Assembly: GCA_001687465.1 (NCBI GenBank)
Contig: LVLI01000177.1
Coordinates: forward strand, 1 to 64,000
Origin: Halocafeteria seosinensis
Lineage: Eukaryota; Sar; Bigyra; Bicosoecida
Direction of reading: 5' to 3'
Length of the DNA: 64,000 nt
How positions within the stretch are numbered: position 1 is the stretch's first letter; each line of letters begins with the position of its first letter. This document shows positions 1-64,000 of the stretch, piece after piece. The notes under the pieces were generated by a model. That model was given only the letters and a program-made list of their open reading frames with translations. It was not told the origin of the DNA and searched no databases. Both the position numbers and the translations under genes were made by a program.

Positions 1-198
1 TTTGTGATGTCAGTCGTGCCTTGTTGAAATTTGGGAGTGCGTATTCTATTGGATAAAGAAAGTACCATTATCACAACTTTCATGGATTGGTTCTACAGTA
101 TATACTGTTTCTTTCCATTGAGTATATGTTCCGATGACAATCTATGCATATTCGTGTGAGGCCTCTATTTCCACAGGTTGAAGTAGTGCAAGGCGCAG

Positions 199-558
199 GG
201 TGAATTTTTGAAGATTTCACTGAGTGAATTTTGTCCCACCCTAACAGGAGTATTAGGCATCGGCTTCATCGTCGCGCTTTTGACAAGTTGCTGCTCTGCG
301 GAGCAGAAACTGTCACTGTTGACAAAATGCAACTGGCTATTGGTGTGCTTCAGCTTTCTTTCCGCCGCCTTGCTGTGCTCTGTCGGAATATTCAGCTTGA
401 TTTGGTGGGGTATCGGTATTGCAACAGTTTCCAAATGCTACGATAGCTTGGGAGACACCCTCAAAGTCTTTTCATTGCTCGAATTAGTAGTTACCGGCGT
501 TGTCCTTGTAGTCTCTTGCGTTTTTCGAGCATGGAAAAAGAAAGAAGGAAGTGACTAG
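199..558 (+). CDS. 3' exon of a small multi-pass membrane protein (partial)
   Basis: An open frame ends at a TAG at 556-558 and has no convincing ATG. It probably begins at a splice acceptor near 198, which follows a pyrimidine-containing stretch, so the gene starts outside the window or in an exon I cannot identify. The peptide has three hydrophobic segments: around GVLGIGFIVALLTSCC, around WLLVCFSFLSAALLCSVGIF running into SLIWWGIGIA, and around LLELVVTGVVLVVSCV. It ends in a short basic tail, AWKKKEGSD, which by the positive-inside rule should face the cytosol. I do not recognise the family. The hydrophobic pattern supports coding; the exact 5' boundary is inference. Confidence 0.45.
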   Translation, partial: GEFLKISLSEFCPTLTGVLGIGFIVALLTSCCSAEQKLSLLTKCNWLLVCFSFLSAALLCSVGIFSLIWWGIGIATVSKCYDSLGDTLKVFSLLELVVTGVVLVVSCVFRAWKKKEGSD

Positions 559-683
559 TTCCAGAGGTTCCGCCCAAGTTGGCGCCCAACCAAGGTAGCC
601 ACAGCTTCAACTTGCATTACGAATATGTACCTCAAATTTAAGTAGCTGCGCCTTTTCCCGTTGAAACGTTTTCATCCCAAAAT

Positions 684-740
<57 letters not shown>

Positions 741-1328
741 GGGATTCATGACATGTAACGGATAGCCCACTGACAATTGGAAGTGGTCACGTTTGGAACA
801 ACATGTGTTGGTATTGAGTACTGTAATTAACTACCCTGTTCGTGAAATGTGTCCAAATACATCCCTCTTTTCTAATTTCCAAAGCAATAGAACAGTGTGA
901 AAGAATTTGGCCGACGTACGTGCGTCCATTATACGTAGCTCGATTAAACGGTTCAATTTGAACCAAGGTATACTGTACATACCCACGTACACACGTACCA
1001 CGGTATGTAAATGCCAGTGTAGGCGCCATGTGTTAGTCGACTGGACCAAATGAAGTCAGGTTGACCTTTCTCTTCCTCCTTATCAAACGAGTGCCAAACG
1101 GGAGCTGCATTGTCTCTGGATGAGTACTCACTCATACAGTACTTGTAAGAGCATGATTTGGTTTACACGGAGGAGTTGTAAGTTCCTCCGTGCGACGAGG
1201 TGCTGAGTCAGCCTGTGATGCTCGGTGCTGTGTGTTACATAAGAACAGAACAAAACGTATGGTTCGATGAAGATTGCACTCAGTTGGTATATTTTGGTAC
1301 AATAATACAGCAGTGAATAGACAGAAAC
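559..1328. other. Intergenic region upstream of RRP15
   Basis: No gene recognised. It holds the AC microsatellite. A CAGTACTTGTA motif at about 1137-1147, some 190 bp before the RRP15 start, recurs in other intergenic regions of this window. The short open frames here have no recognisable features. Confidence 0.6.
686..738. repeat. (AC)n microsatellite
   Basis: An uninterrupted AC dinucleotide tract of about 53 bp lies in the gap between the first membrane-protein exon and RRP15. It is likely to be length-polymorphic. Confidence 0.97.
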
Positions 1329-2292
1329 ATGCCCAAACGCAAACGCCCTCGTGAAGTTGAGGCAGCTCCTGCCGCTTCGGAGGCTGATAGCGAGACACAT
1401 ACAGCTTCCATAGCCAATACCGAGTCTCAGGAAGGCAGTTCGAATGAGCAAGAATCTTCCGCCTTCCATGGGGCTGTACAAAAAGTGCTGTCGAGGGAGC
1501 TACATGCACCTGTATGTCTTTCTTGAAGTGACGCGGCATGGATTTTCTGGTGTATATGGCGTCTATTGGGCCTCGTTGTCCTATTTTCTGCAGAATCCCG
1601 TGCTCGCCAAGCGCCATACAGCCAGCCTAAAGGCGTCTTCGGCGGATCAGAAGGAAAAGAGGGAGGCACAGAAGGACATACAAACGCGCAAACAACGGCG
1701 TCGACAGAACCTGGTGAAGCCATCGGTGCTACAACAGGGCCATGAGCGTAAATTGAGGCGTGTAGCCACCCGAGGTGGTAAGTGCTGGCCCTGGTATTCG
1801 CTGATACGACTGATTCACTCGTTACGTGTATTCGTGGATGGCAGTGGTGGCCTTATTCAATGCAATCCGGAAACATCAGAAGACGGCTTCCTTGACAGAG
1901 GAGGAAGAAGACAAACTCGCCTGTAAGTACTAAACAGCTTTCTTCGGGAAGAAGTGTGAGATAGTGCTAATGTTGGAAATGCTTACTCCATTGCAGTTCA
2001 CAAAAACAAAATGGAAGAGCAGAAATCTGGCTTCTTGGATCTACTCAAATCTACTGAACGGACACTAGAGGAGGGGAACAAACAATCGTCAGCAAAAAAG
2101 AGTAAGAAGAGTGCAAAAAAAGGAAAGCAAGATGAGGGAGAAAACAAGCAATGGAGTGTCTTCAAGGATGACTTTATGATGGGCGCTCGGGCCAAGGACT
2201 GGAATAAGCCAGAGTCCGACTCAGACGAAGAGGACGGTTGGAACTTCTCTTCCGGAGCACTGGACGGAGATAACGATGACGAAAACCTATAA
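1329..2292 (+). CDS. RRP15: RRP15-like ribosomal RNA processing protein, four exons
   Basis: Likely a nucleolar factor for pre-60S rRNA processing. I assemble exons 1329-1511, 1594-1777, 1845-1922 and 1997-2292; donors are GTATGT, GTAAGT and GTAAGT, and all junction phases agree. The product starts with a basic, acidic-patched tail (MPKRKRPREVEAAP). The core then shows the family hallmarks: a NPVLAKR segment, a long K/R-rich helix, the phrase RKLRRVATRGVVALFNAI formed across the second intron, and SGFLDLLKS formed after the third. Near the C-terminus WSVFKDDFMMGARAKDW matches the conserved end of Rrp15, followed by an acidic tail. Joining exons 2 and 3 restores the VATRGVV motif, which supports the splice model. 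It converges on TPX2, whose stop lies 113 bp away. Confidence 0.88.
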
Positions 2293-2404
2293 ATACACAC
2301 CAGAGTCAGTATAACCAGAAATATTTCGTATGCTCGTATTCATTATTAAAATGGATAACGGTACTCACCGATGGTTTGTTGTAGGTTGGCTGGTATCCTA
2401 GACT

Positions 2405-4933
2405 CTAGAGGGTAGGCACGGCTTCTGTTTCGGTAGTCTCTGTCAGCTGGTTCCCTTTAGTCATTCTACGCGTTTGGATTCCCCATCCTGCGGGTTTCCC
2501 TTGATGCCTTCGAGGAGCATTTTCTTCGTCAATCTCTTCGCCTTTATGCTTCCTAGCTTTTTCTTCAGTATGTAGGGGAGGGGTTTCCGGAATAGTCAAG
2601 GAGTTCTTTCGTTCTTCATTTTGGTGGGAAGTTTGTTGCTGATTGATCCGAGCTGGTCTCGCTTTGAACACCAACTTTTCCCTTCTCAATCGTCGGATTT
2701 CTTCTTCTTCTTCGCGACGCTTCTCTTCTTGTTCTTTCTGCTTCTGAAGCTCCAGTTCGCGCAGTCGCGCCTTATTCCGCTCCTCAAAGGCTCTTCTAGC
2801 CTCTGTGCGCTTGTCGGTGTGGAGACAAACTGAGGCTACCCTGGTCGGAGGCTTGTTACTCTTCACCGGCTTAAATGCTTTAGTCTGTTCCTTTACGGCC
2901 TTCGGTACTGGACGGGCTTTAAAGTGATGAGTCTTCGCTTCTGTAGTTGGTTGCTCGTTCTGAGCAGGTGGCTTGACCTCGGTCTCGTTCCTGTTCCCAC
3001 TGTGTCCAGGTCTTGGTCTGGGGTTCTTCGTTCGGGTAACAGGATGGTTCGCCGAATGGAACTGGGTAGTTTCAGGAATTGTGGGTGGCCGAGAAACTTT
3101 CTTATGTGTATGCTCAGCCGGTGCTTTGGATGCGGTTTCACCGGGGGGTGCCGGCGGTCGAGCAACTGCACGGTGCTTCGTCGAGAGCATGGGTGATTCC
3201 GGGGTGGTCAGGGGATGAGAACTGTCGCGACTACGAGTGCGCTGGTCAGTAGTGGTTGGATATTTTGGCATTGGCCTCGCCTTAAACGTTTTGTGCTGTG
3301 TTTCTTCAACGTTTTCGTCGGTACGACCGTGGTGGACATGCGAATGATGCTGGTGGTGAGTGCAGTTGGGGCTCTGCGGAACAGTCGGGGGTCGACGGGC
3401 TGCTCGCTCCGGTAGCTTAACACTGCTGAAAGCCTGCTTGTTCCAGGGACGTGCCTTGAACGGTTTTGCATGCTCTGAATCTGCCTCGGCCTTCTGATGG
3501 GTATGGCTATGCGATTGCTCACGCGTCTTCGCCCTTTCTTCATAGTGCAAATGCGGGCTAACAGGAATTGTCAGTTTTCGCTTTTCTGCCTTGGTCATAT
3601 TCTGCTTAGAGTTCCGAGCGTTAGAGTGATACCGAGAGGGTATTTCCGAGAAGAACTTGTGAACGCCAGATGCCATTGTTTCGAACCCCTCCTGCTTCGG
3701 AGCTGAGCTACTTGCAGTGGGAGCAGCGAAATGCTTTGAGGCATGAGGCTTGTGGTTCGCCGGTTGAGACTTGTTCAAGTCTTGACACTCTTGATGGGCA
3801 TCGGTGCTCTCTTGTCTCGGTTTATGACTTTTTGTGGTAGCATTCATTGTTTCTCTCTGAGAAGGCCCTTGAGAATTGATTCCACTGCATTCGACGGTCA
3901 TGGTTGTTACAACACACTGGTATGAAGGAACCATAAGGTCTTTCGAAAAAACTTACCTGTATTTTTGCCTCGCGCGTCCGGAAGTAGCCATTGTAGCCCG
4001 CATGTAAGAAGGACCTCTGCCGTGCAAATCTGATGCACTTTGGGATCCGATATCTTCTTTCTCTTTCTTACTTGATTTTTCGCTAGTTGCATTGTCTTGG
4101 ACTTGTAGGTCATTGCTGTGGAGCTCCTTGGCTGCAATTTTTTTCTTCCAATCATCCGTGTCTCCGAGTGCAGGGCCTCCAGGGGCAGTTCGGAAGCTAT
4201 CGTTTTCAGAAGAGTCAAGGTTTGCTTGGTTTTCTTCATCTTCATGGACGTCTGTCTTTCGTGACGTTGCAGACATAGTCATGGTCTCCATGTCGTCCGT
4301 AAACATCAACTCTTCTTCGTCATCCGATCCGACCTCAGCAGCCGCGGTCTCAGCTTGTTGCTCATCCTGATTCTCCGGCCGTGCATTGTCACCATTTGCA
4401 AATTCGCCTTCTTCTGTTTCGTCGTCCTCTTCATCGTGATCATCAAACATCAGCAAATCACGCTTATGCTGACTGGAAGCCAAGTAGGACGCGCTCAAGT
4501 TCTCCAGCTCCCGGTTGCTCAAACCTGCGGACAGCAGAACACAAATATCGAATCATCCATTCAGTACAAGACAAGATATACACTACTCATCTATCCGCCG
4601 ACAAACGGCTTTACTGAACGTTCACTCCTATACAACAGGAGGAAAATACGTACTTAAGACACCTCCTCCGGTGCGGTCATTCTGGAAGTCAGAGTAGATT
4701 TCCTCTTCATCACGGTCCAAATCCACAAAATTTGGTCCATTCCACTCCCACGACTCTTCCTGCTCTTCCTCCACCTCGTAATCCTCCGCAGCATCGTTAT
4801 TTTCTGCATTATCGCCCTTCGAAGACATTTCCGCGGCCGTTAAGTGGCACGCTTGGGTCTCCGGTTGCTCATTCTCTTTCATCTCGGACCCTCGAGATCT
4901 CAAATTTCGCGAATGACTGACGCTACTCATCAT
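2405..4933 (-). CDS. TPX2: TPX2-like spindle assembly factor, three exons
   Basis: Exons are 4933-4654, 4524-3957 and 3884-2405 and give about 775 residues, close to the usual TPX2 size. TPX2 is a Ran-regulated microtubule nucleator and Aurora A activator. Visible features: an acidic N-terminus with WEWNGPNFVDLDRD, which resembles the conserved N-terminal block of plant TPX2; an acidic middle; and a C-terminal half in which two short motifs alternate, [LP]TIPxSPxLHTxxRA-like and FKARPxPK-like. Four copies of FKARP are readable (FKARPWNK, FKARPMPK, FKARPVPK, FKARPARI). Before the last copy is a long R/E/K-rich helix beginning RRAFEERNKARLRELELQ. An internal acceptor only 39 nt into intron 2 would create a stop, so I chose the one at 3885. 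The family call rests on the motif pair; the Aurora-binding function is inferred. Confidence 0.82.
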
Positions 4934-5565
4934 TTATGTTGTCAGTAATCCCAAACGTGAATGTTAATCCAATTGAATCAATATCCTTACAAGGGGTGAT
5001 TCTGGCGCGCGCGCGCGCTGCCGGGAGATCTTCGGTCCTCGCTTTCTCTCGCTCTACACACGCTAGAGCAATGCACAAACGGTCAAATTCTGTGTGATGA
5101 AACCGCGGATACAATACCGGAAGGTGCTTAATGTATCAAAACGGCGTTGCACTGACAACTGAGAAAAAGGTAGAGGGATACATGAAGTCAACGAAAAGAT
5201 TGACAGGTATGCCACTGTGTTGATCGGAAGTTTAGTTTGCTCAGCAGCAACGTTCGTCGTGGTCATCATCAATCGCCCTCAGAGCATGAAAGGAGCATTC
5301 AAGTTGAAACGACGGGGAAGAAGTTTTATCTGGATGGTGGACAAATTCGACTACCATTGCCGATGGATGTATATACAACTGCAACTGGAGACACAACTCG
5401 TCAAGAAGTCTTTGGTGGTCTAACGTCCCCCACACTAACGACCTGTGGGCCACAGGCTGTGGCTTGACGAAACCAAAGGAAAGCATGCACCACCACAAGG
5501 ACAAGGATCGACAATTTTTTGACTCCGTATATTGCTTCCTATTGTTGAGACAAACAAACGGAATC
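4934..5565. other. Gap between TPX2 start and IFT80 stop
   Basis: No gene supported. It contains a short alternating GC tract near 5005-5018 close to the TPX2 start and presumably carries the TPX2 promoter and the IFT80 3' UTR. Open frames here lack domain or transmembrane character. Confidence 0.55.
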
Positions 5566-8320
5566 TTAGTCTTCCAAGACTTTTGCATCCTCCTCTTCGT
5601 ACTGATACGATTCCTGCTGACTTCTTCGACTCTTTTTCCTTTCTTCTTGTTCAGCCTCTTTCTTCTTGTCCTCCTCCTTCGCTTGTTCAATCCTATTCCA
5701 ATCAATTTCTTTGTCAGCATATTGTCGAAACGATGGCAACATCTCCTGGCGCTTCGTTTGTTCCAAATGTCGTCGTCTGTATGCTATAACGGTATCTATA
5801 TGTGTTTTATATTTCTGGGAAAGTTCAAGGGCTCTGCAGATACAAAGTAATTTTGAAAAGCCACGAGTTCAACCAAAGTATGCACAACAATGGAGGGGCT
5901 TGGAACCTACCTTTCCCAGCGGAACAACTTAATGTTCATCTTAATCGCCCGATACAAGAGCGGGGGTTGAGCTTGTAACAAAATCTTCTCCCCTTCATCG
6001 ACTTCCCCTTTTAAGACAGATAATTCGGCAAGTCGGCCCTCACTAGACGGGATACTTTTTATTTTGGATATGTACTGAGCTTTGGCAACTTCTCGGAGAG
6101 ATGCAAGAGAAAGCTCTGCAGTCGCGAGCTGCTTTGAATTAAGTGCCATCCCTGCTAGACTTCCCCACAGGGGATCTTGCTTGAGAAACCGGCAAAGCCG
6201 TATTGCTGCTTCCCATTTGCCGGCAGATACGTAATTGTGCAATAAGAGTGGGCCAGTGGCCATCAAAGAGTGTACCAACGCTCCATCAGCCCGTCGAACG
6301 ACCAATCTAGTGCTTTGAAACTCATGGATATGTGGCCTCTTACCAAACTCCGGGGAAGGAGAGTATACTTTCACTGGTTCTAATAAGTCCGTATCCACAA
6401 AAGCGGCATGTGGATAATACCATGACACGGTCTGTCCGTCCATGAGAGCAGTCAAGATATCTGCTCTCTGATTCCATGCGACACTATCAACCATGCTCCC
6501 GAGCTTCACGGCATTTGGCTTCACTGCGCGTGTGACATAGAGATCGTCGTTGCTATCAACGATGGCAAGCAATCGTTCAGGTAAAGAGCTTCCACTTTGG
6601 GAAAGATAAAGTTGGGATACTTCGGAGCCGTGGTTGTATCCGTTCCCGATAGCCCTACCTGTTCGCACATCGAAAAGCCGAACCGCTGCATGATCACAGT
6701 TTAAATGCAATGACGTATGAAACGTGCATTATATACACGGCAAAAAGCTTTTTGACATACTCTTCGAGTCGCTGGTATCTAGCACAGCCACGCAATCCGA
6801 TGCCAGGGAGAGAATACTCTGATCAAGTCGCTCCACTTGCAAACCAGGGAATTTTATGGCATTTAAGGGACGTCCATCGTATGTATAAATTTGTACCCCC
6901 GTGGTTGTGTCCACCGTTAGGAAATGCTTTGCCGATTGGAGAATAGTAGAAACAGAGCCTTTGCAATCAAATATATGCGGCGTGTTCCAGTTATTTGTCT
7001 TGTACACGTAAATCTGCGATAGGGTTGCAACCACGAAATAGCCGAACGCCAAACTCATGTTGCATATACGATCACGAAAATCGAGGATTTCCGTGGAGTC
7101 CATGGAAAGATCGCGAACCCGAATGGTCGCTGGCCCAGTGATAGTACACTCCACATGTTCCCAGCTAGCGACCTGTCCAATGAGATACGCTAATACGAGG
7201 GAGTCATCAGCTCCTGCAGCAGCAATCTGCGTGCCATCCGGAGACCATTTGATGGAGTTGACGCTACCTGTTCGAGGACATTCGCGATGGTATGACCACT
7301 GCATAAACAAGAGACCCGAAATTAAAGAGAACACTCTACAAACAATTCAAAAAAGTAACGACGTACCCCAGTCTTGTCACAAAGCCGTAGCAGATTGTAC
7401 GATCCCACAGCAAAGACGGTCCCCGAAGGACTCCAGGCTACCGATGTAATAACGTGTTCCAAGGGATTACTACAAAAGAGCTGCCTTCCGAACGAATCCC
7501 AAACTCTGTATTTCCTATCTTCTCCTCCACTAACGATCAAATTGGTCACTTTATTCCAGCTCAGTGTCAATACAGCCCCCGCATGAGCTTCCCAGTTCAT
7601 CCCTTTCCTATCCGTTGTGGTGGAGCAAATCCGCAGCTCGTGGCCGCACGTGTATAAAACTTGATCATCATTCGGACTCCAACACGCCGCGTACACTGGC
7701 TTGGGGGCAGAGGCCAATAGAGACCTTAACATGCCATTTCGACTCCACACTTTGACGCTTCCATCCTCTCCTCCCGTGACGATGGCTGAGCCATCCGACG
7801 TGCAATCGACGTCAATGACCGCCACGCCATTGTTTGTCACTTGGACAGCTTTCTCCTCTCGCCCTTGTCGATTGAGAAAACGCAAATATCCATCCGTGCA
7901 GGCCACCACCACCAAGTCCCCGCCAGCAGCAGCCCCTGTCGGGGGTGCTTTCTCCCCTTTGGCCCTCTTTTTGGAGGTCGATGACGACGAAGAAGACGCC
8001 CCCGTGGCAACATTTCCTGTAGGACTGGCATTAGGGTTCTTTAAGATGGTCATACTAGTGACAGAGTACTTGAAGCGCTTGCTTAACGCTTCCATAAAGT
8101 CCCCTTCACTGCTCCATTTGAACAATCTACCATCGTCTCCCACAGAAATCAGCTCCTGATTGCGCGTCCATGCACATGCCGTCACAGCATCTTCATCTGC
8201 GTATACATACAGATGGTAGGGGGTGGAGCTGTATTTGGGTGTAGGGCTGGCAGACTTACGGGACGCTCCTCGTAATTCGGAGACATCAAAGCGCATTTCA
8301 CCCGATTTTATCTTGACCAC
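5566..8320 (-). CDS. IFT80: IFT80, intraflagellar transport complex B WD-repeat protein, four exons
   Basis: Exons 8320-7367, 7298-6761, 6685-5911 and 5833-5566 join in phase into about 844 residues, against 777 in human. IFT80 is a peripheral IFT-B subunit needed to build cilia. Strong family phrases: SVKVWSRNGMLRSLLAS, KYRVWDSFGRQLF, LLRLCDKTGWSYHRE (formed across intron 1), NNWNTPHIFDCKGSVS, VSWYYPHAAFVD, RRADGALVHSL, YVSAGKWEAAIRLCRF and, across intron 3, FRWERALELSQKYKTHIDTV. The first half is a WD40 propeller, followed by a second propeller and a helical C-terminus. A lineage-specific insert rich in Ser and Lys (ASSSSSSTSKKRAKGEK) sits in the first propeller, and the C-terminus is a charged E/K/Q helix. 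This gene is direct evidence that the organism makes a cilium. Confidence 0.95.
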
Positions 8321-8690
8321 GAGATACGCACATATACATAAGAGTGTCTATAGTATAGTATATTACCATAAAACGAATTCTACAACTTCTCTTCGTTGTA
8401 GAATTTGAAGGAAACAATCGATTGACTGCACCACCACCCACTTAACGGCCACGCAGGAGATAGGTAATGCATTGAATTCACATCTGAGTGAAGACGAACT
8501 GCGATGAACTTTGAGAGGATTGTTTACATGTTGACAACGGGAAAACAAAAAAGAGAATTCTACGCACCTCATGGCACGATTCCTCCTTTTACATTCGTTG
8601 GAGGAAGGAATTGCAAAGTGTCTCTGGAAGAAGTTACAATAGTACAAGTACCATAACGTAGGTTCAAACACTGGGACGGCGGCGGATGCG

Positions 8691-9290
8691 ATGGACAAGG
8701 AGAATCAACACGGTACGGAAGCGACGGCAAGTGTTACAAGCAGTAAATTGGTTTGGGGGACGATGCTGGCACCGCAACGCACTTTATGGAGCACACCCGG
8801 GGTAGTAATCGAGCATGCTCTGTCGGTAGAATTGCTGAACGTCACTTCAATGGATCGCTTGGCGGATTTCGGGTGTGGAGATGGACGTGTGCTTGCCTAC
8901 GCCGCCGAGAAATGGGGATGCCAATGTAAGGGATATGAAATTAACCCAACGCGAGCTGAACACGCACGCACACTACTGGCAGAACGAGGGATTTCTCAAG
9001 AGCAGGTGGAGATTTGTACAGCTGATATTCTTGAAGCAGATTTCGAATGGCCCACAGCAATATTCCTCTATCTGATACCAAGAGGACTGAAGCGTGTTCT
9101 CAAACGCATTCAAGAAACTGCAGGTGCTAGTGACAATGTAAGAAGTCGTCCATTGAGAGTTGTCACACTTCTTTATCCTTTCCCGAGAGACATAATGAAA
9201 CCAGACATGATACAATGGGTGACTACCCCTATAAGTGATCACACGGATGAAAAATTCAAATGGCCTTTATATCTGTATACGTTTGCTTAG
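8691..9290 (+). CDS. Class I SAM-dependent methyltransferase, possibly FAM173/ATPSCKMT-like
   Basis: A single exon encodes 199 residues. SAM-binding motif I is clear (ADFGCGDGRVLAYAA, about residues 58-72), followed by the ribose-binding acidic strand KGYEINP (Glu about 83) and a motif IV region ending in FLYLIPRGLKRVL. The small size, a threonine/proline phrase (LWSTPGVVIEHAL) just ahead of motif I and the YLIPRGL post-motif fit the FAM173-type protein-lysine methyltransferases, but no target-specific residue is visible, so the substrate is unknown. It is transcribed divergently from IFT80 with 370 bp between start codons. TACAAGTACC occurs about 45 bp upstream of the ATG. Confidence 0.75.
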   Translation: MDKENQHGTEATASVTSSKLVWGTMLAPQRTLWSTPGVVIEHALSVELLNVTSMDRLADFGCGDGRVLAYAAEKWGCQCKGYEINPTRAEHARTLLAERGISQEQVEICTADILEADFEWPTAIFLYLIPRGLKRVLKRIQETAGASDNVRSRPLRVVTLLYPFPRDIMKPDMIQWVTTPISDHTDEKFKWPLYLYTFA

Positions 9291-10238
9291 TGATCGCAGC
9301 AGTTTGGCCGGTTAGAATTGCTGCAAGCAGCTTTAGCACAAGTAATTGCTTACGGTAGGGCAACATTGCATTACTGAAGGATGCGCTCTACTGATCACGA
9401 GGCCTTAAGATCGTGCTCTAAGGTAACGCACCTCTTCCAATGGGGTGCTTTCGTACTTGTACCTGGGCGAGAGTAACGTTAATTGAGCAGTGCTTACGCT
9501 ATGTTCTGAGAAAAGTCTGCTAGGTAGAAGCGAATCCCTGTTGATACGCAATCTAATGATATGAGGGAGCAACATCTTTGTTGAAAGGCGTACCTTCTGT
9601 ATTGTTAACAAGTTCGTCTAGTTGCGGGATGTTTCAAGCAGTCTTGTCGACGAATCACCAGAGCATCTGCCGTCCAGAAAAATGGGATATTCTCGAAGAT
9701 GACCGTTGATCGTTCCACTGGACTTACAAAGGTTAGGTCTACAGATATACCCCTGTTTAGTGATAAGAGTGTGTAATATCGCACTGTAATTGCGCTTCTT
9801 CGGACTTTGGGCCAACAGAAAGATTGACGCGGGATGTAGTGCCTGTCTCAGGCTCCTTGCACAATTGCGACAATGCAGTGTTACAAATGTGGTTTGATTT
9901 TGATAAGGTATCTTGCATCTGATTGAGAACCAGCCGTTTAAGCTTGGTTCTTAATACTTGTTCCCAGTGGTATTTTTTTCGATGGATGTGGTTTCTGTCC
10001 CTTGGTGACAGCTCAGCTTCCTGAAAGAGAGATCAAAGAATGGTGGTGTGGACGGTACGTTTAACTTAACGGTGAATATGAATGTAGAATATATGCTATT
10101 ATAGTTTCAAATCATATATAACGGTGGGGGCATTCACGCTTGCAAGGAGTGTAGAACCTGATAAGTTCCTGTGATGCTACAACTAACGGCTCTTTCTCAC
10201 TCTCTCTCTCTCTCTCTCTCAATCCTGGTTGAACGCAG
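9291..10238. other. Gene-poor interval and probable 5' intron
   Basis: No gene supported in 9291-10030. A palindromic GTACTTGTAC lies at 9453-9462. A pyrimidine (TC)n tract at about 10194-10220 precedes the acceptor CAG at 10236-10238 and looks like the polypyrimidine tract of the intron that enters the next gene. A short ATG exon at 10040-10054 (MVVWT, then GTACGT) would join it in phase, but this is only a suggestion. Confidence 0.45.
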
Positions 10239-11830
10239 AAAGCGCTTTCAAAGGCCTCCGGCAACGTGGCGGCGGCCTTAAATCCTTTTCCTCACGCTTT
10301 GAGGGGTGATTCGAATAGAGCCGGCAAAATTGTGGCTGCTCGGGTTCTGTTGATATTGGTCGCAGTGAGTCTCGGCATTGCCGTGATCGCCGAAATTTCG
10401 CAAACGGACGGTTGTGCTTACCAATATCCGTATCCCCTCATAAAGAAGACTTCGACTACTGGGATTACGGCTGGAAGCTTTTTCTCTGATCTAGATCGCA
10501 CTTGGAAATGGTCTTCTATGACCAGAATGGTCTGTTGGAGGGGGCACGTTTTCAGCTCCTCCTCGTGCCCACTGCGCGGATATCATGTCGAAGCGAATCA
10601 AGAGACTGGAAATGAGTCCACAAGCAATGTACCAATGATTTTCTGGAACGCAAGGAATATAGATGATGGTTCTCTTGATGTCTTTGAGCATCACAATAAT
10701 AGCGGAGTGAGCGCTGAAGTTTGCGACCCACCATTGTATGGGGAAAGTTCTATGACAAAGATTGACCACGCCGTTGAGGACGGCTGCGGCCTTGAAGGAT
10801 GGCGTTTTGATACGGAGACAAAATTCTTGTGGGCTTACTGCATGTACAGTATTCTGTATGTCATAGTTCTCGCTTTCCTTGAGATCGGTGTCTTGGCAGG
10901 ATTGGATGAGGATGAAGAACCGGGTGTATTGTTGAGCGGAGTAAAACAGGATAAACCGGCGAGTGTGCCACATTTAGTCAAAGTAATGAGGTTTTTATGC
11001 TACACGTCTTGGTTAGCATTTCCGAATACTTTCGAAAGAATCCAAGTTGGAGATTGTCCCACGTTTTTTGAAAACTTCTATCAAGTCCAGTGGTATGTAC
11101 TCTACTGCATTGACTGCAGTTCAAATCGTATGATTTGTGCCTGCAAAAATTATGCCCATAAGGGTATGATTATTTTGAGAAATGGTATCACAGGCTATTT
11201 GACCTACCATATGTTACAATGATTATAGTAGGTATCATCGGAATTGTGATTGGCGGAGGCATTTGCCAGGAAGCATGCAAGGACGATAGAAAAGCACAAA
11301 GCTCGAACGAAGAAGGTCAACAAGAAGGATCCGAGCACAATAAAGAATTACCAAAATCCGAGTCAAATGAAGACAACTTGAAGAAGTGGCAAGCAGGATT
11401 ACTGCTGCTGATTCCTCTGATTCTTCTTGTGAGCATTGTGCTTACAGGGTATACTTACCTTGGTTTACTCGTTCGACGTTATGAAGCGACTGTCATCCCC
11501 TTTCTCTGGGTCCCTTTCTCTCATTGGTATTCAGACTGGAGTGTTCTATTTTGCAGTCGCTTGAGCGCCTTGGTAGTGGGGTTAGCCGACTTAATCCTGC
11601 TCGTAATAGGTGGTATAACATATGTTGCTGACTGCTGTACTGGCACTGCACACTGCTGCCCTCCTAAAGAAGGTGAAAGGTCTTCAACAGGCTCTGATAG
11701 CGAATCAAAACCAGAAGTGGAGATTGACGGAGAGGATGACGAGGAGGGGAAAAGCGATAATGGTCCATCGACACCAGATCTCTCAGAACGACGAGCTGCA
11801 ACGGTCACTGATGGTGATATGGTGGCATAG
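10239..11830 (+). CDS. Unrecognised multi-pass membrane protein with an acidic tail
   Basis: I join exon 10239-11092 to exon 11194-11830. The intron (GTATGT ... ATCACAG, 101 nt) links VQW to LFDLPYVTM in phase. The protein shows about five to six membrane spans: around ARVLLILVAVSLGIAVIAEI, WAYCMYSILYVIVLAFLEIG, MIIVGIIGIVIGGGI, LLLLIPLILLVSIVLTGYTY and ALVVGLADLILLVIGGITYV. A loop of roughly 140 residues with several cysteines follows the first span, probably extracytoplasmic. The final 70 residues are polar and acidic (VEIDGEDDEEGKSDN) and should be cytosolic. No family is recognised. The start is unresolved: either the tiny exon at 10040-10054 or another upstream exon supplies the ATG. Codon continuity and hydrophobic pattern make coding likely. 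Confidence 0.6.
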
Positions 11831-12421
11831 TCTGAATGACGCCTCTCTTCCTCTTTTGCGTTATAGTTTCGAGCGGTGGAGGATTTTATTCAGAAGAGCT
11901 GGACGCACAAGCTGTTAAAGCACCGTAACGTTTGGTCAAGAGTAACGGAACTCATCCAATACACTGCGTCGCACTCGACAATACTGCAGCAAACATTCCC
12001 ACTTCTCTTCTGTAGCAAGTCTCTTACGGAGTCAGGACTGTACCCATGGCTCCGAGGTCGGACAGTTAGATGGAGTCTCTATGTCACGGTACCGGCCACT
12101 GGGTGGCCCCAGTGGGCCACTGAGTGGATCGCTCTTAAATCCGAGTCAACTTCGATTTTTATTATTCATTTTACTCCATACCACTGATGTCAATCTTTAA
12201 CTTTCCCTGACCTCTTAAAGGTTCTCTTCTCCTCTGACTGCAACATGACTCCACTTCATTGTCATGGCCATTGCTTCACAGAGACTCATTATTACTGTAT
12301 TGTACGGAACACAGTTGTATACAGTATGTAGTGTATAATTTTCTACAACACTGTTTGGTGATGGTGGTAGTGGTCTCATGGCCACAGTAGAGCATACTAT
12401 GGGTTAGTAATGTGACGTAAG
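11831..12421. other. Intergenic region upstream of TTC5
   Basis: No gene, RNA or strong repeat seen. It contains the 3' flank of the membrane-protein gene and the presumed TTC5 promoter. Confidence 0.5.
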
Positions 12422-14346
12422 ATGACGACAATGGTCGAGTTAATACCTGCTCTACTAGAGCAGATGTACGCTATTAAAGACCACTATTTCCCTCCGAGCC
12501 CCACCTCCTCGTCGAAGGCGGTGAATAAGCAGAATGTACTACGAGAGCTCTATAACAGAGTCCAGGAGAAGGAGAATGATGCCCATGACAAAGTGCATGG
12601 TCCCGAGGCGCTTTCCTTGGTGATGGATTCGATGGACGATATGGAACGAGCTGAACGCGAGCTGTCGAGTTTGCTACTCAAAAGTCCAATGGATAAAACG
12701 CGTCTGTGGGAACGACTGGGAGATGTCTACGTGGAACTGGGAATGCTGACGGAAGCCAAAGCATGCTTTGAATGGATAGCATTGCAGCAAGCCACTGAGG
12801 AGGATGACGCCCAACAACAAGACGAGAGTACGAAGCAGCTGCGAGTTCAAAGTATGTGCAGACTCAGTCAGGTATTGCGGTACATGGCAAAGACAACTGA
12901 GTTGCAAAGCCATAAAGTTCCACTGAGTTCACTTCAACTGGATGATGATACCGACGAGGAGCACGGGTCCACTCCAGGTGATACGAAGAAAGCGAATGAA
13001 TCTTCTACGACTTCGCCAACGAGGACGAAGCGAATTGCAGCCACGGCGGACCGAGACATTATTGATGACTCCGAATACAGGTCTGAAGTGTCCTCTGCCG
13101 CGACGGAAGCAATGGTCGCCCCTAGCTTCAAGGTTTTGTTCGATGCCCTCGGCTGGGCTAGAAAAGCAGTGGAAAGCAATATCTCTTCGGCACTTGGGTG
13201 GTGTAAGTGAAAGGAATCATTGAATTTCTAACGCCTTCCCCCAGAAGTATACACACATTCGTTGATACACCGCAGACATGCTAGGGAATTCCTACCAATC
13301 CTTGTACACAAGTTCTATATATCAAGAACTCTCACCTTATGTCAAAGTCTATCCCGGAAAAATATTGAGCAAGGCTGAACGAACATATGCCAGGGCAGCA
13401 ACTCTGTCTTCGAAAGCACAGGTGCCGTCCTGTCTGACGGAGTGCACCCTATTGAATGAAGAGTCTCGAGAGTACCTATCGGGAAGAAATCCTGATTTAT
13501 ACGTCAACTATGCAGACAACCTATTGACTCAACATAAATTTGTGCCGGCTATTAACAATCTCCGCACAGCCAGGGATATTGACCCCACGTTTGACGACCA
13601 CGTGAAGAAACAGATTACACTTATTAGAGCTCATCTGCAAGCAATATGGAGGTGTATTCCCCGAAAGCAGTATCGTAAATCGGGGCGGAAACTAGTGAGC
13701 AAAATGGGAGGTCGAGAGGACACTAGAGTTTTAAGCGCTATAGAATCTCTTTTTCACAACTACGGTTCTGGAGCTTCCCTGCGCCACATTTTTTGTTCCC
13801 TGTTTGGTCAGCATGACGCTGATGGCAGCATGGAGTCTGATATCTCGGAGAAAGTGTATGTTCCGCGCAGTATCGTTTCATACCGCGATCACCAACAAGC
13901 AGACACAATTCCTTGCACGACCGTCTGTCTCCTTTCCGCAACGCCTGTAGAGAGCCCGTTGCACCCACCTGTGTAAGATTTGGACTTGTCAGCCCATATT
14001 TTGCAATGATACTCTTCATCTTTTTCGTTTTGGTCTTTACAGCGTCTTAATAGGAACGGACCCGACTAAAGAAGAAGCCTATGTTGGCATAGCTTTGCTT
14101 CACCTCCCACCGTCCGTCACTGGTAGCCAAGTTAGAAAATATCTCAACAGCATCTCCAGGCAGTCCAGAGCAGGTGGTCAAGGATGGCTCTTGCTTCTTC
14201 GAGATGTCGAAGTTATGAACGTGCCCAAAGATGTTGGAAGCGATGGAGACTGCACTAGCACTGACACGTTCCCAATCTTGTTGATTAGGGATCCATCGCA
14301 AATTTGGATAAATGGAGTGCCTTGGCCACGAACATTACCGATATGA
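12422..14346 (+). CDS. TTC5: TTC5 (Strap) tetratricopeptide protein with C-terminal OB fold, three exons
   Basis: Exons 12422-13202, 13276-13972 and 14043-14346 join in phase to about 593 residues (human 440). TTC5 is a TPR cofactor that in animals works in p300/p53 stress signalling and tubulin mRNA autoregulation. The N-terminal phrase YAIKDHYFPPSP corresponds to the family start. The TPR run includes LWERLGDVYVELGMLTEAKACF. Splicing intron 1 creates GWYMLGNSYQSLY, matching the human SWYILGNSYLSLY block. Later TPR phrases include NPDLYVNYADNLLTQHKF. The last exon ends in a block (LLIRDPSQIWINGVPWP) matching the C-terminal OB-fold strand of the family. Extra length comes from a polar, acidic insert around residues 175-225. 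The stop lies 45 bp from the convergent RuvC-like gene. Confidence 0.86.
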
Positions 14347-14391
14347 AGGGAGCAGTATCCCATATGTATGAAATCTAAACAGGGAAAGATT

Positions 14392-15643
14392 CTAGTCTGG
14401 TCGGTGGGGATTAATGTGGGTGAGTATCTCTGTGTCCATCGTCTTCAATGCTTTCGACACGGCTCGGCAAAGGTGTGACTGCATTTTTTCGTCTAGTACA
14501 TCTGATTTCTCCATATCTTTTTTCCATATATCCTCAAACATTGATTTGTCAAACGAGCTAATATTGACTCTCGACCTGCCGTCCCGCTGAAGGGTTTTCT
14601 TTGAAATTTTCACCACTTCCTCAGACAAAATAGACGATCCACTGTGTGTTCCTAGTTGAGTCGGGTCAAAATAGCTCTTACGGAGATTGTTTCGACACTT
14701 CTCTTGAGTGTCGTTCAGGACGGAACACGTATGTTGTTCCAGCCAGTCTGACTTGTCTACTTTAGCCGGTAGCATATCTATTAACAGCTGAGAAAACTTA
14801 TCCGAGTGCCCCAGTATCATCTTATACTGCCACCACCGTGAACCCCCATACAGCGAAGTCACAATTGCGTCCGATATATCAAATAGCGGTGATGCCGAAG
14901 CAGGAAAACCTTTCCCTGGTTCTCCTTGCATGTGACTGAAGGGGTAACACTGCGGATACACTTCTCTGCAAAACTCGAATGCGGCATACTTAATTTTCCT
15001 GTTAGACGGCACATCAACGGGTTCATCGGCATGTGCCAAGTTCCACACGATGGATTTCGCTCGATCTGACAAATTGAAAAATGCTCGTATTGCATTGGGC
15101 ATCACGGCGATGGGTTCTATGTGGGTCGTTTCGGCCAAATGAGCCGCGATCATGCCTTGAAGTTTCGCCAATTTGAATAACCCTTGTGTATGGAAGCTTC
15201 GATTCCCGTAGCTCTTCATGAAATCTTCGATGAAAATGGCATCGACCCCATACTCCCGGTGAATCTCCTCTACGGCGAGACTTATCAGCTTAGCCGTCTC
15301 CAGCAAAGTGGCGGAGGACGATGTGAAGGTAACGGCATTGGCCATCAAAAGTTTATGGCCTGTGTAAGGGGAATCACAAATTCCACGAAGCCCAAAAAAG
15401 AAGTGACACACATGATTGGGAACACGTACTTGCAGTGTCTGTCAATGCGATACCGGTTGTCTTGGAACTGATATCCAGCCCGAGAACGTTGAAGGAGGAT
15501 TGACTTCGTACGGTATCCTCCATCATGTCCGCTACGACCGAGGAAGCCATGCAGCAGCGGTGCTTTACGATGTCAGGCGGCGAAGTACACACCCTCTTCA
15601 AGGAGAGTGTGGGCATTCGCAGATGGCAGAGAAAGCTTCTCAT
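14392..15643 (-). CDS. RuvC-like nuclease, probable organellar Holliday-junction resolvase, two exons
   Basis: Exons 15643-15430 and 15359-14392 join in phase to 393 residues. The RNase H-like RuvC signature is complete: VLGLDISSKTTGIAL (Asp about 57), DAIFIEDF (Glu about 116, followed by Asp) and FDISDAIVTSLYG, which supplies the C-terminal Asp pair (about 232 and 235). A phrase FKLAKLQGMIAAHLA after the second acid matches the helix that follows it in RuvC. The first 35 residues (MRSFLCHLRMPTLSLKRVC...) are basic and lack acids until Asp24, like an organelle presequence. By analogy with mitochondrial Cce1/Ydc2 and plastid MOC1, both RuvC-fold enzymes, I infer resolution of recombination junctions in an organelle. 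It could instead be another RuvC-fold nuclease. A second Met (MASSVVADMMED) could also be the start. Confidence 0.7.
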
Positions 15644-16035
15644 GCTTGTAATTGAAGGGTAAATAGATGGGCTTGCCAGAAAGTAACAATTCAAATCAAC
15701 TCAAGTTAACTTTAAGTCCGAGTGACTCAAAGTGACCACTTTACTTGTTACGAGTGGGTACTAGCCTAGTACTACTATGTTCCATACAATTCCGGGTGAA
15801 ATAGTGTGAGTTTCATGGAACGGATTGCACCAGTCTTTCTACTGGGCTGTGTACGTCACGTGGGATACAGTAGTTTGGCTCAAGTAGGGAACCGGATTTC
15901 CCAAACACCTATACCCATGCTTTACATTACAATAATCAGATAATCGACGACGTCTATGATACTCAGAAATTGGAAGGGAGATTTGACTAGAGTGGTACGA
16001 CAAGCTCTTCCAGAGCTGCGGATGACGACTGTAGG
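15644..16035. other. Short intergenic region
   Basis: Lies between the start of the RuvC-like gene and the stop of the phosphatase gene, both on the minus strand. Nothing further recognised. Confidence 0.5.
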
Positions 16036-16953
16036 CTATACATTCAAACAATTACCGATATCAGTTCCAGTAGTGTTCTCATAGTACAAGCAATACCATC
16101 CAAGCATTCCTCTGCTAAAGTAGCTCGGTTCCCGACCGCAATCCTTCACGTCTCGGTCTAACGCTGCCGAGATGTTATACCCTTGGTATCGAACATAGTA
16201 GGCTCCCGATACTGCAAATATTTCAAGAGCCAAGCCAGCACACTTTGAAATGTACATACCACAACAAAGAAAATACCACTAGAGTGACATACCTTCTCCT
16301 GTTCTATCGCAGCCAGCATCACAATGCCAGAAGATTACTTTGGGTACATCGTGCACCGTATGAACCCAATCGTGAACGACTCGTATACGACTCGGAAGCT
16401 TGTCAATACTAAAGAGCAAAGACGGATCATCGACAATCGACTTTCGTGTCTGGTTATCAACATACTGAGGTGGAAGCACAGCTCCAACAATGGGCCACAA
16501 CGTCAAATTCCCAGCTCCCGGGTGCTTCTTGAAGTACTCCACTTCCATCCAGTACCAAGGTATATTGAAAACATTATCGAACGAGATCACCTCCAATTCA
16601 AAGTTGGACGGCAGACTGTGACCACCCTCATCCAATGCTCGTTTGTGTAGATACTGCAAGAGCACATCATATCCGTAGACGTAACTCCCATTCGGTCCAT
16701 GAGTTGACGGGAAGTTGCCCCGGAAAAGCCAATTTCTATTGTCTTGGGATTTATCCACCTGCACAAGCCATGGGCCAAAACCATATATTGTTGCGCAAAT
16801 GCAATGGCTCGTTTGCTTCTTGAAGCGTACCACATGAACACGTTTATAGTCCAAGGACGCGTTCGTCCGCAGTGCGATGCTCAGGATCCCCAGAGCCAGC
16901 AGCACCACTGCCGTCCGTATCTCTGGCATCTTCGCGTTGAGGGATGCATGCAT
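16036..16953 (-). CDS. Secreted CX5R phosphatase-like protein, copy 1
   Basis: An N-terminal signal peptide (RTAVVLLALGILSIALRTNA) is followed by the block DKSQDNRNWLFRGNFP and then by FWHCDAGCDRTGE, which contains the CX5R loop (Cys-Asp-Ala-Gly-Cys-Asp-Arg, then Thr-Gly) of cysteine-based phosphatases. I predict exons 16953-16831, 16758-16293 and 16211-16036 (254 residues). The first intron, 72 nt with GTACGC..GTGCAG ends, has no stop and keeps frame; I remove it because the paralogue at 36.6 kb lacks exactly those 24 residues. The second intron splits the codon right after DRTGE. Secretion plus a CX5R loop suggests an extracellular or lumenal phosphatase; substrate unknown. I see no other phosphatase landmark with certainty. 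Confidence 0.68.
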
Positions 16954-17548
16954 GTCTATCTGTGTTTGTACTTCTTTTTTTTCCTAGCTTTTGTGTTTTT
17001 CGAAGCAACACTGACTAAATACATCCCACCTAGTTACTGCACTAGGATGCGGTACTTCAATCGCAACGGATTTCTCGACCCGAGAGCTCTCGATACGTTG
17101 GCTAGACATGGTAAATAATCGTCGCTCAAATTTTTGCGTCATTTTCCCCCTATTCCGAAGCACTCTTTGTCGGCTAATGGCTACCACACGTTATCCACTA
17201 TGTTCCTTAATCGCAATGGAATTTTGGGATCTGGTTCCCACACTGGATTCCCATGGTAGCTCTCGAATCGAGTCTCGAGATACACGGTAAATAATCGTCA
17301 CTCAGTTTTTTTTTTGCATATTTTCCCCCTGTTCCAGAGCACTCTTTGTTGGCTAATGGCTACCACATGTTATCGACTATTTCATTCTGCAATGCATCTG
17401 CATCAAAGTCCTGTTTGAATTCCTGCCTCGAGTCAGGAAGTCGCATGACCGTTAACTGCAAGACAATGATATGCATTCGAAGTGTTGTTGCCTTGCATTC
17501 GTTCGAACAACATCAGATATAGTATATCTCTGTAGCAAGCAAACAAGT
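16954..17548. other. Intergenic region with diverged tandem repeat
   Basis: This lies between the divergent starts of the phosphatase gene and WDR90. It is largely occupied by the repeat pair listed separately. An in-frame upstream ATG for WDR90 exists at 17471. Confidence 0.5.
17056..17380. repeat. Two diverged tandem copies, about 150-176 bp apart
   Basis: The block starting GGTAAATAATCGTC at 17110-17201 recurs at 17286-17380 with substitutions and a short T-run expansion; both end in CTAATGGCTACCACA followed by a TTAT(C)..ACTAT tail. The flank AATCGCAAYGGA also recurs (about 17060 and 17209). This looks like an old tandem duplication in the intergenic DNA upstream of WDR90. No coding content seen. 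Confidence 0.8.
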
Positions 17549-20500
17549 ATGCCTGCAAAAGAGCAGCAACAGGAGGGGGAGAGGAAGCCTCCTGCTTCCA
17601 AAAGTCCAAGCGCAGCACAGGCTCAAAGTGTTGTTTCTTCCTCTACCACACGCGCTAGACAAGATGCACTAGGGGGACAAGTGTCATCCTCTTCGCTCTG
17701 GCCCTCTGCAGGCTCCCTGTGGGTGCCGGCATGGCAGGAGCCCCATGTGAATTTATTCAGCACGCTTCAAATTCATCGCCTGGCTCAAATCGTGGAGCGC
17801 CAGGAACGCTTACAAGGAGGAACTGGGGCTTCTACAGCCGATGACTCTTCCGATAAGCAGACGGCAGCTTCAGGAACCAAGAGCAGCAAAGAGGACCACG
17901 ATGCCGAAACGACGACGGATAAACATACAACAAGCGGGAGTTCATCGAAAATGAGCCAATCCATGAGTTCCCCTGAATGGGCTGCGAAACACGTTATGCG
18001 CCGTAAGGGCAATGTAAACCGCATTATGGTAAGGAACCTGGCATGTCTCCTTGCACAGAGGCAATGACCGGCTGTCTGTATCTCTGCTCCAGGACCATGC
18101 CATTGGGAAACTCATCTTCAAAGTGGTGGGACGAGTATCCACTTCCAACTATATCGAAATTCCTCGAGCTGTGTACGTACAACTATGTAACTTTTACCCT
18201 TCTCCTCCCGTCCTTTTCACAACTGCCCCATTTTCCGATGGTTTTGGCACAGGAAGGGAAAGAAAGCTGCCTCGCGAAAGACTCCCGTTACAGATATTAC
18301 GAATCTGGGACTGAAAGGGACGTTCGTCTACATTCAAGCTAGAGGAATGGCACGAAAAGCAAAGCCTCAAAGTAGTCAGAAGACTAAGAAAGGGTTTATG
18401 AATTTTTTGGACGGGGAAGAACGTAAAGCGTCGACAATGCTTCCTGCGAGTTTCTACATCGACGTTGTAACAACTTCGAACTACCTGTACCGGTTGTCAT
18501 TTAGCTCCTTTCACACGGAGTTCGGAATGCGCCTTGAAAAGATTATAGAAATACCGATAGAGTACGACATCAACGCATTTTGCCGTGCTCTCAGGTGCTG
18601 TCTTCATTAATTGTCTTGGAACGTGCTCATTTACATTTGCAGGTTGTCCACTACCTGGTGTACAATGGCTATCAGCATCCCATCTCTTCTTGCTGCAGCC
18701 ACTGGAGGAAAGGAGTCCATGAAAACGTTCAGATGCGTCAAATCTTTTAAGTTTAGCTGTAATATGAGTATTCGTAACGTTTGGACTTCTAATGAACTAT
18801 ATGATGGGCGGGTAAGTTGTGGTCTATGTTGACCTGGACAGCTATTCTCTTTTGTGAAACGCGTCTACTTCTTGTTCCACAGGATATTCCTAAGGACATG
18901 GCATTGCCTCTTCCTGATAACACCGATTACTTTGATATGTTCGAATGGTATTTTGCACCTGTGTGTCCTACACGGAAAGACGACAAAGCCAAAAAGAAAA
19001 GCAGCCGCCGGAAAGGACCGAAGCAGCTCCCCGGCTTAAAACTGTCTCCTGAGCAGCACCAATACGCCGTGGAAGAACTAGAGGAGGTCCTTGGTGCCCG
19101 GAAAGATTTGGGTGTACGGTTTGCAAAAAAATCGAAGAAACAGAAGGAAGACAAAAAAGCGAAGGAAAAGGAAACTGACGAGGAAGAAGAGGAAGAAGAC
19201 TCCTCCGAAGATGAATCTCTTACTAGTGAATCCATGCAGGAAATTGAATCCGATCGAGAGTCGGACCTCGGCAACTTAGAGGAAGAGATCGAAGAGTTGC
19301 AGAAGCAGGAGCATGTGGATTCCTCTGCAGACCACACTCAAGCGGAGCGAAAGGAGCAAGCGCAAACAACAACAAAAAAGAGTGGAGAAGAACTGAAGCA
19401 AGAGCTCACTGGCATATCTGACAGGCTTACCAAAGCTAAAGTATCGAGTTTGGCAAACATTGATAATTCGCTTTGCACGTATCCGGTCACAGAAGGTACA
19501 AAACTGCTTGACGATATGAGTATGCTCGGCTGCACCGGTTCCCTCCAAAATAGTATTCGGTGGACCGAAAGCGGAAAGGAATTACTATATGCAGGTGGTC
19601 CTACTCTAGTTTCCTTATCCGTCTCGAGTTATTTTGAATCTGCAGAGGACGGTGAAAGTGGGTCCAAAGGGAGGTACATGTTTGCGTCTTCCAACTCCAC
19701 GTCAATTGAGGGCCGTGGAGAGATAGATGGTTGCCGTCTTCAGAACGGCGATGAAAGCACAAATGGGAAGTATAAGAGCTTACCTCAAAAACATTTTACT
19801 GGGCATGCCGGACCGGTTGTAGGATTTCGTCTATCTCCAAGAGAGGAATTCCTGGTCACGGTCTGCCCCTTCTCCCACTATCAAGGATATTGTACCCGAG
19901 TACCAGAGTTACGAATATGGGACTACAAGAGCTGCCGGTTGATGGCGGTCCTCCGGGGGTTCCTCAATAGAGAAGACAGACTAGAGGCAAAGTTATTTCC
20001 TTGGAGGTCTGCTGGGGAATGGCAGCCGCTAGAACCAGAGCGCGACCAAGGCGAAACGCGGCCTGCTAAAGTGGGGGAGCAATGCCTAGACGTGACCCGC
20101 GATGGAAACTGTGTTGTTGTCAATGGGACTGACTGGAGAGGAAGGACTGTCATAACATTGCTGGACGTATCAGAGTTTTGTAAGAAGTATTTCAAAGATA
20201 GAACCACCAATATTAACCGAAGCGCAATCAGAATATCTGCAAGGCAAATGTCGGATTTTCCAATTTCTACGATGAAGTGCATGCCGGGAATGGGTGGGGA
20301 AATTGTCTCCGCTGGCAAGGAAAACGTGAAGATTTGGAGAAGAAAAGAGGAACATTTTTCGGGTGCACCTGTAGTACTCTCCCAATATGCTCGAGGATGC
20401 GAGTTTACCAGTATCGCATTCGAACCACCGGCACTTCGCTCCGTTTCAGATGACTCTTTTTACTCCAAACGTCAAGTTAGCGGGATTGATTCTGCGTCAG

Positions 20501-23500
20501 GTTCAAAACGAATATTTGTCGCATCCTCTCAAGGGTGTATTCTTCAAATCAATTACAATACTCGTGCGTTGGAGGCAGTGTTTCAACTGCACACCGGCCC
20601 TATCCACGGAATTGATGTGAACGAAGGATTTTTTGTTTCCTGTGGTGCGGATGGGTTTCTTCGCATGTGGCCTCATGATTTTGGTACGTTCTTTTTGGAG
20701 GCTCATCATGATTGTCCGGTGACATCTGCCTCCATTTCTCCTGACGGCTTGAAGATTGCCAGTGTTACCCTCTTGGGGAGTGTTGGGATCTTGGATATAT
20801 CGAGTCAAAGTTACTCGACTTTGCTACGCCCTCATGCAAATACAGTGCACAGTATTGCCACTAGGGATGCCGCTAGTGGAGTTGCGGACTTAGTAACAGC
20901 TTCGTATGACGGGAGTATTCGTGCATGGAATACTGAATCTTGGAGCCCGTTAACCGAATTCACCCTAAGGGACAACGACAATCAGTGCACCGCGCTAGCG
21001 TTTTTTCCCTCTTCTATAAAATTTTCAGAAATGTCTGACGCAGTCGTTGCTGGCTTCGAATCGGGGAAAATAAGGGTCCTGGATGTAACTACAGCCTCTG
21101 TTATGTACGAATTTCATCAGCACCAAGTGGCTGTAAGCAAGATACATTTCATCAATGGGGATTCAGGGCAAGAGGGAAAAGAGGATAAGGATGCGTTACA
21201 GGACGCTCAGCGTCTTCTTATTGTATCAATTGCCAAAGATTTCAGTCTATGCGTTTACGATATAGGCAGAAAATTTACCCCAATCCGAATGTTGGACTTA
21301 TCTGGACTATTCGCAATGCCAGCCGTAGGAGGATTGGGGGGATATAAGGCTAGTGTGTCATTCAGTAATCGGTTAGGGAAATGCGTCGTTTCTTGCTACG
21401 TGAACGAAGAAGAAGGAACTGTTGAAAATTGCGAGGGAGTGGACTTCTCCCCGGTGTTGTTGGACTCGGTGGAATTTTCGATATCGGGGAAACTGGAACT
21501 GCAAAATACTAGTGTTGGCCCGGCGAGTCGTCGAACCACACAGCAATGTTCCCATCAAACGGCGGCAATGTCCGCGTTATCGCACGGAGACAGGAGCAAC
21601 GGCTCTTCGCCTTCAAAGGTAAAGGATGGTGTGCATCGATACCCCACTATGGCTACCCGCGTTGCGTTTGGTCCCAAAACAGATGTAGTATATGGGGGAA
21701 TGAATGATGGACGTATCTTCAAATGGGATGTTCACACAGGGAAACTACTGCAGAGTATTCAAAATTTGGGACTAGCTCCGTCCCGACGACTGCATGACAT
21801 GGCGCTGCCACCTTTTGCTATCACAACGTTAGAGCCTAGCTCTGATGGGAAACTTCTACTGACCGCTGCTAAAGACGGCGCAATTAGTGTATGGAACGCT
21901 GCATTGATGGGGCCGACTCCTAAAGACGCGCTGTGTCAACGTTTTGAGCCTTGCGTTGGACGATTTGGTCCCGCATCCTGGTGTGCCGGAGGGAATTATG
22001 TCGTTGCTGCCCCAGACGTACTACAGTGTGGTATGGAATCGAAGGCCTTGCGGCTCTTTGATGTTGCTGCAGAACAAGGGGTGCTTTCCGCAGCTGCAAA
22101 GGGGTGGAGACGTAACAGAAATGTGGGAGGACTGTTTGCTTCGGGTGCTGTTTTACGTTGGCGTGTAAATAATGGTCAGGAGCTTTGGTCTGAGAAAGAG
22201 GAGCGGCCTGCCGAGTGCTCCCAACCTGCACCGGCAGACACTCCAGTAACAAGCAGTTTTGTCACATCGCAGCGGACGTTCACTGAATATAGAGAGGCGC
22301 GAACTACACCATTGAAAGAAGCTCAAAATCAGTCTTTTGACAGCCTTGGCACTGATATAGCACCAATAGCGGAACGGGAAGTGGATACTGAAGGGTCGGA
22401 GTTATACGAGCCCGTTGAGGAGGAGTGGCACCATGACAACGGCTACCAGCCTGGAGATACCTCTGAACCTCCGGAAAATGTGGGCAAGTGTGATGTGGAC
22501 TCAGTTGGAAGGCCATCGGAGAGTAGACCTATACCACCTCCATCCCCTATTCGACAAGAGGCAGCCCACGAACGCTCCAGCTCGTCGTTTCAAGAACCAG
22601 ACCGATTCAGACAGAAGGCCGATGCACTGCAGGTTGCATCTTCTCTATTAGAATACCGGAATATGGGGTTTGATACCAGTGGCAAAGTCCCTGCTGTGTT
22701 TCTTGCCCATGCTAACGAAGTTGCTTTGCCTAAACGGAGTCAAGTTTTGGTCCAACCGTTGGATAGCCTCCAGCAGACCGTTATTCAGCTGAGTGAAGCG
22801 CATGAAAACGCCGTCGAAATAACAGCGTTGGCTTCCGATGACATTGGTTTCTGGTTGGCAGTCGGTCTGCGCCACCACTCCAAGAGAGGTAGCACAGGCG
22901 AAATCCAGCTGTGGTGTGCGGAGGACATGGACGACACTGGATCCGTGCACCAGTGGAAATGCTGCTACGCATTGGTTTGTCGCCATACAGTGCCGGTGGT
23001 TTGTACCGTAGATTCGCAATTTTCCTCGGTGGCTGCCCTGGTCGAAGCGGGTTCGGATGACGTATCTGGTGGCAAGTCGTTTAGCGTATCTGTTTGGAAC
23101 ATAGAAGGGATGAAGACTGGTGGTCAATCTGATTCATGTAGTCTCATAGACAAGCCAGACACTTCTTCGCTGATCGCTGAAAACTGCAGCTCTCCTGCTA
23201 AGAAACCTCCGGAATTTATATTCAAGTGGGACGCTAGAATCGGAGCAGTTGGGCTGGCTCTTATCAACATGGAGCCGTACGTAATCTTACCCAGGGGCAG
23301 GAACCGGTTTGGTTGCAAGAAGTTAGCAAGTCTATCAACAGAAGAGGATACTCACAGGTTTCAAAGGGTAAGTCATGCGGATCTGCGCATTACGCAAAAC
23401 GGTGGCGAGGAAGGTGTGCTGCTTGCTTTGGCTAAATCAAACCAGTCCTGCTTCCTTGGTTGGCTATCGTGGTCCCCCAATGACTTCAACACTCTTACAT

Positions 23501-25218
23501 GGAAGGTAGTGGCTGAACTTCTCGTAGCGAAAGCTCCTAAGAAAATCAACCGTGTGGCGTCTCTAAATCTGTTGGAAAACAGTATAGTTTGCGTGTTTCG
23601 AGGCGGAAACGTGAATGTTTGGGACTATAGTCTCTCTCCAGAAAACGTGGCCGCTGCTACCAAGGGAAAGGGTGCATCGCGCAAGGCAAGAGCTCCGCAA
23701 AGCCAGCCAAAGCAGCAGGGGAAAAGCGTCCCACGGAAGCACCTGAACCTAGACAGCAACGTCCCACTGCAGAAAGGAGTTGTCCAAAAACATTCAACTC
23801 AGCCATTTGGCGATCTGTCCGGAGCCACACTACCAATGGTAAACGTGCAAAATTCGGTTTCCCTCGTTCCATCGCAACGGCAAGTTCGAGTGAAGGGGCA
23901 TCCGAACTCCGTCCTTATGAGATGCTGCGATGGTTACGATACTCAGTTGCTCTTCGTCAGCGAGCTTGGCTCATTATGGAGGCTACAATGCACATTCGTG
24001 GATCCGACAAGGTTCGGGGCCACAGAGGAAACGTGCTACTGGGAAGAAGCTGTTCTTCCTCAACCGCTGGAGGTGCTGGGTGTTCAATTTTCGGACGCCT
24101 CGTCAAGTCTAGTCTCTCTTTCTTTCCTACGGCGCGATACCCTCTTGTTAATGACCCATAGCTGCGTCAAGGATGAGGCGTTTTCAAGATTTCCCGATTT
24201 ACAAGCAATTACTGGTTCAACTATCCTCGAATGTGCAGATGTTAGATGTAACTCCCGAGTATATATGGACTTATCCGGAGGGGTGGATGATGGACAGGAA
24301 GTCCTGTGTGTGTCCGTACAATCAAAATTGATGATTTTTACGGTGTCTACCCTAACTCTCATCGATGAATTCGTATTCGCCGAAGACTGCGGACTGATTA
24401 GCTCCTTGTGCGTATATCCGCTGAAAACTGCGCATGTCGCGCTGGTGGGGATGGACCGTGGGGATGTCTACGCCGTTGTTTACGATAACACGGGCGTGAA
24501 GTCCTGGTGGGAGTTTTCGGCCCTGATTGATCCTCAATGTCACGCTTTTTCAAGGCATGGTTCCAATACGATTCTTCAAATCCGATCCTACTCCTCTGGT
24601 AACTCTACTTGTGTTGCCATAGCATCCGGAAATGGCTTCTTGTCGATCTGGGACGTGTCACCAACTCGGAAGGCGAGTAACACCTCACAACAGCCAATGA
24701 AAATGAGGCTGCTGGACACAATGGCCCTTTCTGCTGACCTCCGTGATAGCGCTGAAAATACTCCGCTCCAGGAGAGGGTGGACATAGCATTCAATTCCGC
24801 CGATACAATGTCAATGATTTGTACCCGCCGAACGTCCGACGAAGAACCAGCCTATTTCTTAGTTAGTTACTCTCTTGAGGACAAGAGAATAACAAATGTT
24901 TCGGATCCACTGCCCTTTACCCCCGTGAGGCTAGTAGCTGCCACGTCGGACGAGAGACGACAATGGACGGGAATCTCCTTCCACCGATCAGATGATGAGG
25001 GATCGCAAGTGGCCTGGCTCCGGAGCGGATCGTCAAGTAATTTTGGTCTCGTGAAATTCGTCACTCCGGCCTTTTCCGTAGGTACTCAGTTAAGGGCCGA
25101 GTGTCCTCTAGGGGTTTTTCCATCCATTGCTGCGGCTTCCAGCGAAGGCTTGACCATATTTAGTCATTCTCCGTCTGATGGAAATGATTCGCTCAATTAT
25201 AGTAACTGTGAGACTTGA
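17549..25218 (+). CDS. WDR90: WDR90/POC16 centriolar WD-repeat protein with N-terminal CFAP20 domain, five exons
   Basis: Exons 17549-18028, 18093-18172, 18253-18594, 18643-18811 and 18883-25218 join in phase to about 2,468 residues. The first four small exons encode a CFAP20 (DUF667) domain: PAWQEPHVNLFSTLQIHRL, DHAIGKLIFKVVGRVSTSNY, ITNLGLKGTFVYIQARG, a Lys-rich insert, FYIDVVTTSNYLYRLSFSSF and CNMSIRNVWTSNELYDGRDI. The last exon, 6.3 kb with no introns, begins with an acidic K/E region and then a long series of WD40 repeats with GH/WD-like phrases (for example VSCGADGFLRMWP and VTASYDGSIRAWN). CFAP20 domain plus several WD propellers is the WDR90/POC16 architecture; these proteins bind the inner scaffold of centriolar microtubules. 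Size exceeds human WDR90 (about 1,750). The start at 17549 was preferred to the in-frame ATG at 17471, but either is possible. Confidence 0.88.
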
Positions 25219-26160
25219 TAAATGAATTCAGTTGCCCTTGTAGTGCGTTTATGCCTCCCATTCAAAACTCCTTAGTATTTCTGTCTGGAATTCATAAGCA
25301 TCTCAATTAGAGTTTCGTAAGTCGCAGGAACAATGAAAAATAACAAACAGATGTGATATACACGCACGGAGGTAGGTAGGTGTCCACGAAAGGCGATTCG
25401 TTTGAGATGTAGTGCAGTTGTATCGTAATTGGAAAAAGGGAACTAAAAAGCGTGCAACTTTCGGACACCTTACGATTCGCCCGGATCCCGCACAGTGGAA
25501 TTCGGAGAGAATGAAGAGATGGTGGTAGGCGGTTGTTCGTAGGTCACACAATGGGGTCTTATCTGTACCGCAATACAAGTACAGTACTTGTGCTATTGGC
25601 ACTCTAGCGTAGTAGGGAGACAGACGAGCTTGACGAAGGGGCCACGGGAATTCAGCACAGGAGCGCATTGGAACTGTACCTGTGTAAAGTGACGAAAAAA
25701 ATCCTGCAATTCCATGAATCTCAAGCAATAGGATATTCCGATTCTAAGCATTCAATATCACACGTACCACTGAACGTGGAATATACAATCGCCAAAAGCC
25801 AAAGTCTCAGATCAGATGGTACACTGTAGTACACTGTGTATATGTTGTCCGGCGCCTCCGGTATAATACATCGAACATCATGGAACGGTCTCTTTCTAAA
25901 CAGCTACATGAACGTCATGTCTCCCTGTGCCCGTCATCCCTCGCTATGTGATAAAAAAAAAAAATTATTTTTACCGTAGATTGTGGCGATGTTCTCCTGG
26001 ATTCCTCCCTGAGGCTCCTCTTCCTGATGTCATTGAAGTCATCTGATCTCACTGGGTTCCTTGCTGCTTTGACACGGCGATACCTTACTCATCACATCAG
26101 GGAGGATTGTTTTGTCTCGTGGTGTGCATCCATCCGACGACATTCTTCTAGTCCGGGACA
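25219..26160. other. Intergenic region upstream of the LOV-ABCG gene
   Basis: No gene supported. A palindrome ACAAGTA-CAG-TACTTGT lies at 25575-25591 and an A-rich run near 25950-25970. It presumably contains the promoter of the LOV-ABCG gene. Confidence 0.5.
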
Positions 26161-29121
26161 ATGCCTGTGGCGTATTCGGCGCACGCCGCCAGTGTGGCGT
26201 CAGCTTCGCAGCGCTTTCTGACTCAAGGAAGCCAGGAGGAAGGTGTATACTGTCACAGAGACAAATTGCGCGAGCATGTCGCTTCGCAGTATGCCGGAGA
26301 CTCCCAAGCGCGTCTGTTGGAGCACCAGGAGAGCGTGCAGGACCGACAGAAGCAACTGGAACGCGAAAAACAAGTCTACGACGCGGCGATTGAGATGTCG
26401 AAATCGAGCGCCGTCAAAGAACTCGTACAAGAATTGCATCAGAACACATTGCGCTGTTTCATCCTCACGGACCCCACGTTGGAAGGACTGCCCATCGTGT
26501 ATGCGTCCCCTGGGTTCCTGGAAATGACGGCGTACAGCCAAGAGGAAGTGCTGGGCAGGAATTGTCGGTTCCTCCAAGGCGCTGCCACGGATTTCTTGAC
26601 GGCACGGCGCATAGGGGACGCCATTGGGAACAAAAAGGAGTACACGGTGCAGATTCTCAATTACAAGAAAGATGGAACCCCCTTCTGGAATCTCCTCCAT
26701 TTGGCTCCCGTCACCCGACCTGACAACGAGGAGAACGAAAACGTAGAGGAGCGCTACTTCTATGTGGGAATTCAAACCAATGTCACTGTACCCAAGAAGT
26801 TGCAACCCAAGAAATCTGATCGAGAGGAAGACATGCAGAAAACTGGATCTTCTTATGTTGCCAAACACGGATTTACGGCTTTTCTGCCAGCGAGCTTACA
26901 TTCCACCATTTCAGATGATACTTCCAAAGTTGGATCCTCTTTGTCAAAGTTTTCAACGTTTCGCCAAGGATTAAAAAATGGAGTCACGTTTGAGGCAACC
27001 AATCTGTCCTACAGTATTCCCGGACCGAAGAAAGAAGACAAAGTTGCGAAAATCCTAGACGATATTTCCGTGTACGCAAAGCCAGGGGAAATGCTGGCAA
27101 TCATGGGTCCCAGCGGTTCTGGGAAGACAACTTTGCTCAACGCATTAGCAGGAAGGGCTAGCAATAGTTTGACCCTGGAGGATCCAAGCTTTGATCATAG
27201 TAAAGCAACATCGAAGCCTGTTCTTAGTGGGTCCATAACGCTGAATGGGAAGCCAAGGAAGAAGGATGACAAGCGGCGACTTGCATATGTTATGCAAGAC
27301 GATGTACTGTTTGACAACCTTACAGTTGAAGAAACGTTGTACTACAGCGCAAAGCTGAAAATGCCTGAGTCAACTCCTGAAGAGACCATCCAACAAAGAG
27401 TGGAAGAGGTCATATCTCTGTTAAAGCTCGACAAATGTAGACAAACTATCATCGGCTCCCCTATGCAACGAGGCGTCTCTGGAGGGGAGCGCAAACGGGT
27501 GAATATCGGGTAAGTTCCTGTGGTATCATGCAGACACCCCCCTTATTGATACGTGACGTTGTTGCTCTTTACTATGTCAAAAATCAGAAATGAGATTGTA
27601 ACAGACCCCTCTGTCCTGTTACTGGATGAACCGACCAGTGGTTTGGATTCCTCTAATGCTCTGCGACTGTTATCGAGCCTCGCGATGTTGGCTGCTGCGG
27701 GAAGGACAGTGATGACGACCATTCATCAACCATCGACTCAGATATTCAACTGTTTTGACAAACTATTGCTTTTGGGGGAAGGTAACGTTCTTTACTTTGG
27801 AACCGCTTCCGATGCGCTACACTATTTCGCGTCTCCCCCGCTGAAGCAAGTTTGCCCACCTCATTGGAACCCAGCGGATTTCCTACTTGGTAAGCCCTGA
27901 TTGGCGCTATCTAGGTATCTGTACCGTCTGTGTACTTAATTCGACCGTCTTACGTTCGCAGAGGTCTCCTCATATGGCAAAATCGTTGCTGATGCGGCTG
28001 AGCAATGGACAAAGCAGCAGCAACAGCTGGACTATGTTGCTAAGCATTGTGGTCATGACGTCTTCGATCTTCCTGGTGATGAAGAAATGAACGGAAGCAC
28101 AGATGACAATGCAGGAGAAACAGGTGAAGTCGTATTGAAGATCCAAAACCATGGAGGGGATAAAGGCAAAGAAAATGCAGAGGCATCGAATGAGAAATGG
28201 CCTACTTCATTTTTAACACAACTAAGTGTGCTAATGCGAAGGTCATTCAAACAAGGACGGGGTAGCACAATGACTAGCTACTACCTCGGGCAGACAATCG
28301 CGATCACCCTTGTAACATCTCTACTCTGGTGGCAAATAGATGATAATGCTTCTACGATTAGTGATCGTGAGGGTTTCGTTTTCTTCGCTAGTGTCTATTG
28401 GGGCTTCAACCCTTTATTCAATGCTCTCACTACATTCCCAGCCGAACGATCCGTGCTCACTCGCGAACGCGCCGGAGGAATGTATCGTCTTTCGGCGTAT
28501 TTCCTTGCCAAGAGTTGTGCGGATATACCTCTGGTCTTTACCTATCCGACTATATTTGCAGTTGTTGCATACTGGGCGGTAGGTCTTCGTGCGGAAGCCG
28601 GGAGCTTTTTCACTTTTCTTTTTGGTTTGTACGTGAATGGTTTGGCCGCACAAGCACTTGGTTTGGCTGTTTCCAGCTGGGTCTTGGATTTTCGTAAGAG
28701 TTTAGTTGTGGTACGTATTCGTCCGCATTTACACAGCATGACTTCGACTCTTTAAAGTATATGTTTTTTCCTTATTTGTGGCGTTCAGGCTGTCGTTCTC
28801 ATGCTATCCTTCATGTTAGCGGGCGGATTCTACATCCAGGACATACCTGTATTTATCAATTGGTATGCCGCTTTGGGTTTTGTATCCTATACATACCCGC
28901 TGATGATTCAAAACGAATTCTCGGACAGAGAATTTGATTGCGTTCAAGGCGAAAATGTTGCTTTTACCGGGTGCCCCGTTACGGGCGAAGACGTTGTTGA
29001 CAGATTAAACCCGTTCCTCAGAGAAATTGGTCCGAATTTCGGTATTTTGTTCATCATGGCTTTCGTGTTCCGCTTCATTGCATACTGGGGTTTACGGTAT
29101 CGGACAAAGTCCACTGCATGA
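26161..29121 (+). CDS. LOV photoreceptor domain fused to an ABCG half-transporter, four exons
   Basis: Exons 26161-27509, 27588-27889, 27962-28710 and 28789-29121 join in phase to 910 residues. Residues 1-95 are a charged helical leader ([18 protein letters not shown]). Residues about 98-209 form a LOV/PAS domain with [10 protein letters not shown]: the flavin-adduct cysteine is Cys135 (codon 26563-26565) and the polar flavin contacts are present (Asn134, Gln139, Asn167 in NYKKDG, Asn177 in FWN, Gln205 in YVGIQ). After a polar linker comes an ABC ATPase: Walker A GPSGSGKT (316-323), Q-loop Gln379, signature VSGGERKR (439-446), Walker B VLLLDE (459-464) and H-loop His496. The ABCG-type membrane domain follows ([19 protein letters not shown] onward). 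The NBD-then-TMD order marks it as a G-subfamily half-transporter that should dimerise. Light-gated transport is inference. Confidence 0.93.
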
Positions 29122-29188
29122 GTAGCGGTTTGCTACGAAAACGTAAACATTTATGTGATATACAAAATAAACAAAGTATGCTTTTATC

Positions 29189-32100
29189 TCAAAGCAGTTG
29201 CTCCACCACGTTTCGACACCGGGAGCACAAATGATCGCCATCCGAGCTGACGCTAAGCTGTATCTGCCAGCAGCGTCGACATTTTTGTCCTTGGGCATGC
29301 CCAAGAATAACATTTATATTGTCTTCAGTCGATTCCTCGCTTGTAATGATACTGGAAGAGTTAAACGTTGCGGTCCCATTATACACAGCTTGCGACGTAC
29401 CCATGACTTCAGCCAATTCCAGGCTTTCTGCAATTGACGTGAGGGGCTGCGTTGAATCTCCATGTCCCTCTAACGTGTCGATGTACACGCATGCATCCAA
29501 AGGTGAGCCAATTAGTTTCCGAGTACGAGCTTCCTCGAGCAAACGATGGACCAGGTTTCTAGCTCTCAAAACCCTGTCCCATTGAGTAGCTATGGATTCG
29601 CTGTGCCATGTGCTTGGGATTGCTCTTCGTGTCAAGTGGAAAACACTCATGCTAGTACAGGGATTCAAAGTCCAGTCTTTCCCTTCGTTTTCATCTCCCT
29701 CTTTTGTTATCATAGCAACCGAATGCTGGAAAATATCTTCGGCAGTGTAGCATGCTATGGGCGCTATTCCGTTTACAAGAGTCACTAGTGATTCCCATAA
29801 TATTGCCTGTGTTTGTTCTCGAAGAGGATCAGATGGATGTTGGCAGTACAGCCGGTCTTTGACAAATTCCAAGTAACGCGACGACAGGTCGTTTGTAACG
29901 AAATTTGTCACGGCGGCAATAACTCTTGCAAAATTGAAATTAGAATATGCAGCGGTAATTTCGGTCTCCAGTGCAGCGAGTCTGTTGAGAGCAAACTGTT
30001 GGACAGGAGTGCAGCGGTTTATGTCAAGCACTGGTGAATCTCGAGCATGCTGAGTCCATGCACTCTGTATTCGGGCTTTACTTTCAATGACGCGTTCCAT
30101 GTTCAATGCATCAAAAAACTTGGGCATATACCCGTTTAAATTGGAAAGTAAGAATTTAGCCGTGTTTCGGACTCTTCGGAGGCTTTCCGCAGATTTCGCC
30201 ACCGCATCCGGAGATAAAACAATATCCCTAGAGTAGTCAGTTGATGCTACCCACCACCTACCCACATCTACGCCATAGGGAACATTGAAAAGGGCTTTCT
30301 TATTCTTGCCCTTGATCCCTTTTTTCTGCTTTGGTGCTCCGTCGATAATATCGCTGGGGGCAACGACATTGCCGATGCTCTTACTCATTTTTAAGGCTTG
30401 GGGATCTAGTACAAACCCATGCGTTACAATATTAGAAAACGGTACGCCAAACTTTGCGGCAATGGCTATTAAAAGACTTGACTGGAACCATCCTCGGTGT
30501 TGATCGCTTCCCTCCACAACGACATCTGACCGTTTGCCTTTCGCGAGCAGCGACTCACCGCTTCCCGACCGGTCCCACACAGATGCCCATGAACTCCCAC
30601 TATCAAACCAAACGTCGAATGTGTCCATTCCTCGACGGTACAGTTTAGCATTTTCCTCGGTGCGCATAGAACGAGGCAATAACTCACTCATAGGAGCCTG
30701 CCACCAGTAGTCAGTGCCATTCTTCGAAATGAGACTTTTAATGTTTTCGATACTTTCTTCCGTTAGCAGCGGTTCATCGGTGTCTCGATGGTACAAAACA
30801 GGAATAGGTACTCCCCATGGACGTTGCCGCGAAATGCACCACTCCGTTCGACTTTGCAGCATAGCCTGTAATCGGTTAATTCCGCTCTCCGGTACGAGTC
30901 GAATATTGCCCACTGCGAGTAAGCTCTGTGCAATTGCATCTTTCACATTTATAAACCACTGTGAAGTGGCACGGATGATTACGGGCTGCTTGCTTCTCCA
31001 ATCGTAGGGGTACCTGTGCGCATACTCAGCGGAGTGCAAAAGATAACCTTCTTTCTTCAAAAGTTCCATTACTGCATTATTTCCTTCATTCAACACCTCT
31101 TTACCCTCAAGTTCACGTACGTCGGACGAAAATTGTCCTCTATCGTTAACCGGACAAATAACTGGCATTTCTGGAGTCACAGAATGCTCGCTGTTCAATT
31201 TCTCGATGGCGTACCAGTCATCAACACCATGCCCTGGTGCTGTGTGAACAAGTCCCGTTCCATTGTCCATTGTTACGTAATCAGCGGGGACTATTACACT
31301 AGTCCTTTCGCATCCTACATTGCAACCAGATAATGGATGAAGGCATTGTAAACCTGCAAGGCGCCTACCCTCGAGAGTGCATATGTCCTCAGCAAAACAT
31401 TCCATGCTAATCCCCGCAGATACTTGGTGCACGAAATGATCCTTCAATTCACAAGCCACTAAGAAAAAACTAGGGAATGCGAAACCTTGTTCACTTCGTA
31501 CAGCTATCACACTGTACTCTTGATCGGGCGCGATCGCTATAGCCACGTTCGCAGGAATAGTCCATGGAGTCGTGGTCCAGATTGCTGCGGCAACCGGAAA
31601 GTCGGAGCAGTCGACGTCGATTTCAATGTTTTTACAGTATTCCTCCACCGAGTTAGCAATTTTAGATAACGTATCCGTAGGGTCCCAAGGTGTCTGGCTG
31701 TATGTTAACTCCTCCTTGGCTGCTAGAGGAAAAGAGGCATATATTTGTTGAGAAATATGGTTATCCTGTATAGTAAAACATTACAGCATAATCCGTAGAA
31801 ACAACTATACATCTCTGTACAGAGCGCTACGCCGTACTTTATACTCCAATTCTGCCTCAGCTAAAGCAGTTTGGGTCGAAGGGGACCAGTATACGGGTTT
31901 GACACCTCGAAACACGACTCCATTTTTCCAAAGTTGCTGGAATACCTCTGCATAACAATATAAAGAAGCAAAATCCAGACATGCAGAGCCCAACCACGCA
32001 AAACTTTGCTAACCTAGCTCATTAGACTCGTAAGAAGCATCCATGGTTCGATATGTGTGCTCGGTCGAGGACCAATCCGCTAGAACACCCCAGCGCTTGA

Positions 32101-32748
32101 ATCCTTCCGTTTGGTCTTCAATCGTCCTTTTCGCGTGTTCTGCTGCAGCTTTCCGAATCGTGTTGGCCTGTTTGAGTTTGGCTTCGTGATCCACGGGTTC
32201 CTCATGCAGGGAGGAATTCAAATTTTCCACCGCTTTCAGTTCAATCGGCAACCCATGACAATCCCACCCTGTAGAGCACCGTACACAGATAGTGCGTGTA
32301 TGTATCGGCGCAAAATCAAGTCTTTCTGAATCACCGTACCTGGGACATAATTGACCCAATATCCATCCAACAGTTTATCCCGGTTAATGATATCCTTGAG
32401 CACTTTGTTCACAAAATGCCCCATATGGAGCGCACCGTTCGCGTACGGGGGACCATCGTGGAGAGTGAACTCGGGTCTCTCCGTCCTGAAAGTCCTCTGC
32501 GTCCTGTACAGGTCCGTCGTAATTCTTTCCTGGAACTGAGGCTCACGGACCGACGCGTTGGCGCGCATCGGGAAGCTCGTCCACGGTAATTGCAGGGTCC
32601 TTTTCAAACTCTCATCACTTATGGTATACGTAGTGGATGAGGAAGAAGCAGCTGCCCTAGCTGCCAAAGGAGTCTTGGAATTCCTCCAGGACCAAGGTAG
32701 CCTGCATTTGCTTCCCCTCTGTCCCAAACACCGGCTGCGTATTTGCAT
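29189..32748 (-). CDS. IARS2: Bacterial-type isoleucyl-tRNA synthetase, probably organellar, four exons
   Basis: Exons 32748-32340, 32268-32014, 31947-31838 and 31765-29189 join in phase to about 1,116 residues. It charges tRNA-Ile. Class I signatures are present: HMGH (about 108-111) within [20 protein letters not shown], and KMSKS (about 717-721) within [30 protein letters not shown] is formed across intron 1 and [18 protein letters not shown] lies in exon 3. The editing domain starts at [15 protein letters not shown]. The C-terminus carries the bacterial-type zinc site (CRRCWQ ... CSRCRNV). The first 55 residues are basic, Ser/Arg-rich and lie before the conserved catalytic domain, which suggests a mitochondrial or plastid presequence. 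Its stop converges on the LOV-ABCG stop, 67 bp apart. Confidence 0.93.
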
Positions 32749-32767
32749 CGTGCTTATATGCTACTCA

Positions 32768-32791
32768 ATAGATAGATAGATAGATAAATAA
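32768..32791. repeat. (GATA)n microsatellite
   Basis: A short run of four GATA units followed by AATAAA lies about 20 bp upstream of the IleRS start codon (minus strand), between IleRS and the NSE4 stop. Confidence 0.8.
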
Positions 32792-32875
32792 AAGGATAAG
32801 AATGTTTCCTATGTTGTAATGTACATTGGTTGCCATTGATGTTGCTGATGCCAGTGCTATCTATCAATCCCTTTT

Positions 32876-34294
32876 CTAAGTCTGACTACTGGTACCAGTA
32901 GTAGTACTATTTTTTTCTTGCCCAGGCATGATAATTTTAGGGGCCTTTCCTTCCAAATCATATAGTTTGATTAGCTCGCGAAACATGGGTAGATCAATAC
33001 TAAAGACGAACTGATTCGTGGGAGCATCTCCGTCGTCGTCATTGTTTCCATCCGGCCTGTTGGAAGCGTCTTTGGACTTCTTGTCTGGATTGACACCGAC
33101 GCACAGTTCATTGTCTTCACTCAAAAAGATCGAAGCCATGTTCTTTTTAACTGAAAAACTAAGGTAAAATAGATTCTCCGTAGTCAGCGAGAATGATCGA
33201 GGGTCAAACACGGTTGGCACCAAGGGTACGCCATACCGCCGTTGTCCGTTGATCGTGGTAATGACATTATCCTTCTGTATTTTCCGAAGTTTGTTTATAA
33301 TCGTTATATAAAGCTTATAATTGTGGTCTTTGGTACGCTCGGACTCGTCCACCCGTTCACCCTGAATTGTCTTATCAACCTCACCAATTGTAGTATTCAG
33401 TTTGCGTTTCTGCACGGGTGCCTTTTGCTGTTTGGGAGCTACGTCTCTGTCAATAAAGTCATGCGGCCTGCGGGTATTAAGAACACCTCCACATAAAATA
33501 TGTAATATCACAAGCAGGAAGGAAAAGAATCCATCACATACAACATGGTGCAGCGCGGGACACGCCTCCATAGTCCACTCGTACGTTGTCCAAGGGCTAG
33601 CCAATCAAATGTCTTGGTGTCATCATCAGAGGTCTTGCCAAAAGTCTCGGAAAGGTGCTTCAAGAACTTGGTAAGGTCAATCTGTCATCCTCAAAGAAAG
33701 CTCAATACCATTGACTACTTTCGAGACTGGGACCAAACATTCAACAACTTACAGCGGAACCCTGTATCATTCTTGCTTGATACGATGCAGCTTCCGTGGT
33801 TCTATGAAATTGTCGCGTATCTGCTTCATCCTCTGTGGTTCCCGTAACTGTAATTTCGTTTTCAAAACCAAGCAAGTCATCCACAGCACGGCAAAGAAAT
33901 GACATTACACCACTCCATGGACCAGTTCGCATCCTCTGGAGGGCATTAATGGAAACCACGTACAGTCTCTTCCTTCTTTATTCACTTCGTCTAATCTGGT
34001 CCTGTATTCATCCAAAGCATTGGAAGCCGGGTTCCGGAGCTCTGAGGTTCGACCTGTGAATTTTCAAAGCATCATTGTAAGATGTTGCCCCACTTGAAAA
34101 GCTCAACAGAAGGAGGATGTAAATGTTGGAAATTTTTTCAGGTACATACTTCCGTATTCTTCCTCCAGAATACCGAGTTTACGGCGTTTATTGAGCCGAT
34201 TTTGTCGTAGCTTTTCAGCATTTCCTTCAATGTTGGCTCCATTACTGTCCCTTAATGTCTGCGACGAAGCCGCAGAACGCTTTCCTACTTTCAT
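32876..34294 (-). CDS. NSE4: NSE4-like kleisin of the SMC5/6 complex, five exons
   Basis: Exons 34294-34150, 34053-33964, 33847-33753, 33681-33542 and 33467-32876 join in phase to 353 residues (human NSMCE4A 385). NSE4 bridges the SMC5 and SMC6 heads for DNA repair. The assembled protein begins with a basic N-terminus, then NALDEYRTRLDEVN, a block FHRTTEAASYQARMI matching the conserved TREA helix region, DLTKFLKHLSETFG, FDWLALGQ ... RRVPRCTML, and the diagnostic C-terminal winged-helix phrase FDPRSFSLTTENLFYLSF. That C-terminal phrase alone is close to diagnostic; the N-terminal exons are small and were chosen by phase agreement. An Asp-rich loop (GNNDDDGDAPTN) interrupts the C-terminal domain. 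Confidence 0.8.
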
Positions 34295-35334
34295 ATTACG
34301 TTTCGCCGTTCGTTTTTCTACTATAGAAAGCACTTTCTTCCTCGATATGACCACGATAAAGACGCCATACAAGGCTAGAACTTTCTCTGTTGTGTTGAAG
34401 GACACACCCGCAACTTGTGTTTGAAATACCAACTACAACTTTTGTTTGTCGGGTTGGGAATTCAAATACATATGTATGGAACCAAAAGTTTCACACACAG
34501 ACTAATATGTATTAGGCATCACACCTGCATCCCGACGTTCATGAATGGAAAGGCCATTTCAGGAAGCAAGGCTGCAGCGAGGGAAATCCGCACAACCACA
34601 ATCTTGTTGGTTATGAGGTCATTTTGCACGGAAAACACTGTCCGGTTTACAGCTGAAAGAAAGCCTGAGTTCGAGTTTAACATTTGTACAGTTGCTTTCT
34701 TATCTGAGTATTGTATTGTGGCTGATCTATATCACTTATTCACAATTATCAAACCCGACAAAGAATTTCACAGCCCCCTGACCAAAGCTTGATCACATCA
34801 GTTGCTCACAGTGTGTATGAGCCATATTATGCTGTCAACGCATGGAATACTTACATATACAGACGCATTACATGTAGGAGGCTAATTGTTGAAGAGGGAA
34901 GGGAAACGCAGCATACACCCTACCTTACTGCATACAAAGGATAATGTAATAACGCAGCAAACGCGGACCAGGTAGAATACAGGAATGCGCGTCTTCGCAG
35001 CCCTAGCAGTCCGATAAAGGGGATTTTCATGGCGCGCAAAGGATGCCACCGGAGGAAGTCAACAAAACAAATCGGTGCAAGAATTGTACAGTACTGTACT
35101 GTACAATTGCGATATGAAATCCCGCAGCAACTCGCCACGTCTTGGCCAAACTGTGTACTCGACACACCCGATCGACCTTCACAAAGGTTGCGCGCCAAAA
35201 CAAGGATTCACCTAGTTGCAGTAGGTAGATCGTTCATGTACACCAAATTTGTTCGTGTTGGGAATGAGTTTGTACTATACTAACTGATCACTTGTGCGTT
35301 GGTTGTAAGGGTTGTGCAAGTAAGATATAGAGAG
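34295..35334. other. Intergenic region between NSE4 and the CCHC gene
   Basis: Divergent promoters are expected here. A plus-strand frame of 125 codons at 34415-34792 shows no domain. A strong inverted repeat lies at 35082-35108 and is listed separately. Confidence 0.5.
35082..35108. repeat. 12-bp inverted repeat with 3-nt spacer
   Basis: Arms AATTGTACAGTA and TACTGTACAATT flank the spacer CTG, about 227 bp upstream of the CCHC protein start. It could be a protein-binding palindrome or a small hairpin. Related TACTGTAC/GTACAGTAC words occur in other gaps of this window. Confidence 0.8.
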
Positions 35335-36033
35335 ATGAGTGCCAGCCGGCGAAAACACGCGCAAGTCGACACGTATTTCAGGAAGCGGTCCCGCCAACAG
35401 CAACAGGAAGAGGACGATGCCAAGGCAAAAGAGGATGTCGAACAGAATGAAAAGCGACGGACTAAAGAGCACCGGGAGAATTTGACGCAAGCGTCTGATG
35501 TGGAGGTTGTCGACGAACAGGAACGGGAGCATGAGCGTGGACCTGCAACTTTAGGAAAAAATAAGCAACGACATAGAACCACACCAGCTGAAGCAGAGCA
35601 ACCCGCTTTATTTGCGGAAGTTGGGTATAAGGTGAAAGGAGAGGCGGATGATCTGACAGAAGCGGAAGCTAAAGTTGTTGAACACGTCGAAGTAGGTGCC
35701 AGTGCGATGTTATCGACTGTCATATCTTGCGGGTGCAACTTAGCGTATGGCTTGCAGAGAACTCACGAAATACCTAAGGATTTCAATTTGAATAAAGAAG
35801 ACTATGGGTGTATTTCAGGCACGAGCTACGAGCGAAGACTTATACGCGCTTTCGAATTACAGCTGATACAACTGAAACGCAATCACTCATACGAAAAAAT
35901 GTGTAGAATTTGTGCCGCGAAAGGACACTTTTCAGATGATTGCCCCAAGGTTTTTGACGATAAATACTTTTCACAGAAGGCAGCGATAGCGTTTCCCCGG
36001 GACAGTCGGAAAGTAACCAGGGCCAACGAATAA
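35335..36033 (+). CDS. CCHC zinc-knuckle protein of unknown function
   Basis: A single exon encodes 232 residues from the ATG at 35335; the frame is open to 35299 without another ATG. The N-terminal 70 residues are highly charged and probably disordered (RKHAQVDTYFRKRSRQQQQ, then E/K/R-rich). The C-terminal half is more ordered and ends with one retroviral-type zinc knuckle, CRICAAKGHFSDDCP (C-X2-C-X4-H-X4-C), followed by a short basic tail. Zinc knuckles usually bind single-stranded RNA or DNA, so a nucleic-acid role is likely, but I do not recognise the family. No neighbouring reverse transcriptase or gag-like gene supports a transposon origin. Confidence 0.65.
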   Translation: MSASRRKHAQVDTYFRKRSRQQQQEEDDAKAKEDVEQNEKRRTKEHRENLTQASDVEVVDEQEREHERGPATLGKNKQRHRTTPAEAEQPALFAEVGYKVKGEADDLTEAEAKVVEHVEVGASAMLSTVISCGCNLAYGLQRTHEIPKDFNLNKEDYGCISGTSYERRLIRAFELQLIQLKRNHSYEKMCRICAAKGHFSDDCPKVFDDKYFSQKAAIAFPRDSRKVTRANE

Positions 36034-36563
36034 TATTCGTCACTAAGTGCTGGCGCAAAGAAATGGGCACCAGTCTAAGAGCCGCGCTAGCTATAATTCA
36101 TGATGAACTAAATTGTAGCTTATTCAGAAGTATTTCGAGTCATATCTGGCAAACATTGTAATCAATCCACGCACTGGCCACAACAAACCGTGGCAATGCT
36201 ACACACTGATAGCTACACCAGTGTGATATCAGCCTGGTGGAGTGCTAGTTTGCACGTGGAAAAATAAGGCACTATAAGAAAAATAGCATTTATTGTACAG
36301 CTTCCTCGCATATCATTAACTTGTTTGGCTGAACACTCGCACTTTGCGAGAGTCAAACACTTGAAGCTTCGCCGCACATGTTGAAGTTCAGGAACGCGCC
36401 TTCGGATCAGCCTGCTCCGATCAGGCCAACCGGGAGCTGCATCACTTCCTACAGGTAATCCGGGATTGGTTCCAGTGCGCATATTTGTATGCGTAGTTTT
36501 ACCACAATTGATTCGTCGGATAAAGGCTCTCTTGGGATCTTGCATTGTATTGGAACGAGCAAG
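36034..36563. other. Intergenic region upstream of phosphatase copy 2
   Basis: No gene supported. The phosphatase frame stays open upstream to 36489 in a non-ATG context; I start that gene at 36564 because it yields a signal peptide. Confidence 0.5.
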
Positions 36564-37378
36564 ATGCGGTCTCACGGCTCCGCTTCCATCGCGCTTTTAT
36601 TGCTGCATATAGCTCTATTATGCGCTCCTATGGTCGTCGACGCATGGAGTGAGGATCTCAAGTACTCCCGTATGCACGTGGTGGATAAGTCCGACGACAA
36701 TCGAAATTGGCTCTTCCGAGGCAACTTCCCAGGGAAAAATGGCTCGTACGCGTATACGGAATTGATTCAAGACCTTCATAAACGTGCTTTGAATGAAGGA
36801 AATGCACCCTTACCGGATTCCTTTGAACTCCATATCATCAATTTCAATAACCCCCTGGAGTATGATTTTTTCATCGAGAAAACATTTTTCTATGAGAATC
36901 CCTCTAAAGGCGACCTCACGATTTGGCCTCTTGTCGGAGCTGTAATTCCCGTATGTCAGACCTCTTGTTTGAACTTCATGTATATTATGTATACTTGTGT
37001 GACGAGGTTTTTCATATCCTGCAGCCGAGCTTTGTGGACAACAAGACGAGGGAGGGTCTTATCAACGATCCTGATGTGCTCTTCATTATTGACGAACTCC
37101 CGTTTCGGTTGCAGAAAGTGTATAATTGGGTTCATACCAAGCAGGAAACTCCCCAAGTATTATACTGGCATTGTGAAGCTGGATGTGATCGAACTGGAGA
37201 AGCTTCTGGCGCATACTATATGAGATACCTAAATTATAACGTGACAGCAGCGTTCGACCGAGACACCCGGGAATGTGGTCGCCCCCCTAACTATTTCAGC
37301 AAAGGCATGATCTCTTGGTATTGTCTATATTTGGAAAACCAAAGCGGTAGGGAGCTAGGCGATTGCTTGAATTTCTAG
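36564..37378 (+). CDS. Secreted CX5R phosphatase-like protein, copy 2
   Basis: Exons 36564-36950 and 37025-37378 (GTATGT..CTGCAG) join in phase to 246 residues. The ATG at 36564 begins a clear signal peptide (SASIALLLLHIALLCAPMV). The mature part repeats the family blocks of the 16-kb copy: DKSDDNRNWLFRGNFP, LTIWPLVGAVIP, VDNKTREGLINDPDVLF, YWHCEAGCDRTGEASGAYY with the CX5R loop at about Cys179-Arg185, and a cysteine-containing C-terminus (SWYCLYLENQSGRELGDCLN). The N-linked glycosylation sequons NGS, NVT and NQS fit secretion. The family is unnamed to me; the active-site loop suggests a tyrosine or dual-specificity phosphatase fold. Its single intron is at a site that is uninterrupted in the other copy. 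Confidence 0.72.
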
Positions 37379-37993
37379 TTTGGCTCGAAGGACACCTCGC
37401 TCCGTTCGAGTGTTTCGCTTTGAGTTTTGTTCGCACTTTCCAGTTGTTGTGGGATTGCTCATTTTGGGCACTGCGGATATCTCTTGTCAAGTTCCCGGAA
37501 TTCTTTAACTCTCCTTCTGGCTTTGTCTGGAGACCACGTTTGACTACTGATCGGCCTTAAGAATAATAATCAGATGCTAATGTGCAAGCAAATGATGCTG
37601 GATCTGTGTGTGCCTGCTCTTTCGAAATAAATTTCTCTGTCCGAGTGCTCTAAGTTCTCAACTCTATCATTCCCAATACGGTAGCGTGTCGGAGTCGACT
37701 TCCTCTTTGCCCCGTGCCAGCCGGAATTGTAGCAATTTGTAGGCTCCTTCCTCCCCAAGTTAACTTGACAGGCTGTCTAAAAACAAAAAATAAAATAAAA
37801 TAAAAAAATTAGTATTGTCACATTAGCAATGGTACAACGGTAGTACTGTCCCACCACGCATCCAATCGCAGAATGCTGGTCAGCCAAACCTGTGCTGGGA
37901 ATGACTGAATGAATGGATGCATGACGTCAGAAGTGCTCCAGACAAGCATGCTGAATACATCCACAACACAGAGGCGTCAAAGAAGCAGAGAGG
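37379..37993. other. Intergenic region with A-rich tract
   Basis: A (TAAAA)n-like A-rich tract lies at about 37780-37808. No gene supported. The start of the next gene at 37994 is uncertain, so some of this may be 5' exon or UTR. Confidence 0.45.
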
Positions 37994-39166
37994 ATGGGAT
38001 TGCGCTGTATTCTGAGAGGACAGACACGAAATTCATGGTGCATTGGACGAGCGAGGAACATACAACACGGACATGGCACGACACGGAACTGGTCTACGTG
38101 GAATCCGGACGACTTTGAGACCCAATTTCTCAGGAATCGCTTTGGGGAGTTTGCCAAAGAGTTGCACAAAGTACGGGGACTAATTCACCCGTGCTTGATG
38201 TGGCAAAGCAGAGGGGATATTGAGCATGGAAAGAACCATCAGCACCTAGAGAGCGAGGCACCTCTTCAGTCTATTCTCATTGGGCCCGATAGTCCCAAAC
38301 AAGAGGAAGATCTCTTTATGCTGTACTTAACGCGTGCTTTGACTGATTCGGTTTTGACGTCGAGCAAGAATATACGCTCTGAGCCAGGATTGACTGTTAG
38401 CCTGGCTGCTGATGCCGCCAAGTGGAATCGTAGCCTTAGAGAATGGAGGAAGACCAGGTGCCGAAGTCTTCATTCAGACCCTGTAGCCGTTGTTATCACA
38501 AGTGGTAGGAGACAAATTGATTTTACCCAACCGTTTTTCCAGGAATGGTTTGAAAACCCAGAGACAAGCGAGTTTCGTCCGCTTGTAAGTCGCTGGTTTT
38601 GATGTTTGAAGATTGAATTGTCCGCCGTAATTTGGTTCTATCGTGATGTACTGCAGCTTCTAGCTCCCGATTCCATGACTGGAAGTATATCTGCAGAGTA
38701 TCATCTTCAAAGTGGAAATAAGGCACTCGTCACATCTGATGCAGACCACCTGGCTTCCGAGGAAGAGAGGACTCGGAAGCGGTGTTTACGTGAGAGGAGG
38801 TTAGAAATTGTTGGCTCGAAATTGCTGAACTCACCTGACGCTGGCCCAGTCCATGGCTTCAATGCCGCATGTGCATACTTAAAGAAGCAGGGATACCAGA
38901 CAACCAGTATTGAAGCTGGTCTTTCGACTTGTGGGCACTTGTACCGCCCTGGCGGGCGCATGGTCGACTATCTCTTCTTATCGCGATATGGAGGGCCGAG
39001 TCCTTCGCCTTCAGTGGTGGGGAAGACATTCGTTTCTCCAGGTTACCTTTCCAGATGTGGATTTCGAAGCTGTGGTGGCTACAATGCGTTGTCGGTGGAT
39101 GGATCGCTGTGGGCGTTCGATATCCTGCGTCTCGACGAAAAGGCCATGGAAACTTATCAAGTTTGA
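37994..39166 (+). CDS. RibD C-terminal/DHFR-like reductase domain protein, two exons
   Basis: Exons 37994-38584 and 38657-39166 join in phase (GTAAGT..CTGCAG) to about 366 residues. Pieces resemble the RibD_C reductase fold used in riboflavin synthesis: LQSILIGPDSP, then LFMLYLTRALTDSVLTSSKN followed by SEPGL (compare the L-R-x-x-x-D-A-v-l-x-G-x-x-T segment), DPVAVVITSGRR, a strand and loop before LKKQGYQTTSIEAGLSTCGHLY, and RMVDYLFLSRY (compare vEgG..L and lvDE). The glycines of the NADPH-binding motif are only partly kept (IEAG instead of VEGG). It may be a divergent paralogue rather than a riboflavin enzyme. The N-terminus is Arg-rich and could be an organelle presequence, but missing upstream exons are equally possible. 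Confidence 0.5.
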
Positions 39167-39316
39167 AGAAATGCCGAGTATTGCAGTTTTGTTGACACTC
39201 GGAAAGAACTGCAAATTTGGCCGGCTGTAGTCAGAGCAATTGGCGAGGAGTGGTACAGGCGTTCTTAGAACGCGCATATATACGGATACTAGTTTGTGGT
39301 AGTTTCGGATTTCCAG

Positions 39317-39932
39317 GTTCACAACAAAGCTATAGAGCAACACAGGAGAAATTTAGAGCTTGAGAACACATCAACTGATCAGATTGTGCAATTCTGCTCA
39401 GATGGGCCGGATGAAAATGCAAACAGTTTGAGCGAAAACTGGAAGAAGCTTGACGAGGATACTCAGCAAGCCAGGGAAAAGTCGCAGGTTGGAAGAAAAC
39501 CGATGCTGGAACATGATATGGCATATGATATATTGCGTCTACCGCACTGTTGCTTTTTGCTACGGTTTGCTATTGATCTCAGCAATGTGTTGGGATCAGA
39601 TAAAGAAGGCTGGGATCTGTACCAGTGCAATAGCTTTTGGGCTGTTGAACAGCCCCAAAGCATACATGCTCGCAACGAGAGTGGCCGAAACGATCGGCGG
39701 GATGGCCCTCGGATGGAGTCGTGGAGGGTTCAGGGAAAAGCGGATTCGAAAGAGGAAAGCCAGGATTGTCGAGGCCATTGTACTCACTCTTTCCTTGATT
39801 CCTTTCTTGACTGATTCTGTTGTCAGTTTAGTGACTTACGTCTGGGCGGCCTGGCTGTGGATCGGTGTACTTGTGGCGATCTACTTGCTCATTCTGGGAT
39901 ATTCAAAAGTAACAGGTTTGGAATCGAAATAA
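39317..39932 (+). CDS. Membrane protein locus, exon structure unresolved
   Basis: Two overlapping frames look coding. From an acceptor at 39316 one frame reads VHNKAIEQHRRNLELENTST and continues with a hydrophilic, acidic stretch to about 39500. A second frame from about 39540 to the TAA at 39930-39932 reads KIGM-free hydrophobic sequence with AMCWDQIKKAGICTSAIAFG, a basic patch FREKRIRKRKAR and two membrane spans (VEAIVLTLSLIPFLTDSVVS, AAWLWIGVLVAIYLLILGYS). The two must be joined by an intron or a frameshift, but I find no fully convincing donor and acceptor pair. It might be the C-terminal part of the preceding RibD-C-like gene through a weak donor at about 39161, or a separate gene. Family unknown. 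Confidence 0.4.
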
Positions 39933-40653
39933 CCCTGAGAATGGTGACCTGCTGTGCGCTATATGTGATCACTTATGGTCCTCTACTTTCGCTCATTCTT
40001 GTGTTCCCGGGTCAATAGCGACCCAATGGTACGACAATGTACACTCGTACATTGATGCTATCAGTCATCCGCGCAGCACTCACGGATTTTTGCTGCCCAC
40101 AGAGAGCACAATGGAAGACACCTTTCTCTCTCTCTCGAGTGTTTGTTTTATCTTCAGGTTGAGTACTTGTATGACTGGTACCTGCGAGTCGCGACACTTA
40201 AGATCAGTAATAGAGTCTAGACTGTTACCTGTACACACCATACGGTTCAACTGTTTTTTTTGGTACGGTATTGTCAGCTAAAGCCATTTTGGACCAAATT
40301 TTTGGTTTCCAATTTTTGAGCAAGACGCCAAACATTTCGTTCAGTTGACGAACCACTTTTACATTTTCCAGTTTGTGCAAGCCATGTAGTACGATGGAAT
40401 GTGCCATGGAGACGACGAGATAGAGTCGTTGTTTATATACAAGGCATTACACTCCCGCTACTCGTCTAACTCTGTTATATCTGCACTTGACGTAACAGGG
40501 GAAGGGATCTTTGTCCCTGTGGCTTTTTGTTATTCTTTTTGCCCCTACTGTGTCCCCTGTAGGGTTCCCCTCCGTGGCAAGGGTGCTCAGGCAAGATAAT
40601 CATTTGCTTTTGTCCTCATATACAGAGTTGCACGGCACCTAAGAGACGATACG
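39933..40653. other. Intergenic region upstream of PRPF8
   Basis: No gene supported. It includes a GAGTACTTGTAT word at 40161-40172 that matches the recurring intergenic motif, a short TC run near 40128, and the presumed PRPF8 promoter. Confidence 0.5.
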
Positions 40654-43600
40654 ATGAGCTATAATAATAACCAGAATCCGTATAACTACGGAGGACATGG
40701 AGATGGGGGCGCAAATAGTGCAGCAGGAGCAGGAAACAACCCATACTGGCAGCAGCAGCAGCCTCCTCCCATGCCTCCCAACATGAATATGATGGGACAA
40801 CAGCAACCTCCTGTACCACCACCTCCTCCAGGAATGCAATTTCCTCCAGGACATCCCATGGCAGCGCAACAAGGGTTCCAGGGACAACAAATGCCGCCAC
40901 CGCCTCCGGGACACCCAGGAGGAATGCAGCAGATGCCTCCACAATTCCAACAACAAGCGCCCCCAGGGTATTATCAAGGGGCTCCTGGCGGAGGAGGAGC
41001 AGCTGCTCCTTCGCCTCCGGGGCAGCCTCAAATGCCGCCTGGATATCCTATGCCTCCACAGCAGCAGCAGTATTTCCAGCAACAGCAACCTAAACGCCAG
41101 CCGACAAAGGAAGAAATGTTGGAAGACAAAGCCAAGAAATGGAGGAAACAAAACTCGCAAAGATTTCGCGATAAAAAGTCTTTTGGTTTTGTAGACGTCC
41201 AGAAGGAAGAAATGCCACCGGAACATGTTAGGAAGATAATCCGCGATCACGGAGATATGACCAATAAAAAGTTTCGCCACGACAAACGCGTCTACCTTGG
41301 GGCACTCAAATATGTACCGCATGCTGTGTTGAAGCTATTGGAAAATATGCCAATGCCGTGGGAGCAAACCCGGGATGTTTCCATTTTGTATCATGTGACT
41401 GGTGCAATTACATTTGTGGACGAAATTCCTTGGGTTATTGAGCCTGTGTATTATGCCCAGTGGGGCACCATGTGGATTATGATGCGTCGTGAGAAGCGAG
41501 ACAGGCGGCACTTCAAGAGAATGAGATTTCCTCCTTTTGACGACGAGGAGCCTCCTCTGGACTACCAGGACAATATTCTAGACGTTGAGCCACTGGAGAG
41601 TATAATGATGGATTTAGATGAAGAAGATGACAGCCCCATAATTGATTGGTTCTACGAGAATAAGCCGCTAAAATACAGCAAATATGTAAATGGACCAAGT
41701 TATCGGAAATGGCACTTGCCAGTGGATATTATGGCTAATCTGCATAGACTGGCTAATGTGCTTTTGTCTGATCTGGTCGACAAAAACTACTTCTACTTGT
41801 TCGATATCAAAAGCTTCTACACGGCCAAAGCGCTCAACGTGGCTATTCCAGGGGGACCAAAGTTCGAACCCTTGTTCCGGGACGAGGATGAGCAAGACGA
41901 AGACTGGAATGAATTCAACGACATCAACAAGATCATTATCCGGGCTCCGATTCGGACGGAATACAAAATTGCGTTTCCGTACATGTATAACTCTCGTCCC
42001 CGTGCGGTCCATATCCCATTTTACCACCACGTGAACTCAGCTTACATCAAGAGTGAAGATCCTGATTTGCCAGCCTATTACTTCGACCCCATCGTGAACC
42101 CGATCTCCGCTTTTCGAACAGACACTGCTGCTGCAAATGCAGTGGACTCAATCAATGGGTCAGTAGTAAGCCGGGCTTCGAAAGGTCTTTACTATGATGG
42201 CACCTTAGCCGAGGATGAGGATGAATTCGTTTGCGGTGGTGATGATGATGACTTTACTTTACCAGCGTCGGCTTCTCCAATGCTCAAGAATGCGCCACTT
42301 TACACTGATCATACAGCAGATGGTATTTCATTGTATTTTGCTCCGCGTCCATTTAATATGCGCTCTGGTCATACCAGGAGGGCACAAGATGTACCTCTTG
42401 TCAAGGGCTGGTACCAGGAGCACTGTCCTCCAGGCATGCCTGTGAAGGTACGCGTATCGTACCAGAAGCTTTTGAAGTGCTGGGTGGCTAATGAGCTGCA
42501 TCGCAAACCGCCCAAAGGGGAGAACAAGAAATACCTCTTGAGGGCACTGAAGCAAACTAAATTCTTCCAGAAGACGACACTAGATTGGGTCGAAGCCGGG
42601 CTTCAGGTGTGTCGGCAAGGCTACAACATGCTTAACTTGTTAATCCATCGCAAGAATCTGAATTATCTTCATTTGGATTACAACTTTAACCTGAAGCCGA
42701 CGAAAACACTGACAACGAAGGAGCGTAAAAAGAGTCGGTTCGGAAACGCATTCCACCTGACTAGAGAGATTTTGCGCATGACTAAGTTGATTGTGGATTC
42801 GCATGTCCAATATCGCCTGAACAACGTTGATGCGTATCAATTGGCTGATGGCTTGCAGTATATTTTCGCACATGTTGGGCAATTGACTGGGATGTACAGG
42901 TACAAATACAAGCTGATGAGACAAATTCGAATGTGCAAAGACCTGAAGCATTTGATTTATTATCGGTTCAACACTGGCCCTGTGGGCAAAGGACCAGGCG
43001 TAGGATTCTGGGCTCCTGGTTGGAGAGTATGGCTGTTCTTTCTTCGGGGGACTGTGCCGCTTTTGGAGCGATGGCTAGGCAACCTCCTCGCACGTCAGTT
43101 TGAAGGCAGGCACAATTCAAGTGCTGCGAAGAGCATCACGAAACAGCGAGTAGAGTCCCATTATGATCTTGAGCTGCGAGCGGCTGTAATGCACGACATT
43201 CTGGACATGATGCCAGAAGGGGTGAGAGCGAACAAGAGTCGAACAATCATGCAGCATCTGTCCGAGGCTTGGAGATGCTGGAAAGCTAACATTCCGTGGA
43301 AAGTACCCGGTATGCCTGCACCGATCGAAAACATGATTCTTCGGTACGTAAAAGCGAAAGCCGACTGGTGGACGAATGTTGCACACTACAACCGCGAGCG
43401 GATCCGCCGAGGTGCTACGGTTGACAAGACGGTATGCAAGAAGAACTTAGGCCGCTTGACGAGATTGTGGCTGAAAGCAGAACAAGAGCGCCAGCACAAC
43501 TACTTGAAGGACGGACCGTACGTCACAGCGGAAGAAGCTGTGGCCATTTACACTACCGTTGTACATTGGCTTGAGAGTCGGAAGTTTTCTCCTATTCCGT

Positions 43601-46600
43601 TTCCTCCACTGTCCTATAAGCATGATACGAAATTGCTTATCCTGTGTCTGGAGCGACTTAAGGAGGGATACGTGTCGAAGACTATGCTGAATAGCGGTGA
43701 AAGGGAGGAACTTGGTTTAATTGAGCAGGCGTACGATAACCCACATGAGACTCTCTCCCGGATTAAACGTCACCTGCTCACTCAGCGCACTTTTAAAGAA
43801 GTCGGGATTGAGTTCATGGACATGTATAGCTACTTGCTGCCGGTATACACTATTAACCCGCTGGAGAAAATCACTGATGCCTACCTTGACCAGTACCTGT
43901 GGTACGAAGCGGACAAGCGACATCTCTTTCCGAACTGGGTGCAACCATCGGACAACGACCCACCTCCCGTTTTGGTATACAAATGGTGCCAGGGAGTAAA
44001 CAACTTGACAGATATATGGGATACCTCGGAAGGTCAATGCGATGTCCTTATGGAGTCTAAGCTGGAAAAAGTTTACGAGAAAATTGATCTCACCTTGTTG
44101 AATCGGCTTTTGCGTTTGATTGTGGACCACAATATCGCAGACTACATGTCTGGGAAGAACAACGTTGTACTATCCTACAAAGACATGATGCATACGAACT
44201 CGTATGGCCTTATCCGTGGTCTCCAGTTCGCATCATTTGTGTTCCAGTATTATGGGCTAGTCTTAGATCTCCTCATCCTTGGACTCACCCGGGCGTCGGA
44301 GATTGCTGGCCCCCCAGAAGTACCCAACCCGTTCTTGACATATCCAGATCCGGAAACGGAGTGTAAGCATCCGATTCGTCTGTACATGCGGTATGTCGAC
44401 AAGATCTATCTTCTTCTACGGTTTGATGCGGATGAATCGAGAGATCTGATTCAGCGATATTTGACTGAACACCCCGATCCCAACAATGAAAATATCGTTG
44501 GCTATAACAACAAAAAGTGCTGGCCTCGAGATGCGCGCATGCGCTTGATGAAGCATGATGTCAATCTGGGTAGAGCTGTCTTTTGGGACATCAAGAATCG
44601 TCTACCCCGCAGTCTAACGACGCTTGAGTGGGATCACAGCTTTGTGAGCGTTTACTCAAAGGATAATCCGAATCTTCTGTTTGACATTTGCGGATTCGAA
44701 GTGCGAATCTTGCCGAAATGCCGGCTGCAACCCGGTGAAGAATTCACCCAGCGTGACGGAGTTTGGAGTCTGCAAAATGAAGTAACGAAAGAACGCACCG
44801 CTCAAGCGTTCTTGCGTGTAGCTGATGAAAGTATCAAGAATTTCGAGAACCGCATCCGCCAAGTTCTTATGAGTTCTGGTGCGACTACGTTCACCAAAAT
44901 CTCGAACAAATGGAATACGGCAATCATTAGTCTTATGGTATATTTCCGGGAAGCAGTCATCAATACGCAAGAAATGCTTGACCTCTTGGTAAAGTGCGAA
45001 AACAAAATTCAGACCCGGATTAAGATCGGTTTAAATTCAAAGATGCCTTCACGGTTTCCCCCGGTTGTCTTCTACACTCCAAAGGAGCTTGGTGGTCTTG
45101 GTATGATGTCGATGGGTCACGTCCTCATTCCTCAGTCCGATCTGAGATACAGCAAGCAGACGGACTCTGGAATAACGCATTTCCGAAGCGGGATGACGCA
45201 TGAAGAGGATCAACTCATCCCCAATCTGTACCGGTATATACAACCTTGGGAGAGTGAGATTATAGATTCAGAACGTGTATGGGCTGAGTATGCAGTCAAG
45301 AGACAGGAAGCAAATGCCCAAAATCGACGTCTCACTTTGGAGGATCTTGAAGACTCTTGGGACCGTGGGATCCCGAGAATCAATACGCTTTTCCAAAAAG
45401 ACCGACATACATTGGCGTATGACAAAGGGTGGCGTGTTAGGACTGATTTTAAGAAGTACCAAGTAACTAGGTACAACCCGTTCTGGTGGACGCACCAGCG
45501 ACATGACGGCAAACTATGGAACCTAAATAACTACCGCACTGATGTAATCCAAGCACTTGGGGGAGTAGAAGGTATCCTTGAGCATACTCTATTTAAGGGT
45601 ACTTACTTCCCCACATGGGAAGGTTTGTTTTGGGAGAAAGCGTCTGGCTTCGAAGAAGCTATGCAGTTTAAGAAGATCACCAATGCGCAGCGACTGGGTT
45701 TGAATCAAATCCCCAATCGCCGATTTACACTCTGGTGGAGTCCCACTATCAATCGTGCGAACGTCTACGTCGGCTTCCAAGTTCAGCTTGACCTCACTGG
45801 CATCTTCATGCATGGGAAGATTCCCACACTGAAGATATCCCTGATCCAAATATTCCGTGCGCATCTGTGGCAGAAAATCCACGAGAATGTGGTTATGGAC
45901 TTGTGCCAAGTGTTTGACCAGGAGCTGGACTCGTTGGAAATCGAAAACGTGCAGAAGGAGACGATCCATCCGAGAAAGAGTTATAAGATGAACTCTTCCT
46001 GTGCCGACATTCTCCTATTTGCTGCCTATAAGTGGGAGGTATCGCAGCCATCTCTCCTACATGATACTAATGATCAATTTGATGGCACTAATACAACCAA
46101 GTACTGGGTAGATGTGCAGCTCAGATGGGGAGACTTTGACTCACATGATATTGAGCGTTATTGCCGAGCGAAATTCTTGGATTATACTACAGATAATATG
46201 TCCATATATCCTTCACCAACAGGCGTGCTCATGGGTATCGATCTTGCGTACAATTTGTATTCAGGTTTTGGAAATTGGTTCCCGGGCTCCAAGCCTTTGA
46301 TGCAACAAGCCATGGCTAAAATTATGAAAGCGAATCCAGCTCTTTATGTGCTACGTGAGCGTATCCGTAAGGGCTTGCAGCTATACAGCTCTGAGCCCAC
46401 CGAACCGTATTTATCCAGCCAAAACTATGGAGAGTTATTCAGTGACCAGATCATCTGGTTTGTAGACGACACAAATGTTTATCGAGTCACCATCCACAAG
46501 ACTTTTGAGGGGAACTTGACAACGAAGCCTATTAACGGGGCTGTCTTTATCTTTAATCCAAGATCTGGAGATCTGTTCTTGAAGATTATTCATACTTCCG

Positions 46601-48135
46601 TGTGGGCTGGGCAGAAGCGTTTGTCCTCGTTGGCAAAGTGGAAGACCGCGGAGGAAGTGACTCAGCTGATCCGCTCTCTTCCCCTTCAGGAGCAGCCAAA
46701 ACAGCTTATCGTAACAAGGAAAGGAATGTTAGATCCGCTTGAAGTGCACCTGTTGGACTTCCCGAATATTGTCATCAAGGGCTCGGAGTTGAACTTGCCT
46801 TTCCAGGCTTGCATGAAGATTGAAAAGATTGGTGACTTAATTGTTAAGGCAACCGAACCACAGATGGTCTTATTCAAGCTTTACGATGATTGGCTGAAGA
46901 GTATTTCTTCCTACACTGCGTTCTCTCGTTTGATTCTCATCCTTCGTGCACTGCATGTTGATGTCGACCGTGCGAAGATGATACTTAAGCCGGACAAGAA
47001 CACAATTACTCAACCGCATCACATTTGGCCCTCCCTAACTGACGTGGAATGGGAGAAGGTTGAAGTAGAATTGAAAGATCTCATTCTTGCTGACTATGGA
47101 AAGAAGAATAACGTGAATGTAGCGTCTCTTACTCAATCCGAAATCCGAGATATCATTTTAGGAGCGGATATTGCTCCACCAAGCCAACAAAGACAGCAAA
47201 TAGCAGAAATTGAGAAACAAGCGAGAGAGCAAACGCAGATGACGGAAGTCACTTCTAAGAGCACAAACGTCCACGGTGACGAGATGATTGTTACCACGTC
47301 CTCGAATTACGAGCAGCAAGCATTTAGCAGTAAGACCGATTGGAGGGTCAGGGCGATTAGCGCCACGAATCTGCATCTCCGGACTCAGCATTTGTATGTC
47401 AACAGCGATGATCTCCGGGAAGAAGGATACACTTATGTACTACCAAAGAATTTGCTGAAAAAATTCATCACTTGTAGTGATCTTCGAACTCAGGTTGCCG
47501 GGTTTCTGTATGGTGTCTCGCCACCAGATAACGAGCAGGTGAAGGAAATTAGATGCATTGTCTTGCCTCCTCAGACCAGTAACCACCAAAGTGTGACGTT
47601 GCCAAACAAGACTCCTACACATGAACAACTGCAACACCTGGAACCATTGGGATGGATCCACACTCAGCCTAATGAGCTTCCTCATTTGGCACCTGTCGAT
47701 GTGAAGAGCCACACCAAGTTGATGGATGAGAATGCTTCCTGGGATGCCGAGAAGAGTGTCGTCTTGACATGCAGTTTCACACCTGGATCTTGTAGCTTGG
47801 CTGCGTACCGTGTTACGACGGAAGGCTATGAATGGGCAAAAAACAACAAGGATACGTCTGCAAATCCTAGTGGCTTTAAGCCGTCTCACTATGAAAAAGT
47901 TCAAATGTTGCTCAGCGATCGGTTCCTTGGGTTCTTTATGGTACCGAGCCAAGGAAGTTGGAACTACAATTTCATGGGAGTCAAACATAAACCCAATATG
48001 GACTACAACGTACGCCTGGGTGTACCACTTCCGTTCTACCACGAGCTTCATCGCCCTGCTCATTTCTTGAATTTTGCTGGCATGGAGGGTGAACCGTCTG
48101 GCGTGGAAGAGGAGGTTGAGAATCCGTTTAACTAG
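40654..48135 (+). CDS. PRPF8: PRPF8 (Prp8), U5 snRNP core splicing factor, intronless
   Basis: One uninterrupted frame encodes 2,493 residues (human 2,335). Prp8 scaffolds the spliceosome active site. The first roughly 145 residues are a Pro/Gln/Gly-rich extension ([20 protein letters not shown] and similar), longer than in animals. After it the conserved core starts at [20 protein letters not shown]. Recognisable blocks in order: the PRO8NT region, PROCN, the linker with [40 protein letters not shown], the RNase H-like domain IV ([20 protein letters not shown]) and the C-terminal Jab1/MPN domain. The MPN segment reads [16 protein letters not shown], with the degenerate metal site known for Prp8. 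The conservation makes this call nearly certain. Confidence 0.99.
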
Positions 48136-48156
48136 TTTGCACCTTCTGCATTTCTA

Positions 48157-48170
48157 GTACAACGTTGTAC
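48157..48170. repeat. Perfect 14-bp palindrome downstream of PRPF8
   Basis: GTACAACGTTGTAC lies 22 bp after the PRPF8 stop codon, in the 178-bp gap between the PRPF8 and ABHD13 stops. It could be part of a 3' end signal or a protein site; no function is shown. Confidence 0.7.
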
Positions 48171-48313
48171 GAGTGTTGTAAATATGAAGGGAAAAGAGAA
48201 CCGCAAAACCAAATATACTGTTTACGATACACCGTTAATGATTACCGTAGCTGTTGCGTTCGCACATTTATTTTGTACGTGCTATGACATTAACTTAGAG
48301 AGAACATTAATTA

Positions 48314-49555
48314 CTACTCTGCTGTGATTTCAGCACTTTCGTTATGCGTTCTCCGGCGTGTTTCCTGTTGTTGATTGTCCTCTTCGGTATCTTGCTCAAG
48401 CTTTTCTTGGGCAGGTTCGGTAAACTTTTCTTCTTCGAGAACCTTGTCGATAAATCGCTGAATAGCCTCGAAGTAAGGCTCACCGCCTTTCATGTAGCAA
48501 TCGTTGTGACCGCCGTTGGGAACCGTGTATAGGTCTTTATCTGCAGCATTCGCATGCATTTATCCATGAAAGCAGGATGGCAAAACATAGAGAGAAGGAC
48601 TATTTACTTACACCTTGAGTTGACTGCATTCACAAAGAGCTTTTGAGTGTGCTGTGGGGGAATTAGTTCATCGGCCTCACCCGAAATGAAAAGCACAGGA
48701 CATGTCACATTCCTTATGCGATCAATGTTCGGGAAGAAGAGCCTTTGTAAGAAGTATTTGAACCGATTCAAGAAGGGAAATATCTGCCAAGGACACCGTG
48801 TACACACATTGCATCTGCTTTCTCAAAGAGAGTTTTCCATGGTCGCTTACCTTATCTACCATATCGCTGATACTCGTAAAGGTATTCTCCACAATAATGC
48901 CTCGAATGAAAGGCTGATACTTGGGTGTGGATGCTAATTCTATCGCGACACATCCTCCCAAGGAGCGTCCGAAGATGAACACTTTACTGGTATCAATGTC
49001 TTTGCGTTTCAAAATCGTCTCCAACGCGGCTTGTCCATCCAGTGTCAATCCTTGCTCAGACGGCTCTCCCGTGCTCTCTCCGTATCCGCGATAGTCCACG
49101 AGGACTACATTGACACCCACACTAAAGCACAATTTGAGAGCATTCGGGAGCCGGAACCCAATGTGTCCAGCGTTCCCATGGAAGAAGATGACTGTCGGAG
49201 CGCTCTCTCGTTTGCGTGAGGACGAGGAGGACGACGAGGATGATGCCGGTATGAGCCAAGCGTGGAGAATCTGCCCATCTTGTGTCTCCATCTTGACGGT
49301 CTCGTATTGGACATGACGGTCTCCGGGAGACCTGAATCCCTGTGGTGCTTCCTCCAAGCGTCGTCCCAGCCCTTGCGCAGCGGGGTGGAAGAGCATCGCC
49401 TCCTGCCGGAAATAGATGGTCATGGCAAACACGCCCAGCATACAGGCGCCGAAAAAGATGCCCCGTTTGGCAAAGTCCCACAGCATACTGCCCCCCATCA
49501 TGGCCAAGGACACCAAGCTGCTGGAGCTGGAGCTGGCGGTGTCGCTGGAATGCAT
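48314..49555 (-). CDS. ABHD13: ABHD13/BEM46-type alpha/beta hydrolase, three exons
   Basis: Exons 49555-48851, 48783-48612 and 48540-48314 join in phase to 367 residues. A signal-anchor span near the N-terminus (GIFFGACMLGVFAMTIYF) precedes the hydrolase fold. Family blocks: TVIFFHGNAGHIGFRLPNAL (oxyanion hole), NVVLVDYRGYGESTGEPSEQ, the nucleophile elbow FIFGRSLGGCVA (Ser in GRSLGG), VENTFTSISDMV, PVLFISGEADELIPP (catalytic Asp) and NGGHNDCYMKG (catalytic His). These match human ABHD13 and yeast BEM46-like proteins throughout, with a complete Ser-Asp-His triad. The enzyme is probably ER- or plasma-membrane-anchored; the substrate is unknown, although some relatives remove acyl groups from proteins. 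Oddities: a Ser-run insert (about nine Ser) in the N-terminal part and an E/Q-rich C-terminal tail. An ATG at 49651 is an alternative start. Confidence 0.9.
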
Positions 49556-50130
49556 CAACCTCTCGAGTGACCTTATCTTACAAGATGCGCTACCTCCTAA
49601 CACATACTGTACTGTACCAATGAAATGAAACGGATATACAACTCCTACCATGATTCATGCCAGGGAATGCTTTGCGGCGCTGGCTGTGGCAAGCTAAAGG
49701 GTGCACATTTAATGTTAAGACGAAAACTAGATCTAAAGCATATAGGTGGCTTTTGTTTCTTGCGGCGCAAGGTTTGTTTGCTGTGTCTTGTGTGCCCGAA
49801 GGAAGCGTAAAGAGAAACATACATGTACTCTTCTCTGGTTTAGTGTTTAGTGTTTCGTTTTCATATAATTTTTTATCGATGCCAAACTTTTAACAATAGT
49901 TTCATCGAAAAGGAAAGCAAAGCCTTGTCCAATCAATGCGTTTCTTCTTGACTGCACCTGGTACGATGGGAACAAAGAAAAAGAAGCTGACTGGGAAAAT
50001 TCATGACGATGGATACGACCTCCTCCCCCCTTCCCAATTGCCTTCGGGAGTATGGAAACATGTGGGAGTATTTACTCAATATAGCCACCAACAGCGAAAC
50101 AGTGGTGATGTATTCACACGAAGAAAGGAT
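49556..50130. other. Divergent intergenic region
   Basis: The gap between the ABHD13 start (minus) and the GLUG protein start (plus). The GLUG frame is open back to an ATG at 49936, which would add 65 residues ahead of the signal peptide. A repeated ACTGTACTGTACC word lies at about 49606-49618. No other gene seen. Confidence 0.5.
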
Positions 50131-51543
50131 ATGATGTTTCTTGGCTCCTTCGCCCTCTTTGCTTGTTTGCTTTCTGCGGCTGGAAATGAAGCAGCTGACT
50201 CCGACATTGGCGACAGTGTGCGTAATGGACCTACAAACAACTCTTGTTTGCATTATAATGGAAACACTTGTACATTTTCCATGTTATGCTCATTCAATTG
50301 GACGGACTACTACAATGAGAACGACTATATCTTACTGGAGAAGGGCGAACTCTTCGATGGAAAGGGCTATCAAGTTTCTCTGAATGGCATAATAAACTGG
50401 AAAGGCATGTTTAAAATCGACGCATCAGTGTTGTCGTTGACTGATGGTGCCCCAAGGGTTATGCGCTTACATATGCGTAATGGAAAGACAAGTGTCGACG
50501 GAGGATTTGTTATGTATCCTTATCAAAGACACTTTATTGTAGACTCATGCAGCTCATCTGGAATGATTTATGGAGACTGTTCTGATGACTGTGTTGGCGG
50601 GGGTGGTATCTGTGGTCAGGAATGCTCTGGTGAGATATTGATCATGAATAGTTACTCTACTGGGGTGATCGGAAGGGACGCTGGGGGTATAACAGGACGA
50701 AGCGTAGGAATTAATAGAGGGAGTGTTAATGTAACTAACTGTCATTCTACAGGTGAAATGTCCGGCTGGAGTAGTGGCGGAATATGCGGCACTTATGCTG
50801 GTGCAGACAAGGGCCATGTCAAAATTACTCAATCGTATTCCACAGGCACCATTGCGGGGGGTGGAAGTGGGGGAATGTGTGGTTTTGGTGCTGGTTTTGA
50901 CAGTGGCCATATAGAGGTCTCTCAATGTTATAGCGTAGGCGAAATAAGCGGCCAGTATAGTGGAGGTATAACAGGGAGCTTTTCAGGGCGTAATGGGGGA
51001 TATGTTTCTATTATTAATTCATACTCACACGGTAATATAACGGGAAGCAGTAACGCAGGAGGGATTTGTGGATTTAATTCTGGAACTGGTGGTGGCACTG
51101 TAATTATAAACAATGTATATGCTAGTGGAAATATAGTGCATGACAGTGCAGGTGGTATTATTGGACATACCACTTCAAATACAAACAGGGCAGCGATAAA
51201 TAATTCTGTTTATAATGGACAGGAGGGAGGTTCTATCATAGGCAGTGATGCCTTTGGCGACGTAACTGACGAAGGCAATTCAGACGATTTGACAGATATC
51301 ACAGGGAAAGTATACTGTAATGACAAGAAGGAATGCTGGGATAATAAGACTGCTTGGAAAGCTGTTCCTGATAGTCTCCCTGTTTTACGATTTCAGTTGT
51401 TGTCATTTGCATCCCCATCTCAAGCAAGAGGCAGACCCGGCTCGAAACAACTTCCAGTGCAGTGCCCTCCAAGAACGATCATTTTTCCGGAAGAGAAAAA
51501 AGCAAAACAAAGCATTAATGGAAGGATAAATGGATACTTATGA
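50131..51543 (+). CDS. Secreted GLUG-repeat protein
   Basis: A single exon gives about 470 residues from the ATG at 50131, chosen because it starts a signal peptide (MMFLGSFALFACLLSAAG). An upstream in-frame ATG at 49936 would bury this peptide. The body holds about six GLUG-like units of roughly 33-40 residues with the pattern NSYSTGxIxGxxAGGITG (examples: NSYSTGVIGRDAGGITGR, QSYSTGTIAGGGSGGMCGF, NSYSHGNITGSSNAGGICGF). Such units form beta-helical stacks in secreted and surface proteins. The N-terminal part (FSMLCSFNWTDYY ... FIVDSCSSSG) matches the paralogue at 52.4-59.3 kb. There is no membrane span or anchor, so it should be secreted. Function unknown; adhesion or substrate binding is a guess. 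Confidence 0.8.
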   Translation: MMFLGSFALFACLLSAAGNEAADSDIGDSVRNGPTNNSCLHYNGNTCTFSMLCSFNWTDYYNENDYILLEKGELFDGKGYQVSLNGIINWKGMFKIDASVLSLTDGAPRVMRLHMRNGKTSVDGGFVMYPYQRHFIVDSCSSSGMIYGDCSDDCVGGGGICGQECSGEILIMNSYSTGVIGRDAGGITGRSVGINRGSVNVTNCHSTGEMSGWSSGGICGTYAGADKGHVKITQSYSTGTIAGGGSGGMCGFGAGFDSGHIEVSQCYSVGEISGQYSGGITGSFSGRNGGYVSIINSYSHGNITGSSNAGGICGFNSGTGGGTVIINNVYASGNIVHDSAGGIIGHTTSNTNRAAINNSVYNGQEGGSIIGSDAFGDVTDEGNSDDLTDITGKVYCNDKKECWDNKTAWKAVPDSLPVLRFQLLSFASPSQARGRPGSKQLPVQCPPRTIIFPEEKKAKQSINGRINGYL

Positions 51544-52434
51544 CTGCAATTAAATACATTAACACACTAACTGACCCTTGCCTCTTGTTCCCTGCAAGAG
51601 GGAAAACGGGTTCATGGACAAACGCGAAGAATTCTTATGGAGAGCAATGTTGAAAACGATCGGTCCAGCACAATACAGTGTAGTAAAGTCATTGAGTGGC
51701 GTTCTAAACGTTTCGTCAATTCTAAAATCTCGTGCAATCTCAATCATTTCTTCTTCATGGAATATATGACCCAATCAACGAAGTCACAGTACAAGACGTT
51801 ACTTGATGAATCAGTTCGATTCGAAGAAGCGCATCACTCGAAAATGCGATGGACTTAGAAAACGGGTGTACTGAGATGTCTGCGACCAATGTGAACCCCA
51901 TGCTCCGCATCTGAGAGGCAGTGCGGCCTGCTGAAGAGCGAGTTTAGCGGCCGGGTGGCGCTCGGTGCTTTCTAGTCCCAGTTATGTACAGAGGACTATC
52001 GTGATGGCTTCGTTGAAGGCTTGCATTGCAATAGGCCTATTTTTGTTGGGTACTGTTCGTTACAGGTAGTTGGTCGCTGGGATGACAGTCAGTCTCCGGA
52101 GCAAGTACCTTTATTGCAGGGGTATCGTCTCTTCTGTCAACCCACACCACACGAAGACCTCGAATGGAACTTTACGGTGGAACGCATCGCCGTCCTTGGT
52201 GCTTCCATAGGGAAGCCATCGTATGAGGATGACATCTGTCTGAATAAGATCAAAGAGTTGCAGAACCAAATCACCGGATGGTGTGGGGGGTAGTTTACTC
52301 CGAGTCGGGGCGGACGAAGGCGTAGGACCGGCGGCGGTACGAATGCCCTATATCAAACATTAAATCACTGTTTCCAACCGTCTTCACGAGACCTTCGGTT
52401 AAATCTCCATTCCTATAGGGAATAGGCGTTACTC
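51544..52434. other. Region between the two GLUG genes
   Basis: The 3' ends of the two paralogues face each other across this 890-bp gap. The only notable content is the small frame at 52021-52293, listed separately. Confidence 0.5.
52021..52293 (+). CDS. Small hypothetical ORF or exon remnant
   Basis: The frame begins at a TTG, not an ATG, and reads VVGRWDDSQSPEQVPLLQGY from about 52069, ending CLNKIKELQNQITGWCGG. The composition is protein-like, with a possible C-terminal helix (ICLNKIKELQNQI). An acceptor-like ACAG precedes 52067. There is no domain, signal peptide or partner exon that I can identify, so it may be a gene fragment or chance. Confidence 0.2.
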   Translation: MHCNRPIFVGYCSLQVVGRWDDSQSPEQVPLLQGYRLFCQPTPHEDLEWNFTVERIAVLGASIGKPSYEDDICLNKIKELQNQITGWCGG

Positions 52435-55400
52435 TTAGCCGATACTATCCACCAAGCCAGCAGACCGACTCCCAGCGGCTGCCTGCAGTGCTATTTTAGA
52501 CTCGACCTCGTACAACAACAAATCGAGTAGTTTGTCTTCAATCGCCTTTTCGATGGTTTGCGGAATATCATGTCTATAAGCCTTCAACGAAGAGTCCCAC
52601 CAATTTTGGCTTCTAGGCAACAATTTTGTGCTGTCTTCTTTTTTTTCATTCCGTAGTTCGTAATCTCCTTCAGCATTTTGCGTTTCATCGCATTCCGGAG
52701 AACTAGTAGGTTTAATTTTCTGTCGCTTTTCTCTGATCTGTTGCATTAGGGGCTGTATGTACGTTTCAAATGCTTCTTGTAATGCTTCTTTTGTTACCTT
52801 AGACATGGTATGTAACGCTTTATCAATGCTTAGCTGCAAGAAGTCAGACTTGTCTGTGACGGTATCTTCAAAATCTGGGTCATCATCCTCTGCGGAACCC
52901 CATTGATTTTGGAATGCCTCCGTTGCTGCTGCCAGACGCGTCGACACCGAGTCTATGCCAGCTTTCAATCCTACCCATTGGCCAACAGAACTACTTTGAG
53001 CCTCCTCATTCCAAGACGACAGTTTTCCCTTAATAGTATTGGTGAAATTTTGCGCTGCTGCCTTGCTCTCATCAACATATTCATTCGCAGTCGCTTGAGC
53101 TCGCTCGGCGTTGTCGATGTAGTGGCTGTTGGACATGTGCTCTAAAGGCGTCGTAGCAACCTTCAATGCCTGATGTCCACGCAATGTGTTGACCAGGTTG
53201 GCGCAACCAGTATAGTCGGATTGAGTTGGAGATTCAAGTTGATAGCGCTGACGCAAAGTATCGGCCACCTTCTGTACTTCAGTCATTAGGGTACCTCTAA
53301 CGCTCAACCTGATAGACCTGTGTATATAGCGCAACCAATCGCGCTCTTCCGAAGTCAAAACTACAGGAGCAGAGTTGGCAGAATTGCTATTGCTCTCCGG
53401 GTTCCGAAATGCTTTTGATGCCGCCCGTAGAGAATGGACTAAGCGTTTCTTCAAAGTCTGCAGCACGGGAAACGATTGCTCCTTGGATTTTACCACCGTT
53501 TTAGCGTCCGCTGCGGTTTGTGTGGTAGGCGTTGTTGCCTCAGCTGTTTGCTCGTCCGACTGTGCTTTCACGGCTATGCTATGCTCTCCAGTTAAACTAG
53601 TTCTTTTGACAGCAGATTCAAAATGTGCTTCACCAGATGTTATCGTTGGTAAAGTTGTCTGAGAAAGAGTACCCGGTTGGGCATTTGATTGAGCTTCACT
53701 GCGCCTAATAGCTGATCCAGCTGCTTTGTATATATATATGGTAGTTTTTTCCGCAGCAGACTCAGATTGTGCTTCACCAGCTATTATCGTCGGTAGATTT
53801 GACTTGGATAAAATAGCCGTTTGGGCATCTGAGTTCGTTGTGCTGCTCATTGCAGCTGATTCAGTTGCTTCGCATGCAGCAGTTCCTTGGACAGCAGACT
53901 CAGACTGTGCTTCATCAGATTGTATTGTCGGTGTGGTTGCCACACACACACATATGTGAGCCTCGGATAAAGTAGCCGTTTGGTCATCTAGTTGCATTTC
54001 GCCGCTCCTGATAGCCAATTCAGCTGCTTCGTTTGCAGTAGTTCTGTCGACAGTAGACTCAGACTGCGCTTCACTAGAAGCAGTTTGGGTATCTGTTAGA
54101 GTCGATTCAGTTGCTTTGTAGGCACTCCTTTTCTGTGCAACAGGGGCAACTGATACGTCTTTAGGTTGTCCTGTTGTTGAGGTCGCTGTCGTCCGCGGCG
54201 GAAGCTCACTTGCGCTATTTTTATTTATCGGTGGGAGAACTGGTGTCATAGCACTTTGCACTTCTGCAGATGCTGTTGATGCTTTAGACACGACTCGCTG
54301 TTTCATATGTGCATTTACCGATGCTTCCGTAATGCCTTGCTGTGCTGCTTTCTCCTCGGTTGCGTCAAAAATTACTCTCTTATATTTGTCCTCCCTTGCT
54401 TCGTCTTTTTGTTTTTGTAAACTCTCCCTTGCTTCTTCCTTCATCTCTTCCACTCCCGTGGCGTGCTCTTCGTACAGTGACAGAGCCTCTTCCTTTACTT
54501 CGTTGTTGGTGTCATCCACGTAGTCTTTTAGGTCACTTTGCTGATACATGTCCCTCGCAATGTCTTTGAACATTTCCTTCCACGAGGAATCGTTTTCGTC
54601 CTGTTGCCCACTATCGTCTTCTAGTAGAGACGGTCTTGTTTGTCTGACCATTTCTTCGGCGGTAACATCCCCCCTTATCACTGGTAGCATGAGTGACTCG
54701 ATTTTATCACCAATAGAGGACTGCAAGGTTAAAGGGATATGATACTCCCCTTGTAAGGAGACCAATGGAACTGTAAACGATACTTCCTGCCACTGACGTG
54801 CGTCGGTTATGGGAGCACAAGTAAATTCTCCCTCTCTTAGAATTCCATCTATAACAGGCAACACTTTCTGGCTAATATCGGTCTCCAAGGTATCTTCCAG
54901 CGTGACAATAACCCGTTCCTCCATGTACAGTAGCCAATCTGATAGACTATATTGTGCCTCATCAGATTTCTGCTCCCAGTGAGCTTTGCACTGTTTAACT
55001 ACAGGTAGCTTGAACACACACCCCTTTAGTGAATCAATGATTGAACTCTTTTCAGAGTCCCCATCAGCTTGTGCTTCTTTGCCCGTTCTTCGTGAAGAAG
55101 CGGAAGCACTTCTCTCCTCTGATCTTCCATTTTCGCCTTCATCATGGTGTACGGTCACATATGCTTCGTCATCACTCAGCTCTTCTTCACGTTCGGCTTC
55201 TTGCAGTGGTTGCTCTCCAGGTTCGTTTAACGTCGAAATGACCCCCGCGGTTGATGAGACGGTAGTGGAGGCAATGGTCGTTCCTAAAGTTGTCGACTTT
55301 GTCTCTCCGTTTGTGGAGTCTGTCGTAGTTCTAGATACGCTTGTAGAGGAGTCCAAAGCAGTAGAGGGGGGTTGTTTCTTTTCATCAACGGCGCTGACAA

Positions 55401-58400
55401 ACTTTTTCTCCATCTTCGACTTCAGACGATCCCGTACCTCTGTCTCCCGGCGCCTCCCTTCGGAAGTTTCGCGTATCTTCTTCAGGTGCTGGCGGGAAGG
55501 GAGTGGGAAGGACGCCTTCAAAAATATATCATCAAATGGTGTCAACTTCTTCGCATGTCTTCCTCCACACTTCAAACGACGAAGCAAAGCTTCACCCCGA
55601 GTTTCTTTCTTTGGGGCAGTCTTCGCTGCTGTAAATTCGGAATCAGGGTTTGTTGGAATACCAACCAAGTCTTCTACATTCATTGCACCGGTAATAACAG
55701 GGCGAATTTTTCTCGCGATGGCTTCTTCTACAACGTGTCGTATACATGCTTCAATTGCCTTCTCTGCATTTGTGAGAATTGTTGGTATGTACTCACCAAT
55801 TTGCTGTGCTTCGAAATGTCGCTTCAAAATCCTCCTGACTGAAGATGGTTGAGACTTTGTACCCGAAGTAGCGGTGTCCTTATTGTCCTTGTTGGATTCT
55901 TTCTCGCTGGATTCCCTACTTCGAAAGAATGGCTCTTTAAGAGTCTGTTTGTTCGACTCTCCTCTCTGATCAAACGACGGAACCACGCGGTAGATCATGT
56001 ACGAATGCATAACTTCTTTCACAGTAGCATCCACAGAAATCCTCAAACGCTCGATCCACATAGCAATCTCTCTGGACCGGTAAGAACCGTATTTATCTTC
56101 GTCAGTTTTGTCTTCCGCAGTACTGTGACCAACTATCCAATCTGGTAAGCATTTTGTAATCACACGGAATACGTTTTCCTTGATGGAACGTTTACAGCGG
56201 GTATAGAATGGCTGAGAGGAAAGTGCCGTTTGTGCCGATGACATTTTGTTTCTACTCTCACTTCCTTTACCCTTACTAGTGTCTGTAGTCCCTTCCTGAG
56301 TTTTACTGGAAACTGCCGTCGAGGTGCCCTGATTCGTACTGCACTCTTTGCTCCGACTTTCATCAAAAGACGGTGTCGTCTTGTTCGGCAGAGCATCCAG
56401 TTGTCCCATTAGGGTTATTGAATTGTCTGAGGCCGCAAGGGAGGCTTCTTGCATTAGTGCATGTTTCGTCTCAGGGACATCAACTAATTTATCACTCCCA
56501 TCCCACACACCCTTAATACATTCTTCTCCCTCTCGAAGTGTTGCTAAGTTTGCTTTACCCGTAATCTGTGCCTGAGCGTGCGTCCGAAACGAATGCAGAG
56601 CGGTGTTTGTGAAAGCATCATCCTTCTGCTCAAAGTGCTGGATCAGCGCCTCGCTACTAATTTCTCCGCGCAGTGCAGGTACCAACGTGTTGTATAATTC
56701 GTAGGTAACTGCTTCTCGAGAAGCGACCATCGTGCTGGACGATGCTTCTTCCACCATTAGAGGCATAATGTCATTGACGCTATCAGTATTGACGTATCGC
56801 TTTATTTGTCGCTGCATGTCCCGGCATCGTTTCTCCGGGTTCTCAAGTTGGGCCCGCATATTCATATCAACACTAGAAAAGCGGCTGCGCATGTTCGCAA
56901 TCCTGGAAGATACGAAACCTAAAGTCACCACGACAGACACTGCGACTAGAGCTGTAAGCAACATTATTGCTTCGGGTCCGCGCAATCCACCAAAATCAAG
57001 GGCACTGCTGGTAACCGAGTTCTCCACGTTTTGTTTTTCGCTGTCAGGAACAGAGTAGTCAGAAATCGTAGGAGAGCCGCTGGACAAGGTAGTCGCCGAT
57101 ACTGAAGGGGTTGTTGTTCTTGAAGAGGTACTAGTTGCCGTAGCAGTGGAAAGTGTTGCAGTTGCACTCGACGAGAAAGTTGCGGACACCGAAGATGTCG
57201 CGGTTTCGGAAGGTGTGCTAGTTGTCGTACCACTGGAAGGCGTTGAAGATCCACTGGGAGATATCATTGTCGATGCCGATGGTGTTCCCGTTCTTGAAGC
57301 GGTGCTAGTTGTCACAGCGCTAGAGGACGTTGAAGGAGAGCTGCTGGACGAGGTAGTCGCCGATACTGAAGGGGTTGTTGTTCTTGAAGAGGTGCTAGTT
57401 GCCATAGCAGCGGAAGGTGTTGCAGTTGCACTCGACGAGATAGTTGCGGACACCGAAGATATCGCGGTTTCGGAAGGTGTGCTAGTTGTCGTACCACTGG
57501 AAGGCGTTGAAGATTCACTGGGAGATATTACTATCGATGCCGATGGTGTTCCCGTTCTTGAAGCGGTGCTAGTTGCCACAGCGCTGGAGGACGTTGAAGG
57601 AGAGCTGCTGGACGAGGTAGTCGCCGATACTGAAGGCGTTGTTGTTCTTGAAGCGGTGCTAGTTGTCACAGCGCTAGAGGACGTTGAAGGAGAGCTGCTG
57701 GACGAGGTAGTCGCCGATACTGAAGGGGTTGTTGTTCTTGAAGCGGTGCTAGTTGTCACAGCGCTAGAGGACGTTGAAGGAGAGCTGCTGGACGAGGTAG
57801 TCGCCGATACTGAAGGGGTTGTTGTTCTTGAAGAGGTACTAGTTGCCATAGCAGCGGAGGGTGTTGCAGTTGCACTCGACGAGATAGTTGCGGACACCGA
57901 AGATGTCGCGGTTTCGGAAGGTGTCGGGGTAGTAAGTGGCGAAGACGTAATCGTTGTAGAGGGCGAAACTGTGGATGACGGGCTAGGACTTGTAGAAGCC
58001 GTGTGGCTAGGCGTAACGCTTGGCAAAGGAGGAGGTGGACCAGCTCCCTCTACGCAGTCAATTTGTGACGTGTCGACCCTTGCCAGAATAGGCAAACAGT
58101 TTGGGACTTGCCACCATATTGTATCAAGCCATTCAGAATTATACAGTGTCCCAGAAATAGACAAGAGGTCATTAGAGTTATCATTGTTGACTGTAATGCG
58201 CCCCGCGTTGTCCCCAGCAATACCTGCCCCACCGGTGGAATAAACTGAGAAGTGAGCCTCTATATTGTTGGAAAGAAAGTGGATCGAGCCAAACAAACCT
58301 CCACCATCCGCGTTAACAATATTACCAGACGCATACGTGTTCTGCAGCACAACGTTGCCCTGGTTGAGTCCTGCATCTTCACCCGTGATTCCCCCGGCAT

Positions 58401-59319
58401 TGAAGCCACTAATTACTCCCCTTGAAAAGCAGTCCTTTATTAGAACCATGCCTCCTTGCAACGCGACACTCGCTCCAACGATACCTCCAGCTCCGTCTCC
58501 GCTGATGTCACCTAATGAGAAACATTCCACGTATTCATGAACCAGGGGGTCAGTGTGTCCGCTCATTCTCCCGCCTATGCCACCAGCTTCTGCACCACTA
58601 ATATTTCCGGTAGTGAAACAGTGGCGAACAATTACGCTCCCTTGGTCGTTAGCGTTACCCGCAGCAGCGATACCACCAGCATTCTTACCGATTTCACCAG
58701 AAGAGTAACAATTTTCCATTAGAACGTCTCCACCATTATGACCTGCTTCAATTCCAATAATCCCCCCGGCTGCCAGTTGTATTTCACCCGTCGACCACGA
58801 GTTACTTATCACCATCTTTCCTCCGTCGCCTCCACACCAACTTCCTGCAATACCTCCAGCACCTAAACTAATAATTCCAGTAGAACTGCAGGAGTCGATT
58901 ACAGCAAACCTTTGCTGTTTCTGCAAAATGTAGCCGGGATAGGACCCCGCTCCTCCGGTAGCCTCTTGCAGAACTCCGTTTTCTAAATGCACGTGTCGAA
59001 TGGTCGGCGATTCGGTAAAGGACGACGCGGTAGAGGTGAACATGCCCTGGAAAGCGCTTAAACCAGTCAAATCAATGGTCAAGTTGGCATTTCCTTCAAA
59101 AACTTCGTTAGCACCCAAGGAAATAAAGTCTGCATTTGTATTGGCACCGAATGTGTCCGTCCAAAGGAAACTGCAAGTTAACGTAAACGTCTTCAGGGGT
59201 TCGTCAAACTCTAAGCAATTGATGTTTCCATCAATCACTTCTTGACGTCGATCCACAGCGTTTGCTCGATAACCCACAAAAACTACTAAGCAACTGAAAA
59301 GGACGCTCGCTCTGCCCAT
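52435..59319 (-). CDS. GLUG-repeat, mucin-stalk, single-pass surface protein with giant cytoplasmic tail
   Basis: One exon of about 2,294 residues from the ATG at 59319, which starts a signal peptide (MGRASVLFSCLVVFVGY). An upstream in-frame ATG at 59400 is less likely. The ectodomain has a CSFLWTD block and seven or so GLUG units (for example NSWSTGEIQLAAGGIIGI, NCYSSGEIGKNAGGIAA, DCFSRGVISGFNAGGITG), homologous to the secreted neighbour along its length. After PPPPLPSVTPSHT comes a Ser/Thr stalk of about 300 residues built from 30-residue repeats. A membrane span follows (IMLLTALVAVSVVVTLGFVS, about residue 783-806). The remaining about 1,490 residues are charged, with recurring short helical modules around P-x-[IL]-x-G and Thr/Ser-rich linkers. 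I recognise no enzyme domain. A cell-surface adhesin or receptor that links to the cytoplasm is plausible inference. Confidence 0.8.
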   Translation of the reverse strand: MGRASVLFSCLVVFVGYRANAVDRRQEVIDGNINCLEFDEPLKTFTLTCSFLWTDTFGANTNADFISLGANEVFEGNANLTIDLTGLSAFQGMFTSTASSFTESPTIRHVHLENGVLQEATGGAGSYPGYILQKQQRFAVIDSCSSTGIISLGAGGIAGSWCGGDGGKMVISNSWSTGEIQLAAGGIIGIEAGHNGGDVLMENCYSSGEIGKNAGGIAAAGNANDQGSVIVRHCFTTGNISGAEAGGIGGRMSGHTDPLVHEYVECFSLGDISGDGAGGIVGASVALQGGMVLIKDCFSRGVISGFNAGGITGEDAGLNQGNVVLQNTYASGNIVNADGGGLFGSIHFLSNNIEAHFSVYSTGGAGIAGDNAGRITVNNDNSNDLLSISGTLYNSEWLDTIWWQVPNCLPILARVDTSQIDCVEGAGPPPPLPSVTPSHTASTSPSPSSTVSPSTTITSSPLTTPTPSETATSSVSATISSSATATPSAAMATSTSSRTTTPSVSATTSSSSSPSTSSSAVTTSTASRTTTPSVSATTSSSSSPSTSSSAVTTSTASRTTTPSVSATTSSSSSPSTSSSAVATSTASRTGTPSASIVISPSESSTPSSGTTTSTPSETAISSVSATISSSATATPSAAMATSTSSRTTTPSVSATTSSSSSPSTSSSAVTTSTASRTGTPSASTMISPSGSSTPSSGTTTSTPSETATSSVSATFSSSATATLSTATATSTSSRTTTPSVSATTLSSGSPTISDYSVPDSEKQNVENSVTSSALDFGGLRGPEAIMLLTALVAVSVVVTLGFVSSRIANMRSRFSSVDMNMRAQLENPEKRCRDMQRQIKRYVNTDSVNDIMPLMVEEASSSTMVASREAVTYELYNTLVPALRGEISSEALIQHFEQKDDAFTNTALHSFRTHAQAQITGKANLATLREGEECIKGVWDGSDKLVDVPETKHALMQEASLAASDNSITLMGQLDALPNKTTPSFDESRSKECSTNQGTSTAVSSKTQEGTTDTSKGKGSESRNKMSSAQTALSSQPFYTRCKRSIKENVFRVITKCLPDWIVGHSTAEDKTDEDKYGSYRSREIAMWIERLRISVDATVKEVMHSYMIYRVVPSFDQRGESNKQTLKEPFFRSRESSEKESNKDNKDTATSGTKSQPSSVRRILKRHFEAQQIGEYIPTILTNAEKAIEACIRHVVEEAIARKIRPVITGAMNVEDLVGIPTNPDSEFTAAKTAPKKETRGEALLRRLKCGGRHAKKLTPFDDIFLKASFPLPSRQHLKKIRETSEGRRRETEVRDRLKSKMEKKFVSAVDEKKQPPSTALDSSTSVSRTTTDSTNGETKSTTLGTTIASTTVSSTAGVISTLNEPGEQPLQEAEREEELSDDEAYVTVHHDEGENGRSEERSASASSRRTGKEAQADGDSEKSSIIDSLKGCVFKLPVVKQCKAHWEQKSDEAQYSLSDWLLYMEERVIVTLEDTLETDISQKVLPVIDGILREGEFTCAPITDARQWQEVSFTVPLVSLQGEYHIPLTLQSSIGDKIESLMLPVIRGDVTAEEMVRQTRPSLLEDDSGQQDENDSSWKEMFKDIARDMYQQSDLKDYVDDTNNEVKEEALSLYEEHATGVEEMKEEARESLQKQKDEAREDKYKRVIFDATEEKAAQQGITEASVNAHMKQRVVSKASTASAEVQSAMTPVLPPINKNSASELPPRTTATSTTGQPKDVSVAPVAQKRSAYKATESTLTDTQTASSEAQSESTVDRTTANEAAELAIRSGEMQLDDQTATLSEAHICVCVATTPTIQSDEAQSESAVQGTAACEATESAAMSSTTNSDAQTAILSKSNLPTIIAGEAQSESAAEKTTIYIYKAAGSAIRRSEAQSNAQPGTLSQTTLPTITSGEAHFESAVKRTSLTGEHSIAVKAQSDEQTAEATTPTTQTAADAKTVVKSKEQSFPVLQTLKKRLVHSLRAASKAFRNPESNSNSANSAPVVLTSEERDWLRYIHRSIRLSVRGTLMTEVQKVADTLRQRYQLESPTQSDYTGCANLVNTLRGHQALKVATTPLEHMSNSHYIDNAERAQATANEYVDESKAAAQNFTNTIKGKLSSWNEEAQSSSVGQWVGLKAGIDSVSTRLAAATEAFQNQWGSAEDDDPDFEDTVTDKSDFLQLSIDKALHTMSKVTKEALQEAFETYIQPLMQQIREKRQKIKPTSSPECDETQNAEGDYELRNEKKEDSTKLLPRSQNWWDSSLKAYRHDIPQTIEKAIEDKLLDLLLYEVESKIALQAAAGSRSAGLVDSIG
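57100..57960 (-). repeat. 90-bp tandem repeats coding the mucin-like stalk
   Basis: The unit is 90 bp, or 30 residues, with a core like TASRTTTPSVSATTSSSS then PSTSSSAV. Adjacent near-identical copies begin about every 90 bp across about 57600-57860. A larger block containing SSATATPSAAM-like and SGTTTSTPSETA-like sub-units appears three times with different fill. Copies differ by few substitutions, indicating recent unequal exchange. The multiple-of-three unit keeps the frame. The bias also leaves a long antisense open frame at 57146-58243. Confidence 0.85.
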
Positions 59320-59528
59320 CCGTACAATATGATGCTTGGAATCTCCCACACCGCGACCACCCTGTGTTAGGAAAAGAGTTACAGTAGTTAGAGAAATCAT
59401 ATCGGATCAGCTAATGGGGCTTGTAGTATCGGAATAAGTAAACACAATCACTGTGGCGCAACTCTACCAGGTCTTAGACAGACTGAGAGTCTCCCCTCGA
59501 CGACCTCGTGTACTCCGGGGCGGGGACC

Positions 59529-59555
59529 GTGAGCCGCTCACGGTGAGCGGCTCAC
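59529..59555. repeat. Perfect 13-bp inverted repeat with 1-nt spacer
   Basis: Arms GTGAGCCGCTCAC and GTGAGCGGCTCAC are exact reverse complements separated by one G. Each arm is itself nearly palindromic (GTGAG-N3-CTCAC), so alternative hairpins can form. It lies in GC-rich DNA upstream of the GLUG receptor-like gene and could be a regulatory site or hairpin. Confidence 0.85.
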
Positions 59556-59795
59556 TGTGAACCCCACCGTGGGCCCGTAAACGGCGTACCTCCTCGTCGT
59601 CCAGCAGGGTGGGGTGCCGAAGGCACTTCGAACCACTAAGGGGTTTGTACTGAGTTCGCGATCTCTTTGTACTCTGTTTCTGGTTGCAGCTGAAGACGAC
59701 CCTTCCGAGAGCGGCATGTGGATGCTTGCTATATCGAGAATTCGCGAGAATTTCGGCTATCGGTATCAGCAGAGCGTTTTGCGGATTCTACTCAA

Positions 59796-60007
59796 CAGTC
59801 CAAACAGCTCCGCTGGGCTATCCACAGTATCGAAGACTTAAAGAGGCCTGCAAAAGCCAGGAGTATGCAGCGAGTGCTGTATGTTAGGCTCTGTGCGAAT
59901 TCCAGGGACTCCGCTGAAGTGGGACAGTCCAAACAGCTCCGCTGGGCTCTCCACAGTATCGAAGACTTAAAAGAGGCCTGCAAAAGCCAGGAGTATGCAG
60001 CGAGTGT
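59796..60007 (+). repeat. Direct duplication of about 84 bp
   Basis: Copy 1 at 59796-59878 and copy 2 at 59924-60007 share the block ACAGTCCAAACAGCTCCGCT through CAGGAGTATGCAGCGAGTG. They differ by one substitution (CTATCC/CTCTCC) and one inserted A in copy 2. Copy 2 reads SKQLRWALHSIEDLKEACKS in one frame; copy 1 shifts frame after EDLK. This fits a decayed coding duplicate or a non-coding repeat. Confidence 0.75.
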
Positions 60008-60557
60008 ACAGACACTGTACTGACAGCAGACTTGGTGGGAGGTGGGCTTTAAGACTCAGCCGTTTGACACCTTTGTCTGCTGTTCATAAATCCTTCCCAT
60101 AGTTTGTGGGGACATGTAGCGTAATCTGGCCGTGCAGATGGCATGTAGAGAGAATTGTGAACGCGCTGACACCCCGAGCACACCTCCAGCTCAACTCCTG
60201 CTGACGCAGAGCCCATCTTGAGAACTCTATGGTCATGTACCGTGTTGTGAGTGGAAGAGGGAACAATCCACCATTGCTGTAGAGTCTCCTACGAATGTAA
60301 TGAACGACAAATTTAGGTTTTTGTATGACTGTGTCTAAACTTCAATTTAATATGGACTCTTGCCGTTTCCGTCACATCTTGTTGGAAAGTTTGGACCGAC
60401 AGATTTGACGGACCCCTGGGCAGGGAATCTGGCCGTCGGACGGACGTTTTGCCGTCCTCCGTTGGCGAGGCGTGCGCCCATTCACACCAAATTTCACAGT
60501 TACTTCACCGCGACGCCGCCATGGTTGTGGTTTTGTTCGATTGAGTGATTCGGATTG

Positions 60558-62921
60558 ATGCTAAGGATCCCAAAGATGGGTAGCAAGCGGTACTACATAA
60601 TGCCCCTATCACGCTTCCTGCGCATTCCACGGTCGTGCTTGTGCCGTGGAATCATACAACCACGACACCACATTTTCCATGGGAATGCTTGTGCAGGAGG
60701 AGGAGCACAAGCGCGATGGATCAGTTCCCTGCACGGCATTGATGTCACGTGCAACAGTCCTGATGCCGTCACACTGTATGATACCGCCGTCAGCCAATAT
60801 TTGGCTCTTTCGGGGGACCCTGCCGGGAATTTAGAGGCCGCCATGAAGCATGATCCAGGCTTTGTGTTGGCCCATAGCATGCTAGCAGTGCTCTATTTGC
60901 TCTCCGGGAACGCGTCCGGACAGCACCCGGTGGTGATGAAATTACGACGACGAGCGCAGATTCTGGTGTCCAAAGGACACTGTACGCACCGGGAGAGAAT
61001 CCATGTGGCAGCTATGACCGCACTCGCGGAAGGACGGTGGCGCGAAGCGACGGCCATTTGGGAAGCCTGGCTGCTGGAGCAGCCCGTGGATGCCCTGACG
61101 GTGCGACATTTACATGATGCGTACTTCTTTCTCGGGGATAAGCGCAACCTCAAAGACAGCGTCGGGAGAGTCCTAGGGGCCTGGGATAGTGAGCACCCTG
61201 AATATCTCAAAGTTTGTGGAATGTTTGCGTTTGGCGCGGAGGAATGCAACAATTACCAGCTTGCAGAAGATCAGGGTATGAGGGCTCTATCTCAAGACAC
61301 GCGAGATCCCTGGGCTTGTACGTGATCACAGTGCTTGGCGCTCTCTTTCTCAAGCCTTCCCTTATACGTGTATTGTTTCCTTTTTTTTGTTTATCCAGTG
61401 CATGCTGTCGTTCATGTGTATGAAATGCTTGGTAGACGATATGAGGGGCAACGACTACTTCGAGATACAAGGTGGTTCTGGTCAGAGGCGAACCTACTAC
61501 ACTGCCATCTACATTGGCATTGGGGACTATTTCAAATTGAAGAGGGGCAGTTTGAGAGGTCCTTCATTCGATACGACTGGTGGATTCGTGAAAATCACAG
61601 CCCCGAAGCGATGGATCTTGTCGACGCTGCCTCGTTTCTCTGGAGACTGGAGCTGACCGGAAATAATGTATTTGATAGATGGGAAGAGCTGGTGTGTAGC
61701 TACCGCAATACGCTGTCTGGAGTTGGTTGCAATGAGCGATGTTTAATATTTCCTTAATGTGCAGGTTCCCTACGTTGAGCCGTTGATGCATACACATGCC
61801 ATGGTCTTTGTCGATGCTCACATAGCTATGGTCTTGGCAGCAGCAGGGAGAGATGAGTTACTACAGGTACAGAGACATGAGTGCTTTCTGCTGAATCGTT
61901 GCAATGTTATTCATATGTCATGTGTTCACAGGAATTCCTTGACTCTATGAGACAATTTGCGTACGGCTCGTCCTTGTACTCGGAAGCGTACTCGTCTTCC
62001 ATCATCTCCTCGATAGATCCAGTCGAGGATGTAGACTGGATGTGGAGCGGGGTCGAAAATGAGTGGACAGAAGAACAATTCGAGGCTGCAGCTAGGAATC
62101 GCCACTCCGGTACTGATCGAGGAACCTCGAACGCGCCTGCACTCTCTGCGAGGACGTTTGAGCCTGGGTTCTCGAACCAACAGCCTATTGAAGGTGAAAT
62201 TTCCTACTTTCCAACGAACGTGGAAGATCCTGAAGAGTATGATACTTCGTATATGCCCATTCCTGACTTTGAACTGGGTGATCATCTAGAAAGTCGAGAG
62301 ACACGAGTGTCTAGTGACCCGTTCAAGCAGCAAGAGCTGACAGCGCACGGAGCCGGTGGATATACAATGAGACCAGTACTGACATGTCCTATGTCCTCGC
62401 TACCTGTTTTGCCTTTGCGCCCTCACTCCACCCAAGAGGATGGTGTTGATGACGTTGTGTCGCTTGGAGGAGTAGGTGGATTCGGGTTAGGGTCTCATTC
62501 AATCCATGATCAACGGTATTTAGCTGCATCTATTGGAGTTCCATTGGTCGAGGGGCTGATAGCATATCGTCACGGGCATTACGAGCTTTGTGTTGATAAA
62601 CTGATGCCACTGCGTTCCCTTTGGATGTACATTGGTGGCTCCCATGCTCAGCTGGATGTGTTTAACCAGACACTGGAAGCCGCGGCTACTCAGAGCAAGC
62701 AGTATTTACTTTCTCGAGCACTCCTGCGTGAACGCGTGACCAAAAATCCAAATAGCGGTCTCGCCATGTACCATCTCTCTTCTATTTTGTTCGGAACTGG
62801 AGAGTACCGAAAGGCTGCTCATGCGCGTGACCGTGCACTGCGTTTAGGCTTAGGGGAGGAACGAGTTGGAACTCCGCAAGTGAGAGCCATGACGAAAACG
62901 GAGGATTCCTGGTATCAGTGA
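60558..62921 (+). CDS. TTC38: TTC38-like tetratricopeptide protein, four exons
   Basis: Exons 60558-61317, 61399-61691, 61765-61866 and 61932-62921 join in phase to about 714 residues (human TTC38 469). Donors are GTACGT, GTGTGT and GTACAG. Matches to TTC38 are strong: FVLAHSMLAVLYLLSGN, LTVRHLHDAYFFLGDKRN (compare LKFSHDAYFYLG), YLKVCGMFAFGAEECNNY, DPWALHAVVHVYEML (formed across intron 1, compare DAWSVHTVAHIHEM), HCHLHWHWGLFQIEEGQFE, RWEELVPYVEPL (formed across intron 2), and GGSHAQLDVFNQTLEAAA near the C-terminus. Extra length comes from a polar, acidic insert of about 150 residues in the last exon, and from a basic N-terminus (LSRFLRIPRSCLCRG) that could be an organelle presequence. TTC38 has no well-defined role; it is a helical repeat protein conserved from bacteria to man. 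Confidence 0.88.
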
Positions 62922-63288
62922 GGCCGGTGGTAGTTTTTCCGTTTTTGTCTCGAAACAACAAACAGAGTTGCAGTCACAGTGTTACGATAAAGAAAAGCAA
63001 CCCTACTTCCAAAGGGGAGACGGAACCTCAGCTCGTGGTACTTCAATAGCAAGCAAGTTTTCTATATATCTCTCCGAGTACCAAGGATGACTAAAGGAAA
63101 GTACTTGAACAGTGTTGTGCCACTGGAGTGAGAACGCAATTGTGAATTGTTCGAAAAAATGCCTTAGTAGATGCCTTTCATCATGGACTATTGTTATGCA
63201 CGAGAAAGACGGGTAAATCTCTTCGCTGTTCGAAATACCACCAATCCAATCCAATCCAAAACCCATGATGATGATGTTCGAAGCCAGT
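62922..63288. other. 3' flanks of TTC38 and RPS20
   Basis: The two genes converge here. An AAAGTACTTGAA word lies at about 63097. No gene seen. Confidence 0.5.
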
Positions 63289-63651
63289 TTATTCGGATCC
63301 TTCCACCGTGACCTCTACGTCTACGTCCGGTTCCAAGGTGACCTGAGTGATCTGCTTGACAACCTCAGCTGGGGAGTGAAGATCCAAAAGTCTCTTGTGG
63401 ATGCGCATTTCGAATCGATCCCAGGTGTTAGTACCTTCACCACAAGGTGACTTCCTGGTGGTAATGGCCAAGGTTTTGGTGGGCAGACGAACTGGCCCAG
63501 CCACTTTGAGTCCCTTGTCCACGGCACCGCGCTTCAGTTCAGTGCACACTTTTTCCACGGATTCCACATTACGACTGGTTAAGGTAATGCGAATGCGGTG
63601 AATGGGGGATTCCTCGGCTCCTGCCGCTTGTTTTCCTTTCAGCATCGACAT
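63289..63651 (-). CDS. RPS20: 40S ribosomal protein uS10 (RPS20)
   Basis: A single exon encodes 120 residues (human 119). The protein sits on the small-subunit head. Diagnostic phrases: [59 protein letters not shown] and a C-terminal [10 protein letters not shown] strand, all in family order. The start at 63651 ([11 protein letters not shown]) fits the usual short, variable N-terminus; the frame is open further upstream, so an upstream exon is possible but unneeded. Confidence 0.97.
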
Positions 63652-64000
63652 TTTTCGTGTTTTGACCCGACGGCTGCATTTATTCAAGATACGTAAATTA
63701 ACACGTGGAAACTCTCTTGGTATATCGTCTATGTGCACAGTATAGCGCAGTGAATGAAATGAATATGGACACCACCGAGAAAACTACAAAAACCCCACGG
63801 GCCAGCCTAAAGGGCCTCCCAAAGGGGGAGTCGAACAAAGAGGGGGCTTTCACTAAGCCTCTCGTATGTGTGAAGGTGGGACACAGCAACTTACCTCGTT
63901 CTTTAAACAATGACAGACACGAGACAATTACGTGAGGTCAAAATTTTGCGTTTCACTGTTCGTCTCTTTATATGAGAGAGAAACAATAGTCCATGATGGT
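63652..64000. other. Upstream of RPS20 to the window edge
   Basis: No gene is supported. A stretch near 63830 contains GTTCGACTC on the minus strand, resembling a tRNA B-box, but no tRNA cloverleaf can be folded around it. Confidence 0.45.

What the first reader, a model, noticed from the sequence alone, without database searches (positions are those of the whole stretch)
26161..29121. LOV photoreceptor domain fused to an ABCG transporter: a candidate light-gated pump
Seen: one open gene, with phase-consistent introns, encodes a canonical LOV domain ([10 protein letters not shown] with Cys135; Asn134, Gln139, Asn167, Asn177 and Gln205 kept) directly ahead of an ABC ATPase with Walker A, Q-loop, signature, Walker B and H-loop all intact, and an ABCG membrane domain. 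Known: LOV domains form a flavin-cysteine adduct in blue light and pass the change through flanking helices; familiar partners are kinases, bZIP, F-box, STAS and zinc-finger domains. Inference: light could control ATP hydrolysis or dimerisation of the transporter. I do not know of an established description of this pairing. The fusion is within one uninterrupted exon (LOV through signature motif), so it is not a splice-model artefact.
Basis: partly seen in the sequence, partly recalled or inferred. Interest (0 to 1): 0.92.

Follow-up and report, generated by a model that had tools for sequence, protein, structure and literature searches.

The report
Light-sensor domain fused to membrane pump
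A single-celled eukaryote encodes one protein that joins a blue-light sensor to a membrane export pump; the fusion is real and has relatives in other lineages, so it may be a natural light-controlled pump, but it has not been tested here or in any paper found.

Summary
The gene at 26161-29121 (+), four exons, 910 aa, joins a LOV domain (Cys135 plus six further flavin-contact residues), a 67-residue linker and a half-size ABCG exporter with all ATPase motifs. A database protein named after a transcript-type record matches at 908 of 910 residues, spliced as modelled. A metagenome fragment (70-75% identical) keeps helix, LOV, linker and exon end. Seven relatives with a PAS/LOV ahead of an ABCG ATPase were found (a lower bound): four keep the reactive Cys, including Cyanophora and Mesostigma (as read from record names); three have lost it. 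On the ABCG part, the window protein and the six placed relatives mix with LOV-less exporters of one subgroup; an ancient fusion with losses and repeated fusion both fit. The host assembly shows no match to three photosynthesis families, yet holds one clear and one probable bZIP-LOV gene and three RGS-LOV genes. Seven paper searches combining LOV and ABC terms listed no such protein. Most likely mechanism: a blue-light flavin-Cys adduct is relayed by the flanking helix and linker to the ATPase dimer, changing export. Sequence supports light chemistry; coupling and substrate are inference.

The parts
26161..27509 (+). exon 1: N-terminus, pre-LOV helix, LOV, linker and ATPase through the signature motif
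   Evidence: the relative P0121's predicted protein stops at the same VNIG residues
26305..26442 (+). residues 49-94, charged helix-like stretch ahead of LOV (possible coiled coil, by inspection only)
   Evidence: sequence; 23 of 43 aligned residues identical in P0121
26443..26796 (+). LOV domain, residues 95-212
   Evidence: Pfam PAS_9; PDB match to phototropin LOV domains; 90 of 114 aligned residues identical in P0121
26563..26565 (+). codon of the adduct-forming Cys135 in GRNCRFLQG
26797..26997 (+). linker, residues 213-279, between LOV and the ATPase
   Evidence: 46 of 67 residues identical in P0121
27106..27129 (+). Walker A, residues 316-323
27475..27498 (+). ABC signature VSGGERKR, residues 439-446
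27510..27587 (+). intron 1 (GTAAGT...CAG)
   Evidence: agrees with protein P0001
27588..27889 (+). exon 2: Walker B (27616-27639) and H-loop His496 (27724-27726)
27890..27961 (+). intron 2 (GTAAGC...CAG)
27962..28710 (+). exon 3: end of the ATPase part, variable connector, start of the ABC2 membrane domain (from 28216)
28711..28788 (+). intron 3 (GTACGT...CAG)
28789..29121 (+). exon 4: rest of the membrane domain (ABC2_membrane match ends at 28920) and TGA stop

Best explanation
The gene encodes a LOV-ABCG protein: a half-size ABC exporter with its own blue-light sensor. Shown by sequence: LOV core with the Cys and flavin-contact residues, intact ATPase motifs, ABCG order (ATPase before membrane domain), a linker conserved in one relative, and one database protein that joins all parts. 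Inferred: LOV binds FMN; blue light makes a flavin-Cys135 adduct; the change passes through the helix before LOV and the linker after it into the ATPase; two half-transporters pair (as ABCG exporters do, recalled), so light alters ATPase closure and thus export of an unknown, perhaps hydrophobic, substrate. Direction (on or off in light) is not known.
For: LOV signature and best solved matches to phototropin LOV domains; intact ABC motifs; nearest solved relatives are ABCG25, CDR1-type pumps, ABCG1 and ABCG2, so a transporter and not a soluble ATPase; one protein from a transcript-type record joins all parts; the relative P0121 keeps helix (53%), LOV (79%), linker (69%) and ATPase up to residue 450 (75%), so the linker is conserved nearly as well as the domains; all seven LOV sites checked (N134, C135, R136, Q139, N167, N177, Q205) are also kept in P0005 and P0104, at 42% and 38% overall identity; five other LOV domains of the host also keep the Cys.
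Against: The Cys is replaced in 3 of 8 proteins: Leu in P0251, Ser in P0249, Leu in P0021, so this layout does not always work by the Cys adduct. P0004 keeps Cys but has Ser for N134 and no Gln at the Q205 site (Ser in the alignment, Thr in that). P0121, the only close relative, lacks the membrane half in its predicted protein. No phototropin-type J-alpha helix was tested for; no structure could be predicted. The host shows no match to three photosynthesis families, so the benefit of light control is unclear.
Confidence: 0.55

Rival explanations
1. LOV is a working light sensor, but it controls assembly, location or partner recruitment of the transporter and not the transport cycle itself; the ABCG part may be a constitutive pump or a membrane anchor for signalling.
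For: LOV domains of aureochromes act by light-driven dimerisation (title of PMC4721966 and abstract start of PMC8184817 in the listing); a charged helix-like stretch precedes LOV; the same genome has LOV next to bZIP and RGS, i.e. signalling outputs.
Against: All ATPase motifs are intact, more than an anchor would need; in all eight proteins the PAS/LOV lies on the N-terminal side of the ATPase with only a linker between.
Confidence: 0.22
2. The domain is a flavin-based redox or metabolite sensor that acts without light; Cys is kept for other reasons in some lineages and lost in others.
For: Three of eight members lack the Cys; P0251 keeps the N134, R136, N167 and N177 equivalents, so may still bind flavin; the host looks non-photosynthetic.
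Against: All seven checked sites are kept in 4 of 8 proteins, including lineages far apart; the host has five other LOV domains with the Cys, which suggests that LOV photochemistry is in use there.
Confidence: 0.15
3. The domain is a structural leftover of an ancient PAS-ABCG fusion without present regulatory role.
For: Related ABCGs without a recognised PAS/LOV exist side by side with those that have one; the LOV sites are largely lost in P0249 and P0021.
Against: Against P0121, LOV is the best-conserved part of exon 1 (79%; ATPase part 75%).
Confidence: 0.06
4. Assembly or gene-model artefact.
For: A step in third-position GC lies at the LOV/linker border.
Against: Single open exon, independent database protein and a 70-75% identical metagenome protein with the same order of parts.
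Confidence: 0.02

Closest known systems
Phototropin LOV domains (NPH1-1 chain 2v0u, which I recall as oat LOV2; phototropin-2 chains)
   Same: LOV core with the Cys and flavin contacts; best solved matches of the sensor part
   Different: Output is a Ser/Thr kinase in phototropins; Pfam finds no kinase here
Aureochromes (bZIP-LOV) of stramenopiles
   Same: Same sensor class; the same genome has one clear and one probable bZIP-LOV gene
   Different: Output is DNA binding; LOV is C-terminal there (passage of PMC12558739) and N-terminal here; the LOV trees do not join the window LOV with the host's aureochrome LOVs, but are poorly resolved
RGS-LOV proteins (three in this genome)
   Same: LOV with a non-kinase output
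   Different: RGS output, LOV after RGS; the three form their own LOV clade, placed near the window group only weakly (85/82)
Half-size ABCG exporters, ABCG25 (PDB 8i38), also ABCG1/ABCG2
   Same: ATPase-then-membrane order and motifs
   Different: No sensor domain is known to me in these (recalled)
Proteins with PAS/LOV ahead of an ABCG ATPase in other lineages: P0005, P0104, P0004, P0121 (Cys kept); P0249, P0251, P0021 (Cys lost)
   Same: Order PAS/LOV, linker, ATPase and, in all but the fragment P0121, a membrane domain (P0249 and P0251 by precomputed Pfam)
   Different: No work on them was found; three lack the reactive Cys; P0104's membrane domain and P0004's LOV are incomplete as predicted

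Membership tests
LOV photoreceptor domain | adduct Cys in GRNCRFLQG | tested here: met
   Cys135
LOV photoreceptor domain | flavin-contact residues N, R, Q, N, N, Q (list recalled) | tested here: met
   N134, R136, Q139, N167, N177, Q205
LOV photoreceptor domain | sequence homology to proven LOV domains | tested here: met
   E 3.4e-31 to 2v0u; 150 distinct PDB sequences matched at 0.001, 60 shown
LOV photoreceptor domain | flavin binding and photocycle | not testable with these tools
   needs purified protein
ABCG half-transporter | ATPase N-terminal to an ABC2 membrane domain in one chain | tested here: met
   ABC_tran 299-467, ABC2_membrane 636-844
ABCG half-transporter | Walker A, Q-loop, signature, Walker B, H-loop intact | tested here: met
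ABCG half-transporter | six transmembrane helices | tested here: inconclusive
   hydropathy alone gave runs at 735-759, 769-787, 790-819 and 876-904 only; the Pfam membrane domain is matched over 211 of 211 positions
ABCG half-transporter | dimer and substrate transport | not testable with these tools
   no assay; structure prediction switched off
Phototropin | two LOV domains and a Ser/Thr kinase | tested here: not met
   one PAS/LOV match, no kinase
Aureochrome | bZIP before LOV | tested here: not met
   no bZIP match in the protein

The most novel reading that the evidence does not exclude
LOV-ABCG is an ancient class of ATP-driven, light-gated exporters, formed once before the ancestors of glaucophytes, streptophyte algae and stramenopiles diverged, still light-sensitive in several lineages, turned into a Cys-less sensor in others, and stripped of its sensor in land plants, whose ABCG9/14/21/25-like exporters would then descend from a light-gated pump.
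Probability: 0.25. Interest if true: 0.93.

Novelty: new variant of a known kind. Interest (0 to 1): 0.82.

Why it matters
LOV outputs known to me (recalled) are kinases, DNA-binding, F-box, STAS, RGS, phosphodiesterase and similar signalling parts; a transporter as direct output would be a new way for a cell to use light, in a host that seems not to photosynthesise. It would also be a ready-made optogenetic exporter, and could show how a sensor steers the ABC ATPase cycle. The occurrence of Cys-bearing and Cys-less versions of one layout makes the question of how sensors gain and lose photochemistry directly testable.

Tried and rejected
Artefact of splicing or assembly: rejected.

One clade of LOV/PAS-ABCGs on the ABCG part: rejected by AU test for the four LOV rows (p 0.0003) and for all seven PAS/LOV rows (p 2.6e-6). 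P0121 was not in these trees because it lacks the membrane half. LOV-less rows were hand-picked from the best hits: 25, 16. For the host, five ABCG loci were tried and L016 was dropped by the script; other ABC loci were not used. The table gives 'changes 1' for PAS only because unlabelled rows are not counted there; with all 31 rows counted the label needs 6 changes. The subgroup that holds the seven has support 83/91, not starred, and the root is a midpoint.

On the LOV part one clade is not rejected (p 0.32 for four Cys rows, 0.22 with P0251), but 111 columns resolve little. Nine of the 39 rows were left out of that second tree: Balamuthia, Chlorokybus (both with very long branches), the partial P0004, and six LOVs of three phototropins. 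So a single ancient fusion with losses and repeated fusion are both open.

Swap of LOV from another LOV gene of this genome after the split from P0121: not supported; window and P0121 LOVs join at 100/100 and the host's other five LOVs have third-position GC of 0.43-0.53. A general rise of GC at gene starts: not seen in six neighbouring ORFs (first 212 codons 0.43-0.48).

Prokaryotic or viral LOV-ABC: the viral scan (close relatives only) found no relative; of 20 prokaryote loci with a relative of the LOV part, 19 were looked at and no reading frame across the match had both ABC motifs (L039 was skipped by the script).

Limits of the protein searches: 8000 candidates scored each; only the best 120 of 7536, 4200 and 7913 hits are listed, crowded by full-size ABCGs and phototropins, so the number of fusions is a lower bound. 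The Cys-less motifs in the scan were written after I had seen those proteins.

Host name: I recall that record prefix GECG belongs to the heterotrophic bicosoecid Halocafeteria seosinensis; no call confirmed it, so it is only a lead.

Structure prediction: switched off.

Full report
What is there. The gene runs from an ATG at 26161 to a TGA at 29119-29121 on the + strand, in four exons (26161-27509, 27588-27889, 27962-28710, 28789-29121), and encodes 910 residues. Of the GT-AG combinations scanned, eight gave an open frame; the one with donors GTAAGT, GTAAGC and GTACGT is used. A EukProt protein, P0001, named as an ORF of record GECG01000057.1, is 910 residues long and differs at residues 601 (A/V) and 617 (D/E) only. 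I read the record as a transcript from its name; as one ORF spans what are three introns here, it can hardly be genomic DNA. So one transcript very probably carries the LOV and the transporter parts.

The sensor part. Pfam finds PAS_9 at 101-209 with 58.4 bits against a cut-off of 27. Against solved structures the best matches are phototropin LOV domains (NPH1-1 chain 2v0u, E 3.4e-31; 150 distinct sequences at 0.001, 60 shown). Asn134, Cys135, Arg136, Gln139, Asn167, Asn177 and Gln205 are present; that these are flavin contacts and the adduct cysteine is recalled knowledge of the LOV family. Chance cannot explain such a match.

The transporter part. ABC_tran 299-467 (100.3 bits) and ABC2_membrane 636-844 (133 bits, 211 of 211 profile positions). 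Walker A, Q-loop, signature, Walker B, D-loop and H-loop are intact. The nearest solved relatives are ABCG25 (E 1.3e-101), CDR1-type pumps, ABCG1 and ABCG2. It is a half-size ABCG. A simple hydropathy scan showed only part of the expected helices.

What joins them. Residues 49-94 before LOV look like a charged helix (inspection only) and residues 213-279 form the linker. In P0121, a 489-residue protein from a 3533-base environmental contig, identity is 46% over 1-48, 53% over 49-94, 79% over LOV, 69% over the linker and 75% over the ATPase up to residue 450. A Met of P0121 aligns with the start used here (MPIAYS/MPVAYS), although its predicted protein begins 43 residues earlier; it stops at the VNIG residues where exon 1 ends here, as expected if the same intron follows, which I could not check in its DNA. 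The conserved linker is the best sequence sign that the two parts work together.

Relatives. Three protein searches (best 120 listed each of 7536, 4200 and 7913) gave seven further proteins with a PAS/LOV ahead of an ABCG ATPase. Of the 318 proteins retrieved, 198 carried an ABC signature, and 7 of those, the window's own P0001 among them, also a LOV-like core motif ahead of Walker A; P0021 adds a PAS by Pfam. The seven relatives are P0121; P0004 (unnamed; N-terminally cut, PAS_9 20 bits, under the cut-off, but GRSCRFLQG is plain); P0005; P0104 (membrane domain matched over 2-146 of 211 only); P0249; P0251; and P0021 (Balamuthia mandrillaris, named by NCBI). P0104 and P0249 carry the codes Mesvir1 and Chlat1, which I read as Mesostigma viride and Chlorokybus atmophyticus (recalled). 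P0005 has a 'tig...' name of the same style as P0146, whose LOV domains are close sisters of those of a UniProt protein of Cyanophora paradoxa (P0132), so I take it as Cyanophora. The Cys is kept in 5 of 8 proteins including the window's, and all seven checked sites in 4 of 8 (P0001, P0121, P0005, P0104). P0251, P0249 and P0021 have Leu, Ser and Leu in its place; P0004 has Ser for N134 and Ser or Thr, by alignment, for Q205.

History. On the ABCG part, the window protein and the six placed relatives (not P0121) lie in one subgroup of 23 rows (support 83/91), away from four other ABCGs of the same genome, which form their own clade (100/100). Within it they mix with LOV-less proteins: P0249 and P0104 branch first in a group (100/100) whose other six rows are three named land-plant proteins and three unnamed ones; the window protein stands with P0004 (95/94). 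One clade of all seven is rejected (p 2.6e-6) and the label needs six changes over the 31 rows. On the LOV part one origin is not rejected (p 0.32); window and P0121 join at 100/100, and a wider tree puts them, with P0004, near the host's RGS-LOVs and the second LOV of a Mesostigma phototropin, weakly (85/82). A single old fusion with several losses, or several fusions at the same place, both fit; gene models that lack the N-terminus could exaggerate losses. The names ABCG9, 14, 21 and 25 come from annotations of hits.

The host. The assembly (30.6 Mb, 605 contigs) has no match to the light-harvesting, phycobilisome or Photo_RC families. The control genomes are prokaryotes, of which only Synechococcus rang, so the sensitivity for intron-split nuclear genes is not measured, and a plastid contig may be missing. 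This suggests, but does not prove, a non-photosynthetic organism. It has one clear bZIP-LOV gene (bZIP_1 30.8 bits, cut-off 27.6), one probable one (bZIP_2 18 bits, under the cut-off, in a neighbouring frame) and three RGS-LOV genes; hence probably a stramenopile (inference from aureochromes). An IFT80 piece lies about 20 kb away in the window, which suggests a flagellate. The species is not established.

Mechanism. Shown: a sensor with its key residues, an ATPase and exporter with theirs, in one chain with a connector conserved in the closest relative. Inferred: FMN binding; blue-light adduct at Cys135; relay through the flanking helix and linker to the ATPase pair; change of export. I give light control of transport or ATPase 0.55, light control of assembly or location 0.22, light-independent flavin sensing 0.15. 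The loss of Cys in three relatives is the main fact against a purely photochemical view of the layout, and the Cys kept in the host's five other LOV domains a main fact for it here.

Literature. Of ten full-text searches in CC-licensed PMC papers, seven held both LOV and ABC terms; three asked about the host or its record. None of the papers listed was, by its title and abstract start, about a LOV-ABC protein; the lists are capped (20 of 40, 20 of 65, 20 of 56; complete). Passages were seen of PMC12558739 (algal photoreceptor review; no occurrence of 'transporter'), PMC5447177, PMC5294986 and PMC10120064. In one search the 20 listed papers matched only 'photoreceptor ABC transporter', mostly retinal ABCA4. 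In one search PMC3110179 appears: phot1 inhibiting ABCB19, i.e. a LOV kinase acting on a separate ABC transporter (title and abstract start). The LOV survey of Glantz and others (PNAS 2016, recalled) is not held, so an entry there cannot be excluded.

Verdict.

Noticed in passing
26161-26796 versus 26797-29121: Third-position GC is 0.63 in residues 1-94 and 0.69 in LOV but 0.37 in the linker and 0.47 in the ABC part; none of 663 overlapping 118-codon windows of three long neighbouring ORFs reaches 0.68 (max 0.653), and the host's other five LOVs have 0.43-0.53. Unexplained.
   Followed up: partly
L001 1372-2124 (-), L002 about 758-1860 (+): One clear and one probable bZIP-LOV (aureochrome-type) gene in a genome without matches to three photosynthesis families; one abstract (PMC11174801, listing) says aureochromes have so far been detected only in stramenopile algae.
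   Followed up: partly
L004 1414-2637 (-), L005 1006-1911 (+), L006 1039-1896 (+): Three RGS-LOV genes, two of them about 3 kb apart in opposite orientation on one contig, forming one LOV clade.
   Followed up: partly
P0249, P0251, P0021: PAS-ABCG proteins whose LOV Cys is replaced; P0251 keeps four other LOV sites and may be a Cys-less flavin sensor.
   Followed up: partly
18805-25218 (+), 5907-6728 (-), 29189-31780 (-): Other genes of the window: a 2137-residue WD40 ORF, an IFT80 piece, and an isoleucyl-tRNA-synthetase-like gene convergent with the LOV-ABCG gene.
   Followed up: no
P0146 (tig00001042_g6598): A protein with two LOV domains and a bHLH domain (PF00010) by precomputed Pfam, apparently from Cyanophora.
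   Followed up: no
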